Shown piece after piece: positions 1 to 64,000 of a stretch of 64,000 bases of DNA. Origin of the DNA: Micromonospora sp. M71_S20 (lineage in GTDB: Bacteria; Actinomycetota; Actinomycetes; Mycobacteriales; Micromonosporaceae); NCBI RefSeq assembly GCF_003664255.1, contig NZ_RCCV01000003.1:744001-808000 (forward strand), given 5' to 3'. The position numbers were made by a program, and so were the translations under genes. Below the pieces are notes generated by a model. The model was not told where the DNA came from. It did no database searches and saw only the letters and a list, made by a program, of their open reading frames with translations. Each line of letters opens with the position of its first letter. The first letter of the stretch is position 1.

Positions 1-659
1 TCCCACTCGTCCTTGACCAGCTTCAGCTCCGAGATGGCGATCGCCAGCTCCCGGTCGCGGGCCGGCTGGCCCTCGGCGCGGTGGCCGTCGTACGGGCGCA
101 CGGCCGCGTCCACCCGCCCGTCGAAGCCGCGCAGCACCCGGGTGCGCCCCGGCGCCAGGTCGGCCAGCGTCGCGTCCAGCTCGGTCAGGTCCGCCGTGGG
201 CAGGCCCAGCTCGGTCGACTTCTCGGCCAGGGTGTGCCGCCGGCCGACCCACAGCTCGCCATGCCGGCTGCGGAAGAACTCGTCGGTCCGCCGCGACGAG
301 CGGGGCCGCATGTGCAGGGTGGCGTCGTGGCCCGACCCGTTCGGCCGCAGCACGAGCACGCCGTCAGGGTCGTGGTCGCCGGTCAGGTAGGCGAAGTCGC
401 TGCCCGGGCGGAACGGGTGGTCGGTGTCGTTGGCGCGTACCTTCTCGCCACCGGTGGGGATCACCAGGGTCTCGCCCGGGAAGGCCGCCGAGAGCGCGGC
501 CCGTCGCTTGGCGTGGTTCGGCACCTCGGGTCGCGGGCCGACCGGCAGGGTGGTGTCCCGCCAGCCCTGCCGCATGAACGCCAGGAACGCCTCGGGGAAG
601 TCCGGGTCGTGAGACTCGGTGCCGTCCGCCGGCCGGCTGTCGGTACGTCCCTCGGTCAT
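1..659 (-). CDS. pepP: Aminopeptidase P family protein (Xaa-Pro aminopeptidase), N-terminal part
   Basis: Reads leftwards from an ATG at 659 and runs off the window edge, so only about 219 N-terminal residues are visible. Aminopeptidase P removes an N-terminal residue that precedes proline, using two metal ions in a C-terminal pita-bread fold that lies outside this window. What is visible matches the AMP_N domain: an acidic start, then the stretch VIPTGGEKVRAND, FRPGSDFAYLTG and a GELWVGRR segment near residues 60-145. A purine-rich GGAGGGAGCGG lies just upstream of the ATG. It is divergent from asnB across a 228-nt gap. The family call is fairly safe; the catalytic residues cannot be checked here. 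Confidence 0.85.
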   Translation of the reverse strand, partial: MTEGRTDSRPADGTESHDPDFPEAFLAFMRQGWRDTTLPVGPRPEVPNHAKRRAALSAAFPGETLVIPTGGEKVRANDTDHPFRPGSDFAYLTGDHDPDGVLVLRPNGSGHDATLHMRPRSSRRTDEFFRSRHGELWVGRRHTLAEKSTELGLPTADLTELDATLADLAPGRTRVLRGFDGRVDAAVRPYDGHRAEGQPARDRELAIAISELKLVKDEW

Positions 660-887
660 GCTCCGCTCCCTCCGCGTCTTCGCAGGTCAGACGGTACCGC
701 GCGGCGCCGGGGCCCGACCGGGCCCCGACGGTGGCGGGTGCCGTAGGCGACGGATGCCACCCGTACGCGCCGTCCGCCGCCCCGGCCGGGCTCCGGACGC
801 GGTCCCGGCCGGCCGCGTGGCGTCGCGGCGGGGGAGAGCCCAGCGGTGCCGCGACGGCCGCTCGGGCCGCGTGGAAAGATGACGACC

Positions 888-2849
888 ATGTGCGGACTCC
901 TGGCCTTCTTCAGTGCGCGCGGCGACGCCGCCGCCCACCGCGACAACATCGCCGGGGCGTTGGAATGCCTGCACCACCGCGGACCGGACGAGACCGGTGT
1001 CGAGGTGGTCGGCGACGCCTCCGGCCGGTACGCGGACGGGGTGTTCGCGCACAAGCGGTTGGCGATCATCGACGTGGCCTCCAGCCAAGAGCCCCTGTCC
1101 TACGCGAACGGGCGCTACCTGCTCACCTTCAACGGCGAGATCTACAACTACATCGAGCTGCGCGAGGAGCTGATCCGGACCTTCGGCGCGCAGTTCGCCA
1201 CCGCCGGTGACGGCGAGGTGATCGTCGCCGGCTACCACTTCTGGGGCGAGCAGGTGCTCACCCGGCTGCGCGGCATGTTCGCCTTCGTCATCTGGGACCG
1301 GCAGGAGCGCCGCGCGTTCGGCGGCCGGGACTACTTCGGCATCAAGCCGCTGCACTACCTGGAGACCGCCGACGGCCTCTACCTGGCCTCGGAGAAGAAG
1401 GCGCTGCTGCCCTTCGCCCACTCCAACTACCAGGGCGACGCCGGCATCGACACGGCCAACCTCAGCCACTACCTGACCCTTCAGTACGTGCCCGAGCCCG
1501 GCACCCTGCACAAGGGCATCAGCCGGATCGGCTCCGGCGAGTACCTGACCTGGACCCCGGGCGGGCGCATCGACGTGCGCCGGTGGTACCGGCCGGTGTT
1601 CCGGCCCACCCCGGTCGACGACGAGCAGCGGCTCTACCACGAGATCCGGGAGACGCTGCGCGAGAGCGTCCGGATGCACATGCGCTCCGACGTGCCGGTC
1701 GGCTCGTTCCTCTCCAGCGGCATCGACTCGACCGCCGTGGTGGCCCTGGCCCGGGAGTTCAACCCGAACATCCTCACCTTCACCGTGGGCTACGACGTCC
1801 CGGGCTACTCGGAGATCGACGTCGCCCAGGACTCGGCCCGGCACCTCGACGTGACCACCATCCCGACCAAGATCGGGCCGTACGACATGATCGAGGCGCT
1901 GCCGAAGATCGTCTGGCACCTCGACGACCCGGTGGCCGACCCGGCCCTGGTGCCCCTCTACTTCGTGGCGAAGAAGGCCGCCGAGCACGTCACCGTGGTG
2001 CTCTCCGGCGAGGGCGCCGACGAGTTCTTCGGCGGCTACACCATCTATCGCGAGCCGCTGTCGTTGAGTTCCGTCAACGGGCTGCCCGACGGGGTGCAGA
2101 AGGGGCTGCGGGCGGTCTCCAAGGCCATCCCGCAGGGGGTGAAGGGCAAGAGCTTCCTGGAGCGCGGCACCACCCCGATCGAGCAGCGCTACTACGGCAA
2201 CGCCCGGATGTTCACCGAGGAGGAGAAGCAGCACCTGCTGCGCCGCTACGACCCCTCGGTCCGCTACACGGACGTCACCGCGCCCATCTACGCCGAGTGC
2301 ACGGAGCTCGACGACGTCACCAAGATGCAGTACGTCGACCTCTACACCTGGCTGCGCGGCGACATCCTGGTCAAGGCCGACCGGATCTCGATGGCCCACT
2401 CGCTGGAGGTGCGGGTGCCCTTCCTGGACCGGGCGGTCTTCGACGTGGCGTCCAGGATCCCGGTGGACCTCAAGCTCCCGCCCCGCTCCGACGCCACCAA
2501 GTACGCGATGCGCCAGGCGCTGCAGGGCGTGGTGCCGCCGGCCATCGTCAACCGCAAGAAGCTCGGCTTCCCGACCCCCACCCGGGTCTGGCTGCGCGGC
2601 GAGATGTACGAGTGGGCCCGGCACGTGCTGTCCACCTCCGGCGCCGGCGACCTGCTCGACCTGTCGTACGCGATGCGGCTGCTGGAGGAGCACAAGCGGG
2701 AGGAGGCCGACCACTCCCGCAAGGTGTGGACGGTGCTGATCTTCTGCATCTGGCACGCCATCTTCGTCGCCAAGACCCTCGACCCGGGCATCCAGCGCAA
2801 CCAGTCCGCCCTGCTCACCAAGCCCGTGGTCGGCTCCATGGTCCGCTGA
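888..2849 (+). CDS. asnB: Asparagine synthase (glutamine-hydrolysing)
   Basis: Converts aspartate to asparagine using ATP and glutamine-derived ammonia in the cytoplasm. The 653-residue protein has an N-terminal class II glutamine amidotransferase domain (about 1-200) and a synthetase domain (about 225-600) with the ATP PP-loop SSGIDS near residue 275 and a GEGADEFFGGY segment. I chose the ATG at 888 although in-frame starts exist at 846 and 879, because only this one gives Met-Cys, and the exposed Cys is the amidotransferase nucleophile. An AAAGAT hexamer sits exactly 7 nt before this ATG, consistent with a leaderless transcript. Ends 28 nt before a long hairpin that separates it from the convergent LPMO gene. 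Could instead be a specialised asparagine-synthetase-like amidotransferase, but no biosynthetic cluster is adjacent. Confidence 0.93.
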   Translation: MCGLLAFFSARGDAAAHRDNIAGALECLHHRGPDETGVEVVGDASGRYADGVFAHKRLAIIDVASSQEPLSYANGRYLLTFNGEIYNYIELREELIRTFGAQFATAGDGEVIVAGYHFWGEQVLTRLRGMFAFVIWDRQERRAFGGRDYFGIKPLHYLETADGLYLASEKKALLPFAHSNYQGDAGIDTANLSHYLTLQYVPEPGTLHKGISRIGSGEYLTWTPGGRIDVRRWYRPVFRPTPVDDEQRLYHEIRETLRESVRMHMRSDVPVGSFLSSGIDSTAVVALAREFNPNILTFTVGYDVPGYSEIDVAQDSARHLDVTTIPTKIGPYDMIEALPKIVWHLDDPVADPALVPLYFVAKKAAEHVTVVLSGEGADEFFGGYTIYREPLSLSSVNGLPDGVQKGLRAVSKAIPQGVKGKSFLERGTTPIEQRYYGNARMFTEEEKQHLLRRYDPSVRYTDVTAPIYAECTELDDVTKMQYVDLYTWLRGDILVKADRISMAHSLEVRVPFLDRAVFDVASRIPVDLKLPPRSDATKYAMRQALQGVVPPAIVNRKKLGFPTPTRVWLRGEMYEWARHVLSTSGAGDLLDLSYAMRLLEEHKREEADHSRKVWTVLIFCIWHAIFVAKTLDPGIQRNQSALLTKPVVGSMVR

Positions 2850-2877
2850 CCCCGGCCCCGCCCGGCGGCCCGCTGTC

Positions 2878-2932
2878 GATCAAGAGGTTTGCGTCTCCGG
2901 AAGCGTTCCCGGAAGACGCAAACCTCTTGATC
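2878..2932. terminator. Long perfect hairpin between convergent genes (palindrome family copy A)
   Basis: Arms 2878-2895 and 2915-2932 are perfectly complementary over 18 bp (19 with the T-A pair at 2896/2914); the 17-nt loop contains a further TCCGGAA/TTCC-CGGA pairing. It lies between the 3' ends of asnB and the LPMO gene, so a bidirectional terminator is the simplest role, although no U-tract follows. The arm begins GATCAAGAGGTTTGCG and is related to two other hairpins at 18729-18799 and 38533-38593. Confidence 0.75.
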
Positions 2933-2966
2933 ATTTCAGGGGGCCGGGGGCCGGGTGGGCAGCGTG

Positions 2967-4085
2967 TCAGCGGCCGGAGCAGGTGACCGTGGGCAGGGTG
3001 TTGGTGCCGTTGGTGGTGGCGACGAAGCCGAAGGTCGTGGTGCCCTCCGGGGCTATCGTGCCGTTGTACGGCGCGTTGGTCACGGTGACCGAGGAGCCGG
3101 ATCCGCTCAGCGTGCCGCTCCACAGGCTGTTGATGGTCTGCCCGCTGGGCCACGTCCAGTTGGCCGTCCACCCCGACCAGGTCGACGCGCTGTGATTCAT
3201 GATCATGACCTCGCCCTGGAAGCCGCCCGACCAGGTGCCGACCACCTTGAAGACCGGCATGCAGTCACCGCTGTGCGGCGGCGGCGTGGTCGGGTTCGGC
3301 GGCGGGGTCGTCGGGTTGGGCGGGGGCGTGGTGGGGTTCGGCGGGGGAGTGGTCGGGTTGGGCGGCGGCGTGCCGCCCGGGCCGACGCCGGTGACCTCGC
3401 CGTTGCCGCCGTCGAAGGTGACGTCCGAGCAGCCGAAGAAGTTCTCCTGGCTGTCGGAGCGCACCCAGCGCGAGTAGATGAGGTGCCGCCCGCTCTTGTT
3501 GGTGGGCAGGTTGCCGCTGAAGTAGTAGTGCCCGTCGTTGGTGCCGCTCGAGCCGCGCTGCGGCGGGTTGGTCACCGTCAGGAACGGCTCCTCCAGGTCG
3601 CTCCAGGCCAGCGGGCGGTCCGGGCTCCAACTGTCCTTCGTGACGTAGAAGTAGAACGTGCCCGGGTGGTGGGCCCAGTTGCTGTAGCGGAAATCCATCC
3701 GGGCCCCGGCCGTCAGGTGGGTCAGCGGCCAGTCGGTGCGGGCCAGGTCGTAGCCGGCGAAGCCCGGGTTGCCGCCGCTGCACAGCTTGCCGTCCGGGAT
3801 GAAGCCGACGGTCCGGCCGCCGGCGTCGGAGCGCAGCACGCTGAACCAGTTGTAGAGCGAGTTGGCCCCGCTCTGGGCCACGGCGGCGGAGCAGGCGGGG
3901 TTGTTCGGCTTGATCTCGCCGGTGCTGGTGAGGCCGTCCTTCCAGCAGAGGTAGGTGCGGCTGCCGGGGGCCATCGGGGTGCCGTGCGCGGCGGCGGGGT
4001 CAGGCCCCGCCGTCAGGACGACGGCACCCGCGAGAAGGGTCGCGGCCGCGGTGAGCAACGCGGCCGTACGCGATCGGTGGGACAC
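2967..4085 (-). CDS. Secreted AA10 lytic polysaccharide monooxygenase with C-terminal CBM2
   Basis: Copper enzyme that oxidatively cleaves crystalline chitin or cellulose outside the cell. The 372-residue product starts with a Sec signal peptide ending PAAA, so His34 becomes the mature N terminus, the first copper-histidine-brace ligand of this family. The AA10 domain (about 34-230) contains SRTYLCWKDG and an internal HHPGTFYFYVTKD. A linker of four PPPNPTT repeats (encoded about 3285-3370) leads to a carbohydrate-binding module family 2 (about 275-372) with Trp-rich WSGGFQGEVMI and WTANWTW. The GTG start has GAGGAG upstream. Substrate cannot be fixed from sequence, but the NgcEFG importers in this window favour chitin. 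Confidence 0.92.
   Translation of the reverse strand: MSHRSRTAALLTAAATLLAGAVVLTAGPDPAAAHGTPMAPGSRTYLCWKDGLTSTGEIKPNNPACSAAVAQSGANSLYNWFSVLRSDAGGRTVGFIPDGKLCSGGNPGFAGYDLARTDWPLTHLTAGARMDFRYSNWAHHPGTFYFYVTKDSWSPDRPLAWSDLEEPFLTVTNPPQRGSSGTNDGHYYFSGNLPTNKSGRHLIYSRWVRSDSQENFFGCSDVTFDGGNGEVTGVGPGGTPPPNPTTPPPNPTTPPPNPTTPPPNPTTPPPHSGDCMPVFKVVGTWSGGFQGEVMIMNHSASTWSGWTANWTWPSGQTINSLWSGTLSGSGSSVTVTNAPYNGTIAPEGTTTFGFVATTNGTNTLPTVTCSGR
3285..3375 (-). repeat. In-frame tandem repeat encoding the PPPNPTT linker
   Basis: About four copies of a 21-nt unit encode PPPNPTT between the catalytic domain and the CBM2 of the LPMO. Such Pro-Thr linkers are flexible, protease-resistant spacers. The near-identity of the DNA units suggests copy number can change by slippage. 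Confidence 0.8.
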
Positions 4086-4355
4086 GGGTTCTCCTCACTC
4101 GCGGGACGCGGGCGTCCCACGGGCAACGCGCGGGGGCAGCTCCGGCCGCCCCGCTGCGACGCGGGTAAGACGGTCGCGGCGGACGTGCCCGGCGCGGATG
4201 GCCGGCGTACGTGCGCCGTCGGCGGCCCGACTGGCGGGCCGGTGCCCTCGCGTGGATGTGAACCCGGCGCCGGCGGCGCGGCAGCCCCCGCACCGCCCGG
4301 CAAGCGCCATCCCACCACGGACGACGACGGTGCGCAATAGTCGTTGCTCGATGTG

Positions 4356-4730
4356 TCAGTAACGCTCGGCGAGGTGCTCGCGGCCGGCCGGCGGCTCGTA
4401 GGGCTCGGGCCAGAACTCGGTGACCTCGCGGACCAGACCGGCCTCGTCGAGGTCGAAGAAGCTGGTGGCCGCGAGCCGCGCGCCCTCGTGGGCGCAGGTG
4501 ATCCAGGTGGCGGCGTGCCGGCCCGCGCCGACCGCCCGGGTCACCGTGAGGTGCCAGCCGTCGGGGTACTCCCGGTTGAACCGCACCACCGCGGAGCGGC
4601 CGGTGATCCGCTCGCGGGTCTGCGGCAGGTGGTAGACGACGTCGTCGGCGAGCAGCCGGCCGAAGGCCGCCCAGTCCCGCGCCTCGCACGCCGCCCAGTA
4701 GGCCAATACGGTGGCTTCAGCGCTCGTCAC
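4356..4730 (-). CDS. SnoaL-like / NTF2-fold protein
   Basis: 124-residue product with the cone-shaped NTF2/SnoaL fold signature: an N-terminal helix YWAACEARDW, AAFGRLLADDVVYHLP, then beta strands ending FFDLDEAGLVREVTEFWPEPY. Members include polyketide cyclases, ketosteroid isomerases and many uncharacterised small-ligand proteins; the function here is unknown. A longer frame reaches 4826 but would overlap the divergent kinase gene, so I prefer the GTG at 4730, which has CACAGT 7 nt upstream (weak leaderless signal). The 270 nt between it and the LPMO start contain no convincing gene. Confidence 0.75.
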   Translation of the reverse strand: MTSAEATVLAYWAACEARDWAAFGRLLADDVVYHLPQTRERITGRSAVVRFNREYPDGWHLTVTRAVGAGRHAATWITCAHEGARLAATSFFDLDEAGLVREVTEFWPEPYEPPAGREHLAERY

Positions 4731-4795
4731 GGCCCGTACTGTGCCAGCCTGGTGCGACAAGATCGGTCGGCGCGCGCCGTGGACGGAGGACCGGA

Positions 4796-5731
4796 ATGGG
4801 ATACGCGGTGGTGCTCGGCGAGGCACTGGTCGACCTGCTCGACACCGAGCGCGACGGCGAGCCGGTCTACCGGCAGGCCGTCGGGGGCGGGCCGCTGAAC
4901 GTGGCGGTTGCCGTCGCCCGGCTCGGCGGCGCGGTGCAGTTCGTCGGGTCGCTCGGCGACGACCTCCTGGCCGGGCGGATCCGCGACTTCCTGACCGGCG
5001 CGGGCGTCGGCCTGGCCGGGGCGGTCACCGTCCCCGCGCCGACCGCGCTGGCGGTGGCCACCTTCGCCGGTCCCGAGCCCGACTTCCGGTTCTACGGCGA
5101 GCCGCCCTCCTACGGCCTGCTCGGCCCCGACGACCTCGACGCCGAGCTGGTCGGGGGCGCCGGCGTCGTCTACTGCGGGTCGATCGTGCTGCTCCAGCCA
5201 CCGGTGCTGGCCGCCGCGCGCCGGGCCTGGGGGCTCGCCTCCGGGCTGCGGGTCTTCGACCCGAACGTCCGCCCCCGGCTGCTCGACGGGCCGGCCGCCC
5301 TGGCCGGGCTGCGCGAGGTGGTGGCCGAGTTCGCCGCCGGCGCCCACCTCGTCAAGCTGAGCGCCGCCGACGCGAAGCTGCTCTACCCCGGCGAACCAGA
5401 GGAGGGCGTGGCGGCGTACCTGCGGGAACTCGGCGCCGGCACCGTGGTGGTCACCCTCGGCGCCGCCGGCGCGGTGCTCGCCGCCGCCGGTGCCGATCCG
5501 GTACGCGTACCCGCGCCGAAGGTCGACGCGGTGGACGCCACCGGCGCCGGCGACTCGGTGATGGGCGCGCTCATCGCGGACCTGCTGGTCGACGGCGAGC
5601 CCACCGACCCGGCGGCCTGGCCCGGGCGGGTGGCGTTCGCGCTGCGGGTCGCCGGCCTGGTCTGCGAGTCGCCGGGCGGCGCGACCGCCATGCCCACCCG
5701 CGCCGAGGTCCTCGCCCGCTTCGCCCGCTGA
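4796..5731 (+). CDS. PfkB-family carbohydrate kinase (fructokinase-like)
   Basis: 311-residue ribokinase-fold enzyme that phosphorylates a sugar with ATP in the cytoplasm. The N-terminal PfkB signature is GGGPLNVAVAVARLGG (about 29-44) and the C-terminal one DATGAGDSVMGAL (about 246-258) carries the catalytic Asp and anion hole. VVVTLGAAGAVLA precedes it. A GGAGG lies 6 nt before the ATG. The best family match by eye is fructokinase, as MGYAVVLGEALVDLL opens like those enzymes, but no neighbouring transport or sucrose gene fixes the substrate. Confidence 0.87.
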   Translation: MGYAVVLGEALVDLLDTERDGEPVYRQAVGGGPLNVAVAVARLGGAVQFVGSLGDDLLAGRIRDFLTGAGVGLAGAVTVPAPTALAVATFAGPEPDFRFYGEPPSYGLLGPDDLDAELVGGAGVVYCGSIVLLQPPVLAAARRAWGLASGLRVFDPNVRPRLLDGPAALAGLREVVAEFAAGAHLVKLSAADAKLLYPGEPEEGVAAYLRELGAGTVVVTLGAAGAVLAAAGADPVRVPAPKVDAVDATGAGDSVMGALIADLLVDGEPTDPAAWPGRVAFALRVAGLVCESPGGATAMPTRAEVLARFAR

Positions 5732-5756
5732 CCCGCCCCCGCCGCGATCACGCGCG

Positions 5757-6584
5757 TCAGGCGGTGCCGTCGAGTTCGGCGTAGCCGCGGCGGGCGGCGT
5801 ACAGGGCGGGACGGGCGCCGAAGGGCGCCTCGGCGGCGACGCGCTCGGGTGGTGCGCCGCCGGTGTGCCCGGCGCGGATGAGCCAGGCCAGCTCGACGAG
5901 CTGGGCGTGCTGGGCGCGGACGAACCCGGCGTCCACCGGGTCCCCGTGCCCCGGCACCACCACGGTGGCCGGGGTTGTCATCCGCAGCAGCTCCGCCACC
6001 GTGTCGGGCCACTGCAGCGGGTACGACTCCTCGAAGGCGGGCGGGCCGCTCTGCTCCACCAGGTCCCCGGCGACCAGCACGTCGGCGTCCGGCACGTGCA
6101 CCACCAGGTCACCGGCGGTGTGCCCCCGGCCGGGATGGCGCAGCACCACCCGCCGGCCGCCCACGTCGAGCACGGTCTCCCCGTGCACGGTGTGCGTCGG
6201 CGCCAGCAGCGTGGTCCCGGCCACCTCCCCGGCCAGCGCGGGATGCTCGTCGCGCAGCTCCTCGTACGCCTCCCGGAGCAGTCGGTCCGGCTCGCGCATC
6301 GCCTCGGCGGCGATCTCGTGCGCGTAGACCGGGCGGGGCGGGTCGGCGGCGAGGGTGGCGTTGCCGAAGCAGTGGTCGAAGTGGTGGTGGGTGTTGACCA
6401 CCGTCCACGGGGCGGTGGTGACCGCCCTGGCCGCGTCGGCCAGCGCGGCGGCCTGCCCGGCGGTGGAGAGCGTGTCGACCAGCAGCGCGGCCCCGTCGCC
6501 GACGACGAGGGTGACGTTGACGTGCAGCAACGGCTCGCGCAGCACGTGCACCCCGTCGGCGACCGCCACGAAGCGGGCGGTCAC
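5757..6584 (-). CDS. MBL-fold metallo-hydrolase
   Basis: 275-residue metallo-beta-lactamase-fold hydrolase. Metal ligands are visible as HHHFDH at residues 66-71, a later HTAGD and GDLVEQ, and VVPGHGDP, the usual order of this fold. The predicted start is the GTG at 6584, which overlaps the TGA of the upstream thioesterase gene by 4 nt (GTGA); the open frame continues upstream to 7010 only as antisense shadow. The coupling to a hotdog thioesterase suggests thioester or lactone chemistry, but the substrate is not known. Confidence 0.85.
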   Translation of the reverse strand: MTARFVAVADGVHVLREPLLHVNVTLVVGDGAALLVDTLSTAGQAAALADAARAVTTAPWTVVNTHHHFDHCFGNATLAADPPRPVYAHEIAAEAMREPDRLLREAYEELRDEHPALAGEVAGTTLLAPTHTVHGETVLDVGGRRVVLRHPGRGHTAGDLVVHVPDADVLVAGDLVEQSGPPAFEESYPLQWPDTVAELLRMTTPATVVVPGHGDPVDAGFVRAQHAQLVELAWLIRAGHTGGAPPERVAAEAPFGARPALYAARRGYAELDGTA

Positions 6585-6985
6585 GACGACCGCGCGGCGC
6601 GTTCCACGAAGCGCTGCCGGTCGACCAGCACCCGCTCCACCCGGCCCTCGGCGACCGTCTCGTCGCCGTCGCTGACGCTCACCTCGAAGTGCAGCCGCCG
6701 CCCGTCGACCGCGGTCAGCCGCGCCTGCGCCACCACCGTGCGCCCCACGGGGGTGGCGGCCCGGTGGTCGAGCTCGACCCGGGTGCCGACGGTGGTCGAC
6801 CCGCCGGGCATCCGGGCGGCGGTGGCCGCCACCGTGGCCGCCTCGGCGAGGGCGAGCACGCGGGGCGTGCCCAGGACGGGCACGTCCCCCGAGCCGACCG
6901 CCTCGGCGGTGTCGGTGTCGGTGACGGTCAGCTCCACCCGGGCGGTCAGGCCCGGGGTCAGCGCGGACTCCGGCTGCTCCTGCAT
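6581..6985 (-). CDS. Fluoroacetyl-CoA thioesterase (FlK)-like hotdog protein
   Basis: 134-residue hotdog-fold protein. VLGTPRVLALAEAA and ELDHRAATPVG place Thr40, Glu48 and His74 where the FlK family has its catalytic Thr, Glu and His, so acyl-CoA thioesterase activity is likely; specificity for fluoroacetyl-CoA is not implied, as most homologues are uncharacterised. The ATG at 6985 is preferred over an in-frame TTG at 6991 because TAGGCT lies 6 nt before it, a leaderless-type -10. It is divergent from the PAP2 gene and translationally coupled to the MBL hydrolase downstream. Confidence 0.8.
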   Translation of the reverse strand: MQEQPESALTPGLTARVELTVTDTDTAEAVGSGDVPVLGTPRVLALAEAATVAATAARMPGGSTTVGTRVELDHRAATPVGRTVVAQARLTAVDGRRLHFEVSVSDGDETVAEGRVERVLVDRQRFVERAARSS

Positions 6986-7085
6986 GGTCAAAGCCTAGAC
7001 GAGACGGCACCGGGCGGCGGGCGGCCCGCGAGGGACCGGTGGTCGGCGTCGGTCGATGCCGTCCGCGCCGTTAACCTTGACCGCG

Positions 7086-8120
7086 ATGTCTGTCGCGACC
7101 GACCCCCAGCCCCCCGCCCGGACCGAGCCGCCCGCCTCGCCCGACGGCGGGCGTCGCCGTGTGGTCGCGATGACGGTGTGGGGGGTCGCCTTCGTCGCCG
7201 GCTGGCTCGGCATCGGCCTGCCGACCGACCCGGCGTACGCGTTCCTGTGGATCTGGGCGGCGACGGTCGCCTGGAACAGCAGCCGGCCGTGGCGCAGCCA
7301 CCTGCGCTTCGCGCGGGACTGGGTGCCGGTGGTGCTGCTGCTGGCCGTCTACAACCTGTCCCGGGGCTTCGCCGACAACGGCGCCACCCCGCACGCGTAC
7401 GAGCTGATCGTCGCCGACCGGGTGATGTTCGGCTGGGCGACGGGCGGGCAGGTGCCGACGACCTGGCTCCAGGAGCACCTCTACCGGCCCGAGGTGCACT
7501 GGTGGGACGTCGCCGTCAGCTGGGTCTACTTCTCCCACTTCGTGGTGGCGCTGGCCGCCGCGGCGGTGCTCTGGCTGCGGGACCGGGGGCGGTGGGCGGC
7601 CTTCATGCGCCGCTGGGGCTTCCTCTGCGCCACCGGCCTGATCACCTACTTCCTCTACCCGGCCGCCCCGCCCTGGTGGGCGGCGCAGAACGGGCTGCTG
7701 GAGGAGGTCGCCCGGATCTCCACGCGTGGGTGGAAGGCGTTCGGCATGCACGGCGCAGGCAACCTGCTCAACGCCGGGCAGATCGCCTCCAACCCGGTGG
7801 CCGCGATGCCCTCGCTGCACACCGCGTTCGCGCTCTTCGTGGTGCTGTTCTTCCTGCGGCAGACCCGCCGCCGCTGGTGGCCGCTGCTGCTGGCGTACCC
7901 GCTGGCGATGACGTTCACCCTGGTCTACTCGGGCGAGCACTACGTCATCGACGTGCTGGTCGGCTGGGCGTACGTCGGGATGACCTTCCTCGCGGTCGGC
8001 CTGGCCGAGCGCTGGTGGGCGGCCCGCCGGGCCCGCCGGGCCCCGGCGGAGGAGTCCGACGCCGCGCCGACCGATCCGCCGGCGTCGGCCGAGCCGCCGC
8101 CGGTGACGGCGACCCGCTGA
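7086..8120 (+). CDS. PAP2-superfamily integral membrane protein
   Basis: 344-residue multi-pass membrane protein with the phosphatidic acid phosphatase type 2 core: MPSLHTA near residue 242 and SGEHYVIDVLVGW near 282 supply the catalytic histidines. The layout resembles the inositol-phosphotransferase / aureobasidin-resistance-like subgroup, so it may transfer or remove a lipid phosphate head group at the membrane; the substrate is unknown. Start ATG 7086 is preceded by TAACCT at 8 nt and no Shine-Dalgarno; the open frame upstream to 7056 has no support. The last 30 residues are a hydrophilic Pro/Ala tail. Confidence 0.83.
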   Translation: MSVATDPQPPARTEPPASPDGGRRRVVAMTVWGVAFVAGWLGIGLPTDPAYAFLWIWAATVAWNSSRPWRSHLRFARDWVPVVLLLAVYNLSRGFADNGATPHAYELIVADRVMFGWATGGQVPTTWLQEHLYRPEVHWWDVAVSWVYFSHFVVALAAAAVLWLRDRGRWAAFMRRWGFLCATGLITYFLYPAAPPWWAAQNGLLEEVARISTRGWKAFGMHGAGNLLNAGQIASNPVAAMPSLHTAFALFVVLFFLRQTRRRWWPLLLAYPLAMTFTLVYSGEHYVIDVLVGWAYVGMTFLAVGLAERWWAARRARRAPAEESDAAPTDPPASAEPPPVTATR

Positions 8121-8135
8121 CCGGGCCGGGCGGGG

Positions 8136-9569
8136 TCAGCCCGCCCGGCGGGCGGCGTGCGCGCGGGCCGTCAGCTCCGCCGCCAGGGCCCACGCCTCGG
8201 TGACATCCCGGTCCCGGGCGGCCGCGCCGGCGCCGCCGGCGGTGTCGGCGTGCACCGTGGCCAGCCGCAGCCGCCGCTGCGCCGGCCCCTGCACGACCCG
8301 CACGCTCTGGATCCGGGCGTACGGCACGAGCGCCAACTGCCGGGTGAGCAGGCCGGAGCGGACGGCGAAGACCCGGGCGTCGAGCCCGGCGCCGAGCACG
8401 CCCCGGCTCAACGGGTTGAGCCAGCGGGCCCGCGTCGGTGGCGGGCTCAGCGGCAGCGCGGCCAGCCGCACCCCGGGCAGCACCTCGGCCACGATCGCCT
8501 CGCCGGTCGCCAGGTCACCGACGGGGAGCAGGCGGTCCGGCCGGTTGCGCTCGTCGGCCTCGCCGGCGGAGTAGCCGGCCACCTCCAGGCGCAGCCGCAG
8601 CCAGCCCTTGACCCGCCACAGCAGCGGCCAGGTCACCCCGACGGCCTGCACCCGGTCCAGCGGCACGGTCTGCGCGCGGGTCTCCAGCAGCCCGTTGCGG
8701 ATCCGCAGCGTGCCCTCGTCCCGGGCCAGCCGGAAATTCCAGTCGTCGAGCACCCGCCGTACCGGTTGCAGCAGTACCCCGGCCATGGCGGTGAGGGTGC
8801 TCGCCACCGCGATGAACGACCAGGAGTCCTCGGAGAGGAACTGCGCCACCACGAACACCACGCCGAACGGGATCAGAAACGCCTGCGGGGTCAGCAGCTG
8901 GCTGACCAGCAGGTCGTTGTTGCCCACGGCGTGCAGCGGCCGGCCGGGCGGCGGCGCCGGCGTGCCCGGCGGACCCGCGGTCACCCCGGGCGGCGGCGCG
9001 CTCGTCTCGGCCGCGACCCGCCCGGCGATCGCGAGCAGGCGCTGGCGCAGCGCGGTCGCCTCGGCGACGCTCAGGTAGGCCAGCGGCGCCTCCGTCTTGC
9101 CCCCACCCACCACCTCCAGCCGCAGCTCGGCCAGGCCGGTGAGCTGGGCGAGCAGCGGGCGGACCACCTCGACGGCCTGGAGCCGCTCCAGCGGGATCGC
9201 CCGGGTACGCCGCCAGAGGAGCCCCTCGTACACCCGCAGCTCGCGGCCCACCACGTGGTAGCCGGTGTAGTACCAGCTCACCACGGCCAGCACCGTGGCG
9301 CCCAGGGCCAGCACCACCGCCATGAGGGCGAACCAGCCGAAGCCGACCCGTGACAGCGTCGACCACGACAGCCCGGCGATCACCACGACCAGGGACTTGG
9401 CGCCGTGCAGGGCGGGGCTGAGCGGATGCAGCCGCTGCCGCGGCTCGGCGCCCCCCACCGGCCCGGCAGGCCCCGCCGCCGCGACGTGCCCGGCCGGCTC
9501 CGGTGGGGCGCCGGGTTCCGCCGGCGTCGGCCCGGGGCGGTCCGTGCCCCGGGCGGCCGGGTCGTTCAC
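8136..9569 (-). CDS. Bacterial PH-domain (bPH2) membrane protein, YdbT-like
   Basis: 477-residue membrane protein with repeated bPH2 (former DUF304) domains: units containing VVGRELRVYEGLLWRR, TLRIRNGLLETRAQTVPLDRVQAVGV and VFAVRSGLLTRQLALVPYARIQSVRV, each after paired hydrophobic segments. YdbS/YdbT pairs are known in Firmicutes and actinobacteria, where a role in envelope or antimicrobial tolerance has been reported; the mechanism is unclear. Start GTG 9569 overlaps the TGA of the upstream partner by 4 nt. The N-terminal 55 residues are Pro/Gly/Ala-rich and probably disordered. Confidence 0.82.
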   Translation of the reverse strand: MNDPAARGTDRPGPTPAEPGAPPEPAGHVAAAGPAGPVGGAEPRQRLHPLSPALHGAKSLVVVIAGLSWSTLSRVGFGWFALMAVVLALGATVLAVVSWYYTGYHVVGRELRVYEGLLWRRTRAIPLERLQAVEVVRPLLAQLTGLAELRLEVVGGGKTEAPLAYLSVAEATALRQRLLAIAGRVAAETSAPPPGVTAGPPGTPAPPPGRPLHAVGNNDLLVSQLLTPQAFLIPFGVVFVVAQFLSEDSWSFIAVASTLTAMAGVLLQPVRRVLDDWNFRLARDEGTLRIRNGLLETRAQTVPLDRVQAVGVTWPLLWRVKGWLRLRLEVAGYSAGEADERNRPDRLLPVGDLATGEAIVAEVLPGVRLAALPLSPPPTRARWLNPLSRGVLGAGLDARVFAVRSGLLTRQLALVPYARIQSVRVVQGPAQRRLRLATVHADTAGGAGAAARDRDVTEAWALAAELTARAHAARRAG

Positions 9570-10114
9570 AGGCCCTCCGCCCGGTCCTCGCCCAGCGCGG
9601 TGAGCCGGTCGCGCAGCCGGGACGCCTCCGCCGGGCGCAGCCCGGGCACCCGGGCGTCGCTCGCCGCCGCGGCCGTGTGCAACTGCACGGTGGCGAGCTT
9701 GAACGCGCGCTCCAGCGGCCCCGCGCTGACGTCGACGAACTGCATCCGTGAGTACGGCACGATGGACAGCCGCCGGACCAGCAGCCCGTGCCGGACCAGC
9801 AGGTCGTCCTCCCGCTCCGCGTAGCCCCAGGCCCGTACGGCGCGGACGATCGTCACGGCCCGCAGGACGCCGAAGAGCAGCACCGCGCCGAGTGCCGCGC
9901 CGAGGTACCCGCTGCCGCTGACCGCCCAGCCGACGCCCAGCCCGAGGGCGAGGACGACCAGCACCATCGCCAGGCGGATCAGCTCCACCCAGATCAGGTC
10001 GGCCGAGATCGACTGCCAGCGGACGGTGTCCGGCCACGGCTCCAGGGGGCCCGCCGGCGGAAGGGGTGGCGCCGGCGGCGGGCCGGCGGACCCGTCACCG
10101 CTCACCGGGGACAT
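9566..10114 (-). CDS. Bacterial PH-domain (bPH2) membrane protein, YdbS-like
   Basis: 182-residue partner of the following gene. After a Pro-rich N terminus it has two transmembrane helices (about residues 44-88) and one bPH2 domain with EDDLLVRHGLLVRRLSIVPYSRMQFVDV. The ATG at 10114 is the first start after the intergenic region; the open frame extends to 10303 without support. The GTGA overlap with the downstream gene implies coupled translation and likely a hetero-complex in the membrane. Confidence 0.8.
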   Translation of the reverse strand: MSPVSGDGSAGPPPAPPLPPAGPLEPWPDTVRWQSISADLIWVELIRLAMVLVVLALGLGVGWAVSGSGYLGAALGAVLLFGVLRAVTIVRAVRAWGYAEREDDLLVRHGLLVRRLSIVPYSRMQFVDVSAGPLERAFKLATVQLHTAAAASDARVPGLRPAEASRLRDRLTALGEDRAEGL

Positions 10115-10127
10115 CCGTTGTGCGCGC

Positions 10128-10358
10128 TCACCCTTCGAGCGTAGGCGATCCGGGCGCCGGTACGACCTCCCGGAGAAAGCCACGGGCGTCGAGGAAGTCA
10201 CCGAGGGTGGCGCGGTGCGCGGTGCACGCGAGCCAGGTCTTGCGCCGGTCGGGGTCGTGCAGCCGGGGATTGTTCCACCTGAGCGCCCAGTGGGCGGGGG
10301 CACGACAGCCGCGGGACGAGCAGACCAGCGGCTCGTCGGCGGGGAGGGGGCTGCTCAT
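10128..10358 (-). CDS. Small conserved actinobacterial protein with Cys/His pattern
   Basis: 76-residue protein with LVCSSRGCRAPAHWALRWNNP and later WLACTAHRATLGDFL, giving C-x4-C and C-x2-H positions that may bind a metal. I recall close homologues widely spread in actinobacteria, sometimes labelled acetone carboxylase without evidence; no function can be assigned. Start ATG 10358 is supported by TAGACT exactly 7 nt upstream (leaderless pattern). It ends 13 nt before the YdbS-like gene start and may be co-transcribed with that pair. Confidence 0.75.
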   Translation of the reverse strand: MSSPLPADEPLVCSSRGCRAPAHWALRWNNPRLHDPDRRKTWLACTAHRATLGDFLDARGFLREVVPAPGSPTLEG

Positions 10359-10632
10359 CCCGGCCAGTCTAGGGCGGCGGCACCGGAGGTTTGAGCGCCG
10401 GGCGGCCACGGGGGGAGCCGCCCGGCGACGGGTGAATGGTACACGCGCCGGGCCCGTCCCTGTCCACCCGTGAGCGGCGATTCCGTACCGCGCGACGGCG
10501 TGGCGGGCCCGGGACACGGCATCGGGGACGGGGCGGCGAGAATCGGCTTCTCCCCACCTCGGCACTCAGCCGGGCATGCGAGTCTTGATACGCACCACGC
10601 CGCGCGACAACCGATCATGCTGTGGAGGACCG

Positions 10633-11739
10633 GTGGCCCAGCCGACCACGCCCGACGCCCCGACGCCGAACGGGACGGGCCCGGAGACACCCGAGCCGGT
10701 GACCACGCCGGCCGAGGACGCGACCCTGCTCGAGCGGGCGCTGTTCGAGATCAAACGGGTGATCGTCGGGCAGGACCGGATGGTGGAGCGGATGTTCGTC
10801 GCGCTGCTCGCGCGGGGCCACTGCCTGCTGGAGGGCGTGCCGGGGGTGGCGAAGACCCTCGCGGTGGAGACCCTCGCGAGGGTGGTCGGCGGCTCCTTCG
10901 CCCGGGTGCAGTTCACCCCCGACCTGGTGCCCGCCGACATCATGGGCACCCGCATCTACCGGCAGTCGAGCGAGAAGTTCGACGTCGAGCTGGGCCCGGT
11001 GTTCGTCAACTTCCTGCTCGCCGACGAGATCAACCGGGCGCCGGCCAAGGTGCAGTCGGCGCTGCTGGAGGTGATGAGCGAGCGGCAGGTCTCCATCGGC
11101 GGCGAGACCCACCGGGTGCCCGACCCGTTCCTGGTGATGGCGACGCAGAACCCGATCGAGCAGGAAGGGGTCTACCCGCTGCCCGAGGCCCAGCGGGACC
11201 GCTTCCTCATGAAGATCGTCGTCGGCTACCCGACCGACGCCGAGGAGCGGGAGATCGTCTACCGGATGGGGGTCGCCCCGCCGCAGCCGGCGCCGGTCTT
11301 CACCACCCCCGACCTGATCGCCCTGCAACGCAAGGCGGACCAGGTCTTCGTGCACAACGCCCTGGTCGACTACGCGGTCCGGCTGGTGTTGGCCACCCGC
11401 GCCCCGGCGGAGCACGGGATGCCGGACGTCGCCCAGCTCATCCAGTACGGGGCCAGCCCGCGCGCCTCGCTCGGCCTGGTCCGGGCCACCCGCGCGCTGG
11501 CGCTGCTGCGCGGCCGGGACTACGCCCTGCCGCAGGACGTGCAGGACATCGCGCCGGACATCCTGCGCCACCGGCTCGTGCTCAGCTACGACGCGCTCGC
11601 CGACGACGTGCCCGCCGACCACGTGGTGCACCGGGTGATGTCCACCATCCCGCTGCCCTCGGTCGCGCCCAGGCAGCAGGCCAGCCCCACGCCGACCACC
11701 GCGCCACCGGGCGCCGGTTGGCCCGGGCAGCGCCCGTGA
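10633..11739 (+). CDS. MoxR-family AAA+ ATPase
   Basis: 368-residue MoxR ATPase, a chaperone-like AAA+ protein that acts with VWA proteins to mature or insert metal cofactors or complexes. Walker A is EGVPGVAKT (about residue 67), Walker B LLADEIN (about 130), and ATQNPIEQEGVYPLPEAQRDRF includes sensor 1 and the arginine finger. The GTG at 10633 is chosen because GGAGG lies 4-5 nt upstream; an in-frame ATG at 10576 has no ribosome site. It is the first gene of a three-gene operon with DUF58 and VWA proteins, coupled by a GTGA overlap. Confidence 0.92.
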   Translation: MAQPTTPDAPTPNGTGPETPEPVTTPAEDATLLERALFEIKRVIVGQDRMVERMFVALLARGHCLLEGVPGVAKTLAVETLARVVGGSFARVQFTPDLVPADIMGTRIYRQSSEKFDVELGPVFVNFLLADEINRAPAKVQSALLEVMSERQVSIGGETHRVPDPFLVMATQNPIEQEGVYPLPEAQRDRFLMKIVVGYPTDAEEREIVYRMGVAPPQPAPVFTTPDLIALQRKADQVFVHNALVDYAVRLVLATRAPAEHGMPDVAQLIQYGASPRASLGLVRATRALALLRGRDYALPQDVQDIAPDILRHRLVLSYDALADDVPADHVVHRVMSTIPLPSVAPRQQASPTPTTAPPGAGWPGQRP

Positions 11740-12722
11740 CCTCACCCGCCCGTCGGCCTGCCGACGTCCCCTCGGACCGCACCGAAGCCGTCCTGTCGCG
11801 GCTGCAACTGATGGTCACCCGCAAACTCGACGGCCTGCTCCAGGGCGACTACGCCGGCCTGCTGCCCGGGCCGGGCAGCGAGGCGGGGGAGTCCCGGGAG
11901 TACCGCCCCGGCGACGACGTACGCCGGATGGACTGGCCGGTCACCGCCCGCACGACGATGCCGCACGTGCGGCGTACGGTGGCCGACCGGGAACTGGAGA
12001 CGTGGCTGGCGGTGGACCTCTCGGCGAGCCTGGACTTCGGCACCGGCCGGTGGCTCAAGCGCGACGTCGTGGTGGCCGCCGCGGCGGCGCTGGCCCACCT
12101 GACCGTCCGGGGCGGCAACCGGATCGGCGCGGTGATCGGCAGCGGCGGCGGCGCGGACGCGCCGGCCCGCCGGTGGCGCGCCGCGCCGCCGGTCGCCGGG
12201 CCGGACGTCTACACCCGGCTGCCCGCGCGCTCCGGGCGCAAGGAGGCCCACGCGCTGCTGCGGGCGATCGCCGGCACCGAGATCCGCCCCGGGCGCAGCG
12301 ACCTGGGCACGCTTGTCGACATGCTCAACCGGCCGCCCCGGCGGCGCGGCGTGGCGGTGGTCATCTCCGACTTCCTCGCCCCGCCGGACCGGTGGGCCCG
12401 GCCGCTGCGTAAGCTGCGCGTCCGGCACGACGTGGTGGCGATCGAGGTGGTCGATCCCCGGGAGCTGGAGCTGCCCGACGTCGGGGTGCTGCCGGTGGTC
12501 GACCCGGAGACCGGCGAGCTGCACGAGGTGCAGACCGCCGACCCGCGGCTGCGCCACCGCTACGCCGAGGCGGCGGCCGCCCAGCGGGCGGAGATCTCCG
12601 CGGCGCTGCGCGGCGCGGGTGCGGCCCACCTGCGACTGCGTACGGACCGAGACTGGCTGCTCGACATGGTGCGTTTCGTGGCCGCGCAGCGGCACGCGCG
12701 CACCAGGGGGACGACACGATGA
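11736..12722 (+). CDS. DUF58 domain-containing protein
   Basis: 328-residue protein with the DUF58 signature SREYRPGDDVRRMDW (about residues 48-62), followed by a degenerate VWA-like region. DUF58 proteins are habitual partners of MoxR ATPases and are thought to act as adaptors. Start GTG 11736 overlaps the TGA of the MoxR gene (GTGA) and its end overlaps the next start (ATGA), so all three genes are translationally coupled. Confidence 0.88.
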   Translation: MTSPARRPADVPSDRTEAVLSRLQLMVTRKLDGLLQGDYAGLLPGPGSEAGESREYRPGDDVRRMDWPVTARTTMPHVRRTVADRELETWLAVDLSASLDFGTGRWLKRDVVVAAAAALAHLTVRGGNRIGAVIGSGGGADAPARRWRAAPPVAGPDVYTRLPARSGRKEAHALLRAIAGTEIRPGRSDLGTLVDMLNRPPRRRGVAVVISDFLAPPDRWARPLRKLRVRHDVVAIEVVDPRELELPDVGVLPVVDPETGELHEVQTADPRLRHRYAEAAAAQRAEISAALRGAGAAHLRLRTDRDWLLDMVRFVAAQRHARTRGTTR

Positions 12723-13669
12723 TCCGCTTTCTGCAACCGTGGTGGCTGCTGGCCGTGCTGCCGGTGCTCGCCCTCGCCGCGCTCTACGTCTGGCGGCAGC
12801 TGCACCGCCGGGCGTACGCGATGCGGTTCACCAACGTGGACCTGCTGCGCACCCTGGCGCCGAAGGGGCTGGGCTGGCGGCGGCACGTGCCCGCCACGGC
12901 GTTCCTGCTCTGCCTGCTGGTGCTGGCGACCGCGCTGGCCCGGCCGTCGGTCGACACCCGGGAGCCGCTGGAGCGGGCCACCGTGATGCTCGCCATCGAC
13001 GTGTCGCTGTCCATGCAGGCCGACGACGTGGCGCCGAACCGGTTGGAGGCGGCGCAGGAGGCGGCCAAGCAGTTCGTCGGCGAGCTGCCGGAGAGCTACA
13101 ACCTGGGGCTGGTCTCGTTCGCCAAGTCGGCGAACGTGCTGGTGCCGCCGGGCAAGGACCGCGACGCGGTGACCAGCGCGATCGACGGGCTGGTGCTGGC
13201 GGAGGCGACGGCGACGGGGGAGGCGGTCTTCACCTGCCTGGAGGCGATCCGGTCGGTGCCGGCGGACGGCGCGGCGGGGATCCCGCCGGCCCGCATCGTG
13301 CTGCTCTCCGACGGGTACCGCACCTCGGGCCGGTCGGTGGAGGAGGCGGCCGCGGCCGCGCAGGCGGCGAACGTGCCGGTCTCCACCATCGCATTCGGCA
13401 CCGACTCGGGGCAGGTGGACATCGGCGGTCAGCTGCAACGGGTGCCGGTGGACCGGCTGGCCCTGGCCGACCTGGCCGAGGCCACCGAGGGCTACTTCTA
13501 CGAGGCGGCGTCGGTGACCGAGCTGAAGCAGGTCTACCAGGACATGGGCAGCTCGATCGGGTTCCGCACGGAACCCCGCGAGGTCACCCAGTGGTACGCG
13601 GGGGTGGCCCTGCTGCTGGCGCTCTGCGCCGGCGCGCTCAACCTGCTGTGGTCCTCGCGGATGCTCTGA
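12719..13669 (+). CDS. VWA domain membrane protein (BatA-like)
   Basis: 316-residue membrane protein: two N-terminal hydrophobic helices (about 8-25 and 58-76), an extracytoplasmic or cytoplasmic von Willebrand A domain with an intact MIDAS DVSLSM motif near residue 95, and a C-terminal helix about 296-312. BatA-type proteins bind a divalent metal and work with MoxR/DUF58 in a poorly understood envelope or stress role. No BatB, BatC or BatD gene follows, so this is the short actinobacterial version of the locus. Confidence 0.88.
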   Translation: MIRFLQPWWLLAVLPVLALAALYVWRQLHRRAYAMRFTNVDLLRTLAPKGLGWRRHVPATAFLLCLLVLATALARPSVDTREPLERATVMLAIDVSLSMQADDVAPNRLEAAQEAAKQFVGELPESYNLGLVSFAKSANVLVPPGKDRDAVTSAIDGLVLAEATATGEAVFTCLEAIRSVPADGAAGIPPARIVLLSDGYRTSGRSVEEAAAAAQAANVPVSTIAFGTDSGQVDIGGQLQRVPVDRLALADLAEATEGYFYEAASVTELKQVYQDMGSSIGFRTEPREVTQWYAGVALLLALCAGALNLLWSSRML

Positions 13670-13693
13670 CCCGCGAGGCGGGGCCGGTGGCGG

Positions 13694-13783
13694 TCAGTGC
13701 GCGCCGCCGCCGGCCAGGACGAAGACGACGGCCACCCAGACGGCGGCGAGGGTGAAGCCCAGCGGGGCGACGTAGCGGCTCAT
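13694..13783 (-). CDS. 29-residue single-span membrane peptide
   Basis: Short ORF MSRYVAPLGF... ending VFVLAGGGAH, with one hydrophobic helix covering almost the whole product (about residues 5-24) and a positively charged N terminus. GGAG stands 6 nt before the ATG. It is convergent with the VWA gene (24-nt gap). Too short for homology by eye; the good ribosome site and clean helix are the reasons for calling it. It could be a chance ORF. Confidence 0.5.
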   Translation of the reverse strand: MSRYVAPLGFTLAAVWVAVVFVLAGGGAH

Positions 13784-13990
13784 GGACGGCTCCGGGTGGC
13801 GACTGGACGGTCCGCGCGTGCGGGGGCGGACCGCAGGGGGTGGATCAGGACGCGCACACGAAGTCGTGACCGGGCGGCTCCCGGCGACCGCCCGGGCGAC
13901 GGGCGGCGCGGCGCGGTCGTCCGGCGCGGGGCCGGTGACCGGGCGGAGGCGGGGAGCGGAGCTGGGTCAGCTCACCTGCTGAGTCGTGGC

Positions 13991-14044
13991 TCAGCGGGGC
14001 TGACGTTCGGCCCGGCCACGACTGGGAGGATCGCTATCTCGCAC
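13991..14044 (-). CDS. Possible 17-residue leader peptide with extended Shine-Dalgarno
   Basis: GTG at 14044 opens a 17-codon frame ending TGA at 13991 (product starts MRDSDPPSRGR). Upstream, 14048-14058 reads AGGAGGTGATC on this strand, an 11-base match to the complement of the 16S rRNA 3' end, 8 nt from GTG counting from the GGAGG core. The same bases can pair with AGCGATCCTCC inside the ORF, a hairpin that would hide the ribosome site. The 29-residue membrane peptide gene lies about 208 nt downstream on the same strand. A leader or regulatory peptide is inferred, not shown. Confidence 0.4.
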   Translation of the reverse strand: MRDSDPPSRGRAERQPR

Positions 14045-14058
14045 AGCGATCACCTCCT
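14022..14058 (-). promoter_or_regulatory. Hairpin pairing an unusually strong ribosome-binding site
   Basis: On the minus strand GGAGGTGATCGCT (from 14057) faces AGCGATCCTCC (to about 14024) around a GTGCGAGAT loop that contains the start codon. The arm pairs GATCGCT/AGCGATC perfectly and GGAG/CTCC after a 2-nt bulge. This arrangement is typical of translational switches. Confidence 0.4.
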
Positions 14059-14248
14059 GCGGTCGGCGGGGCCCGGAAGCGGACCGTACGGCCCGCAAAC
14101 GCGGATCATCGTACACCCGCCGGTCGCCGTCGCCGCACTCGGCCGAGCGGCCGGACGGGCCTCGTCCGAGGGGCCCGTCACCCGGACGGCGGGGGCGGGG
14201 CGCGGGCCGGTGCCGGGCGACGCCGCGCCGGCCCGGACGTGCCCGCCG

Positions 14249-14279
14249 TTAGCGCTTACCTGCCGGTAACGCCTAGGCT
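14249..14279 (+). promoter_or_regulatory. Candidate fabG promoter and operator
   Basis: TAGGCT at 14274-14279 is a plausible -10 element, giving a roughly 30-nt leader before fabG. Immediately upstream, TTACC-TGCC-GGTAA (14256-14269) is a perfect short dyad located in the promoter spacer, and CGTTA/TAACG (14247/14267) forms a wider one. A repressor or activator site for fatty acid synthesis is inferred. Confidence 0.4.
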
Positions 14280-14302
14280 CCGACCGACCGGGAGATCACT
14301 GA

Positions 14303-15050
<748 letters not shown>

Positions 15051-15078
15051 TCACTGAGAACTACGGAGGAATCCCTGC

Positions 15079-15846
15079 ATGTCCGGACTGCTCGCCGGTA
15101 AGCGGCTGCTGGTCACCGGCGTCATCACCGACGCCTCGATCGCCTTCTCGGTGGCGAAGCTCGCCCAGGAGAACGGGGCGCAGGTCGTGCTCACCGGCTA
15201 CGGCCGGCTCTCCCTGGTGGAGCGGATCGCCAGGCGACTGCCCGAGCCCGCCCCGGTGATCGAGCTGGACGTGACCGACGCCGACCACCTCGCCGGGCTC
15301 GGCGACCGCGTGCGCGAGCACGTCGACGGCCTCGACGGGGTGGTGCACTCCATCGGCTTCGCCCCGCAGAGCTGCCTCGGCGGCGGCTTCCTCGACGCCC
15401 CGTGGGAGGACGTGGCGACCGCGCTGCACGTCTCCACGTACTCCTACAAGTCCCTGGCCATGGCGGCGCTGCCGCTGATGTCCGCCGGCGGCGCGGTGGT
15501 CGGCCTGACCTTCGACGCCACGAAGGCGTGGCCCGTCTACGACTGGATGGGCGTGGCCAAGGCCGGGCTGGAGTCCGCCTCCCGCTACCTGGCGCTGCAC
15601 CTGGGCAAGCAGGGCATCCGCAGCAACCTGGTCGCCGCCGGGCCGCTGCGCACCATCGCCGCCAAGTCGATCCCCGGCTTCGACCAGTTCGAACAGGCCT
15701 GGGCCGATCGCGCGCCGCTGGGTTGGAGCCTCACCGACCAGGAGCCGGCCGCGCGGGCCTGCCTGGCGCTGCTGTCCGACTGGTTCCCGGCCACCACCGG
15801 CGAGATCGTGCACGTCGACGGCGGTTACCACGCCATCGGCGCCTGA
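15079..15846 (+). CDS. fabI: Enoyl-[acyl-carrier-protein] reductase (NADH), InhA/FabI type
   Basis: 255-residue enzyme that reduces the enoyl-ACP double bond in the last step of each fatty acid elongation cycle. It shows the FabI/InhA features: GVITDASIAFSVA at the dinucleotide site, VHSIGFAP, and the catalytic Tyr-x6-Lys as YDWMGVAKAGLES, with VDGGYHAIGA at the C terminus. CTACGGAGGAATCC provides a ribosome site. It is closer to InhA in length and context, although this genus is not expected to make mycolic acids. Confidence 0.94.
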   Translation: MSGLLAGKRLLVTGVITDASIAFSVAKLAQENGAQVVLTGYGRLSLVERIARRLPEPAPVIELDVTDADHLAGLGDRVREHVDGLDGVVHSIGFAPQSCLGGGFLDAPWEDVATALHVSTYSYKSLAMAALPLMSAGGAVVGLTFDATKAWPVYDWMGVAKAGLESASRYLALHLGKQGIRSNLVAAGPLRTIAAKSIPGFDQFEQAWADRAPLGWSLTDQEPAARACLALLSDWFPATTGEIVHVDGGYHAIGA

Positions 15847-15946
15847 GGGGAGGGGGCCCCTCCGACCGCCCGCCGCGCACCATCGCCGGACGGGCGGCAT
15901 CAGGGGGGCCCGCCCGGCGGGCACGGCCACCGGGGAGAATGGGGTC

Positions 15947-17008
15947 ATGGCGTACGACGCGGTGGTCCTGGTGTCCTTCGGCGGACCGGAACGGCCCGAG
16001 GACGTGATGCCCTTCCTGCAGAACGTGACCCGGGGGCGGGGCGTGCCGCCGGAGCGGCTGGCGGAGGTTGCCGAGCACTACCAGCACTTCGGTGGCGTCT
16101 CGCCGATCAACCAGCAGTGCCGGGAACTGCTCGCGGCGGTCCGGGAGGACTTCGCCGCCAACGGCGTCGACCTGCCCGTCTACTGGGGCAACCGGAACTG
16201 GGACCCGATGCTCGCCGACACCGTGGCGCAGATGCGCGACGACGGCGTCACCCACGCCCTGGCGTTCGTGACCAGCGCCTTCGGCGGCTACTCCTCCTGC
16301 CGGCAGTACCAGGAGGACATCGCCGCCGCCCGCGCTGCGGTCGGCCCCGACGCCCCGTTGATCGACAAGCTCCGCCAGTTCTGGGACCACCCCGGCTTCG
16401 TCGAGCCGCACGCCGACGCGGTGCGGGCGGCGCTGGGCCGGCTCGATCCGGCGAAGCGGAGCGGCACCCGGCTGGTGTTCACCGCGCACTCGGTGCCGAA
16501 CTCGATGGCCGCCAACGCCGGCCCGCACGGCGGCCGGTACGAGGCGCAGCTCGCCGAGGTCGCCCGGCTGGTGCACGCCGCGGCCGCCCCGGACCTGCCC
16601 TGGGACCTGGTCTGGCAGAGCCGCTCCGGCCCGCCGCAGGTGCCGTGGCTGGAGCCGGACGTCAACGACCACCTGCGTACGCTGGCCGAGGCCGGCACCA
16701 CCGCCGTGGTGGTGAGCCCGATCGGGTTCGTCTCCGACCACCTGGAGGTGGTGTGGGACCTGGACACCGAGGCGCGCCAGACGGCCGGGCAGCTCGGGCT
16801 GGACTTCGTCCGGGCGGCCACCCCCGGCACCGACCCCCGGTTCGTGGCGATGGTCCGCGAGCTGATCCGGGAGCGGACCGAGCCCGACGGGGTCGCCCTG
16901 CGCCGCCGCCTCGGCGAGCTGCCCATGTGGGACACCTGCCCCACGGTGTGCTGCGTCCCGGCCCGCCGCCCCGCCGCCGCCCCGGAAGCCGGGAACCCGG
17001 CCTCCTGA
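15947..17008 (+). CDS. hemH: Ferrochelatase (coproporphyrin III ferrochelatase type)
   Basis: 353-residue enzyme that inserts iron into the porphyrin ring; in actinobacteria the substrate is usually coproporphyrin III (CpfC). MAYDAVVLVSFGGPERPEDVMPFL opens the protein, GGVSPIN follows, VFTAHSVPNSM carries the catalytic His and FVSDHLEVVWDLDTE the conserved acidic segment. A Cys-rich tail (CPTVCC near 333-338) matches the cluster-binding cysteines of actinobacterial enzymes. GAGAAT lies 6 nt before the ATG and no Shine-Dalgarno is visible. Conserved position after inhA, as in mycobacteria. Confidence 0.93.
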   Translation: MAYDAVVLVSFGGPERPEDVMPFLQNVTRGRGVPPERLAEVAEHYQHFGGVSPINQQCRELLAAVREDFAANGVDLPVYWGNRNWDPMLADTVAQMRDDGVTHALAFVTSAFGGYSSCRQYQEDIAAARAAVGPDAPLIDKLRQFWDHPGFVEPHADAVRAALGRLDPAKRSGTRLVFTAHSVPNSMAANAGPHGGRYEAQLAEVARLVHAAAAPDLPWDLVWQSRSGPPQVPWLEPDVNDHLRTLAEAGTTAVVVSPIGFVSDHLEVVWDLDTEARQTAGQLGLDFVRAATPGTDPRFVAMVRELIRERTEPDGVALRRRLGELPMWDTCPTVCCVPARRPAAAPEAGNPAS

Positions 17009-17051
17009 CCGCCGCGCCGGCCCCGCCGGCGGCCCGACACCCCTGGAACGA

Positions 17052-17837
17052 GTGACGATGCAGGACCGCAAGCCGGTGGAGAGCTGGCTGACCGACATGG
17101 ACGGCGTGCTGGTGCACGAGGGCCAGCCCGTGCCCGGGGCACCGGAGTTCGTCTCCCGGCTGCGCGCCTCCGGCAAGCCGTTCCTGGTGCTCACCAACAA
17201 CTCGATCTACACGCCCCGCGACCTCACCGCCCGGCTGAGCCGGATGGGCCTCGACGTGCCGGAGCAGGCGATCTGGTCCTCCGCGCTGGCCACCGCCCAG
17301 TTCCTGGCCGACCAGCGCCCGGGCGGCACCGCGTACGTGATCGGGGAGGCCGGGCTCACCACGGCGCTGCACGCGGTCGGCTACGTGCTGACCGACTTCG
17401 CCCCGGACTACGTGGTCCTGGGCGAGACCCGCACCTACAGCTTCGAGGCGATCACCAAGGCGGTCCGGCTGATCAACGACGGGGCCCGGTTCATCTGCAC
17501 CAACCCCGACGTGACCGGCCCGTCGGTGGAGGGCGCGCTGCCGGCCGCCGGCTCCGTCGCCGCGATGATCTCCAAGGCGACGGGGATCGAGCCGTACTTC
17601 GTCGGCAAGCCCAATCCGATGATGATGCGCTCGGCGCTGAACACGATCAACGCGCACTCCGAGACGACCGCGATGATCGGCGACCGGATGGACACCGACA
17701 TCCTCTGCGGGCTGGAGGCCGGGCTGGAGACGATCCTGGTGCTGACCGGCATCAGCAGCCGCGCCGAGGCGGAGCGCTACCCGTACCGTCCGTCGCGGAT
17801 CGTCGACTCCGTCGCCGACCTGGTCGACGAGATCTGA
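17052..17837 (+). CDS. HAD-IIA family phosphatase (NagD-like)
   Basis: 261-residue haloacid dehalogenase hydrolase. DMDGVLV is the nucleophile motif near the N terminus, LTNNS motif II, VGKPNP motif III and GDRMDTD motif IV, with the large C2 cap of the HAD-IIA class (NagD, p-nitrophenyl phosphatase, phosphoglycolate phosphatase). The start is uncertain: GTG 17052 and ATG 17058 are both in frame. The physiological phosphate ester is unknown. Confidence 0.88.
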   Translation: MTMQDRKPVESWLTDMDGVLVHEGQPVPGAPEFVSRLRASGKPFLVLTNNSIYTPRDLTARLSRMGLDVPEQAIWSSALATAQFLADQRPGGTAYVIGEAGLTTALHAVGYVLTDFAPDYVVLGETRTYSFEAITKAVRLINDGARFICTNPDVTGPSVEGALPAAGSVAAMISKATGIEPYFVGKPNPMMMRSALNTINAHSETTAMIGDRMDTDILCGLEAGLETILVLTGISSRAEAERYPYRPSRIVDSVADLVDEI

Positions 17838-17844
17838 CCGGCGT

Positions 17845-18639
17845 TCAGGGCCGCAGCGGGGCGTTGCAGGCGGCCACCAGTGCCTGCCGGCAGGCGGTGG
17901 TCAGCGGGCGCAGCGCGGCGTCGCGCTGCTGGGCCTCGTAGTTGTTGATCGCGCCGCCCGGCGCGGCGTGCCCGGCCAGCGCGAGCACCCGGTCGAGCAC
18001 GGCGGCCCGGGCGAAGAGCCGCCGGGCGCGCGGGTCGAAACCGGGCGGCAGGTCGGTGCCGCCGTCCGGCCGGCGCAGCGCCTCCAACGCCCCGGCCAGC
18101 TCGGGTCGCCACTGGGCGACGTCCAACCGGGTCAGCGCGGCGGTCGTGTCGGCCAGGGCCACCGCCAGCTCGGCCTCGGCCTCGGCCGCGCCGGGCAGGG
18201 CGAGGGAGGCGGCCGGGGCGTCGGCCGGCAGCGGGTAGACCCGCCAGAGCACCGTCTCGAAGGTGTCGCCGGAGCCGGACGTGTGCGTGCGCACGTGCGG
18301 GATCAGCCCGAGCCCTCCGGCGACGACCGCCTCACCGGCGACCAGCGCCGCGCCGGCGAAGTCACCCGGCCCGGGCAGCCCGCGCGGATCACCGGGAGCG
18401 GGCAGCACGAGCCGGATCTCGTCGGGCGAGAGCTTCGCGAGGGTGGGCAGCGCCTGGGGCAGGGGAACGTCGGTCCAGGTGCCGGGCGCGTCGGCGACCA
18501 GGTGCTCCTCGTCGCCGGCGATGGCGTCGGCGACCTCGTCGAAGGGCACCAGCCCGGCACGCCACGCGCGTACCCAGGCAACGAACCGGCTCGACCGGCG
18601 CGGTGTGAGAGTGGCCGCGCCCGCTGCGGGGGTGGACAT
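17845..18639 (-). CDS. Conserved hypothetical protein
   Basis: 264-residue cytoplasmic protein beginning MSTPAAGAATL; SRFVAWVRAWRAGLVPFDEVADAI is its most structured N-terminal segment and the C-terminal half is alpha-helical and Ala/Leu-rich. No catalytic motif is recognised. I recall similar proteins only in actinomycetes. ATG 18639 is preferred over GTG 18660 because TACCCT lies 6 nt upstream, fitting the leaderless pattern seen elsewhere in the window. It ends 8 nt from the convergent HAD gene. Confidence 0.6.
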   Translation of the reverse strand: MSTPAAGAATLTPRRSSRFVAWVRAWRAGLVPFDEVADAIAGDEEHLVADAPGTWTDVPLPQALPTLAKLSPDEIRLVLPAPGDPRGLPGPGDFAGAALVAGEAVVAGGLGLIPHVRTHTSGSGDTFETVLWRVYPLPADAPAASLALPGAAEAEAELAVALADTTAALTRLDVAQWRPELAGALEALRRPDGGTDLPPGFDPRARRLFARAAVLDRVLALAGHAAPGGAINNYEAQQRDAALRPLTTACRQALVAACNAPLRP

Positions 18640-18699
18640 GCCGAAAGGGTACGTGGTCACCGCCGCCCCTGTCTCGACTGCCGCTCCGACTGTCCGCAG

Positions 18700-18799
18700 C
18701 CCCGTCGATCATGCATCGCCCACCCCGTCGATCATGCAGTTGTGGCGGGCGGATCGTCAATCTCTGCCCCTTTTGCGGGGCACCACAACTGCATGATCG
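18700..18799. repeat. Dispersed palindrome copy B with duplicated arm
   Basis: A 17-bp perfect inverted repeat (18729-18745 with 18783-18799, arm CGATCATGCAGTTGTGG) encloses an inner hairpin TGCCCC/GGGGCA (18765-18782). The first 16 bases, CCCCGTCGATCATGCA, occur twice in tandem (18700-18715 and 18723-18738). It lies between divergent genes, so it is not simply a terminator; any role is unknown. Related to the hairpins at 2878 and 38533. Confidence 0.75.
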
Positions 18800-18878
18800 C
18801 CGCGGCGGGGGGTGGGGAGGGGCGGGGTGGGCGGCGTGTCGGGTGCGGGGGGCGGGGTGGGGGGTTAGCTTGATCGGC

Positions 18879-19688
18879 ATGGGGCGGTACGCGGACGATG
18901 TGCTGGCGGGGGACTGGCGGCGGCGGAAGGTCACGCCCGAGGTGGACGCCGAGCCGGACCTCGTGGTCGAGGACGCCGACTCCGGCTTCTGCGGGGCGGT
19001 GGTCGGCTTCGAGGCAGGCGCGGTGGTGCTGGAGGACCGGCACGGACGCCGGCGCAACTTCCCGCTGCTGCCGGCGGCGTTCCTGCTCGACGGGCGGCCC
19101 GTGACGCTGCGCCGGCCGACCCGCGCCCCGGTGCCGGCCGCCAGCCGCCGCACCGCCTCCGGCTCGATCGCCGTCGACGGCGTACGCGCCCAGGTCGCCA
19201 AGGCCAGCCGGATCTGGGTGGAGGGCATCCACGACGCCGCCCTGGTCGAGCGGATCTGGGGCGACGACCTGCGCATCGAGGGCGTGGTGGTGCAGCCGCT
19301 GGACGGCATCGACGCGCTCGACGCCGAGGTGCGCGACTTCGCCCCGGGCCCCGGCCGGCGCCTCGGCGTGCTCGTCGACCACCTGGTCGCCGGCTCCAAG
19401 GAGAGCCGGATCGTCGCGAAGGTGACCTCCCCGCACGTGCTGGTCACCGGGCACCCGTACGTCGACGTGTGGCAGGCGGTGAAGCCGGCGGCGCTGGGCA
19501 TCCCGGCGTGGCCCGTGGTGCCGCCGGGGCGGCCGTGGAAGGAGGGCGTCTGCGCCGCGCTCGGGGTCGCCGAGCCGGCGGACATGTGGCGGCACATCCT
19601 GTCCCGGGTCGACAGCTTCGCCGACGTGGAGACCCCGCTGATCAACGCGATGGAACGACTGATCGACTTCGTCACCGAACCGGCCTGA
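18879..19688 (+). CDS. DUF3097 domain-containing protein
   Basis: 269-residue protein that matches the actinobacterial DUF3097 family throughout: RYADDVLAGDWRRRKVTPE at the start, SRIWVEGIHDAALVERIWG in the middle, and SFADVETPLINAMERLIDFV at the end. The VEGIHD stretch and later LVDHLVAGSK resemble the Glu and DxD positions of TOPRIM domains (inference). ATG 18879 is supported by TAGCTT exactly 7 nt upstream; an upstream in-frame extension would only translate palindrome copy B. Confidence 0.82.
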   Translation: MGRYADDVLAGDWRRRKVTPEVDAEPDLVVEDADSGFCGAVVGFEAGAVVLEDRHGRRRNFPLLPAAFLLDGRPVTLRRPTRAPVPAASRRTASGSIAVDGVRAQVAKASRIWVEGIHDAALVERIWGDDLRIEGVVVQPLDGIDALDAEVRDFAPGPGRRLGVLVDHLVAGSKESRIVAKVTSPHVLVTGHPYVDVWQAVKPAALGIPAWPVVPPGRPWKEGVCAALGVAEPADMWRHILSRVDSFADVETPLINAMERLIDFVTEPA

Positions 19689-19758
19689 GCGCCGGGCCGC
19701 CGGGCCCGGCCCGCCCCGCGTCAGGGTCGTCGCCTGCCACGGGGCGGAACGTGGGCGG

Positions 19759-21075
19759 TCAGGGCTCCTGGTCGGGGGTGCGGGTGAAGACGAAGGTGGC
19801 GATGTCGAGCGCCACCGCCCGCCCCGACCCGTCGCGCAGCACCGACAGGATCTCGCCGTTCTCCGGGCCGGAGCGGCCCCGCCAGCGGTCCGGCCCCGCC
19901 GGGACGAACACGCTCACCCGCTCGCCGCGCACGTACGCGACCAGCTCACCCGCGGCCGCGTCCCAGACGACGTCGAGCGACGCCCCCATCCACCACCAAC
20001 GACCGGTCACCTCGTCGACCTCGGCGGGCGGGGGAGCGGCGGCCGGCCGCCAGGGCTGCGCGAACGCCGGCTCGGCGTCCAGGACGGTGGTGAGGATCCG
20101 TAGCGCGAGCCCGCCGATCCCGCCGGTGCGGAAGCCGTACGAGTTGGCGAAGCCGATCACGCCGGTGCGCGACGGGCGGTGCACCGCCAGGGCGGCCACG
20201 TAGCCGGGCATCGAGCCGCCGTGCCCGACGTACACCCGCTCGCCCTGCCGGTAGAGCTCCAGCCCGAGGCCGTGCCCGCCGGTCCACGAGTCGACGTCGC
20301 TGATCGACACCGGGACGCACATCTCGGTCAGCGTGTCCGCCGCCAGCACCTCCGGCGCCGGGTCGGCCAGGAAGGCCGCCCACCGGGCCAGGTCCTCGGC
20401 GGTGGACCAGAGCTGCCCGGCCGGGGCCATCGCCCCGGTGTCGGTACGCGGCTCCTCCCGCAGCGTGTCGTGCCACGGGTGCACCACGTAGCCGCGGGCG
20501 AACGGCTCGGTGGCCGTGTACGTGGTGCGGCGCATGCCGAGCGGCTCCAGCACGCGCTGGCGCAGCAGCTCGGCCCAGGGGGTGCCCGTGATCCGTTCCA
20601 GCACGCCGCCGAGCAGCCCGTACGCCAGGTTGGAGTAGTGGTACGAGCGGTGCGGGGGATAGGCGATCTTCTCGGCGCTCACCCCGGCCAGCAGGGTGGT
20701 CAGGTCCCCCACCTCGGCGCGCTCCCACCACTGTCCGTCCGGCTCGCGGCGCAGGCCGCTGGCGTGGCCGAGCAGCTGCCGCAGCGTGCGCGTGCCCACA
20801 CCGGTGCCGGGCAGGTGCTTCTCCAGCGGGTCGTCCAGGGCCAGCCGGCCGGCGTCGCGCTCCTGCATGACCAGGGTGGCGGTCATGGTCTTGCTGATCG
20901 ACCCGAGGCGGTACTGGAGGTCGGCGTCGGGGCGCGGGTGCTCGCCGGCGGTGGCGAGGTGGGTCAGCGCGCCGTCCCGCACCACGCCGATCAGCAGCGA
21001 CGGCGTACGGCCGGCGGACTGTGCCCCGGCGACGAGGGCATCGACCTGGCGGGTGGTCTCGGGCAACAGGGACAC
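19759..21075 (-). CDS. Serine hydrolase, class C beta-lactamase / DD-peptidase-like
   Basis: 438-residue penicillin-binding-protein-fold hydrolase. Active-site motifs are SISK (Ser nucleophile and Lys) near residue 67, YSNLAYG as the Tyr-x-Asn element, and HGGSMPG as the third motif. Family members are esterases, D-aminopeptidases or carboxypeptidases; without a clear signal peptide this one may be cytoplasmic. The GTG at 21075 has GAGGAG 6 nt upstream, so the much longer open frame to 21552 is shadow of the NfeD gene. A C-terminal domain of about 110 residues resembles the lipocalin-like extension of these hydrolases. Confidence 0.85.
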   Translation of the reverse strand: MSLLPETTRQVDALVAGAQSAGRTPSLLIGVVRDGALTHLATAGEHPRPDADLQYRLGSISKTMTATLVMQERDAGRLALDDPLEKHLPGTGVGTRTLRQLLGHASGLRREPDGQWWERAEVGDLTTLLAGVSAEKIAYPPHRSYHYSNLAYGLLGGVLERITGTPWAELLRQRVLEPLGMRRTTYTATEPFARGYVVHPWHDTLREEPRTDTGAMAPAGQLWSTAEDLARWAAFLADPAPEVLAADTLTEMCVPVSISDVDSWTGGHGLGLELYRQGERVYVGHGGSMPGYVAALAVHRPSRTGVIGFANSYGFRTGGIGGLALRILTTVLDAEPAFAQPWRPAAAPPPAEVDEVTGRWWWMGASLDVVWDAAAGELVAYVRGERVSVFVPAGPDRWRGRSGPENGEILSVLRDGSGRAVALDIATFVFTRTPDQEP

Positions 21076-21183
21076 GGGCTCTCCTCGGGGGATTCCGGTG
21101 CCGTCGGGGTGGGCCGCCGGCGTGCCGCCGAGCTTACTGATCTTCGAGAGTGGGCTCCACGTGCTTTGACGTGTCACGATCGG

Positions 21184-21660
21184 ATGGTGGACGCCGTGCT
21201 GTGGATCGTGTTGGGTGTCGTTCTGGCGGTCGCTGAGATCTTCACGACGACGCTGTTTCTGATCATGTTCGCGGTCGGGGCCCTGGCCGCCGCGGGAGCG
21301 GCGGCGCTCGGCGCCCCGGTCGAGGTGCAGGCGATCGTCTTCGCCGGGGTGTCGGCGCTGACGGTGCTGGGCGTGCGGCCCACCCTGCGCAGGCACCGCC
21401 GCTCCGCGCTCGAGAGCGGCGAGCAGCCCTTCGGCGTGGAGGCGATCGAGGGCAGCACGGCGCTGGTGCTGGAGCAGGTCGACGCCGGGCAGGGCATGGT
21501 GAAGATCGACGGCGAGCTCTGGCAGGCCCGCTCCTACGACGCGAGTCAGCACTTCGCCCCTGGCGACCGGGTTCAGGTGATCCAGGTGCGGGGCGCCACC
21601 GCCCTGGTGTGGCGGGACGACGTTTCCCCTTCCGGCGAGCTACCCGAAGCGAAAAGGTGA
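21184..21660 (+). CDS. NfeD family membrane protein
   Basis: 158-residue protein with two or three N-terminal transmembrane helices (about 4-66) and a C-terminal OB-fold NfeD domain containing EGSTALVLEQVD and GELWQARS. NfeD proteins partner SPFH/stomatin proteins, and here the SPFH gene follows after 4 nt, so the two form a membrane microdomain or protein quality-control complex. The open frame upstream of 21184 is antisense to the serine hydrolase and is rejected. Confidence 0.88.
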   Translation: MVDAVLWIVLGVVLAVAEIFTTTLFLIMFAVGALAAAGAAALGAPVEVQAIVFAGVSALTVLGVRPTLRRHRRSALESGEQPFGVEAIEGSTALVLEQVDAGQGMVKIDGELWQARSYDASQHFAPGDRVQVIQVRGATALVWRDDVSPSGELPEAKR

Positions 21661-21664
21661 GTAC

Positions 21665-22771
21665 ATGGAACTTGTGATCCCGGTCCTACTGATCGCCATC
21701 GCGCTGATCGGGGTGATCACCCTGGCCAAGGCGGTGCGGATCGTGCCGCAGCAGCGTCAGGACGTGGTCGAGCGGCTCGGCAAGTACAAGCGCACGCTCA
21801 ACCCGGGGCTGAACATCCTGGTCCCGTTCGTCGACGCGGTGCGTACCAAGGTCGACATGCGTGAGCAGGTGGTCAGCTTCCCGCCGCAGCCGGTGATCAC
21901 CTCCGACAACCTGGTCGTCTCGATCGACACGGTCCTCTACTTCAAGGTCGTCGACTCGGTCCGGGCCACCTACGAGATCTCGAACTTCCTCCAGGCCATC
22001 GAGCAGCTCACCGTCACCACGCTGCGTAACGTGATCGGGTCGCTGGACCTGGAGCGGGCGCTGACCAGCCGCGACCAGATCAACCGTCATCTGTCGGGCG
22101 TGCTGGACGAGACGACCGGCCGCTGGGGCATCAAGGTCACCCGGGTGGAGCTCAAGGCGATCGAGCCGCCGGCGAGCATCCGCGACTCGATGGAGAAGCA
22201 GATGCGCGCCGAGCGGGACCGCCGGGCGGCGATCCTGAACGCCGAGGGGCACAAGCAGTCGCAGATCCTCACGGCCGAGGGTGAGAAGCAGTCCGCGGTG
22301 CTGCGCGCCGACGGTGACCGGCAGGCCCGGATCCTCCAGGCCGAGGGTCAGGCGAAGGCGATCAAGACGGTGTTCGACGCGATCCACCAGGCGAACCCGA
22401 GCCAGAAGGTGCTCGCCTACCAGTACCTCCAGGCCCTGCCGCAGATCGCCAACGGCACCGCGAACAAGGTCTGGATCGTGCCGGCCGAGCTGACCAAGGC
22501 CCTGGAGGGCATGGGTGGCGCGCTCGGCGGGCTGAGCCGGATGGTCGGCGACGAGCCGACGCCGGAGGCGGCCGGCGGCGCGAGCGAGGTGGAGCGCGAG
22601 GCGGCCGAGGCCGCGCAGGCCGCGGCGGCCGCCGCGCAGCAGATCCACGACGAGGTACGCGTCGCCGAGGCGCAGGCCACCGGCGGCAGGCCGCAGGGGC
22701 TGCCGGCACCGGAGCCGGTCTCCCCGGCGAGCCTGCTGAACGACCCGGCCGACCAGCGCCAACGGGGCTGA
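21665..22771 (+). CDS. SPFH / Band 7 domain protein (stomatin-like, QmcA type)
   Basis: 368-residue stomatin-like protein: one N-terminal membrane segment (1-22), a Band 7 domain (about 24-185) beginning VRIVPQQRQDVVERLGKYKR, a heptad-rich coiled coil with repeated AEG-K/E-Q units (about 185-230), and an Ala/Glu-rich tail. AAGGTGAG is the ribosome site. It forms an oligomeric membrane scaffold with NfeD. A GC hairpin 6 nt after the stop (22777-22796) may terminate the operon. Confidence 0.9.
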   Translation: MELVIPVLLIAIALIGVITLAKAVRIVPQQRQDVVERLGKYKRTLNPGLNILVPFVDAVRTKVDMREQVVSFPPQPVITSDNLVVSIDTVLYFKVVDSVRATYEISNFLQAIEQLTVTTLRNVIGSLDLERALTSRDQINRHLSGVLDETTGRWGIKVTRVELKAIEPPASIRDSMEKQMRAERDRRAAILNAEGHKQSQILTAEGEKQSAVLRADGDRQARILQAEGQAKAIKTVFDAIHQANPSQKVLAYQYLQALPQIANGTANKVWIVPAELTKALEGMGGALGGLSRMVGDEPTPEAAGGASEVEREAAEAAQAAAAAAQQIHDEVRVAEAQATGGRPQGLPAPEPVSPASLLNDPADQRQRG

Positions 22772-22776
22772 CCGGC

Positions 22777-22796
22777 TCCGGGCGCGACCGCCCGGA
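22777..22796 (+). terminator. GC-rich hairpin after the NfeD-SPFH operon
   Basis: TCCGGGCG-CGAC-CGCCCGGA forms an 8-bp perfect stem directly after the SPFH stop codon. No U-tract follows, which is usual for actinobacterial terminators. Confidence 0.5.
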
Positions 22797-22919
22797 AATG
22801 CGAGAACCACTCATGGGGCGCTCCGTCGCCTGCCACCATCGGTCCTAGGACGGGCGGTGAGCAGGCATCGGGGCGCCCCGGCGCGTCCCGCACCGCTCGT
22901 CGGACGAGCGAGGTGACGC

Positions 22920-23714
22920 ATGAAGGATCCGGCGAAGCGGGTACGGTCCTCGGCCCCGGTGCCCGGCGCGCACGATCCCGCCGGGCCGCTCGGCAGCCGG
23001 CGTACCGGCGGGGGGTTCGGGGTGCTGCCCTTCGTCGAGCCGACGCCGATCGGGCCGGCCACGAACGCCACCTGGGCCTGGTCGCTGCGCCGGCTCGCCC
23101 GGGGCGCGGTGTGGCTGCTCCCCGCGTACGCCATCCTCTACGCCGTCGTGGCGATGGGCAGCGACGGCGGGGTGGGCAACGACCCGTACCCGGCCGACGG
23201 CCGGCCCCTCTACCTGGTGGGCTGGGTGGCGGCGGTGTGGCTCGGGCTGCTCGCCCTGCTGGCGCTGACCGGGCTGCTGGCGGCGGCCCGCAGCCGTCGG
23301 GCGGCCGTCGCCGGTCTGCTCGTCTCCATCGCGGGCACGGTGCTCATGCTTCCCTTCGCGGGGCTGGCGGAGCAGACCCCGGTCTTCGGCACCACCGCCC
23401 GGACGCTCGTGCTGGTGGGTGCCACCTGCTACAGCCTGGGCTGGCTGCTGACCGGCTGGGCGGTCGCCCGGTCCGGCACGTTCAGCATCGGCGACGGCGC
23501 CATGCTGATGATCGCCGCCCCGCTGCTGGGCGTGGGCGGCGCGCTGATCGGCTCGTTGCAGACCTTCGGCGCGATCTTCGTGCTGATCTCCGGCATCGGC
23601 ATCGGCTACCGCTCCGGCCGCCTGGTGCCCCGGGACATCGCCCGCGACGCCGCCAGCGCGAGCCTCGCCGCCGCGCCGGCCGCTCCCGGCCCGAACGGCC
23701 CACTGCCCACCTGA
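22920..23714 (+). CDS. Hypothetical multi-pass membrane protein
   Basis: 264-residue protein with a hydrophilic N terminus (about 60 residues) and six hydrophobic helices between about 60 and 235, including VWLGLLALLALTGLLAAA and TLVLVGATCYSLGWLLTGW. No family motif is recognised. GAGGTGAC lies before the ATG. It stands alone between the SPFH operon and the PBP gene. A transporter-like or sensor role cannot be inferred. Confidence 0.65.
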   Translation: MKDPAKRVRSSAPVPGAHDPAGPLGSRRTGGGFGVLPFVEPTPIGPATNATWAWSLRRLARGAVWLLPAYAILYAVVAMGSDGGVGNDPYPADGRPLYLVGWVAAVWLGLLALLALTGLLAAARSRRAAVAGLLVSIAGTVLMLPFAGLAEQTPVFGTTARTLVLVGATCYSLGWLLTGWAVARSGTFSIGDGAMLMIAAPLLGVGGALIGSLQTFGAIFVLISGIGIGYRSGRLVPRDIARDAASASLAAAPAAPGPNGPLPT

Positions 23715-23894
23715 CCCGCCGCACCGCCTCCGACGGCCACCGGAACCGGCGCGCGCCGCCGGACCGGGCGCACGGGGCGGGCGGTGGCCGAGGGGCGGGT
23801 GGGATGGGAAGTCGCTGGTCACGGGCGGTGAAATTGCTGACAACCGGGCTGCGGGGGTGGTCGGTTGGCCCGTTACGTGGCAATCCTGGGCACC

Positions 23895-26111
23895 ATGGCC
23901 CCACCCCGCCCGCCGCTGTCGCGGCTGTTCACCGTGCTGCTCGCCGGCGTGCTCGCCGGCCTCGTCCTGGCGGTCGCCGCGCTACCGGGAAACCTGCTGC
24001 TCGGGTTCGCCGCCAAGGCCGCGGTCGGGTCGTACGCCGCGCTGCCCGAGGCGCTGCGAACCCCGGTCACGCCGCAACGCTCCTACCTCTACGCCAACGA
24101 CGGCAAGACGCTGATCACCACGTTCTACGACGTCAACCGCACCGACGTGCCGCTCGACGAGATCGCCCCGGTGATGCGGCAGGCGATCGTGGCGGCCGAG
24201 GACCGGCGCTTCTACGACCACGGCGGCGCCGACCTGCGCGGGCTGCTGCGGGCCGTGGTGTCGAACGTCTCCGGCGGCGGCCAGCAGGGCGGCTCCACGC
24301 TGACCATGCAGTACGTCCGCAACGTGCTCAAGACCGACCCCGGCCGCACCGCCGAGGAGCGCGCCGCGGCCACCGAGCAGACCGTCGGGCGCAAGATCCA
24401 GGAGATCCGGTACGCCACGGCGCTGGAGCAGCGCCTGAGCAAGGACGAGATCCTCAACCGGTACCTGAACATCGCGTACTTCGGCTCCGGGGCGTACGGC
24501 ATCGCGGCGGCCAGTCAGCGCTACTTCGCCAAGTCCCCGGCGGAGCTGACCCTCGGCGAGGCGGCCCTGCTCGCCGGCCTGGTGCAGTCGCCGGAGGCGT
24601 ACAGCCCGATCGACGGTGACGCGGACGCCGCCCTGGAGCGCCGCGGCTACGTGCTGGACTCGATGGTCTCCACCGGCGCGATCGGCGCCGAGGAGGCCGC
24701 GCGGGCCAGGACCGAGAAGCTGACGCTGCGCCCCACCGCCCAGCCCAACGGCTGCACCGCCGTCGCCCAGGGGCACGACGACTGGGGCTTCTTCTGCGAT
24801 TACCTGCGGCAGTGGTGGCTCGCGCAGCCCGAGTTCGGGGCCAGCGTCGAGGAGCGCGAGCAGGCGCTGCGCCGCGGCGGCTACACGGTGGTGACCTCGC
24901 TCGACCCGCAGATCCAGGCCACCGCGCAGAAGCAGGCCACCGGCGTCTACTCCTACGACAACAAGCGCGCCCTGCCGATCGCCGCCGTCGAACCGGGCAC
25001 CGGCCGGGTGCTGGCGATGGCGGTCAACCGGCACTACAGCCTCGACGCCAACCCGGACGGGCAGGCCAACCGCCCCAACACCGTCAACCCGCTGATCTCC
25101 GGCGGCGACAGCGTGGACGGCTACCAGGCCGGCTCGACGTTCAAGCTCTTCACCATGCTCGCCGCGCTGGAGGCCGGCAAGCCGCTCGCCACCGGCTTCG
25201 ACGCGCCCAGCCGGCTGCCCACCCGGTACGCCGCCGAGGGCGAGGGCAGCTGTGACGGCCGGTGGTGCCCGGCCAACGCCAACCCGGAGTGGATGGACGG
25301 CTACCGGATGATGTGGGACGGCTTCGGCCGCTCGGTGAACACCTACTTCGTCTGGCTGGCCGAACAGGTCGGGCAGGAGAAGGTGGTCGAGATGGCCAAG
25401 CGCCTCGGCATCACCTTCCGGGCCGACGCCGACGCCACCTTCGCCGAGAACGACGCCGCCGACTGGGGCTCGTTCACCCTGGGCGTGACCGCCACCACCC
25501 CGCTCGACCTGGCCAACGCGTACGCCACGGTGGCCGCCGAGGGCACGTACTGCGCGCCGCTGCCGGTGGTCTCGGTGACCGCCGCCGACGGCCAGCGGGT
25601 GCCGGTCGGCGACCCGTCCTGCCGCCGGGTGCTCGACGCCGACGTGGCCCGGGCCGCCACCGACGCGGCCCGCTGTCCGGTCGGCCAGCAGTCCGCGTTC
25701 GCGCAGTGCAACGGGGGCACGGCCACCTCGGTGAACCGGATCCTCGACGGCCGGCCGGTGGCCGGCAAGACCGGTAGCTCGGAGAAGAACGCCACCGAGA
25801 CCTTCGTCGGCTTCACCCCGCAGGTGGCGGTCGCCGGGATCGCCGCCAACCCGGACGACCCGACCGACTCGGTGGGCGCGGCGGTGCAGGCGAGGGTGAT
25901 CGACGCGGTCGCCCGGGTCATCGGCACCGCCGTCGCCGGCGAGCCGGAGAAGGCCTTCGCCGCGCCGAGCCGCGAGCTGGTCGGCGACCCGCGCCGCCCG
26001 GTGGAGCGCCCGCCGGTCGAACAGCGCCGCCCGTCCGAGCAGCGGCGGCCGTCGCCCTCGGACGACCAGCGCCTGTCCGACCTGCGCCGCTGGCTGGAGC
26101 GCCGCGGCTGA
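23895..26111 (+). CDS. Class A penicillin-binding protein (transglycosylase/transpeptidase)
   Basis: Bifunctional peptidoglycan synthase of about 738 residues. One membrane anchor near the N terminus, then a GT51 glycosyltransferase domain with EDRRFYDHGG, GGSTLTMQYVRN and LNRYLNIAYFG, then a transpeptidase domain with STFK (Ser nucleophile), SVN and KTGSSEKNATETFVGF. The tail is Pro/Arg/Gln-rich. I prefer ATG 23895 (AATCCT 7 nt upstream); a TTG at 23865 in the same frame adds ten residues and cannot be excluded. Compared with mycobacterial PonA it is similar in plan but lacks a PASTA domain. Confidence 0.9.
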   Translation: MAPPRPPLSRLFTVLLAGVLAGLVLAVAALPGNLLLGFAAKAAVGSYAALPEALRTPVTPQRSYLYANDGKTLITTFYDVNRTDVPLDEIAPVMRQAIVAAEDRRFYDHGGADLRGLLRAVVSNVSGGGQQGGSTLTMQYVRNVLKTDPGRTAEERAAATEQTVGRKIQEIRYATALEQRLSKDEILNRYLNIAYFGSGAYGIAAASQRYFAKSPAELTLGEAALLAGLVQSPEAYSPIDGDADAALERRGYVLDSMVSTGAIGAEEAARARTEKLTLRPTAQPNGCTAVAQGHDDWGFFCDYLRQWWLAQPEFGASVEEREQALRRGGYTVVTSLDPQIQATAQKQATGVYSYDNKRALPIAAVEPGTGRVLAMAVNRHYSLDANPDGQANRPNTVNPLISGGDSVDGYQAGSTFKLFTMLAALEAGKPLATGFDAPSRLPTRYAAEGEGSCDGRWCPANANPEWMDGYRMMWDGFGRSVNTYFVWLAEQVGQEKVVEMAKRLGITFRADADATFAENDAADWGSFTLGVTATTPLDLANAYATVAAEGTYCAPLPVVSVTAADGQRVPVGDPSCRRVLDADVARAATDAARCPVGQQSAFAQCNGGTATSVNRILDGRPVAGKTGSSEKNATETFVGFTPQVAVAGIAANPDDPTDSVGAAVQARVIDAVARVIGTAVAGEPEKAFAAPSRELVGDPRRPVERPPVEQRRPSEQRRPSPSDDQRLSDLRRWLERRG

Positions 26112-26248
26112 CCGCGCGCTGTCGAGCTGCCCCGCCCATGGGACCGCCCGGAAAGAAGTCGTCCCGGGCTGTCGGATCCGGCGACGCCGCTCCGACCACC
26201 TGGCAAGAACGCCCGCGAGGGGCGACCGAGGCCAGGAGGAGCAGCGGC

Positions 26249-26812
26249 ATGCGGAAAATCATCTACGGGGTGCACCAGTCGCTCGACGGGTTCATCGAGG
26301 GACCGAACGGCGAGTTCGACTGGCCGGAGATGGGCCCGGAGCTGTCCGCGTACTCGCTGGCGCAGTGCGACCGGGCCGGCGCGTTCCTCTACGGTCGCCG
26401 GGTCTGGGAGTTCATGGCCGCCTACTGGCCGCAGGCCGAGTCGATCTCCGATCACCCGCACGACCTCGCGTTCGCGCCCATCTGGCGGCGTACGCCGAAG
26501 GTGGTGGTCTCGCGAACCCTCACCGCCGCCGAGCACGGCGCGCGGGTGGTCGGCGGCGGCGACCTCGGCAAGGAGGTCACCGCGCTCAAGGAGCAGCCGG
26601 GCGGCGATCTGCTGCTCAACGGCGGGGCCGGCGCCGCCGGCGCGCTGACCGACCTCGGCCTGGTCGACGAGTACCAGATCTTCGTCCACCCGGTGGTGCT
26701 CGGCGGTGGCAAGCCGGTCTTCTCGGTCCCGGGGCGGCTCAACCTGCACCTGGTCGAGTCGCGGACGTTCGACGGCAGGTCGGTGCTGTTGCGCTACCGC
26801 CGTGCGGACTGA
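26249..26812 (+). CDS. Dihydrofolate reductase family protein (RibD C-terminal domain)
   Basis: 187-residue NADPH-dependent reductase-like protein. MRKIIYGVHQSLDGFIEGP opens it as in RibD-C proteins, DLLLNGGAGAAGALTDLGLVDEY is the cofactor-side segment and HPVVLGGGKPVF the usual closing motif. AGGAGGAGCAGCGGC precedes the ATG, deciding this start over 26138. Not the folate DHFR; the substrate is unknown. Confidence 0.87.
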   Translation: MRKIIYGVHQSLDGFIEGPNGEFDWPEMGPELSAYSLAQCDRAGAFLYGRRVWEFMAAYWPQAESISDHPHDLAFAPIWRRTPKVVVSRTLTAAEHGARVVGGGDLGKEVTALKEQPGGDLLLNGGAGAAGALTDLGLVDEYQIFVHPVVLGGGKPVFSVPGRLNLHLVESRTFDGRSVLLRYRRAD

Positions 26813-26829
26813 GCCCCGGCGGGCGTGGC

Positions 26830-28716
26830 TCAGCCCCGGCCGCGCCCCGGCCGGAGGGTGGCGACCGCCGTGGGCAGGCCCCGCCGGATGATGCCCGCCC
26901 AGTCGGTGTCGCCGCGCAGCACGGCGGCGGCGGTGTTGCGGGCCTGCTCGGCGGTGAAGTGCGGCGGCAGCATCAGCTCGGCCGGGTCGACCAGCGCGTT
27001 GACGACCACGGGCCGGTCCGCGCTCAGCGCCCGCTCCCAGACGCCCGGCACCTGCTCCGGCGCGTCGACCAGCTCGCCGTGCAGGCCCAGCACCTCCGCC
27101 CACCGGTGGTAGCCGATGTCGGGCAGCTGCTGGCTGTCCGGGAACATCGGCGTCCCCTCGCTGGAGCGCTGCTCCCAGCTGACGAAGGCCAGGTCCCGGT
27201 TGTTGAGCACGAGCACCACGAAGCGGGGGTCCGACCAGCTCCGCCAGTACTTGGCCACCGTGATCAGCTCGTTGACCCCGTTCATCTGCATCGCGCCGTC
27301 GCCGATCAGGGCCACCAGCGGGCGGTCCGGGTGGGCGAACTTGGCGGCCAGCGCGTACGGCATCGCGCCGCCCATCGAGAGCAGGGTGCCGGAGAGGCTG
27401 GCCAGCATCCCGGGGCGGACCTGGAGGTGCCGGGCGTACCAGGCGGTCGTGGTGCCGCAGTCGACCGAGATCATCACGTCGTCGGGGAGCCGGTCGCTGA
27501 GGGTGGCGAAGAGCAGCTGCGGGTTGACCGGGTCTGCGGCCTGCCCGGCCAGTTCCCGCTGCGTGCGGCGCCAGGCGGTGGTGGCCTTCCCGATCGTCGC
27601 CCGCCAGCGGGTCGGTCCCGGGCCGGGGCCGAGCTCGCGCAGCAGGGCCCGCAGGGTGGGGGCGGCGTCCCCGGTCAGGTTCACCTCGGTCGGGTACCGC
27701 AGCCCCAACTGCGTGCCGTCCCGGTCGATCTGTACCGCCCGGGCCTGCCCCTGCGGCGGGTAGAACTCCGAGTACGGCATGTTGCTGCCCACGATCAGCA
27801 GCCGGTCGCACTCGTTCATCAGCTGCCAGCTGGGTCGGGTGCCGAGCAGGCCGATCGCGCCGGTCACCCACGGCTCCCGGTGGTCCACCGCGGCGAACCC
27901 GAGCAGCGCCGCCGCCACCCCCGCGCCGAGCCGGTCGGCGACCGCGCGGACCTCGTCCACCGCGCCGAGCGCGCCCTGCCCCACCAGCATGGCGACCCGC
28001 TCGCCGCCGCCCAGCACCTCGGCGGCCCGGCGCAGGTCCGCCTCCGGCGGCACCGTCGGGCCGCTGCTGGGCACGTCGCTGGTGCGGTAGAAGCCGTGCG
28101 CGTGCGGTGGCTCCGGCACGGCCGGCGCGTCCTGGATGTCGGACGGCAGCACCAGCGCGGTGACCGTACGCCGGGCCAGCGCCGTGCGGCAGGCCCGGTC
28201 GACCAGGTGGCGGACCTGGCTGGGGTGGTCGAGCTGGGCCAGGAAGGCGGCCGCGACGTCCTTGTAGAGGGCGAGCAGGTCCACCTCCTGGTAGTAGCCG
28301 CCGCCCTCGGCGGTGAGCGCGGTGTGGCCGACCAGGGCGACCACCGGCTGGTGGTCCAGTTTGGCGTCGTACAGGCCGTTGAGCAGGTGGATCGCGCCGG
28401 GGCCGCTGGTCACCAGCGCGCAGCCGAGCGGGCCGCCGCCGTACTTGACGTGCGCCGAGGCCGCGAAGCCGGCGGTCTCCTCGTGCCGGACCTGGACGAA
28501 CTGCGCCCGTTCCCCGGTGCGTTGCAGCGCCGAGGTCAGGCCGTTGATGCCGTCGCCGGGATAGCCGAAGTAGCGGCGGACGCCCCAGCCGGCCAACCGG
28601 TGCACGATGTGGTCGGCCACGGTGGCGTCGCGGGGCAGGGGGCCCAGGTCGACGCGCCATCCGTCCGGGTGGTCGGTGCGGGCCGGCCCCGGCGTGCCCA
28701 TGGGACGTGCGTTCAC
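26830..28716 (-). CDS. Thiamine diphosphate-dependent enzyme, pyruvate oxidase/quinone dehydrogenase-like
   Basis: 628-residue ThDP enzyme of the acetolactate synthase/pyruvate oxidase family. The activating Glu is in VRHEETAGFAASA (N-terminal domain), the central domain carries a FAD or nucleotide-type fold, and the C-terminal domain has GDGAMQMNGVNEL...NNRDLAF as the ThDP-Mg motif. The overall pattern fits PoxB-like pyruvate:quinone oxidoreductase better than acetolactate synthase, since no regulatory subunit follows. GTG start with GGAAGGA upstream. Divergent from the SpoU methyltransferase. Confidence 0.85.
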   Translation of the reverse strand: MNARPMGTPGPARTDHPDGWRVDLGPLPRDATVADHIVHRLAGWGVRRYFGYPGDGINGLTSALQRTGERAQFVQVRHEETAGFAASAHVKYGGGPLGCALVTSGPGAIHLLNGLYDAKLDHQPVVALVGHTALTAEGGGYYQEVDLLALYKDVAAAFLAQLDHPSQVRHLVDRACRTALARRTVTALVLPSDIQDAPAVPEPPHAHGFYRTSDVPSSGPTVPPEADLRRAAEVLGGGERVAMLVGQGALGAVDEVRAVADRLGAGVAAALLGFAAVDHREPWVTGAIGLLGTRPSWQLMNECDRLLIVGSNMPYSEFYPPQGQARAVQIDRDGTQLGLRYPTEVNLTGDAAPTLRALLRELGPGPGPTRWRATIGKATTAWRRTQRELAGQAADPVNPQLLFATLSDRLPDDVMISVDCGTTTAWYARHLQVRPGMLASLSGTLLSMGGAMPYALAAKFAHPDRPLVALIGDGAMQMNGVNELITVAKYWRSWSDPRFVVLVLNNRDLAFVSWEQRSSEGTPMFPDSQQLPDIGYHRWAEVLGLHGELVDAPEQVPGVWERALSADRPVVVNALVDPAELMLPPHFTAEQARNTAAAVLRGDTDWAGIIRRGLPTAVATLRPGRGRG

Positions 28717-28844
28717 CTGACTGTCCTTCCGTCGGTCCGCCGCTCCGGCCCGCCATTCCCCGTCCTACCCGGACAAAACGCCCCGGGTCGCTCCGCCGTC
28801 GGGCGACCCGGGGCGGCTGCGGCGCGTCCGGCAGAATCGGGCGG

Positions 28845-31179
<2,335 letters not shown>

Positions 31180-31210
31180 ACGCCGCCCGGCATGTGAGCG
31201 TCGCGCGGCG

Positions 31211-31237
31211 CGAGGGCCCTTCGGCGAAGGGCCCTCG
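31211..31237. terminator. Hairpin terminator between argG and the convergent oxidoreductase
   Basis: CGAGGGCCCTTC-GGC-GAAGGGCCCTCG is a perfect 12-bp stem with a 3-nt loop, with further partial pairing of GCGTCGCGCGGC and GCCGCGTCGC outside it. It sits in the middle of a convergent 98-nt gap and can serve both directions. Confidence 0.75.
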
Positions 31238-31277
31238 GGCCGCGTCGCTCAGGGAGCCTCGGGCCGTCTGTCGCGTC

Positions 31278-32276
31278 CTATCCGACCTTGAGGGCCAGCT
31301 TCCCGACATAGTGATCATTCAGGGCGCGATGCGCATCCCCGACTCGCGCCAACGGGAAGGTCCGGGCGACGTGGACCTCGAAGGAACTCGCCTCGATGAT
31401 CGCGTTCAGCCGATCGGTGGCGGCGCGGCTTCGGTCCCCGTCGTAGTGGGACACCGTCGCGCCCGGCGACGTCACCGGCGCGGGTAGGACGCCGTTCGGC
31501 CAGGCGATCCGTCCCGACTTCTTGACCGCTCGCAGAGATCGTTCGGCAATCTCGCCTCCCACGGTGACCAGAGCCGCATCGAGCCCGCCTGGCGCGAACT
31601 CGAACGCCGCAGCCAGCACGTCGTCCCTGCGACCGTCGACGGCGTCGTCGGCGCCCAGTCGCCGGGCCAGGGCGACACCGTCGTCACCAGAGGCCACGGC
31701 CAAGACCCGGATGCCGCTGTGCCGCGCCAGCTGCACGGCCATGTGCCCGATACCCCCACTGGCCCCGAAGACCATGAGCGTCTCGTCCGGCCGCAGGCCG
31801 AGCAGGTCGAGACCGCTCAGCGCGGTCAGGGCGTCCCACGCCATCGCGCCGGCCTGTCCGGTCGGCAGCCGGTCGGGCACGCGAGCCACGAACTCCGCCT
31901 CGACGACGGCGTACTCGGCGTAGGAGCCGCCACGCGGCACCGGCATCGTCGCGGCGTAGACCCGCTCGCCCACGTCGAACCGGGTGACGTTGCGCCCGAC
32001 CGCGGCCACCGTGCCGGCCGCGTCCCAGCCGAGGATGTAGGGGAAGGTCGAGGCGACGCCGAAGACGCCGTCGTAGTTCCCCTCCCGCTCGCCCGCGTCC
32101 CAGGACCCGACGCCTGCGTACTCCACCCGGATGAGGACGTCGTCGTCGCCGACCTGCGGGAGCGGTATCCGGCGCGACGAGAGTTTGTCGACTCCGCCGA
32201 ACCGGTCAAGGGCGACCGCGGTCATCTGCGGCGCCACGATCGCGTCGCTCGCTGTGCGCTCGGCTCTGCTCCCCAT
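31278..32276 (-). CDS. NADP-dependent zinc-binding-type alcohol dehydrogenase / quinone oxidoreductase
   Basis: 332-residue medium-chain reductase. GWDAAGTVAAVG and GASGGIGHMAVQLARH (Rossmann motif) are clear. Structural zinc cysteines are absent, so it belongs with the quinone reductase-like subgroup that reduces enones or quinones with NADPH. GAGGGGGGA precedes the ATG. It is divergent from a MarR regulator across an 86-nt gap with two matching operators, so it is probably the regulated gene, induced by an electrophile or drug (inference). Confidence 0.85.
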   Translation of the reverse strand: MGSRAERTASDAIVAPQMTAVALDRFGGVDKLSSRRIPLPQVGDDDVLIRVEYAGVGSWDAGEREGNYDGVFGVASTFPYILGWDAAGTVAAVGRNVTRFDVGERVYAATMPVPRGGSYAEYAVVEAEFVARVPDRLPTGQAGAMAWDALTALSGLDLLGLRPDETLMVFGASGGIGHMAVQLARHSGIRVLAVASGDDGVALARRLGADDAVDGRRDDVLAAAFEFAPGGLDAALVTVGGEIAERSLRAVKKSGRIAWPNGVLPAPVTSPGATVSHYDGDRSRAATDRLNAIIEASSFEVHVARTFPLARVGDAHRALNDHYVGKLALKVG

Positions 32277-32362
32277 GGTCCCCCCTCATTTACTTGAGTG
32301 CATCAAGGATATTGGACCACAGGTATTTGAGTGAATCAACTAACCCGTCTAGGCTGGGGGAC
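32277..32362. promoter_or_regulatory. Divergent promoter region with two MarR-type operators
   Basis: Two near-identical dyads, TTGAGTGCATCAA (32294-32306) and TTGAGTGAATCAA (32327-32339), lie 33 bp apart, about three DNA turns. The second overlaps the -35 (TTGAGT) of a promoter whose -10 TAGGCT (32350-32355) follows after 17 bp and lies 7 nt before the marR ATG. The first overlaps the expected +1 region of the oxidoreductase promoter (TATCCT on the minus strand). The stretch is AT-richer than its surroundings. Confidence 0.75.
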
Positions 32363-32785
32363 ATGGCGCTGCCGAATGGACCCGTGACTCCCTCGTCCGA
32401 GGCCGAGGCAGCCCTGTTCGACCTGGTCGACGTGTACGACCGCGCCTACGAGGCGGCGGCAGCCGAGCTGTCGCTCAGCCCGGCGCAGGCATGTGTGCTC
32501 GGGCGACTCGATGAGCGACGGGGCATGGGCGCCCTGGCCGAGGAACTCGGCTGCGATGCCTCCAACATCACCCAGATCGTCGTGCGTCTCGAAGCGCTCG
32601 GCCTCGTGACCCGCGAACCGAACCCCCGGGACCGCCGCGCACGGCTCGTCGCGAGGACCCCCCGGGGGGACGAGATCAACCACCGGTTCGCGACGGCCTT
32701 CACCTTCGCCCGCACGGCGGTCGGACGACTCTCACCCGACGAGCAGGACCAGTTGACGGCGCTGCTGCGCAAGGCACTGGGCTGA
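32363..32785 (+). CDS. MarR family transcriptional regulator
   Basis: 140-residue winged-helix repressor. LSLSPAQACVLGRLDE and GALAEELGCDASNITQIVVRLEALGLVTR form the DNA-binding helices and RDRRARLVARTPRG the wing. Start ATG 32363 is set by the leaderless promoter (TAGGCT at 7 nt). It likely represses itself and the divergent oxidoreductase through the two TTGAGTGNATCAA sites; the effector is unknown. Confidence 0.9.
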   Translation: MALPNGPVTPSSEAEAALFDLVDVYDRAYEAAAAELSLSPAQACVLGRLDERRGMGALAEELGCDASNITQIVVRLEALGLVTREPNPRDRRARLVARTPRGDEINHRFATAFTFARTAVGRLSPDEQDQLTALLRKALG

Positions 32786-32897
32786 CTGTGTTTGCGCCCT
32801 GACCCGATCGCGCTGGATTCAACGGCTTCACGCGGGCGGGCCAGATCAAGCCCAGGACTCCCGGCCTCTGTGGGGCAACGGCTGTGCGGTTACGCGG

Positions 32898-33470
32898 TCA
32901 ACGCTGGACCGTCGTTCCGAGGGCCTCCAGGCGGGTCAGGACATCGAGGTCGTCGAGGTGCGCCAGCGAGACGTCCAGGGTCCGTAGCGCGGGCAGCGAC
33001 TCCAGCGCCGCCGATCCCGTGCACTTGCCGGTCAGTACCAGTTCCGACAGGGCCGGGTGGCCGGTCAGCGGGGTCAGGTCCAACGGGCCTGGGCGATAGC
33101 CGTGGCCGTCCAGGTCCAGGGACCGCAGGCCGGACAGTGCGTGAATGCCCTCCAGCGACGTCACGTTGTAGTCGTCGGACTCGCCGCCGGTGTCGATGTC
33201 CAGGGTCTGTTCGATCAGCATGTAGATGTCGCTACCACCGTCGAACTGCAAGTCAGTGATCGCTGCGGCCTCGGCCGGCGGCACCGTGACGGCATGTAAC
33301 AGCTTCAGCGACGCCTCCAGGCGCGGGCCTGGACCTGGGTAGCCGTCCTCCGGTCCATCGGGGCCGGTCGACTCGATGAGCGCCTTGAGGTCGTCGGCAG
33401 CGATCGCGTCGTCCAGCAGGGCGTCCAGGACGCCCAGGTGTAGGCCGAGGTCGGGGAAGATGAGGGTCAT
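32898..33470 (-). CDS. Leucine-rich-repeat-like protein (DUF6892-like)
   Basis: 190-residue protein whose second half has leucine-repeat spacing: LEGIHALSGLRSLDLDGHG, LTPLTGHPALSELVLTG, LESLPALRTLDVSLAHL. The N terminus (MTLIFPDLGLHLGVLDALLDD) resembles what I recall of DUF6892. TACGGT lies 7 nt before the ATG, a leaderless pattern. Such stand-alone proteins are often immunity-like or of unknown use. GC content is slightly lower than neighbours, consistent with an accessory patch. Confidence 0.6.
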   Translation of the reverse strand: MTLIFPDLGLHLGVLDALLDDAIAADDLKALIESTGPDGPEDGYPGPGPRLEASLKLLHAVTVPPAEAAAITDLQFDGGSDIYMLIEQTLDIDTGGESDDYNVTSLEGIHALSGLRSLDLDGHGYRPGPLDLTPLTGHPALSELVLTGKCTGSAALESLPALRTLDVSLAHLDDLDVLTRLEALGTTVQR

Positions 33471-33761
33471 GATCCCGACCGTATCTCGTCACTGATTTGC
33501 CTCCGGACGCGGAGCGGGTCGTCGTTCGAGTCAGGCGGGGCTGGCGACGGTTCGGAGGCGGCCGGTGCGGTGGGAAGCGGACCAACCGTCGGGTCAGGAC
33601 GACGACCTGGCCCACTGCGGCATCGCGGCGTGCGTTCGGGATAGCGCTCGTAGCCGCGAACAGTGCGCCATCAGTGGGTGACCCACGACAGGGTGTGCTC
33701 CAAGATCCAGGTCTGCTGCATCGAGGAACGCTCGGTGGGAGGCACCCTCGGGCCGTGTCGG

Positions 33762-33950
33762 TCAGGCGCGCTTGGCGAGGCAGAGGAACGCCGTCCAGGC
33801 GGCCGGAGTGAAGGTGAGTGTCGCCCCCGCCGGGTCCTTGCTGTCGCGGACGGCGACGACGCCGGGCAGGTTGTCGGCGACCTCGACGCATTCGCCGCCA
33901 CTCGACCCGCTGCGGGTGGACGTGCGCCACACGGCGTCACTGAGGTTCAT
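33762..33950 (-). CDS. DUF397 domain-containing protein
   Basis: 62-residue protein with the full DUF397 pattern: WRTSTRSGSSGGECVEVAD, VAVRDSKDPAG and TLTFTPAAWTAF. It overlaps the 3' end of the upstream XRE regulator by 14 nt. In Streptomyces such small partners (for example of the WhiJ/AbaA-type loci) bind and modulate the adjacent HTH protein, so a regulator/antagonist pair is expected. The 291 nt downstream hold no convincing gene. Confidence 0.87.
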   Translation of the reverse strand: MNLSDAVWRTSTRSGSSGGECVEVADNLPGVVAVRDSKDPAGATLTFTPAAWTAFLCLAKRA

Positions 33951-34743
33951 GGTGCGCCTGCACTTCCTTCATCAGGTCGATGGACTGCCGGCGGGGCAGG
34001 GCCTCGGTGCGGACATTCTCCCACCGGGCCAGCAGGGCAGCCACCCCGTCCTCGTCGTCGACCACGGCCCCGCCGAGCTGATGTTCCAGGTGCCCGACCC
34101 AGCCGCCGTCGGCGGAGCGGGCCAGGGCGAACGGGCCCGACGACCCGATGTGCAGCCCGGTGCTCCTCGGAACGAGGTGGATGTGGACGTGCGGCAGGTC
34201 GGCCACCTCGATCAGCCGGCCGACCTGGTCCACCATGATCCCGCTCAGTCCCTCGGCCGTCCGGCTCAGCACCGACTCGTCCACGACCACCACGATCTGC
34301 GGCGGGTCCTCCCTGATAAGGATCTCCTGCCGGGCCAGCCGGGCGGTCAGCTTCCGCTCGACCTCGGCCTCGGAGAATGTGTCGTTGAAGCGCAGCACGG
34401 CGCGGGCGTAGTTCTCCGTCTGGAACAGGCCGGGGACCAGAGCTGGATTGAAGTATCGGAGCTGCCTGGCGGCGCGTTCGGCCTCCAGCCACGGCCGGAA
34501 CCACGACGGCTCCCGGTCCCGTTCGGCGATCCGCAGCAGCGCCACGAGCAGGTCACCGGAGCGGAGCACCTCGTCCGCGCGGGCCAGGAACGCCCGGTCG
34601 AGCGGGCGGGTGCCCGTCTCCACGGCGGACACCATCGACGCCGAATAGTGCACCATCCGGCCGAACTCCTCCTGGCTGAGGTTGGCGCTCATCCGCATCC
34701 GCCGCAGCTGGGTGCGAATCAGGTCGGCGGTCGGCTCCTCCAC
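33937..34743 (-). CDS. XRE-family HTH regulator with DUF5753
   Basis: 268-residue DNA-binding protein: helix-turn-helix at about 10-60 (LRRMRMSANLSQEEFGRMV, SASMVSAVETGTR) and a C-terminal DUF5753 ligand-like domain containing ALVPGLFQTENYARAVL and GWVGHLEHQLGG. GGAGG precedes the GTG. Multiple XRE/DUF397 pairs per genome are typical of Streptomyces and Micromonosporaceae and act in development or metabolism; the target of this one is unknown. Confidence 0.88.
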   Translation of the reverse strand: MEEPTADLIRTQLRRMRMSANLSQEEFGRMVHYSASMVSAVETGTRPLDRAFLARADEVLRSGDLLVALLRIAERDREPSWFRPWLEAERAARQLRYFNPALVPGLFQTENYARAVLRFNDTFSEAEVERKLTARLARQEILIREDPPQIVVVVDESVLSRTAEGLSGIMVDQVGRLIEVADLPHVHIHLVPRSTGLHIGSSGPFALARSADGGWVGHLEHQLGGAVVDDEDGVAALLARWENVRTEALPRRQSIDLMKEVQAHHEPQ

Positions 34744-34870
34744 AGCTCCTCCACACAGGTCGCCTGAGTTCCACTCGGGATTCCGGCCCGGCGTACCGCT
34801 GTCGAAGCGCGGCCACGACCGGGCCGAATGCCTTCCGACGGTAGTCGCGCGCTCACCAGACTGTCACGCA

Positions 34871-34912
34871 GGCGGACCCGCTCGGCGCCCGGAGGGCTCG
34901 GGCGGGTCCGCC
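34871..34912. repeat. 11-bp inverted repeat between divergent XRE and WxC genes
   Basis: GGCGGACCCGC (34871-34881) and GCGGGTCCGCC (34902-34912) are perfectly complementary, separated by 20 nt. It lies midway between the XRE gene and the small gene at 34962 and could be an operator for the XRE protein or an RNA hairpin. Confidence 0.4.
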
Positions 34913-34961
34913 CCGGCCGTCCGCTTCCGGGCGGCCCGTCCCTGCCGACGGAGGTCGGTGT

Positions 34962-35255
34962 GTGTGTTTCCAGGGGCCGACGCGAACGCCTCTCGTGGCG
35001 GCGCACGTGGCCGGTTCGCCTGACTGGCGGTGCCGGGGGTGCACGGAGCCCTGGCCCTGCCCCGAGCTGCGGGCGATGCCGGATCCCGCGTCGCGGGACC
35101 TGCTGCCGGTGATCTCGGCCCTGCTCACCACCGCTATCCGCGATCTCCGCGGCCGCCCGGGCGGCCCCGACCCGATCGACGTGGTACGCCGGTTCCTGTG
35201 GTGGCTGCCGTTGAGCCACGACGAGGCCCGCGCCATCGCCCTGCGGATGCGCTGA
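34962..35255 (+). CDS. Small protein with WRCRGC..WPCP pattern
   Basis: 97-residue protein containing DWRCRGCTEPWPCP, a CxxC plus C arrangement that may form a small zinc knuckle, followed by a helical domain ending HDEARAIALRMR. GGAGG is 7 nt before the GTG. It overlaps the start of the following paralogue-like gene by one base (TGATG). Proteins of this type often sit beside XRE/DUF397 genes in Micromonosporaceae, sometimes mislabelled flavin reductase; function unknown. Confidence 0.6.
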   Translation: MCFQGPTRTPLVAAHVAGSPDWRCRGCTEPWPCPELRAMPDPASRDLLPVISALLTTAIRDLRGRPGGPDPIDVVRRFLWWLPLSHDEARAIALRMR

Positions 35256-35503
35256 TGGCGTACCGGAGAATTCCGCACCTGACGATGCGCCCGCTCTGGC
35301 GGTGCCGCAACTGCGGCGCGGAGTGGCCCTGTCCGCCAGGTCGGCTCGGACTGCTGACGGAGTACCGGGGCGACCGCACCGGCCTGCTGTTCCACCTGGG
35401 CGGGCTGATGGCCGAGGCCCACGCCCAGCTCACCCAGCTCAACCCCGAGCGTCCTCTCGACCTGAGGGAACGCTTCCTCGACTGGGCGCGGGCCCGGGAC
35501 TGA
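35255..35503 (+). CDS. Small protein with WRCRNCGAEWPCP pattern
   Basis: 82-residue companion of the preceding gene with the same cysteine pattern (LWRCRNCGAEWPCPPGR) and a downstream helix AHAQLTQLNPERPLDLRERFL. The TGATG overlap implies coupled translation and co-function. The two look like divergent paralogues. No function is known. Confidence 0.65.
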   Translation: MAYRRIPHLTMRPLWRCRNCGAEWPCPPGRLGLLTEYRGDRTGLLFHLGGLMAEAHAQLTQLNPERPLDLRERFLDWARARD

Positions 35504-35693
35504 CGTGACATCACAAGGATCTGGTAAGGATCGGACTGGATGCTGTAGCGATCACCCCACTGGGCCAAGACCTGGCTGAAGTAGGCATTCGCTCACCCGA
35601 CACACTCGGGCGGCATCGCAGGGTGGCCAGCCTGCTGCGACGCAGGCCCGTCGCGATATCGTGCGCCGCCGGCCTCGAGAGGAAGCGTGGAGC

Positions 35694-36346
35694 ATGACGA
35701 CAACGCCTACGGGTGGCGCCCCTCGCGCCGCGAAGGCCAACGCACTGGTCCTGGCGGTCCTGCTTGCGGCTGCATGCACGCGGCCGACGGACACCGCTGA
35801 GTTACGGCCTGCCGCCGGCCACTCGCCCAGCAGCAGCCCCAATACCGTTTCGATTTGACTCGACGCGCCCGAGACGCTGCTCGACGGCTGGAACGAATCG
35901 ATCGACCGACGACTGCACGACATGACCAAGCAGAACATCGGCGGCTTCAAAAGACTTCTCCAGGGTGAGCCGACCAGCGCGGTGGGTACCGCCTACGCGG
36001 CGGGGAAGGAAAAGCATTCAGCGGAGCTCGGGGTTCATCGACCCGACGACAGCCGGTTCGTGCTTGTCAGCGGGGTCTCCGGCACTGTGTCGCACCGGAA
36101 ACGACGCTCGACGCCGTATTCGGCGCGCTGACGGCGGTCGTCGACGTGAAGCCGGTCGCGCCGGGACCGCTGGGCGGCACAGCACGCTGCGGCACCAGCA
36201 AGAACGCCGGCATCCGCGTCGAAGTCTGCGGGTGGGCCTCCCCGTACGTCATTGGCGTGATTCACTTCGGAGGCTTCAAGCCGGCCGACAATCCGAGCAA
36301 GATGTTTACGCAGGTGCGCGCACAGGTCGAGCACCCGGCATCGTGA
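35694..36346 (+). pseudogene. Broken lipoprotein gene (in-frame stop plus frameshift)
   Basis: ATG 35694 starts a lipoprotein-type signal peptide ending VLAVLLAAACT (lipobox LAAAC). The frame meets TGA at 35856-35858, but continues in the same frame as LDAPETLLDGWNESIDRRL...GGFKRLLQGEPTSAVGTAY...FVLVSGVSG. Near 36093 the sensible reading moves to another frame: APETTLDAVFGALTAVVDVKPVAPGPLGGTARCG to a stop at 36346. One nonsense change and one single-base loss (or 2-base gain) explain this. Gene remnants on both sides look coherent, so recent decay or, less likely, sequencing error. Confidence 0.7.
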
Positions 36347-36514
36347 CCCGTAGCTGACGGCCGACCGACTGACCCCCGCGGGGCCCAGGCGGGCTGTTCG
36401 GCTCCCGCGATAACGCCCATCTTCCGGCCGGGTCTCGGCAGCGGATGTCGCACCGGCTGTACGCACTTGGCGGCACGAACCCGGGACGGGGCGGCTGTCC
36501 GTGCGGAATCTATG

Positions 36515-36557
36515 TCACGGACGGTAGCGTGTCGCCCGTGTTCCCTACCGTCCGTGA
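36515..36557. promoter_or_regulatory. 13-bp dyad enclosing the pucR-type start codon
   Basis: TCACGGACGGTAG (36515-36527) and CTACCGTCCGTGA (36545-36557) are perfectly complementary. The 17-nt spacer holds the GTG start at 36538, and the left arm overlaps the -10 candidate TAGCGT (36525-36530, 7 nt before GTG). As DNA it fits an autoregulatory operator; as RNA the +1 would lie inside the loop, so an RNA hairpin is less likely. Confidence 0.65.
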
Positions 36558-38463
36558 GGTCCTCGCGCTGGACCCGGTCCGCCACGGTGCTCCGCGCCTG
36601 GTCGCCGGGGACGCCGGTCTCGACCGCCCGGTGCGCTGGGTGCACGTGACCGAGGTGCCCGACATCGCCCCGCTGCTCGGCGGTGGCGAGCTGGTGCTCA
36701 CCACCGGGATCGGGCTGCCCGCCGACGACGCCGGTCTGCGCGCCTTCATCGGCGACCTGGCGGACGTGGGCGTCTCCGGCCTGGTCGTCGAGCTGGGCCG
36801 CCGGTACGTCAGCGGGGTGCCCCGGGTGATGGCCGCCGCCGCCGAGCGGCGCGGGCTGCCCCTGGTCGAGCTGCGGCGGGCCACCCCGTTCGTCCGGATC
36901 ACCGAGGCCGTGCACGCGCTGATCGTCGACGCCCAGCTGACCGAGCTGCGGGCCACGGAGGAGATCCACCAGCGCTTCACGGAGCTGTCGGTGGAGGGCG
37001 CCGGCCCCGGCGAGGTGGTGCGGCAGGCCGCCGACCTCTCCGGCTGCCCGGTGGTGCTGGAGAACCTCTCCCGGCAGGTGCTCGCGTACGACCCGGCGGG
37101 GGAGAGCGCCGAGCTGCTGCTGGACTGCTGGGAGCAGCACTCGCGGCGGATCCGGCCGGCGGGGCGGACCGCGTACGACGGCGACAACGGGTGGCTGGTG
37201 ACCACGGTGGGCGCCCGGGGGCAGGACTGGGGGCGGCTGCTGCTGCGCTGGCCCGGCGGGGGCGACCTGGCGGCGGGCCGGCGCGTGTTCGACCCCGCCG
37301 AGGAGGGCGGCGCGCCCGTCGGCGTCGCCGCGCCGCCCGTGGTCCCGCCCACCCGGTTGACCATCCTCGTCGAGCGGGCCGCCTCGACGCTGGCCCTGGG
37401 CCGGCTGATCCGGCGCGACGCCGAGGGCCTGGAGCGGCAGATCCACCGGACGCTGCTCACCGCCCTGCTCGACCACTCGCTGCCGGTGGACGAGGTCGCC
37501 CTGCGGGCCCGGGCGCTCGGCGTGGTGCTGGAGCGCCGGCACCTGGTCGGGGTGGTGGTCCGGCACCGGATCGACGACCCGGCGGGGGAGGGCGGCGCGG
37601 CCCCGGACCAGGGGCACCCGGGCGGTCCGGAGGCCGGCCCGGCGCGGCTGCGTGATCTCGCCGAGGCGGTCGGGCAGGCGTTGCACGAGGCGAAGCTGAC
37701 CGGGCTGTCCAGCGCCATCGACGACCACGCCGTCGGCGTGCTGCTCGCCCTGCCGGAGCCGGCGGCCGAGGAGCGGTCGCTGGCCGCGTTCGCCACCGCG
37801 CTGCACCGCACCCGCCCGGACACCCCCGCCCGCTCGGACGGCCATGTCCGCCCGGACGGTCATTCCCGCCTGGGCGGCTCCGCTCGTCCCGACGGCCAGG
37901 TCCGCCTGGGCGGCGCCGTCCGTGGTGACGGAGCGGCCTGGTCGGGCCCCGTCCGTGGTGACGGAGCGGCCCGGTCCAACGGCCGGGCGAACGGCGTGGC
38001 CCGGCCGGCAGGCGGCGGACTGCTCATCGCGGCCGGTTCCGGCGTGCCCGGCCTGCGGGAGGCGCGTCGGTCGCTGATCGAGGCCCGGCAGGTCGCCGAT
38101 GCCGCCCGGCGGGACCGGCGGGATCTGCCGGTCTTCCGGCTGCCGCACGTCGGGCTGGCGGGGCTGCTGCACCTGCTGCGCGACGAGCCCCGGTTGCAGA
38201 CCTTCGTCGAGCGGGAACTCGGCGCACTGCTGACCCACGACGCGCAGCACCCGCGGGAGCAGCTGCTGGGCACCCTACGGGCGTACCTGGAGCAGGGCCG
38301 CAACAAGTCGGCGGCGGCCGGGGCGGCACACCTGTCCCGACCGGCCTTCTACGAGCGGCTGGCCCGGATCCGCCGCGTCCTGGACGTGGACCTCGACTCC
38401 GTCGAGGCCTGCCTCTCCCTGCACGTGGCCCTGCTGGCCCTCGACGCCATCCGCACCCCCTGA
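36538..38463 (+). CDS. PucR family transcriptional regulator
   Basis: 641-residue regulator. N-terminal PucR domain (about 3-125; VREVLALDPV, VRWVHVTEVPDIAPLL, LVLTTGIGLP), a GAF/GGDEF-like middle, and a C-terminal HTH_30 domain (YLEQGRNKSAAAGAAHLSRPAF, then YERLARIRRVLDVDL). Family members control purine or amino-acid catabolism. GTG 36538 is chosen because TAGCGT lies 7 nt upstream; in-frame ATG 36445 lacks support. A repeat-rich, probably disordered insert (about residues 430-500) interrupts the middle domain. No target gene is adjacent. Confidence 0.85.
   Translation: MFPTVREVLALDPVRHGAPRLVAGDAGLDRPVRWVHVTEVPDIAPLLGGGELVLTTGIGLPADDAGLRAFIGDLADVGVSGLVVELGRRYVSGVPRVMAAAAERRGLPLVELRRATPFVRITEAVHALIVDAQLTELRATEEIHQRFTELSVEGAGPGEVVRQAADLSGCPVVLENLSRQVLAYDPAGESAELLLDCWEQHSRRIRPAGRTAYDGDNGWLVTTVGARGQDWGRLLLRWPGGGDLAAGRRVFDPAEEGGAPVGVAAPPVVPPTRLTILVERAASTLALGRLIRRDAEGLERQIHRTLLTALLDHSLPVDEVALRARALGVVLERRHLVGVVVRHRIDDPAGEGGAAPDQGHPGGPEAGPARLRDLAEAVGQALHEAKLTGLSSAIDDHAVGVLLALPEPAAEERSLAAFATALHRTRPDTPARSDGHVRPDGHSRLGGSARPDGQVRLGGAVRGDGAAWSGPVRGDGAARSNGRANGVARPAGGGLLIAAGSGVPGLREARRSLIEARQVADAARRDRRDLPVFRLPHVGLAGLLHLLRDEPRLQTFVERELGALLTHDAQHPREQLLGTLRAYLEQGRNKSAAAGAAHLSRPAFYERLARIRRVLDVDLDSVEACLSLHVALLALDAIRTP
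37867..37971 (+). repeat. In-frame imperfect repeats within the PucR gene
   Basis: A 23-nt unit, CCGTCCGTGGTGACGGAGCGGCC, occurs at 37916-37938 and 37949-37971 (33-nt period), and CGCCTGGGCGGC at 37867-37878 and 37903-37914 (36-nt period). Both periods preserve frame and encode RPDG/RLGG/RGDGA-type residues. Confidence 0.75.
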
Positions 38464-38477
38464 CCCGCCAGCCCCCG

Positions 38478-38531
38478 CAGCTCCCGCCGCCAGCCCCTCT
38501 CCGCCAGCTCCCGCCGCCAGCCCCTCTCCGC
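38478..38531 (+). repeat. 27-bp tandem duplication
   Basis: Two exact adjacent copies of a 27-nt unit starting CAGCTCCCGCCGCCAGCCCC, just after the PucR stop codon and directly before palindrome copy C. No coding role. Confidence 0.85.
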
Positions 38532-38532
38532 T

Positions 38533-38593
38533 GTCGATCATGAGGTTGGCGGGGAGGAATCGCCCGACCTGCGCCGCCAACCTCATGATCGAC
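38533..38593. terminator. Long perfect hairpin between convergent genes (palindrome family copy C)
   Basis: 20-bp perfect arms (38533-38552 with 38574-38593; arm GTCGATCATGAGGTTGGCGG) and a 21-nt loop, between the 3' ends of the PucR gene and murL. A bidirectional terminator is likely. It shares TGTCGATCA and GAGGTT with copy A while both arms differ in matching positions. Confidence 0.78.
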
Positions 38594-38658
38594 GCGGGGC
38601 GGGGGGCGGGGACGGGGTGGGACGGGGACGGGGACGGGGACGGGGTGAGGTGGGTGGG

Positions 38659-40008
38659 TCAGGTGAGGGCGGCGAGGGCCTTCGCGTAGGGCGGGGGGAC
38701 GTGGTTCGGGCCGCCCGGGGTGAAGACGTCGGAGCCGGCGGCGGCCGACCAGGCCGTGTCGGGTACGGCGTCGACGAGGGCGCGCACGACGGGGGCGTCG
38801 CGCCACTGGTCCTGCTCGGCCAGCAGGCTCAACGCCACCACGGACTCCTCCACCTCGCCGACGCACTCGAACGGCTTGTGCCCGTCCACGCCCAGCAGCT
38901 CCCGGTAGCCGGGGATCTGCGTGGGGTCGGCGAGCAGGTCGCCGCCGAAGATGTGGGTGATCCGCTCGCGCGACATGAACGGCGCCATGGCCAGGAAGAC
39001 GAACCGGCACTTCGGGCAGTCACGGCACCAGCGCTCGCTGGCGTCGCGCAGCTTGAACGCGGCGTTGCAGCTCGTCACGACGTCGTCGTAGCGGTCGATC
39101 TCGGCGAACGACCGGGCGATGTGCAGCTCCGACAGCGAGCGCAGCAGCGAGAAGTACGGCTCGGTCAGCCCGGCGTGCGCGGCCAGCGCGGCCCGCAGCA
39201 GCCCCTCCGCCTCCACGCCCTTGGACCACTGGTGGTTGATCTCGTGGCCGTTCCAGACCAGGTTCGGGTCCGACGCCGAGCGCTCGTTGGACATCACCAC
39301 CGGGCCGAGCCCGTGCAGCACCGCCGTGGCGACGGCGATCAGCGAGTTGATCGCGGTGACCGGGATGTGGCCGTTGAGCGCCCCGGCGGCGTTCAGCTCG
39401 AACAGCACCGGGTCGATGCGCCGCCGGGCGGCGAGCGGGGCCAGCCCGGACGCCTCGTTCACCGCGACGATCACGTGGTTCGGGTTGACCGAGAACGGCA
39501 CCGGGTCGAAGCCCGCCCGGCGCAGGGCCTCCAGGCTGACGATGGAGTCCTTGCCGCCGCCCACCGCGGAGAGCGGACGCCGGTCGGAGTCGTCGTACTC
39601 CCGGGCCGGGGAGACCGTGCCGGGCGGCACCTCCGGGCGCAGCTCGAGCACGTGCGGCAGCTGGTTGCGGTACGCGTACTCCGCGAGGCCCTTGGTGTAG
39701 ACGGCCGTGACCAGCTCGGTGGCGGCCGTGCCCAGCGGCGCCGGCAGCACCAGGCGGGGCGGGGCGGCGGCCTTGTAGTAGCTGACGCCGGCGACCACGT
39801 GCAGCAGTTCCAGCACCCGGCCCAGGGTCGCCACGGTCTCGTCCGACGGCGGCGCGTCCGGCAGCGGGAGGGTGACCACCTCGGTGAACCGCTGCTCGCC
39901 GTCGGGGCCGGTGAGGGCGTAGTCGAACAACACCTCCCCGGTGGAGAGGTCGATCGAGTAGGACGGGAAGGTGAAGGCGTCCATCCGCCGGAGCTGCTCG
40001 TTGGGCAC
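38659..40008 (-). CDS. murL: UDP-N-acetylmuramoyl-L-alanyl-L-glutamate epimerase, MurL-like
   Basis: 449-residue protein. MurL enzymes (first shown in Xanthomonas) use ATP to epimerise the terminal L-Glu of UDP-MurNAc-L-Ala-L-Glu to D-Glu, replacing free glutamate racemase. Visible support: MDAFTFPSYSIDLSTG at the N terminus, a PP-loop-like AVGGGKDSIVSLEAL near residue 155, VVMSNERSASDPN and a CRDCPKC cluster near 335. GTG 40008 is chosen because the upstream frame is shadow of murD2; TAGTAT is 5 nt before it. Divergent to murD2 with a 90-nt gap, the same pairing as in Xanthomonas. Alternative: a PP-loop enzyme of unknown substrate. Confidence 0.8.
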   Translation of the reverse strand: MPNEQLRRMDAFTFPSYSIDLSTGEVLFDYALTGPDGEQRFTEVVTLPLPDAPPSDETVATLGRVLELLHVVAGVSYYKAAAPPRLVLPAPLGTAATELVTAVYTKGLAEYAYRNQLPHVLELRPEVPPGTVSPAREYDDSDRRPLSAVGGGKDSIVSLEALRRAGFDPVPFSVNPNHVIVAVNEASGLAPLAARRRIDPVLFELNAAGALNGHIPVTAINSLIAVATAVLHGLGPVVMSNERSASDPNLVWNGHEINHQWSKGVEAEGLLRAALAAHAGLTEPYFSLLRSLSELHIARSFAEIDRYDDVVTSCNAAFKLRDASERWCRDCPKCRFVFLAMAPFMSRERITHIFGGDLLADPTQIPGYRELLGVDGHKPFECVGEVEESVVALSLLAEQDQWRDAPVVRALVDAVPDTAWSAAAGSDVFTPGGPNHVPPPYAKALAALT

Positions 40009-40098
40009 ACGCCATACTAGGCCCTGGTTCGTCCGGCCGTGTCCGGCTGCGCCGGACCCGCCCCTGCCCCGCCCGCCAACACCCCCTGAGGAGAGCCC

Positions 40099-41445
40099 GT
40101 GCGCCTGTCTGACCTGCGCGGACGTACCGTCGCCGTCTGGGGGGCCGGCCGGGAGGGCCGGGCCGCGGTGACCGCGATCGCCGCGCACGGCCCGGCCGAC
40201 CTGGTCGCCGTCGACGACAGCGCCAACTTCCTCAGCCTGCCCTGGGAGGGCCCGCTGGCCGAGGCGGCGCCGCTGGTCACCGGCGAGGAGGGCTTCGCCC
40301 GGCTGGCCGCCGCCGACGTGGTGGTCCGCTCGCCCGGCGTGCCGCAGACCCATCCGTGGCTGGTCGAGCTGCGCCGGCGCGGCGTGACCGTGACCCAGGG
40401 CACGGCGCTGTGGATGGCCGACCACGCCGCCCGCACCGTCGGCGTCACCGGCAGCAAGGGCAAGAGCACCACCTCCAGCCTGATCAGCCACCTGCTCGCC
40501 GCCGTGGACCGGCCGAACGTCTTCGGCGGCAACATCGGCGTGCCGACGCTGGACCTGCCGGAGGCGGAGCTGTACGTGCTGGAGCTCTCCAGCTACCAGT
40601 GCAGCGACCTGACCGACTCGCCCCGGGTCGCGGTCGTCACGGCGCTCTTCCCCGAGCACCTCGACGCGCACGGCGGCGAGCGCGAGTACTACCGGGACAA
40701 GCTCAACCTGCTCGCGCACGGGCCACGGACCGTGGTGGTCAACGGCGCCGACCCGAGGCTCGCCCTCGAACTGGGCGACCGCGCGGCGGTACGCGCCGGC
40801 CTGCCGGACACCGCGCACGTGGCCGGCGGCGCGGACGGCACGCCCTGGTTCCACCTCGGCGACCGGCCGCTGTTCCCGCGCGCGGTGCTGCCGCTGGTCG
40901 GCCGGCACAACGAGGGCAACCTCTGCGTCGCCCTCGCCGTGCTCGACGCGCTCGGCGTCGACGTGGTGGCTCGCAGGGACACCCTGGCCGTGGCGGTCGC
41001 CGAGTTCCAGGGACTCGCCCACCGGCTCACCGAGATCGCCGACCCGTCCGGTCTCACCTTCGTCGACGACACCCTCGCCACCAGCCCGTACGCGGCCATG
41101 CACGCCATCGACGCGTACGAGGGGCGACCGTTGACGGTGATCGTCGGCGGCACCGACCGGGGCCTGGACTACGCGCCGCTGCGCGAGCACCTCGCGGAGC
41201 GCGAGCTCACCGTGCTCGGCATCCCCGACAGCGGCGCCCGGATCGTCGAGGCGCTCGCCGGTTTGCCGCAGGTGCGCACCGAGGTGGTCGACGACCTGGT
41301 CGACGCCGTGCGGCTGGCCCGCGAGCTGACCCCGGCCGACGGGGTGGTGCTGCTCTCCCCGGCCGCGCCGAGCTACGGGCGGTTCCGTAACTTCGAGCAC
41401 CGCTCCGAGGTCTTCGCCCAGGCGGTACGCGACACCGCCGGCTGA
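40099..41445 (+). CDS. murD2: UDP-N-acetylmuramoyl-L-alanine--L-glutamate ligase, MurD2-like
   Basis: 448-residue Mur ligase that adds glutamate to UDP-MurNAc-L-Ala using ATP. The ATP loop is GSKGKSTTSS (about 117-126), followed by GGNIGVP, LELSSYQ and PEHLDAHGG, and LLSPAAPSYGRFRNFEHR at the end. It is a MurD homologue; adjacency to a MurL-like gene suggests the MurD2 form that accepts L-Glu. The D-Glu contact region (SPA.PSY..F..F) differs in detail from classical MurD. GAGGAG precedes the GTG. If the L-Glu assignment is wrong it is ordinary MurD, but the dcw cluster genes are absent here, arguing for a second copy. Confidence 0.8.
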   Translation: MRLSDLRGRTVAVWGAGREGRAAVTAIAAHGPADLVAVDDSANFLSLPWEGPLAEAAPLVTGEEGFARLAAADVVVRSPGVPQTHPWLVELRRRGVTVTQGTALWMADHAARTVGVTGSKGKSTTSSLISHLLAAVDRPNVFGGNIGVPTLDLPEAELYVLELSSYQCSDLTDSPRVAVVTALFPEHLDAHGGEREYYRDKLNLLAHGPRTVVVNGADPRLALELGDRAAVRAGLPDTAHVAGGADGTPWFHLGDRPLFPRAVLPLVGRHNEGNLCVALAVLDALGVDVVARRDTLAVAVAEFQGLAHRLTEIADPSGLTFVDDTLATSPYAAMHAIDAYEGRPLTVIVGGTDRGLDYAPLREHLAERELTVLGIPDSGARIVEALAGLPQVRTEVVDDLVDAVRLARELTPADGVVLLSPAAPSYGRFRNFEHRSEVFAQAVRDTAG

Positions 41446-41446
41446 C

Positions 41447-41992
41447 TCAGCCCCGGTCGGCGGGCGTCGGGTCCGGCGTGCGCGCGCCCGGCAGCCGCGC
41501 GCTGCCGTCCTCGTCCTCGGCCGTGCGCGTGCGCGGCAGCAGCGCGCTCTCGTCCTCGGCCGCCGGGTCCGGCGCGCCGGGCGCCCCGGTGGCATCGGTC
41601 GGCGGGGGCCGCTTGTCGGGCGTCCAGGCGAAGGCGAGCGCCCCGCCGACCAGGGTCAGCAGCATCCCGACCAGGAAGCCGCCCAGGTTCGAGGTCAACC
41701 AGGAGACCAGCCCGAGCAGCAGCGAGAGCACGGCGTAGAAGACCCGCTGCTGCGGAGTGGCGACCAGCAGCACCCCGCAGAGCACCAGGACGGCCGGCAC
41801 CAGGTACGCGGCCAGCCCCTGCGGCCCGACGTGCAGCAGCACCCCGAGCGGCGCGCGCAGGGTCACGAGCATCTCCGTGCCGCCGAGCGCGATCAGCACC
41901 CCGGCGGTGAACGGGCGGCCCCGCCGCCAGCGGCGCCAGCGCCCGCCGGGTCGGCGGGCGGCCGGCACCCGGTGCTGTTCTCCGGCGGTCAC
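41447..41992 (-). CDS. DUF6114 membrane protein
   Basis: 181-residue membrane protein with four hydrophobic helices (about 28-120: GVLIALGGTEMLVTLRAPL, YLVPAVLVLCGVLLVA, FYAVLSLLLGLVSWL, FLVGMLLTLVGGALAFAW) and a hydrophilic acidic tail. Its start GTG lies one base after the stop of the DUF6230 gene. DUF6230/DUF6114 pairs are a known actinobacterial combination of unknown function, likely an envelope complex. Confidence 0.75.
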   Translation of the reverse strand: MTAGEQHRVPAARRPGGRWRRWRRGRPFTAGVLIALGGTEMLVTLRAPLGVLLHVGPQGLAAYLVPAVLVLCGVLLVATPQQRVFYAVLSLLLGLVSWLTSNLGGFLVGMLLTLVGGALAFAWTPDKRPPPTDATGAPGAPDPAAEDESALLPRTRTAEDEDGSARLPGARTPDPTPADRG

Positions 41993-41993
41993 G

Positions 41994-42623
41994 TCAGCAT
42001 CCGTCGGAGGTGAACGCCATGCGCAGGTCGGGCAGGTTGAACACGGCCGCCGTGGTGGCGTAGTTGTTCTGCCGCAGGTTGGTGATGATCACCGTGTCCG
42101 ACTGCTGGGCGAAGACACCGGGGTTGCCCCGCACCCCGGGCACCTGGTCGAGGGTGCTGGCGTCCTGCCCGACGTTGATGTTCTTGAACGAGGCGTTGCC
42201 GGCGACCTCGTCACCGTCGACGACCAGGGTGCGGGCGGTGACCGGTGTTCCGCCGCCGCCCGCGGTGATCTTCAGGTAGACGCCGCCCAGGTTGATGCTC
42301 TGGCAGAGGTTCGTCAGCTCGGCCTTGTCGATCGCCGACACCATCACCAGGACCTGCCCGCCGGTGTCGCCCTGGTTGGGGCTGTCCGGAATCATGTTGT
42401 CGATGGTGGCGAACTGCTCGAAGCCCGTGCCCGTGAGCCGGTCGGCGGTGACGGTGAACGGCATGCCGGAGATGGCGAACTGCGCGCCCAGCACGCCCTG
42501 GGCGGTCAGCACGACCATGCCGGCGGCACCCGCCACGACGGTGCCCAGCGTGGCGGCGAACCGGCGCCAGCGCACGCCGCTGCGCGGCGGATCGGGTTCG
42601 ATCGGTGCGATCTGCTCCGACAT
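41994..42623 (-). CDS. DUF6230 family protein, membrane-anchored
   Basis: 209-residue protein with a single N-terminal hydrophobic anchor (about 24-47) after a short cytoplasmic head and an exported domain rich in beta strands: FAISGMPFTVTADRLTGTGFEQF, LTNLCQSINLGGVYLKITAG, ASTLDQVPGVRGNPGVFAQQ. Homologues are sometimes mislabelled cholesterol esterase. It precedes the DUF6114 gene and follows a TetR gene in the same direction; the secreted protein at 43953 is divergent. Confidence 0.75.
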   Translation of the reverse strand: MSEQIAPIEPDPPRSGVRWRRFAATLGTVVAGAAGMVVLTAQGVLGAQFAISGMPFTVTADRLTGTGFEQFATIDNMIPDSPNQGDTGGQVLVMVSAIDKAELTNLCQSINLGGVYLKITAGGGGTPVTARTLVVDGDEVAGNASFKNINVGQDASTLDQVPGVRGNPGVFAQQSDTVIITNLRQNNYATTAAVFNLPDLRMAFTSDGC

Positions 42624-42800
42624 GGCGGGCTCCCTTTCGAGATCGATTCGTCAGCGACAATGGGAAATCGGCTGGAGGGTCTGCGCAGGCTGAAGTTACC
42701 GCCGAGTAAATGGCAGGTCAACGGCAGGTGGGGACTGGTTGAGGCGGTATCTGCCAAATGCGGCCAAAGTGAAAAACCGCTGCGGTTTCCGACCACGCCG

Positions 42801-43574
42801 TCAGGGGAGCGGGGCGGCCTCGCCGGTCGGCGCGCACGGCGCGGTCGTGCCCGGGCCGTCGGCCGGGCGTGCCAGTCGCGTCGCCCGGGCCGCGCCGTCG
42901 GTGCCGAGGAAGGGCGCGGTGGCCGCGTAGGTGAGCACCGGCAGCAGCAGGGGCAGCTCCGTCGCCCGGCCCTGGGCCACCCGGTTGCGGACGGTGGCGT
43001 GGATCCCACCGACCACGGTGGACACCAGCGCGTCGCGGTCCACGTCCGCCGTCGGGCCGGGGCCGGCGTCGGCGAAGAACCGGCGGAAGCTGCCGAGCAG
43101 GGCGTCGCGCTCCCGGCGGGCGTCCGGGCCCGCCGCGTCCACTTCGACGAGTGCCATCCGGGCGAAGGCAGGTACGCTCGCCAGCACCTCCAGCAGGGTG
43201 CGCAGTGCGGCGCGGGCGGCGTCCGACCACGCCGGTCCGGCCTCCCGGTAGGCGTCCTCCATGAGCTGCGACAGCACGGCGACGCCGTGCCGGTACGCGG
43301 CGAGGAAGGCGTCCTCCTTGCCGCTGAAGAGGGCGTAGAAGGCGGGCCGGGTCACCCCGGCGGCGTGGCAGATGTCGGTGACCCGGGCGTTGTCGTAGCC
43401 CTTCGTAGCCACCTCCCGCACGAGCCCGTCGAAGAGGCGGTCGCGCTGGGTCGCGGCCACCGCCTCGGCGGAGAGTCGGCGCGGACCACGCTTGATCGCG
43501 CGATCGGGGTCGCGGCCGGGGCGCGCGCCCGGCAGGGGCGCCGGCGCCGGATGCGGGCGGCGCTGCGTGGTCAC
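42801..43574 (-). CDS. TetR family transcriptional regulator
   Basis: 257-residue regulator with a Pro/Arg-rich head, the TetR helix-turn-helix VREVATKGYDNARVTDICHAAGVTRPAFYALFSGKEDAF (about 55-92, quoted in two halves: VREVATKGYDNARVTDI and AGVTRPAFYALF), and a variable ligand domain. GTG 43574 is chosen since GGAGAGG lies 7 nt upstream. It probably controls the DUF6230/DUF6114 genes or the divergent secreted protein. The tail after residue 230 is low complexity. Confidence 0.85.
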   Translation of the reverse strand: MTTQRRPHPAPAPLPGARPGRDPDRAIKRGPRRLSAEAVAATQRDRLFDGLVREVATKGYDNARVTDICHAAGVTRPAFYALFSGKEDAFLAAYRHGVAVLSQLMEDAYREAGPAWSDAARAALRTLLEVLASVPAFARMALVEVDAAGPDARRERDALLGSFRRFFADAGPGPTADVDRDALVSTVVGGIHATVRNRVAQGRATELPLLLPVLTYAATAPFLGTDGAARATRLARPADGPGTTAPCAPTGEAAPLP

Positions 43575-43706
43575 CGCGTCCACCTCTCCATTCGATTGAC
43601 TTTGCGACCCTCCGGGGTTTATAACTTTCTGCACGCTCAGTTGGGATCCCGTCACCATGGGTGATCTTCCGGATGGTCACCCGTCGACTCATCGAAGGAG
43701 GGCTCG

Positions 43707-43805
43707 ATGGCTGCCATTATCGCGGAACAGGAGCGCCCTCCCAAGGTCGGAAAGACGCAGGTGACGCCGCTACGCCGCGGCGCCCCACGCCGGCCTGCCC
43801 GCTGA
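43707..43805 (+). CDS. 32-residue basic peptide ORF with strong ribosome site
   Basis: ATG 43707 follows AAGGAGGGCTCG, an excellent Shine-Dalgarno at 5-6 nt. The product begins MAAIIAEQERPPKVGK and is basic (many Arg/Lys). It contains a CTA codon, rare in this genome. It sits between the divergent TetR gene and the secreted protein gene, 147 nt upstream of the latter, and could be a leader peptide or an unrecognised small protein. No homologue is known to me. Confidence 0.45.
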   Translation: MAAIIAEQERPPKVGKTQVTPLRRGAPRRPAR

Positions 43806-43877
43806 CGTCGCCGCACCACCACCGCCACCGCCGTCCGGCCCCGACGGCCGTCCGGCACCCTCCACCGCCGTCCATGA

Positions 43878-45706
<1,829 letters not shown>

Positions 45707-45872
45707 CGCCGGATCGTACCGGTGCCCGGGCGGCGCACGGGCGGGCCGGCGACGAACGACCGGACCGGGCGACGACGGGCGGCCCCGGTGCCGCGCCCCC
45801 TACGACTCTTGTCCCCGCCGCCGGCTGGTGGCAGCGTGCGGTTACCGCGAACGCCGCTGAGAGGGTGCGACG

Positions 45873-46025
45873 ATGACCACCGACGATCTGCTGGCCCGGC
45901 ACCGGGCCGTGCTCCCGTCCCGGATGCCGCTCCATCACGACGAGCCGATCGAGCTGGTCCCCGGTTGCGGCCGGGGCAACCTGGTCGAGGCGATCCGGTC
46001 CGGTGGAGCGGAGGTGGCGGCGTGA
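45873..46025 (+). pseudogene. Remnant of a class III aminotransferase gene (ends joined)
   Basis: A 50-codon frame opens as MTTDDLLARHRAVLPSRMPL HHDEPIELVPGCGR, the hallmark start of the aspartate aminotransferase family proteins normally encoded next to mmsA, then jumps to a short helical tail LVEAIRSGGAEVAA. The roughly 400 residues with the PLP site are missing. GAGAGGGTG provides a ribosome site, and its TGA overlaps the mmsA GTG (GTGA), so it may survive because it drives mmsA translation. An internal in-frame deletion is inferred. Confidence 0.6.
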
Positions 46026-47533
46026 GCGCGGCGGAGCACGGCGTGGACGTCATCGGCCACTTCGTCGACGGCAAGCCGTTCAGTGGCTCGTCCGGTCGGC
46101 ACGGGGACGTCTTCGACCCGGCGACCGGTCGGCGTACCGCCCGGGTGGAGCTGGCCTCGGCGGCGGACGTCGCGGTCGCGGTGGAGGCCGCCGGGCGCGC
46201 GGCCCGGCTCTGGCGGGACGCCTCGCTGGCCAGGCGGACGGCCGTGCTGTTCGCCTTCCGGGAGCTGGTGCACGCGCGGCGGGACCGGCTCGCCGAGGTG
46301 ATCACCGCCGAGCACGGCAAGGTGCTCGCCGACGCCGCCGGCGAGGTGCAGCGCGGCCTGGAGATCATCGAGTACGCCTGCGGCATCCCCTCCGCGCTGC
46401 GCGGCGGGTTCAGCGAGAACGTCTCCACCGAGGTCGACTCGTACAGCCTGCGGCAGCCACTCGGCGTGGTCGCGGTGATCTCCCCGTTCAACTTCCCGGC
46501 GATGGTGCCGCTGTGGTTCCTTCCCATCGCGGTGGCCTGCGGCAACGCGGTGGTGCTCAAGCCGAGCGAGAAGGACCCGAGCGCGGCGCTGCTGCTGGCG
46601 GAGTGGTTCGCCGAGGCGGGCCTGCCCGACGGGGTGCTCAACGTCGTCAACGGCGACGCCGAGGCCGTGGACGCGCTGCTGGAGCATCCCGGCGTGAAGG
46701 CCGTGTCGTTCGTCGGCTCCACCCCGGTCGCCCGGCACGTCCACCAGCGCGGCACCGCCGCCGGCAAGCGGGTGCAGGCGTTGGGCGGGGCGAAGAACCA
46801 CATGGTGGTGCTCCCCGACGCCGACCTGGACCTGGCCGCCGACGCGGCGGTCAACGCCGGTTTCGGCTCGGCGGGGGAGCGGTGCATGGCGATCTCGGCC
46901 CTGGTCGCGGTGGAGCCGGTCGCCGATGCCCTGGTCGCCCGGATCGCCGAGCGGATGCGCCGGCTGCGCACCGGCGACGGCCGGCGTGGCTGCGACATGG
47001 GCCCGCTGGTCACCGCCGCGCACGCCGCCCGGGTGCGGTCGTACGTCGAGGCGGGGGTGGCCGTTGGCGCGGTGCCGGTGGTGGACGGCCGCGACGTCGA
47101 GCCCGACGGCGACGCGAACGGGTTCTGGCTGGGCCCGACGCTGTTCGACCGCGTCACCCCGGACATGTCGATCTACACGGACGAGATCTTCGGTCCGGTG
47201 CTCGGCGTCGTGCGGGTCGGCTCGTACGAGGAGGCGGTGGAGCTGGTCAACGCCAACCCGTACGGCAACGGCACGGCGATCTTCACCAACGACGGCGGCG
47301 CGGCCCGGCGCTACCAGCACGAGGTGGAGGTCGGCATGGTCGGCGTCAACGTGCCGATCCCGGTGCCGATGGCGTACTACTCCTTCGGCGGCTGGAAGGC
47401 CTCGCTCTTCGGCGACCTGCACGCGCACGGCGAGGACGGGGTGCGGTTCTTCACCCGGGGCAAGGTGGTCACCAGCCGCTGGCTGGACCCCCGGCACGGC
47501 GGGGTCAACCTCGGCTTCCCCACCCAGACCTGA
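46022..47533 (+). CDS. mmsA: CoA-acylating methylmalonate-semialdehyde dehydrogenase
   Basis: 503-residue aldehyde dehydrogenase that oxidises methylmalonate or malonate semialdehyde to propionyl- or acetyl-CoA in valine, beta-alanine or pyrimidine catabolism. VISPFNFPAMVPLWFLPIA, VGSTPVARHVHQRGT and the nucleophile Cys in AGERCMAIS match MmsA, and the absence of the general-base Glu of hydrolytic ALDHs fits the CoA-dependent type. GTG 46022 follows from the GTGA overlap; the much longer open frame to 43661 is shadow. Its usual aminotransferase partner upstream is only a remnant. Confidence 0.9.
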   Translation: MSAAEHGVDVIGHFVDGKPFSGSSGRHGDVFDPATGRRTARVELASAADVAVAVEAAGRAARLWRDASLARRTAVLFAFRELVHARRDRLAEVITAEHGKVLADAAGEVQRGLEIIEYACGIPSALRGGFSENVSTEVDSYSLRQPLGVVAVISPFNFPAMVPLWFLPIAVACGNAVVLKPSEKDPSAALLLAEWFAEAGLPDGVLNVVNGDAEAVDALLEHPGVKAVSFVGSTPVARHVHQRGTAAGKRVQALGGAKNHMVVLPDADLDLAADAAVNAGFGSAGERCMAISALVAVEPVADALVARIAERMRRLRTGDGRRGCDMGPLVTAAHAARVRSYVEAGVAVGAVPVVDGRDVEPDGDANGFWLGPTLFDRVTPDMSIYTDEIFGPVLGVVRVGSYEEAVELVNANPYGNGTAIFTNDGGAARRYQHEVEVGMVGVNVPIPVPMAYYSFGGWKASLFGDLHAHGEDGVRFFTRGKVVTSRWLDPRHGGVNLGFPTQT

Positions 47534-49043
47534 GCAGGCGCAGGGTGCCGGCCCCGGCCAGGTACGCCACCAGCGCCGGCGCCGGCACGCCCAGCGGTTC
47601 GGGCGCCGACCTGGGCGTCTCCGCGTTGACCACCAGGGCGTACACCACGGCGGCGAAACCGGCGGCGGTGAGCGCGGTGCGCGTGGTGGCCCGCCACCCT
47701 CGGCCGGCCGGCGCGCGGCCCGACGCGGCCCCGTCGCCGGCCCGCCCTGCGCCCCCGGCGCGCCCGGTGCTGTCGGCCCGCCGGGCGTCCCCGCGGCGCC
47801 CGCCGCTGTCGCCGCGGTCGGCGCTGCCGGCGCGACCGGTGCGGGCCTCGACGGGGCCGAAGACGGCGACCAGGGCGGCCAGCACCACGGTCAGCATCAG
47901 CACCCAGGGCACCCGCCAGGCCAGCCAGGCCGCCGACCCCACGGGCGGGGTCGGCAGCCACCCGGCCGCGTCCAGCGCGCCGACCAGCAGGATCGCGGCG
48001 GTGAGGTGCCAGAGGAAGACGGTGAGCACGACCGCGTTCACCGCGATCACCGCCTGCCAGGGGCGGGGACGGCGCAGCCAGCGCTCCGCAGGGTCGCGCA
48101 GCAGCAGGATCAGCCCGAACTGGGCGGCGGTCAGGGTGAGCAGGGCCAGGCTGGGCGGGGCGGCGTTGTCCAGGCGCTCGCCCGGCACGTTGAGCATGCT
48201 CACCGGGTACGGTCCGACGGTGGTCAGCAGCACCGTCGCGGCCAGGCCGCCCAGCAGCGCCGCCGCGCCCGCGCGCCGGGACGGCGGCAGCCGGCGTGCG
48301 CGCTGCCGGTTCCGCGCGGGTCCGGGGCGCTGCGGGGGCCCGTCCCGCCCGGACGCGGGGCGCGCGGCGGGGTGGGCGTCGTGACGCCCGGCGTCGCCGT
48401 CGCGCCAGGCGATGCCGAGCTGGTGCACGGCCAGCCAACCGAAGACGTAGTTCGGCAGCGCCAGCTCGGCCGGGCCCAGCGCCCGCCCCACGTCGCCGGC
48501 GACGACAAGCGCGGCCAGCGCCGCCGGCACGAGCAGGCCGAAGCGCCGGTGCAGGGCGTGCATCGCCGGGGTCAGCGGCACCACGATCAGGTAGGCGGCG
48601 AGGAACCAGAGCGGGATCGTGGCGAACCAGGCGACGGTACGCACCAGCGTCGCCCCGACCCCGACGAGCGACGCGAGCGCGGCGCCGCCGGCGATCACCA
48701 GCAGCAGCGCGGTCGTCGGGCGCAGCAGCCGGGCGCCCCGGTCCAGCAGCCACGCGGTGGCGTCGACGCCGGCGGCCCGGCGGGCGGTCAGCGAAGCGGC
48801 GTTGGCGTACCCGCCGACCAGGAAGAAGATCGGCATGACCTGGGCGACCCAGGTGAGCGGGTACGCCCACGGCAGGTCGGGCAGCGCCGAGCGCCCCGTC
48901 GGCCGGCCGGCGGCGTCCTCGCCGATCGCGGCGACGGCCCAGTGGCCGAGAACGACCATGCCGATGGCGAGCGCCCGGAGCAGGTCGACGTAACGTTGCC
49001 GACCAGCGGGGGTGCGCGCGGCGAGTTGCCGCAGGCGGCGCAT
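47505..49043 (-). CDS. Acyltransferase family (acyltransferase 3) membrane protein
   Basis: 512-residue protein with about ten hydrophobic helices and the acyltransferase-3 opening RYVDLLRALAIGMVVLGHW, which carries the catalytic-type Arg and His. VMPIFFLVGGYANAASL follows. Such enzymes O-acetylate surface polysaccharides or small molecules. Two low-complexity Arg/Gly/Ala stretches interrupt the loops. It overlaps the mmsA 3' end by 29 nt. The acceptor is unknown. Confidence 0.82.
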   Translation of the reverse strand: MRRLRQLAARTPAGRQRYVDLLRALAIGMVVLGHWAVAAIGEDAAGRPTGRSALPDLPWAYPLTWVAQVMPIFFLVGGYANAASLTARRAAGVDATAWLLDRGARLLRPTTALLLVIAGGAALASLVGVGATLVRTVAWFATIPLWFLAAYLIVVPLTPAMHALHRRFGLLVPAALAALVVAGDVGRALGPAELALPNYVFGWLAVHQLGIAWRDGDAGRHDAHPAARPASGRDGPPQRPGPARNRQRARRLPPSRRAGAAALLGGLAATVLLTTVGPYPVSMLNVPGERLDNAAPPSLALLTLTAAQFGLILLLRDPAERWLRRPRPWQAVIAVNAVVLTVFLWHLTAAILLVGALDAAGWLPTPPVGSAAWLAWRVPWVLMLTVVLAALVAVFGPVEARTGRAGSADRGDSGGRRGDARRADSTGRAGGAGRAGDGAASGRAPAGRGWRATTRTALTAAGFAAVVYALVVNAETPRSAPEPLGVPAPALVAYLAGAGTLRLLRSGWGSRG

Positions 49044-49104
49044 GGCACCGAGAGTACGTCAGGCGTGGGCTGGCCGCTGCTGATAACGGTTCGGTCCCCG
49101 GGGG

Positions 49105-49161
49105 TTGAAGTCCGCGCCCTCCTGCCGTAGAAATTCTTCAGCAACACATTGCGAACTGAAG
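49105..49161 (+). promoter_or_regulatory. Candidate ngcE1 promoter and operator
   Basis: TTGAAG (49105-49110) and TAGAAA (49128-49133) are 17 bp apart, a good vegetative promoter. Just after the expected +1, CTTCAG (49136-49141) faces CTGAAG (49156-49161), an AT-rich dyad compared with its surroundings. Repression by the RpiR-type regulator of this locus is plausible but inferred. Confidence 0.5.
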
Positions 49162-49238
49162 ACAAATTCCCCCTGCGCCTCGTGTGGCGGTCACCAGCCC
49201 CCATCCGGCGACCGCCCGGACCGATCCGAGGAGAGACC

Positions 49239-50657
49239 ATGAACAGGCGTGACATCCTGCGGCGCACCGCCGCCGCCGGCCTTCTGGCCACCCCCGCCGC
49301 CGGCCTGCTGACCGGCTGCGCCACGGGCGGCGGTGACGACGACAAGGGCGACGCCGGCACCTACAAGGGCACCAAGAGCGAGCAGAACCCGCTCGGTGTC
49401 AAGGAGGACGCGCCCCTCGAGGTGGTGATCTTCAACGGCGGCTTCGGCGAGGAGTACGCGAAGGCCCACGAGGCCATGTACACCGAGAAGTACCCGAAGG
49501 CGAAGATCAACCACTCGGCGACGCAGGAGATCGCGAAGACCCTCCAGCCGCGCTTCGTCGACAACACCCCGCCGGACGTGGTCAACAACTCCGGCGCCAA
49601 CCAGATCGACTTCAACGGCCTGGTGTCGCAGAACGCCATCGCCGACCTGGGCGAGCTGCTCGCCGCCCCGAGCCTCGACATCCCGGGCAAGACGGTCAAG
49701 GACACCCTGCTGCCGGGCGCCGTCGAGGTCGGCTCGTACGACGGCAAGTTCCTGGTGATGAACTACACCTACACCGTCTACGGCATCTGGCACTCCACCA
49801 AGCTCTTCAGCGAGCGCAAGTGGGAGTACGCCAAGACCTGGGACGAGCACATCGCGCTGTGCAAGCAGATCAAGGCCGCCGGCATCGCCCCCTGGACGTA
49901 CGCGGGCCTGCACCCGCGCTACATGAGCTGGCCGCTGATCTCCACCGCGATCAAGTTCGGCGGCCCCTCGGTCGCCACGGCGATCGACAACCTGGAGCCC
50001 AACGCCTGGAAGTCCGACGCGATGAAGACCGCGGCCGACGCCTGGCACCAGATCGTCAAGGACAAGTACATCCTCGAGGGCTCGCCCGGCCTCGACCACA
50101 AGCAGTCGCAGACCGCGTGGTGCCAGGGCAAGGCGGCCTTCATCTCCTGCGGTTCCTGGCTGGAGAGCGAGCAGAAGGACGTCACCCCGGCCGGGTTCAA
50201 CATGACCGTCCAGCCGACCCCGAGCCTGGGCAGCGGCGACAAGCTGCCGTTCGAGGCCGTCCGGGGCACCGCCGGCGAGCCGTTCATGGTCCCGGCGAAG
50301 GCCAAGAACCTGGCCGGTGGCCTGGAGTTCTTCCGGGTCATGCTCTCCAAGAAGGGCGCGCAGGACTTCACCAGGAAGGTCTCCAGCCTGACCGTGGTGG
50401 CCGGCGCCAGCGAGGGCGTCGAGCTGCCGTTCGGGCTGAACACGGTGGTGAAGGCGCTGGAGGCCTCCGGCAGCAACGGCTTCAACTGGGTCTACAACAA
50501 CTACTACCGCAAGCTGGAGCGCAACCTGGTCGACGCCGCGTGCGGCGAGTTCTTCAGCGGCCGGATCGGCCCCGCGGAGTTCCTCGACCAGTGCCAGAAG
50601 GGCGCGGACTCGATCGCCCAGGACAGCTCGATCAAGAAGTACAAGCGGGCCGCCTGA
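49239..50657 (+). CDS. ngcE: N-acetylglucosamine/chitobiose ABC importer, substrate-binding lipoprotein
   Basis: 472-residue solute-binding lipoprotein. MNRRDILRRT is a twin-arginine signal and LLTGC the lipobox, a Tat-lipoprotein combination typical of NgcE. The mature domain starts QNPLGVKEDAPLEVVIFNGGFGEEY and ends with FFSGRIGPAEFLDQ, as in NgcE. It captures GlcNAc or diacetylchitobiose at the cell surface and hands it to NgcF/NgcG. GAGGAGAGACC precedes ATG 49239. First gene of importer cluster 1. Confidence 0.85.
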   Translation: MNRRDILRRTAAAGLLATPAAGLLTGCATGGGDDDKGDAGTYKGTKSEQNPLGVKEDAPLEVVIFNGGFGEEYAKAHEAMYTEKYPKAKINHSATQEIAKTLQPRFVDNTPPDVVNNSGANQIDFNGLVSQNAIADLGELLAAPSLDIPGKTVKDTLLPGAVEVGSYDGKFLVMNYTYTVYGIWHSTKLFSERKWEYAKTWDEHIALCKQIKAAGIAPWTYAGLHPRYMSWPLISTAIKFGGPSVATAIDNLEPNAWKSDAMKTAADAWHQIVKDKYILEGSPGLDHKQSQTAWCQGKAAFISCGSWLESEQKDVTPAGFNMTVQPTPSLGSGDKLPFEAVRGTAGEPFMVPAKAKNLAGGLEFFRVMLSKKGAQDFTRKVSSLTVVAGASEGVELPFGLNTVVKALEASGSNGFNWVYNNYYRKLERNLVDAACGEFFSGRIGPAEFLDQCQKGADSIAQDSSIKKYKRAA

Positions 50658-50666
50658 CACCCCGGC

Positions 50667-50701
50667 CGGTGGGGCGGGGTGGACCACCCCGCCCCACCGG
50701 G
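50667..50701 (+). promoter_or_regulatory. Intercistronic hairpin between ngcE1 and ngcF1
   Basis: A perfect 17-bp stem (50667-50683 with 50685-50701, GC-rich) fills the 71-nt gap between the binding-protein gene and the first permease gene. Such structures commonly stabilise the upstream mRNA or act as a partial terminator so that the binding protein exceeds the permeases. Confidence 0.7.
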
Positions 50702-50728
50702 CCGCCGCTGAAGAGGTAGGACCTCATC

Positions 50729-51637
50729 GTGAGACATGGCAAGTACCCGCTGATCGTCACCTTCCTGGTGCCGCCGGTGCTGCTCTACGTCATCTTCGTC
50801 GTGTCGCCGTACCTACAGGCGTTCCAAATCTCCACCACCGACTGGCTCGGCTACTCGGCCGACGCGAACTCGGTCGGGCTGGCGAATTTCAAGACGCTGT
50901 GGAACGACGACTACGTCTGGAACGCGTTGAAGAACAACGCGATCCTGCTGGCGCTGGTTCCGGTGCTGACGATCGTGCTCGGCCTCTTCTTCGCCGCCAT
51001 GCTCAACATGGGCGGCCGCAAGGGGCGGGCGGGGGTCAGCGGGGTGCGCGGCTCGTCGTTCTACCGCACGGTCTACTTCTTCCCCCAGGTGCTCTCGGTC
51101 GTGATCATCGCGCTGCTGTGGAAGGAGGTCTACCACCCGAACAAGGGCCTGCTCACCAGCGCCCTGAACAGCGTCGGTCTGGGCGCGCCCACCTGGCTGG
51201 GAGATCCGCGGACCGCCTTCTGGTGCGTGCTCGCCGTGATGATCTGGAGCAACGTCGGCTTCTACGTGGTGCTCTTCGGCGCGGCCATGTCGGCCATCCC
51301 GAAGGAGATCTACGAGGCGGTCATGCTCGACGGCGCCTCCCGGCTGACCACGCTGTGGAAGGTGACCATCCCGCTGCTGTGGGACACCGTCCAGGTCGCC
51401 TGGGTCTACCTGGCCATCTTCGCGCTGGACGGCTTCATCCTGGTGCAGCTGATGACCAACGGCGGCCCCAACTTCTCCACCGACGTCATCGGCGTGCGGA
51501 TGTACGACACGGCGTTCGGCAGCGAGACCAAGTTCGGTTACGCCTCGGCGATCGGCGTGGTGATGTTCTTCCTGACCCTCACGGTGGCGGTGCTGGCGCT
51601 GCGGGCCAGCAAGCGAGACAGGATCGAGTACTCGTGA
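50729..51637 (+). CDS. ngcF: Sugar ABC transporter permease, NgcF-like
   Basis: 302-residue MalF-type permease with six transmembrane helices and the EAA loop EIYEAVMLDGASRLTTLWKVTIP that docks the ATPase. MRHGKYPLIVTFLVPPVLLYV at the start is shared with its cluster-2 paralogue. GTG start with GAGGTAGGAC upstream. Forms the channel with NgcG. Confidence 0.85.
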   Translation: MRHGKYPLIVTFLVPPVLLYVIFVVSPYLQAFQISTTDWLGYSADANSVGLANFKTLWNDDYVWNALKNNAILLALVPVLTIVLGLFFAAMLNMGGRKGRAGVSGVRGSSFYRTVYFFPQVLSVVIIALLWKEVYHPNKGLLTSALNSVGLGAPTWLGDPRTAFWCVLAVMIWSNVGFYVVLFGAAMSAIPKEIYEAVMLDGASRLTTLWKVTIPLLWDTVQVAWVYLAIFALDGFILVQLMTNGGPNFSTDVIGVRMYDTAFGSETKFGYASAIGVVMFFLTLTVAVLALRASKRDRIEYS

Positions 51638-52536
51638 CGACTCTGGACAAGCCGGCCCCGGTGGCGCTGCCCGAGCCTCCCGGCCCCGCCGACCGCCCGA
51701 TGCGCCGCGAACTCGGCGTCGCCAACGTGCTGTCGCACGGCTTCCTGCTGTTCTGGGGCGCGCTGACCGTGCTGCCGCTGCTCTGGATGTTCATCAGCTC
51801 GTTCAAGAGCAACGCGGAGATCCTGGCCGACCCGTGGTCGCTGCCCGGCGCGCTGCGCTTCGACAACTGGTCGCGAGCGTGGAGCGGTGCGCACATCGGC
51901 CAGTACTTTCTCAACAGCCTGGTGGTGGTCGCCGGTTCGGTCACCCTGACCATGCTGATGGGCGCCACCGCCGCGTACGTCTTCGCGCGCTACGAGTTCC
52001 GGGGCAAGCAGGTCGTCTACTACCTGTTCGTCGGCGGCCTGATGTTCCCCGTCTTCCTCGCCCTCGTGCCCCTGTTCTTCGTGGTGCGTAACGCCGGTCT
52101 GTTCGGCACCTGGACCGGGCTGATCCTGGTCTACGCGGCCTACTCGCTGCCGTTCACGGTGTTCTTCCTGACCGCCTTCTTCCGCACCCTGCCCACCGCC
52201 GTCGCGGAGGCGGCACTGGTCGACGGCTGCGGTCACTTCCGGCTCTTCTTCCAGGTGATGCTGCCGATGGCGCGTCCGGGACTGATCAGCGTCGCGATCT
52301 TCAACTTCCTCAGCCACTGGAACCAGTTCCTGCTGCCCCAGGTGCTCATGCAGGGCGACGAGTCCAAGTGGGTGCTCGCCCAGGGGCTCGCCGCGCTCTC
52401 AGTCAACCAGGGCTACGCCGGCGACTACGCGCAGCTCTTCGCCGGCCTCACCATCGCGGTGGTCCCGGTGCTGCTGGTCTACATCCTCTTCCAGCGCCAG
52501 GTCCAGTCCGGCCTGACCGCCGGCCAGCTCAAGTGA
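51634..52536 (+). CDS. ngcG: Sugar ABC transporter permease, NgcG-like
   Basis: 300-residue MalG-type permease with six helices; EAA loop is AEAALVDGCGHFRLFFQVMLP and the C terminus FQRQVQSGLTAGQLK is that of MalG-type permeases. GTG 51634 overlaps the ngcF stop by 4 nt. No ATP-binding subunit gene follows, so a shared MsiK-type ATPase is expected. The longer frame to 50899 is shadow. Confidence 0.85.
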   Translation: MTTLDKPAPVALPEPPGPADRPMRRELGVANVLSHGFLLFWGALTVLPLLWMFISSFKSNAEILADPWSLPGALRFDNWSRAWSGAHIGQYFLNSLVVVAGSVTLTMLMGATAAYVFARYEFRGKQVVYYLFVGGLMFPVFLALVPLFFVVRNAGLFGTWTGLILVYAAYSLPFTVFFLTAFFRTLPTAVAEAALVDGCGHFRLFFQVMLPMARPGLISVAIFNFLSHWNQFLLPQVLMQGDESKWVLAQGLAALSVNQGYAGDYAQLFAGLTIAVVPVLLVYILFQRQVQSGLTAGQLK

Positions 52537-52862
52537 CCCCTTCTGCACTGGACGGTTCTGATCAGCTCGGCAGCGCGACGCGGCGCGTGCGGAGCTGGTC
52601 CGGCCGATCGCGGTCTGCGCGCTGTCGAGCTGATGTCGTAGACGATTCGCCAGACGGTGGTGCGGTGGTGCGTCGTCCGGTCCGCTGCGATGAGCGCGGG
52701 GGAATGTCACGCGGTGCTGGTGCCGACCGCGTGATGACGTGGACGATTCAGCTCCAAAGCGCCGGGCGAGGCACTCCTCGCCGCTGCGGCGGGGTGCGGA
52801 TCGACGGCGGTGGCGGCGAACCGAGCGCCCTGTGCAGCCCCTCGCCCGCCCCGTGCGCAGCG
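52537..52862. other. Intergenic region between convergent ngcG1 and the sugar kinase
   Basis: 326 nt without a convincing gene; its open frames lack starts, ribosome sites and normal codon bias. It contains one small hairpin, GGCGAGG-CACT-CCTCGCC (52766-52783), a possible terminator. Composition is slightly lower in GC with several TCGATGAC-like irregular runs, suggesting degraded sequence. Confidence 0.5.
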
Positions 52863-53849
52863 TCAGACCGGCGGGACCAGCAGGGCGTGCAGGGTCTGCG
52901 GATCCGTCACCTCGGGCAGGTCCCGGGCGGCGAGCCAGGCCGCCGCAGCCGCGCCGTCGCCCGCCGAGTGCAGCGGCGCGTCCGGCCACTGCCGGCCGAC
53001 CTGCGCCCGTACCGCCGAGGCGAGCGGGGTGTCGCCGGTCAGCAGGCCGCCGCCGAGGACGATGGGGGAGCCGTCGCCGGCGGGTCGGATCCGCGCCGCG
53101 CTCTCCGCCAGGTGCGCGGCGGCCTCGTCGATCAGCCCCCGGGCGACCGGCTCGCCGTCGACGGCGGCGGCGACCACGAGGGGCGCGAGCCGGGCCAGTT
53201 CCACGGGCGGCCGCCGGGTCACCGCCTGGACCAGGGCGTCGACGGTGTCCCGGGGGCGGGCCGCCACGTCGGCGGAGCCGAGCAGCTCGGTGAGCACCCC
53301 GGCCGCCAGCCGGCCCGGCGCGTGCCCCCGGTCGAGGTCGGCCAGCAGCCGGCGGACCGCCTCCCGGCCGAGCCAGAAACCCGAGCCCGCGTCGCCGAGC
53401 AGCCAGCCGTGTCCGTCGGCGACCCGGTCCAGTCGTAGCTCCCGGACCGCGGCGGCGATCGCCCCGGTGCCGGCGATCAGCACCGTGCCGTCGGGGCTCG
53501 CGGTGCCCGAGGCGTACGCGACCAGCGCGTCGCCGTGCACCGTGTACGGGCAGCGCAGGCCGGCGTCGCGCCAGGCCCGGTCGAAGGCTTCCCGGCCCGC
53601 CGGATCGGCGAGCAGCCGGCCCGCCCCGGCCAGCCCGATCGTGCCGCCACGCACCCGGGCGGGATCGACGTCGGTGAGCGCCTCCCGCAGGGCGGCCAGG
53701 AGTTCGCCCGCAGCTCGTTCGGCACCGTGGCTGGTGGGGTTACCGCCGCCCGCCCGGCCGCTGCCCAGCCGCCGCCCGTCGAGAGCCAGGGCGGTCGCCC
53801 GCGTGGACGTACCCCCGATGTCGAGACCGACCACGACGCTGTCGGACAT
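52863..53849 (-). CDS. BadF/BadG/BcrA/BcrD-type sugar kinase, likely N-acetylglucosamine kinase
   Basis: 328-residue ASKHA-fold kinase: GLDIGGTSTRATALAL is the phosphate-1 motif, VLIAGTGAIAAAV the phosphate-2 region, and GDAGSGFWLGREAVR and IVLGGGLLTGD complete the fold. The family includes GlcNAc kinases and this locus imports GlcNAc-type sugars, so conversion of GlcNAc to GlcNAc-6-P is the best guess. ATG 53849 has GAGGGGT upstream and is preferred over GTG 53855. Divergent to the RpiR gene. Confidence 0.8.
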   Translation of the reverse strand: MSDSVVVGLDIGGTSTRATALALDGRRLGSGRAGGGNPTSHGAERAAGELLAALREALTDVDPARVRGGTIGLAGAGRLLADPAGREAFDRAWRDAGLRCPYTVHGDALVAYASGTASPDGTVLIAGTGAIAAAVRELRLDRVADGHGWLLGDAGSGFWLGREAVRRLLADLDRGHAPGRLAAGVLTELLGSADVAARPRDTVDALVQAVTRRPPVELARLAPLVVAAAVDGEPVARGLIDEAAAHLAESAARIRPAGDGSPIVLGGGLLTGDTPLASAVRAQVGRQWPDAPLHSAGDGAAAAAWLAARDLPEVTDPQTLHALLVPPV

Positions 53850-53941
53850 CCGCACCCACCCCTCGATCGACGGCCGCGTTCATGCTGGTCGGCCCGGCGG
53901 CGGCGGGCAAGGGGCGGACAGGTTCCGGGGCTGTGCGCCAG

Positions 53942-54040
53942 GTAACAGTTTGAAAACTTCGCCCACGGTCTTGACACGGAGGGGCCTTCAGTAAGAACTT
54001 TTACCACTAACAGTTAACACTCCTTTCGGAAAGGTGCCCC
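53942..54040 (+). promoter_or_regulatory. rpiR promoter region with two dyads
   Basis: A perfect -35 TTGACA stands at 53971-53976; the -10 is unclear. GTAAGAACTTTTAC (53991-54004) is an imperfect palindrome and TAAC-A-GTTA (54008-54016) a perfect one; TAACAGTT also occurs at 53943-53950. These AT-rich sites in a GC-rich genome are good candidates for autoregulation by the RpiR protein. Confidence 0.5.
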
Positions 54041-55003
54041 ATGGTTGATCACGAGGTGGACGCCTCCGCGGGGACCGCGGTGGTCGATGCCGGCGCGGTC
54101 GACCGGCGGGGTGCGCTCGGGGTCGGCTCCGACGGCGTGCTGGCGCGGGTCCGGGCCGGCGCGGGCGAGCTGACGGGGGCACTGCGCCGCGTCGCCGAGC
54201 ACGTGCTCAGCGACCCCGAGGCCGCCGCCCGGGCGACCATCGTGGAGCTGGCCGAGCGCAGCGGCACCTCCCCGGCGACGATCACCCGGTTCTGCCGGGC
54301 GATGGGCTTCGAGGGCTACGCCGACCTGCGACTCGGCATCGCCGCGGAGACCGGCCGGGCCCGCTCGGCGGGCTGGACCGTCGACATCGGCCGCGAGATC
54401 CAGCCGAGCGACCCCCTCTCCCGGGTGCTCGACCAGATCATGGCCGCCGACACCCGCGCCATGCACGACACCGCCGCGTTGCTCGACCTCGCCGAGGTGG
54501 AACGGGCCGCCGTCGCCATCGCCGGGGCGTCCCGGGTGAACATCTTCGGGGCCAGCGGCAGCGCCCTGGTCGGCGAGGAGATGCAGTTCAGCCTGCACCG
54601 CATCGGGGTGGCGGCCTGGGCCTGGAACGACGTGCACGAGGGCCTCGCCAGTGCGGCCCTGCTGCGCCAGGGCGACGTGGCGCTCGGCATCTCGCACACC
54701 GGCCAGACCCGGGAGACCATCGAGATGCTCGCCGAGGCGGGCAGCCGGGGCGCGACCACCGTGGCGCTGACCGGGTTCCCACGCTCGCCGCTGGCGGAGC
54801 TGGCCGACATCGTGCTGCTCACCGCCAGCCAGGCCACCACCTTCCGCCCCGACGCGCTCTCCGCCCGGCACCCGCAGCTGGTCGTGCTCGACCTGCTCTA
54901 CATCGCCGTCGCCCAGCGCACCCACGACCGCGCCCACGCGGCCTTCCGGCGTACCGCCCAGGCCGTCGACGGGCACAAGGCCGCGAAGGGGGCCACCGCA
55001 TGA
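54041..55003 (+). CDS. MurR/RpiR family transcriptional regulator (HTH-SIS)
   Basis: 320-residue regulator: an N-terminal HTH_6 domain (about 40-115; ATIVELAERSGTSPATITRFCRAMGF) and a C-terminal SIS phosphosugar-binding domain (about 160-300; NIFGASGSALVGEEM, GISHTGQTRETIEML). RpiR proteins sense amino-sugar phosphates. Its stop overlaps the ATG of the SIS protein (ATGA). It probably controls the two ngc clusters and the kinase in response to a GlcNAc-derived phosphate (inference). Confidence 0.88.
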   Translation: MVDHEVDASAGTAVVDAGAVDRRGALGVGSDGVLARVRAGAGELTGALRRVAEHVLSDPEAAARATIVELAERSGTSPATITRFCRAMGFEGYADLRLGIAAETGRARSAGWTVDIGREIQPSDPLSRVLDQIMAADTRAMHDTAALLDLAEVERAAVAIAGASRVNIFGASGSALVGEEMQFSLHRIGVAAWAWNDVHEGLASAALLRQGDVALGISHTGQTRETIEMLAEAGSRGATTVALTGFPRSPLAELADIVLLTASQATTFRPDALSARHPQLVVLDLLYIAVAQRTHDRAHAAFRRTAQAVDGHKAAKGATA

Positions 55004-55749
55004 TCAGCGCCCAGGGGTACGCCGACGCCGTCCGCCCGGTGCTCGACCGGCTCGTCGACGCCAGTGCCGACGGCATCGGCGCCGCCGCCGACCTGATCGC
55101 CACCAGCCTGCGCGCCGGCGGGGTGCTCCAGGCGTTCGGCGCCGGCCACTCCGAGGCGTTCGCCGCGGAACTGGTCGCCCGGGCCGGCGGGCTGGTGCCC
55201 ACCAACCGGCTCTCCCTGCACGACCTGGTGCTGCACGGCGACGCCCCGCGCGACGTGCTCGCCGACCCGAAGCTGGAGCGCGACCCCGCCGTCGCCCACC
55301 AGCTCTACGAGCTGGCGGCCCCGCAGCCGCAGGACGTGTTCGTGGTGGCGTCCCAGTCCGGCATCAACGGCTCGGTGGTCGAGCTGGCGACGCTGGTCAC
55401 CGGACGCGGTCACCCGCTGATCGCGGTCACCTCGGTCGCGCACACCGCACGGGTCGCCCCGCGGCACCCGTCCGGCCGGCGCCTCGCCGACCTCGCCGAC
55501 GTCGTGCTGGACAACGGCGCACCGTACGGCGACGCACTGCTGCCGCTCGAGGGCGGCGGCGCGGTCTGTGCGGTCTCCTCGGTCACCGCGGCGCTGCTGG
55601 CGCAGCTGCTGACCGCCGAGGTCGTACGACGGTTCCACCAGGCCGGGGAGGTACCCCCTATCTACCTCTCCGCCAACGTCCCCGGCGGGGACGAGCACAA
55701 CCACGCCCTCGAGTCGCGGTACGCCGGGCGCCTCCGGCGCACCGCCTGA
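55000..55749 (+). CDS. SIS domain phosphosugar-binding protein
   Basis: 249-residue SIS-fold protein of the UPF0309 type: FGAGHSEAFAAELVARAGG and VVASQSGINGSVVELA are the ligand motifs. Such proteins are sugar isomerases or phosphosugar lyases, or sense phosphosugars. Coupled by ATGA to rpiR and followed after 25 nt by ngcE2, making one operon rpiR-SIS-ngcE2F2G2. It may process GlcNAc-6-P or MurNAc-6-P; the exact reaction is not known. Confidence 0.8.
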   Translation: MISAQGYADAVRPVLDRLVDASADGIGAAADLIATSLRAGGVLQAFGAGHSEAFAAELVARAGGLVPTNRLSLHDLVLHGDAPRDVLADPKLERDPAVAHQLYELAAPQPQDVFVVASQSGINGSVVELATLVTGRGHPLIAVTSVAHTARVAPRHPSGRRLADLADVVLDNGAPYGDALLPLEGGGAVCAVSSVTAALLAQLLTAEVVRRFHQAGEVPPIYLSANVPGGDEHNHALESRYAGRLRRTA

Positions 55750-55774
55750 CCCGAACACACAAGGAGAGACGACG

Positions 55775-57211
55775 ATGTCGATTACCCCCGACAACCCGGC
55801 CGACCTGAGCCGCCGGACCGTGCTGCGTCGGGCCGCCGCGGTGGGCCTGCTCGCCACCCCGGCCGCCGGCCTGCTGAGCGCCTGCGCGACCAGCGGCGGC
55901 GACGAGAAGAACGAGCAGGTCGAGGGCGGCACCAAGAGCGCCACCAACCCGCTCGGCGTCGCCGAGGACGCCCCCATCGAGGTGGTCATCTTCAACGGTG
56001 GCTACGGCGAGAAGTACGCCACCGACGTGCACCAGCCGCTGTACAAGAAGGCGTTCCCGAAGGCCGAGGTCAAGCACCAGTCGACCCAGGCCGTGTCCAC
56101 GGTGCTCCAGCCGCGGTTCGCCTCGGGCAACCCGCCGGAGTTCGTGAACAACTCCGGCGAGAAGCTGATGGACTTCGGCGCCCTGGTCGCCGACGGTCAG
56201 CTCCAGGACCTCACCGAGCTGTGGGACGCCCCGTCGGTCGACGACCCCAACAAGAAGGTCCGCGACACCGTGGTGCCGGGCACCGTCGACGTCGGATCCT
56301 TCAACGGCAAGCCGTACGTCCTGTACTACGTCTCCACCGTCTTCGGCATCTGGTACTCGGGCAAGCTGTTCAAGGACAACGGCTGGGCGCCGGCCAAGGA
56401 CTGGTCGGAGTTCACCGCCCTGCTCGACAAGATCAAGGCCAAGGGCATCACCCCGTACGGCTACGCCGGGGCGAACGCCGCGTACTACCAGTGGAACGTG
56501 ATCCTCACCCACGCGGCGAAGATCGGCGGCACGGACGTGCTGAAGAACATCGACAACCTGGAGGACGGCGCCTGGCAGCAGGACGCGGTCAAGCAGGCCG
56601 CCGAGGCGTGGGCCGAGATCGGCGCCAAGTACGTCGACAAGAGCTTCGAGGGGCTCAAGCACACCGACGTGCAGCTGCGGCAGAACCAGTACAAGCTGGC
56701 GTTCTACCCCAGCGGCGACTGGCTGGAGGGCGAGCAGAAGAAGGACACCCCGGCCGGCTTCGACTACCAGCTCATGCCGGTGCCGAGCCTGTCCGCGTCG
56801 GACAAGCTGCCGGCGACGGCGCTGCGGGCGACCGCCGGTGAGGGCTACTTCGTCTCGGCCAAGAGCAAGAACCCCAAGGGCGGCCTGGAGTACATGCGCC
56901 AGATGCTCTCGGTGGCCGGCGCGAAGGGCTTCACCGAGGTGGTCAAGGCCCCGACCGTGGTCACCGCCGGCTCGGAGGGCTTCGCCTTCCCGCCCGGCGT
57001 GGCCAGCTCGCAGGCCGCGCTCAAGGCCGCCGGCCAGGACGTGTTCAACATCTACTTCGACGGCTGGTACAAGGAGCTCGACACGGAGGTCCGCACGGCC
57101 ACCAACGAGCTGATGTTCGGCCGGATCAAGGCGGACGCCTTCGCGGAGCGCATCCAGAAGCGCGCCGACGCGATCAAGAAGGACAGCTCCATCACCAAGT
57201 TCAAGCGCTGA
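55775..57211 (+). CDS. ngcE: N-acetylglucosamine/chitobiose ABC importer, substrate-binding lipoprotein (second copy)
   Basis: 478-residue paralogue of the cluster-1 protein. LSRRTVLRRAA is the Tat signal, LLSAC the lipobox, and TNPLGVAEDAPIEVVIFNGGYGEKY opens the mature domain. The two copies have diverged across the ligand domain, so they may prefer different chain lengths or sugars. Ribosome site AAGGAGAG. The gap to the permease gene is only 20 nt, without the hairpin present in cluster 1. Confidence 0.85.
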   Translation: MSITPDNPADLSRRTVLRRAAAVGLLATPAAGLLSACATSGGDEKNEQVEGGTKSATNPLGVAEDAPIEVVIFNGGYGEKYATDVHQPLYKKAFPKAEVKHQSTQAVSTVLQPRFASGNPPEFVNNSGEKLMDFGALVADGQLQDLTELWDAPSVDDPNKKVRDTVVPGTVDVGSFNGKPYVLYYVSTVFGIWYSGKLFKDNGWAPAKDWSEFTALLDKIKAKGITPYGYAGANAAYYQWNVILTHAAKIGGTDVLKNIDNLEDGAWQQDAVKQAAEAWAEIGAKYVDKSFEGLKHTDVQLRQNQYKLAFYPSGDWLEGEQKKDTPAGFDYQLMPVPSLSASDKLPATALRATAGEGYFVSAKSKNPKGGLEYMRQMLSVAGAKGFTEVVKAPTVVTAGSEGFAFPPGVASSQAALKAAGQDVFNIYFDGWYKELDTEVRTATNELMFGRIKADAFAERIQKRADAIKKDSSITKFKR

Positions 57212-57231
57212 TCGATCGGAGCGTAGGGATC

Positions 57232-58140
57232 ATGCGGCACGGCAAGTATCCGTTCGTGATCGGGTTCCTCTTCCTCCCGGTCACGCTGTACGTGGTCTTC
57301 GTCATCGCGCCGTACGCGCAGGCGTTCCAGATCTCGATGACCAACTGGCGAGGGCTCTCGGCCCCGCAGTGGGTGGGCTTCGACAACTTCCGGAGGTTGT
57401 TCGACGACGACAACTTCTGGAAGGCGGTCCAGCACCACGGCGTACTGCTGCTTGCCCTGCCGCTGATCACCATCGCCATCGCGCTGTTCTTCTCGTTCCT
57501 GCTCAACGTGGGCGGCAAGAGCAGCGGCGGGCAACGCCAGGGGGTCTGGGGGTCGAAGTTCTACCGGGTGGTGTTCTTCTTCCCCCAGGTCCTGGCGGTG
57601 GCCATCATCGCGGTGCTGTTCCAGATGGTCTACCGGCCCAACGAGTCCGGCCTGATCAACGGCGTGCTGATGAAGCTCGGCTTCGACCCGGTGCTCTTCC
57701 TGGTCCGGCCGAACCTGGCGCTCTGGTCGATCATCGGCGTGCTGGTCTGGCAGGCGGTCGGCTTCTACGTGGTGCTCTTCTCGGCGGGCATGGCCTCCAT
57801 CCCCGGTGAGATCTACGAGGCCGCCGAGGTGGACGGCGCGACCCGGGTGACGCTCTTCTTCCGGGTCACCCTGCCGCTGCTCTGGGACACCCTCCAGGTC
57901 GCCTGGGTCTACCTGGGCATCGCCGCGTTCGACGCGTTCGCCATCGTCTCGGTGCTCTCGGTGGACGGCGGCGGCCCGGACGGCGCGACCACCGTCCTGG
58001 CGATGGAGATCTACCGCAACGCCTTCGTCTACTCGAAGTACGGCTACGCCTCGGCAATGGGCGTGGCGCTGTTCTTCCTCACCCTCACGTTCGCGGCGTT
58101 GACGCTGCGGCTGACCAAGCGGGAAAGCGTGGAGTACTGA
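57232..58140 (+). CDS. ngcF: Sugar ABC transporter permease, NgcF-like (second copy)
   Basis: 302-residue MalF-type permease, paralogous to the cluster-1 NgcF (same MRHGKYP start). EAA loop EIYEAAEVDGATRVTLFFRVTLP. Its stop overlaps the next ATG by one base (TGATG). Confidence 0.85.
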   Translation: MRHGKYPFVIGFLFLPVTLYVVFVIAPYAQAFQISMTNWRGLSAPQWVGFDNFRRLFDDDNFWKAVQHHGVLLLALPLITIAIALFFSFLLNVGGKSSGGQRQGVWGSKFYRVVFFFPQVLAVAIIAVLFQMVYRPNESGLINGVLMKLGFDPVLFLVRPNLALWSIIGVLVWQAVGFYVVLFSAGMASIPGEIYEAAEVDGATRVTLFFRVTLPLLWDTLQVAWVYLGIAAFDAFAIVSVLSVDGGGPDGATTVLAMEIYRNAFVYSKYGYASAMGVALFFLTLTFAALTLRLTKRESVEY

Positions 58141-59066
58141 TGAACCCGCAGACGACGCTGCCGCCGACACCGGCGGCGCTACCGCCGAAGACCGTGAAGC
58201 CGGGCGCCGCGGGTGGGCGCGGAGGCAGGGGCCGACGGGAGGTACGGCTCCTCGCCAACCTCGGGCACGTGGCGCTCGCGGTCTGGGCGGTGATCGTGAT
58301 CGTGCCGATCCTCTGGACCTTCCTCGCCTCCTTCAAGAACACCACGGAGATCTTCAGCAGCCCGTGGACCCTGCCGGCGGAGCTGCGGTTCGAGAACTAC
58401 GCCCGGGCGTGGACCAAGGCCAACGTCGGGCGCTACTTCCTCAACAGCGTGATCGTGGTGGCGTGCAGCACCTTCGGCACCATGCTGCTCGGCTCGATGG
58501 CCGCGTACGTGCTGGCGCGCTACAAGTTCTGGGGCAACCGGGCGATCTACTACCTGTTCGTCTCGGGGCTCGCGTTCCCGGTCTTCCTGGCCCTCGTACC
58601 GCTCTTCTTCGTGGTGAAGAACCTGGGACTGCTGGACACCCACACCGGGGTGGTGCTGGTCTACATCGCCTACTCGCTGCCGTTCACGGTGTTCTTCCTG
58701 GCCGCGTTCTTCAAGACGCTGCCGTCGTCGGTCGCCGAGGCGGGGATGATCGACGGCTGCTCGCACACCCGGCTCTTCTTCCAGGTGATGATGCCGATGG
58801 CGAAGCCGGGCCTGATCAGCGTCGGGATCTTCAACATCATCGGCCAGTGGGGGCAGTACCAGCTGCCGCTCGTACTGCTCTCCAACGCCAAGGACAAGTG
58901 GGTGCTCACCCAGGGCATCGCGGACATCTCGGTGAACGCCGGCTACGAGGCGGACTGGTCCGGCCTCTTCGCCGCCCTGACCATCGCCATCCTCCCGATG
59001 ATCGTCGTGTACGCGATCTTCCAGCGCCAGATCCAGTCCGGTCTCACCTCCGGGGCGGTGAAGTAG
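58140..59066 (+). CDS. ngcG: Sugar ABC transporter permease, NgcG-like (second copy)
   Basis: 308-residue MalG-type permease with EAA loop AEAGMIDGCSHTRLFFQVMMP and C-terminal FQRQIQSGLTSGAVK. Last gene of the rpiR-led operon; no ATPase follows. It ends 10 nt before the convergent ABC exporter gene. Confidence 0.85.
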   Translation: MNPQTTLPPTPAALPPKTVKPGAAGGRGGRGRREVRLLANLGHVALAVWAVIVIVPILWTFLASFKNTTEIFSSPWTLPAELRFENYARAWTKANVGRYFLNSVIVVACSTFGTMLLGSMAAYVLARYKFWGNRAIYYLFVSGLAFPVFLALVPLFFVVKNLGLLDTHTGVVLVYIAYSLPFTVFFLAAFFKTLPSSVAEAGMIDGCSHTRLFFQVMMPMAKPGLISVGIFNIIGQWGQYQLPLVLLSNAKDKWVLTQGIADISVNAGYEADWSGLFAALTIAILPMIVVYAIFQRQIQSGLTSGAVK

Positions 59067-59076
59067 ACCGGGCGGG

Positions 59077-60807
59077 TCAGGGGTGCCAGGAACGCCACAG
59101 GGCGGCGTACGGGCCGTCGGCCCGGACCAGCTCGTCGTGACTGCCGAGCTCGGTGATCCGGCCCCCCTCCAGCACCGCCACCCGGTCGGCGTCGTGGGCG
59201 GTGTTGAGGCGGTGCGCGATCGCGATGACCGTCCGTCCGGTCAGCAGGGCGGCCAGGGCCCGCTCGGTGCGCCGGGCGGTGGTCGGGTCGAGAGCGGCGG
59301 TCGCCTCGTCGAGGATCAGCGTGTGCGGGTCGGCGAGCACCAGCCGGGCCAGCGCGAGCTGCTGGGCCTCGGCCGCCCCGAGCTGGTGCGCCCCGTCGCC
59401 GAGGGGGGTGTCGAGGCCGTCGGGCAGGCGGGCGTACCAGTCGGCGCCGACCGTGGCCAGCGCCGCGCGCATCCGGTCGTCGGAGGCGTCCGGGGCGGCG
59501 AACGCGAGGTTGTCGCGTAGCGAGCCGATGAAGACGTGGTGCTCCTGGGTGACCAGGGCGATGCGCCGCCGGCGCTCGGCCGGGTGCAGGTCGGTCACGG
59601 GGCAGCCGCCGACGCTGACGACCCCCTCCCGGGGCGCGTCGATCCCGGCGAGCAGCCGCGCCAGGGTGGACTTCCCGGCCCCCGACGGCCCGACGAGCGC
59701 CAACCGCTCGCCGGGCCGCACCTCGAGGTCGATGCCGTGCAGCACGTCGGGTCCGCCGCCGTACGCGAACCGGGCTCCCCGGACGACCAGCCGCTCGTCC
59801 ACCGGCACGGCGGCCCGGCCCGGCCGCTCCGGCGGCACCTGGCCGACGCCGAGCACCCGGGCGAACGAGGCGAAGCCGCGCTGTGCCTGCTCCGTCCACT
59901 GGAGGATCCGGTCCAGCGGCTCGATCGCCTGCTGCAGGTAGAGCGTGGCGGTGACCACCGCGCCGAGGGACACCTCGCCCCGCGTGAGCAGGAGCCCACC
60001 GACCAGCAGCAGCGCGGCCACGGGCAGCGGGTAGCTGGCCTCCACCACGGTGAAGAACACGGTGCGCAGCGCCAGGGTCGCCCGCCGGGCGCCCCAGACC
60101 CGGGCGATGCGCGCGGTGCCGTGCCCGATGCGTTCGTCGGCGAGGCGCAACGCCTCGACCGTACGGGTGCCCTCCGCGGTGGTCGTCAGCGTCTCGGTCA
60201 GCTCGGCGGCGGCCGCCCCCTCGGCCAGGTACGCCGGGCTGGCGCGCCGCAGGTACCACCGGGTCACCAGCGCGATCGTCGGTAGCCCGGTGAGCGCGGC
60301 CAGCCCGAGCAGCGGGTGCAGCAGGAACACCGCGCCGAACAGCAGCGCCAGCTGCACCGAGGCGATGACGATGGTGGGCACGACGTCCCGGACGGTGGTG
60401 CCGACCGTCGCCACGTCGACCGAGCTGCGGGTCGCCAGGTCCCCTGAGCCGGCGCGCTCGACGACGCCGACGGGCAGGTTCAGCGTCCGCTCGACGAACT
60501 CCTCGCGCAGCCGGGCCACGGCGCGCTCGCCGAAGCGGTGGCCGGCGTACCGCGCGTAGCGCGACAGCAGCGTCTGGACCAGCACGGCCCCGCCGATCGC
60601 CAGGGCGAGCCGGTCGACGGTGGCGACCCCGGCCCCGGCGGACACCCGGTCGACGATGGTGCCGAGCAGCCACGGCGGGGCGAGCCCGGCGACCGTGGCG
60701 ATGGCGTGCAGCGCCAGCACGACCGCGACGGCGCGCCGGTCCCGGGCGATCAGCCCGCGTGTCGCCCGGCGCACGGTGGCCCGGTCGGCGACCGGCAGCC
60801 CGCTCAC
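59077..60807 (-). CDS. ABC exporter half-transporter with intact Walker motifs but degenerate signature
   Basis: 576-residue exporter half: six transmembrane helices (about 20-310) then an ATPase domain with Walker A GPSGAGKST, Q-loop VTQEHHVF, Walker B LILDEATAAL and H-loop IAHRLN. The ABC signature, normally LSGGQ, reads LGAAEAQQ. GTG 60807 overlaps the upstream partner's TGA (GTGA); the open frame to 61785 is shadow. With the partner it forms a heterodimer, probably exporting a lipid, peptide or drug. Confidence 0.88.
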   Translation of the reverse strand: MSGLPVADRATVRRATRGLIARDRRAVAVVLALHAIATVAGLAPPWLLGTIVDRVSAGAGVATVDRLALAIGGAVLVQTLLSRYARYAGHRFGERAVARLREEFVERTLNLPVGVVERAGSGDLATRSSVDVATVGTTVRDVVPTIVIASVQLALLFGAVFLLHPLLGLAALTGLPTIALVTRWYLRRASPAYLAEGAAAAELTETLTTTAEGTRTVEALRLADERIGHGTARIARVWGARRATLALRTVFFTVVEASYPLPVAALLLVGGLLLTRGEVSLGAVVTATLYLQQAIEPLDRILQWTEQAQRGFASFARVLGVGQVPPERPGRAAVPVDERLVVRGARFAYGGGPDVLHGIDLEVRPGERLALVGPSGAGKSTLARLLAGIDAPREGVVSVGGCPVTDLHPAERRRRIALVTQEHHVFIGSLRDNLAFAAPDASDDRMRAALATVGADWYARLPDGLDTPLGDGAHQLGAAEAQQLALARLVLADPHTLILDEATAALDPTTARRTERALAALLTGRTVIAIAHRLNTAHDADRVAVLEGGRITELGSHDELVRADGPYAALWRSWHP

Positions 60808-62600
60808 CGCAGCGCCCGCTCGGCGTCGGCGTCGCCACGGGCCACGAGCCGCCGGTAGCCCGGGTCCCGGTCGAGCAGGTCGGCGTGGGTGCCGGTGGCG
60901 GCGACCCGCCCCGCGACCAGGTGCGCGACCTCGTCGGCCCGCCCCAGCAGCAGCGGCGAGGTGGTGAGCACGACCGTGGTCCGCCCGGCCCGCGCTCGGC
61001 GCAGCCGCTCGGCGATCCGCGCCTCGGTGTGCGCGTCCACCGCCGAGGTCGGCTCGACGAGGATCAGCACCTCCGGCTCGGCGAGCAACGCCCGGGCCAG
61101 CCGGATCCGTTGCCGCTGGCCGCCGGAGAGGGAGCGGGCGCGGGTGTCCAGCGGGGTGTCGAGCCCGCGCGGCAGGGCGTCGACGACGTCCTCGGCCGAC
61201 GCGGCGTGCAGGGCGGCGGCGATCCGCTCGCGGTAACCGTCGGGCCGGGCCCCGCGCAGCACCTCCCGCAGTGCCCCGGCGAACAGGTAGGCGTCGTGGT
61301 CGGCGACCAGGATGCGGGCCCGCACCTGCTCCAGCCCGACGCCGGTCAGCGGCACGCCGCCCCAGGTGGCGTCGCTGACGGTGTACCGGCCGAGCCGGTC
61401 GGCCAAGGCGAGGGCGTCGGCCGGGTCGGCGGCGGCCACCGCGGTCAGGCGGCCGGCCCGGACGGTCAGCCCGCTCGACCGGTCGTGCAGGTCGGCGGGG
61501 CCGCCGGGGGCCGGGACCGGGGCGGCGGGGCCGGCCGGCTGCCGGCTGCCGGGAACCGTCGCCGCGCCGGCACGGGTGGGTGTGTCGCGCGGCCCGCCGA
61601 CGTCGTCCGGCGTGACGGCGAGCAGGGCGACGATCCGGCGGGCCGCGACCCGGCCCCGGATCAGCTGGTGGCCGCCCTCCAGCAGGAACCAGACCGGCAC
61701 GACGAGTGTCGCGACGTAGCCGTAGACGGCGACCAGTTCCCCGACGCTGATGTCGCCGGTGACCGTCATCCGGGCCGACAGCCACACCACCGCCGCGAGG
61801 AACAGCCCGGGTATGGCCACCGTCGCCGCGTCGATCCAGCTGTTCACGGCGCCGACCCGGTATCCCTCGACGAGCAGGTCCCGGGAGCGGGCCGCGTACC
61901 GGTGGGCGAACAGGCCCCGGCCGCCCACCCCGGCGAGCACCCGCAGCCCGGCCACGATGTCGCCCGACCGGGCGGTCAGCTCACCCTGCTGCTGCCGGTA
62001 GACCGACTCCGCCCGCTCTAGCCGGCGCAGCAGGGGGGCGACGACCAGGACGACCGCCGGCACACCCACCAGCACGCAGAGCGCGAGCAGGGGCGAGATC
62101 GACCAGAGCACGACGGCGACGACCAGGTACGCGACCACCGCGCCGACGCCGGGCCCGGTCACCGTCATCACCTGCGCCACCCGGTCGATGTCGGTGCCGC
62201 CGACCGTGGCCACCTCGCCCGCCGCGGCCCGGCGCGGCAGCACGGCGCCGACCCGGGACAGCTGGCGGAGCACCACGGCGGCGGAGCGCGCCTTCGCGTC
62301 CTCCCGGATGAAGGTCATCGTGCGGTGCCGCATGATGCCCAGCCAGGACAGCGCCACGCCGGCGACGACGATCGCCGCCACCCACTGGGCCAGGGCCCGG
62401 GTGTCGCCGGTGCGCAGTCCGTCGTCCACGGCGCGGGAGATCAGGTAGGGCCGGACCGACAGGGCGGTCATCCAGGCCGCGCCGAACAGGCTGCCGCGCA
62501 GCACCCGCCACGGCTGGGAGCGGACCAGCCACCACAGGTACCGCAACGGGCCCCGGACGTCCGGAGTGCCGGGCTCGGGATGGGGGATCCGTGGTGGCAC
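60804..62600 (-). CDS. ABC exporter half-transporter with intact signature but lost Walker A
   Basis: 598-residue exporter half: six transmembrane helices (about 35-310) and an ATPase domain that keeps the signature LSGGQRQRIRLAR but has no P-loop (the region reads VRAGRLTAVAAADPADALAL), Asp instead of the Q-loop Gln (VADHDAYLF), Walker B altered to LILVEPTSAVD, and no H-loop His (VLTTSPLLL). Composite with its partner it supplies one consensus ATP site and one dead site. A Pro/Ala-rich insert separates the domains (about 330-360). Confidence 0.88.
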   Translation of the reverse strand: MPPRIPHPEPGTPDVRGPLRYLWWLVRSQPWRVLRGSLFGAAWMTALSVRPYLISRAVDDGLRTGDTRALAQWVAAIVVAGVALSWLGIMRHRTMTFIREDAKARSAAVVLRQLSRVGAVLPRRAAAGEVATVGGTDIDRVAQVMTVTGPGVGAVVAYLVVAVVLWSISPLLALCVLVGVPAVVLVVAPLLRRLERAESVYRQQQGELTARSGDIVAGLRVLAGVGGRGLFAHRYAARSRDLLVEGYRVGAVNSWIDAATVAIPGLFLAAVVWLSARMTVTGDISVGELVAVYGYVATLVVPVWFLLEGGHQLIRGRVAARRIVALLAVTPDDVGGPRDTPTRAGAATVPGSRQPAGPAAPVPAPGGPADLHDRSSGLTVRAGRLTAVAAADPADALALADRLGRYTVSDATWGGVPLTGVGLEQVRARILVADHDAYLFAGALREVLRGARPDGYRERIAAALHAASAEDVVDALPRGLDTPLDTRARSLSGGQRQRIRLARALLAEPEVLILVEPTSAVDAHTEARIAERLRRARAGRTTVVLTTSPLLLGRADEVAHLVAGRVAATGTHADLLDRDPGYRRLVARGDADAERALR

Positions 62601-62759
62601 CGGCCTACGCTAACGAGCCGGCCACCGTCGCACCGCCCCGTTTCCGCCGAACCGCCGGCCGACGTCTCGTCGCCGGCGGTCGCGGCCGACCCGCCCGGCC
62701 CGGGGCGCGGCGGGTGGCCGGCGCGTGAAGTGTCGCAGGGGCGAGGCAGAATCGCATCC

Positions 62760-64000
62760 GTGCTGGTGGCGGTGGTCTCGGACGAGCGGGGCGGGGGAGC
62801 GCTGCAATCCCTCGACGCCGCCGGGCTGCCCGTCGGCCCGGTGCGGCCGGTCGGCGACCTGGCCGCGGCCGTCGCGGCGCGCGAGGCGGCGGACCGGCCG
62901 CGCTGGGTGTGGGCCTCCGGCGCGAGCGTCTACCCGGCGCTGCTGCGCGCCGGGGTGCGGGTCGAGCGCTGCCACGACGTCGAGCTGACCGAGGCCCTGC
63001 TGCTCGGCCACGCCGGCCGCTGGGGCGAGCCCCGCTCGTTCGCGGCGGCCTGGGCCCGGCTGACCGGCGCGCCGGTGCCGCCCGACCCGCCACCCCGTCC
63101 GGCCGCGCCGCCCGGCCACGGGCAGGGCGCGCTCTTCGACGCCCTGCCCGGCCCGGCGGGCCCCGGCGTCGAGGCACTGGCCCGCGTCTACGCCGACCAG
63201 CTCGCCCGGATCGCCGCGACCGAGCATCCCGGCCGGTTCCGGCTGCTGGTCGCCGCCGAGTCGGCCGGCGCGCTGATCGCCGTGGAGATGGGAGCCGCCG
63301 GGCTGCCCTGGCGGGCCGACGTGCACGACGAGATCCTCGCCGAGCTGCTCGGCGAGCCGTCGCCGGTGGGCGGCCCGCCGCGCCGGCTGGCCGAGCTGGC
63401 CGCGCGGATCGCCGACGCGTTCGGCGTACGCCAGCTGCACACCGACTCCCCGGCGGAGCTGCTGCGGGCGTTCGCCCGGGCCGGGGTGGACCTGCCCAAC
63501 ACCCGGGCCTGGGTGCTGCGCGGGGTGGACCACCCGGCGGTGCCGCTGGTCCTGGAATACAAGGAGCTCTACCGGATCTGGACGGCGCACGGCTGGGCCT
63601 GGCGCGACGCCTGGGTGCGCGACGGCCGGTTCCAGCCGGAGTACGTCCCGGGCGGGGTCGTTTCCGGCCGCTGGGCAACCCGGGGCGGCGGCGCGTTGCA
63701 GATCCCCAAGGTGATCCGGCGGGCGGTGGTGGCCGATCCGGGCTGGCGGTTCGTGGTCGCCGACGCCGGCCAGCTGGAGCCGAGGGTGCTCGCCGCGGTC
63801 TCCGGCGACGCCCGGCTCGCCGCCGCCGGTGGTGCCGGCGACCTCTACGCCGCCCTCGCCCAGGACGCCTTCGGCGGCGACCGGCCCCGGGCCAAGGTGG
63901 CGCTGCTCGGCGCGATGTACGGGCAGACCGGCGGGGCGGCGGTGCCGGCGCTGGCGGTGCTGCGGCGCAACTACCCGACGGCCTTCGGCTACGTGGAGGC
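62760..64000 (+). CDS. Bifunctional 3'-5' exonuclease/DNA polymerase, family A (5' part)
   Basis: About 413 residues before the right edge; the gene continues outside. VADAGQLEPRVLA is motif A and RPRAKVALLGAMYG the O-helix, with the Arg and Lys that hold the incoming dNTP. An N-terminal exonuclease-like region (VLVAVVSDERGGGAL, WVWASGASVYPALLRAG, LLLGHAG) precedes them; acidic exonuclease residues are not clear. At the position of E. coli Phe762 there is Leu. CAGAAT is exactly 7 nt before GTG 62760, a leaderless pattern. It differs from PolA by lacking a 5' nuclease domain; family homologues occur in many actinobacteria. Confidence 0.83.
   Translation, partial: MLVAVVSDERGGGALQSLDAAGLPVGPVRPVGDLAAAVAAREAADRPRWVWASGASVYPALLRAGVRVERCHDVELTEALLLGHAGRWGEPRSFAAAWARLTGAPVPPDPPPRPAAPPGHGQGALFDALPGPAGPGVEALARVYADQLARIAATEHPGRFRLLVAAESAGALIAVEMGAAGLPWRADVHDEILAELLGEPSPVGGPPRRLAELAARIADAFGVRQLHTDSPAELLRAFARAGVDLPNTRAWVLRGVDHPAVPLVLEYKELYRIWTAHGWAWRDAWVRDGRFQPEYVPGGVVSGRWATRGGGALQIPKVIRRAVVADPGWRFVVADAGQLEPRVLAAVSGDARLAAAGGAGDLYAALAQDAFGGDRPRAKVALLGAMYGQTGGAAVPALAVLRRNYPTAFGYVE

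Follow-up and report, generated by a model that had tools for sequence, protein, structure and literature searches.

The gene pair examined here raises the question of how its host obtains the D-glutamate of its peptidoglycan, and whether it does so by one route or by two. The pair lies at G000:C3:782659-785445 in a 7.8 Mb Micromonospora genome, inside a window (the whole stretch of DNA analysed, 64,000 nucleotides, G000:C3:744001-808000) whose numbering is used below. An initial annotation had read it as a divergent MurL-like epimerase and MurD-family ligase, outside any dcw cluster and possibly accompanied elsewhere by MurI and MurD; both genes were found where it placed them, and both identifications proved right, the ligase being of the MurD2 type. 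The explanation that best accounts for the evidence as a whole, with a probability of about 0.9, is that the pair constitutes the organism's only recognisable route to peptidoglycan D-Glu and that MurL acts by adenylation of the QueC/QatC type. This soil bacterium very probably makes its cell-wall D-Glu by adding L-Glu first and epimerising it afterwards: MurD2 would add L-Glu to UDP-MurNAc-L-Ala, MurL would use ATP to turn the terminal L-Glu into D-Glu with release of AMP, and MurE would continue from there. The pair and its neighbours are as follows.

36445-38463, plus strand: PucR-type regulator
38659..40008, minus strand: murL (UDP-N-acetylmuramoyl-L-alanyl-L-glutamate epimerase), 449 aa, assigned by its NF041275 match and its identity to named MurLs
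40009..40098: intergenic stretch of 90 bp separating the two divergent starts
40099..41445, plus strand: murD2 (UDP-MurNAc-L-Ala:L-glutamate ligase), 448 aa, GTG start, assigned by TIGR01087, the tree and its residues
41447-42623, minus strand: DUF6114 and DUF6230 proteins
42801-43658, minus strand: TetR-type regulator

As a pathway, this is a confirmation of a published route in a genus where it had already been reported. According to a 2021 review (PMC8788868), the route is carried by Micromonospora, Actinoplanes, Verrucosispora and Salinispora, with Micromonospora sp. ATCC 39149 named as a user; the review also describes in vitro confirmation of the orthologues of S. tropica and of a Micromonospora sp. 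whose strain is not given there. For MurL/MurD2 orthologues, others have shown both reactions, AMP release and the one-way direction. What characterises a MurL is ATP- and Mg-dependent conversion of the peptide from L to D with release of AMP. The route can be regarded as known because of this in vitro confirmation and because the window MurL is 93% identical to MCAG_01010 of Micromonospora sp. ATCC 39149 and 84% identical to the MurL of Salinispora tropica. These identities support the identification, as does the NCBIfam model NF041275: of 448 residues scanned in a profile search, it matched 7-445, at 403 bits and E 1.1e-120. This score is far beyond chance, even though it misses the 700-bit cut-off of what is a Xanthomonadales equivalog model. 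No match in 248 genomes of the order or in 296 genomes of the phylum reached 700 bits. Apparently the cut-off delimits the branch found in Xanthomonadales, and the window MurL is not assigned to that equivalog. The window murL is the single NF041275 match in the whole genome. Among the best 120 relatives, to which the homologue searches extended (a further set comprised 80 of 588 matches), the closest are Micromonosporaceae proteins, several of them carrying the epimerase name in UniRef, and the named ones are all Micromonospora down to P0099. A Pfam scan of the window MurL gave no match, unlike the homologue search, where PF26298 and PF26299 were given for it and its relatives; no PADLOC model matched any of three MurLs scanned. 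The minus-strand frame stays open far past murL (a 978-aa ORF in the mechanical ORF list), and the start is likely the GTG at 40006-40008, judging from the length and sequence of the database protein P0001. The two genes look like an intact member of the published alternative route.

The ligase scores 289 bits against TIGR01087 (cut-off 212) and contains Mur ligase domains. Since that model is named for the D-glutamate ligase, the match also suits a different reading, with an ordinary MurD that takes D-Glu and, encoded at 38659, either a racemase of free glutamate or some unrelated PP-loop enzyme. What speaks against an ordinary MurD is found in a few positions of the ligase, all located by alignment.

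40654..40656, plus strand: E186, aligned with D182 of E. coli and E197 of X. oryzae MurD2; determinant for L-Glu
41158..41160, plus strand: R354, aligned with K348 of E. coli and R358 of X. oryzae MurD2; determinant for L-Glu
41074..41076, plus strand: L326, where E. coli has K319

In X. oryzae MurD2, E197D and R358K together switch the enzyme from L-Glu to D-Glu, and E. coli MurD gains the use of L-Glu through K319T, as reported in the review cited above (PMC8788868). Both switch residues of the window MurD2, E186 and R354, are in the L-Glu state, and K319 is lost. The same holds broadly for MurL-linked ligases (E. coli numbering): R348 is present in 112 of 113 readable sequences and K319 in none of 115 (L in 84, I in 30, F in one), while position 182 is E in 85 of 115, D in 28 and C in two. 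The one readable exception to R348, L148 from an uncultured proteobacterium, has V there and C at 182. K348 and K319 are both kept in all eight canonical MurDs of order relatives, and also in E. coli. R348 and the loss of K319 are therefore better markers of MurL-linked ligases than E182. In a tree of 68 rows (67 hand-chosen loci and E. coli, L148 left out, none below the 380-residue limit), a branch supported at 100/97 separates 59 ligases of MurL-carrying genomes, that of the window included, from nine canonical MurDs; drawn with a midpoint root, the tree has long branches at L070 and L063, and L120 and L131 lie nearest the canonical side. Residues and orthology lead us to infer that the window MurD2 takes L-Glu as its substrate. 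Regarding the partner protein, the X. oryzae orthologue is described as lacking racemase activity in the same review (PMC8788868), and although the PP-loop fold belongs to a superfamily of varied functions, QatC, QueC and TtuA show only 13-19% identity in Foldseek, compared with 93% and 84% for the MurLs. An ordinary MurD beside a racemase or an unrelated PP-loop enzyme is thus very unlikely.

The suggestion that the organism might run two routes, keeping MurI and MurD beside MurL and MurD2, did not hold. In this genome, whose completeness is estimated by the tool used at 100%, the MurI model TIGR00067 gave no match, the same search being positive in 10 of 14 control genomes, and the only TIGR01087 match over the cut-off was the window murD2 itself. 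The best genome score for the D-amino-acid transaminase model TIGR01121 was 60.6 bits against a cut-off of 277; the genome encodes three class-IV aminotransferases, two of them scoring above cut-offs for branched-chain aminotransferases and one having its highest score, below the cut-off, as aminodeoxychorismate lyase. By profile searches, then, the genome is without MurI, a second MurD and a D-amino-acid transaminase, as would be expected of a sole route. One protein of the Asp/Glu-racemase superfamily remains (C1:3711637, PF01177, E 1.1e-11). It was considered as a hidden MurI and rejected, TIGR00067 giving no match to it; its flanking frames were read by eye as a putative sugar aldolase and a putative beta-glucosidase.

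The pair does lie outside the dcw cluster, as the annotation had said, with about 266 kb between them. The cluster, whose murE-to-murC frames occupy about C3:507583-516193, contains rsmH, a penicillin-binding protein, murE, murF, mraY, ftsW, murG and murC, and has no murD. Its usual slot, which we take to be between mraY and ftsW, is empty, because only about 130 bp separate the end of the mraY frame from the start of the longest ftsW frame. Less than 1 kb from the rsmH frame lies a minus-strand frame (L008 1460-2719) whose best match is MurT, a lipid II isoglutaminyl synthase, at 144 bits and under the cut-off of 800; D-Glu may be amidated later. Around the pair itself, none of the neighbours suggests a cell-wall operon. 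The nearby ORFs 43953-44648 and 44636-45706 gave no Pfam match.

After duplicate copies of a MurL had been merged, 125 distinct loci were left, and 117 of them had a MurD-type gene (match threshold 60 bits) in the flank. Eight loci had no match above 60 bits; among them, L128 has an incomplete downstream flank, and the Catenuloplanes locus (L038) has its MurD2 on another contig. The linked loci comprise 48 divergent, 62 tandem MurL-first, 5 tandem MurD-first and 2 convergent arrangements. Divergence was seen in 48 of the 49 linked loci with a MurL at least 55% identical to that of the window, and a tandem MurL-first order in 61 of the other 68, so that the window's arrangement is the usual type among its close relatives.

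How the two routes are distributed was surveyed in 248 genomes of the order, each at least 95% complete, with NF041275 for MurL and TIGR00067 for MurI. MurL was found in 72 of them, 43 being Micromonospora (and in 18 of 296 phylum genomes); no Micromonospora appears among the 20 MurL-negative genomes listed out of 176. MurI was matched at E up to 1e-3 in 186 of the 248, over the cut-off in 164. Such a match was present in 175 of the 176 MurL-negative genomes, every time at E up to 1e-20, and in 11 of the 72 MurL-positive ones, only three of which (G205, G127 and G143) reached that level. Within the order, the presence of MurL and that of a strong MurI match are almost mutually exclusive. The exception among MurL-negative genomes, G005 (97% complete), has neither MurL nor MurI at E up to 1e-3 and has a canonical MurD. 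In each of 18 genomes checked there was a single MurD at E up to 1e-40. Whole-route swaps within a genus were seen twice. In Mycolicibacterium grossiae (L024, G161) both MurL and MurD2 are present and MurI gave no match, while MurI is found in the rest of its genus group as sampled; L025 (G109, genus group g35) shows the same pattern, MurL and MurD2 without a MurI match in a group where the rest of the sample have it. Named relatives of the G161 MurL, among the best 120, include M. madagascariense and M. hodleri.

Coexistence of both routes does have some precedent. G205, a Pseudonocardia of the same order, has MurI at E 5e-65 and a canonical MurD with K348 while carrying MurL on a plasmid, and two other Micromonospora genomes combine MurL with a MurI-like protein that scores below the cut-off (E about 1e-25). 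These two MurL-positive hosts are G143 (L188 5829-6734, 93 bits) and G127 (L189 6103-7008, 91 bits; cut-off 147). Yet the G143 racemase looks catabolic, since genes for the 5-oxoprolinase subunits PxpA/PxpB, for an aminotransferase and a peptidase, and for a regulator of the RpiR type lie near it, and in the window's own genome TIGR00067 has no match, one MurD exceeds the cut-off and the dcw cluster is without murD. Two parallel routes in this organism are therefore improbable in the extreme. MurL occurs on three Pseudonocardia plasmids: L157 15001-16263 (NZ_CP011869.1), L158 12001-13242 (NZ_CP052772.1) and L159 15001-16233 (NZ_CP010991.1) show 44-48% identity and have no MurD2 match in the flanks examined. 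In all three plasmids a convergent gene encoding about 1300 aa overlaps the 3' end of MurL, and a sigma factor lies beyond; the convergent gene carries a WD40 annotation in two plasmids, and nSTAND1 and WD40 were found by Pfam in the two scanned. Of the hosts, one (G205) was checked, and it keeps MurI and canonical MurD.

It is the fold of MurL, of the QueC/QatC type, that merits following up. The motifs AVGGGKDS and CRDCPKC pointed out in the annotation are present, at residues 148-155 and 328-334, and three elements of the protein can be located.

39544..39561, minus strand: PP-loop-like motif GGGKDS, residues 150-155, by invariance; aligns with SGGxDS of QueC
39007..39069, minus strand: four-cysteine site C314-x13-C328xxC331xxC334, probable zinc site, by invariance; aligns with SCY..CGxCxSC of QueC
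38863..38865, minus strand: C382, conjectured acid/base residue, by invariance

Among 37 aligned MurL relatives no variation was seen at G151, G152, D154, S155, C314, C328, C331, C334 and C382, nor at P379, V383, G384 and E388 around C382. The corresponding QueC motif binds zinc, according to PMC13329287, and from the alignment with it the four-cysteine site of MurL is a probable zinc ligand set. The acid/base candidates C382, H214 and H259 are guesses based on their invariance.

The evidence on the fold comes from an AlphaFold model (pLDDT 95.6) and from profile comparison, with a negative control. The MurL core groups with PP-loop enzymes of the QueC/QatC type, and its fold match to solved QueC/QatC stands well above the other rows, in a VIA-align comparison that tests mainly residues 141-428. 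In Foldseek only two matches reach E 0.001, QueC standing at 4.6e-3, and structural identity to QatC and QueC is 11-14%. The single MurL sequence gave no match in the PDB, and the MurL profile gave 12 weak ones (best E 0.008), of which one is uncharacterised, one is unrelated and ten are presumably PP-loop enzymes, going by their names. The window MurL does not match PF06508 (QueC, cut-off 22 bits), and one of four MurLs scanned reached 13.3 bits; MurL appears to share fold and motifs with QueC and is not assigned to that family. The annotation had held that grouping of the 38659 protein with unrelated PP-loop enzymes would count against MurL. By sequence no such grouping is seen, the best relatives being Micromonosporaceae proteins, whereas the fold is indeed a PP-loop fold of the QueC/QatC type; this accounts for the motif and leaves the identity of MurL unrefuted.

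A shared fold shows no function by itself. Still, the QueC/QatC-like fold supports activation of the alpha-carboxylate by adenylation, followed by epimerisation and hydrolysis, the catalytic steps being deduced by analogy. Because the core is of this PP-loop type, the GGGKDS loop would bind ATP and MurL would adenylate the alpha-carboxylate of Glu as in QueC, an enzyme reported to activate a carboxylate with ATP (PMC13279940). The acyl-adenylate would acidify the C-alpha proton, which would be abstracted and then delivered back to the opposite face, with water releasing the D-product and AMP. MurL is probably, in our judgement, a carboxylate-adenylating scaffold of the QueC/QatC type made into a one-way epimerase: with no amine acceptor, C-alpha proton exchange and hydrolysis would take its place. 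Activation might instead proceed otherwise, for example through an acyl-phosphate, the QueC-like fold being a shared nucleotide-binding frame only; the catalytic residues of MurL are, after all, candidates, and its mechanism is called unclear in a 2018 review (PMC5808125) and in the 2021 one (PMC8788868). Yet X. oryzae MurL releases AMP (PMC8788868), as expected of adenylation, and the PP-loop and cysteine motifs are invariant in all 37 MurLs, so that we consider such other chemistry unlikely.

What is new beside the pathway is this QueC/QatC-type fold, which supplies a concrete mechanism where both reviews had left the chemistry of this epimerase open, links peptidoglycan synthesis to the QueC/QatC/Cap9 group and gives named residues to mutate. 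No paper dealing with both MurL and QueC, or with both MurL and QatC, was found in open-licence PubMed Central. The survey adds that MurL and MurI exclude each other almost completely in one order, and that two genera each include a swap of the whole route.

Compared with known systems, the pair shares with the MurL/MurD2 of Micromonospora sp., Salinispora tropica and Xanthomonas oryzae (XOO_1319/XOO_1320) both protein families, adjacent genes, the lack of a MurI match, and E and R at the specificity positions. It differs from X. oryzae MurD2 at position 416, Y in the window and F in X. oryzae; its divergent order is that of close relatives, more distant linked loci being mostly tandem and MurL-first. 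Canonical MurDs have the Mur ligase domains in common with the window MurD2, which is 29-32% identical to six MurDs of order relatives, yet K348 and K319 are replaced in MurD2 and its gene lies outside dcw. QueC (7-cyano-7-deazaguanine synthase) resembles MurL in the PP-loop motif, the C-xn-CxxCxxC site and the core fold; unlike it, MurL has an additional N-terminal domain and C-terminal part and roughly double the length, spaces its cysteines as C-x13-C instead of C-x8-C, and in its published reaction joins no amine. QatC, from the qatABCD anti-phage defence and proposed to act on QatB (PMC13329287), is the best fold match at 12-14% identity, and since the first and last aligned MurL residues are 8 and 413, the N-terminal part may be shared with QatC as well.
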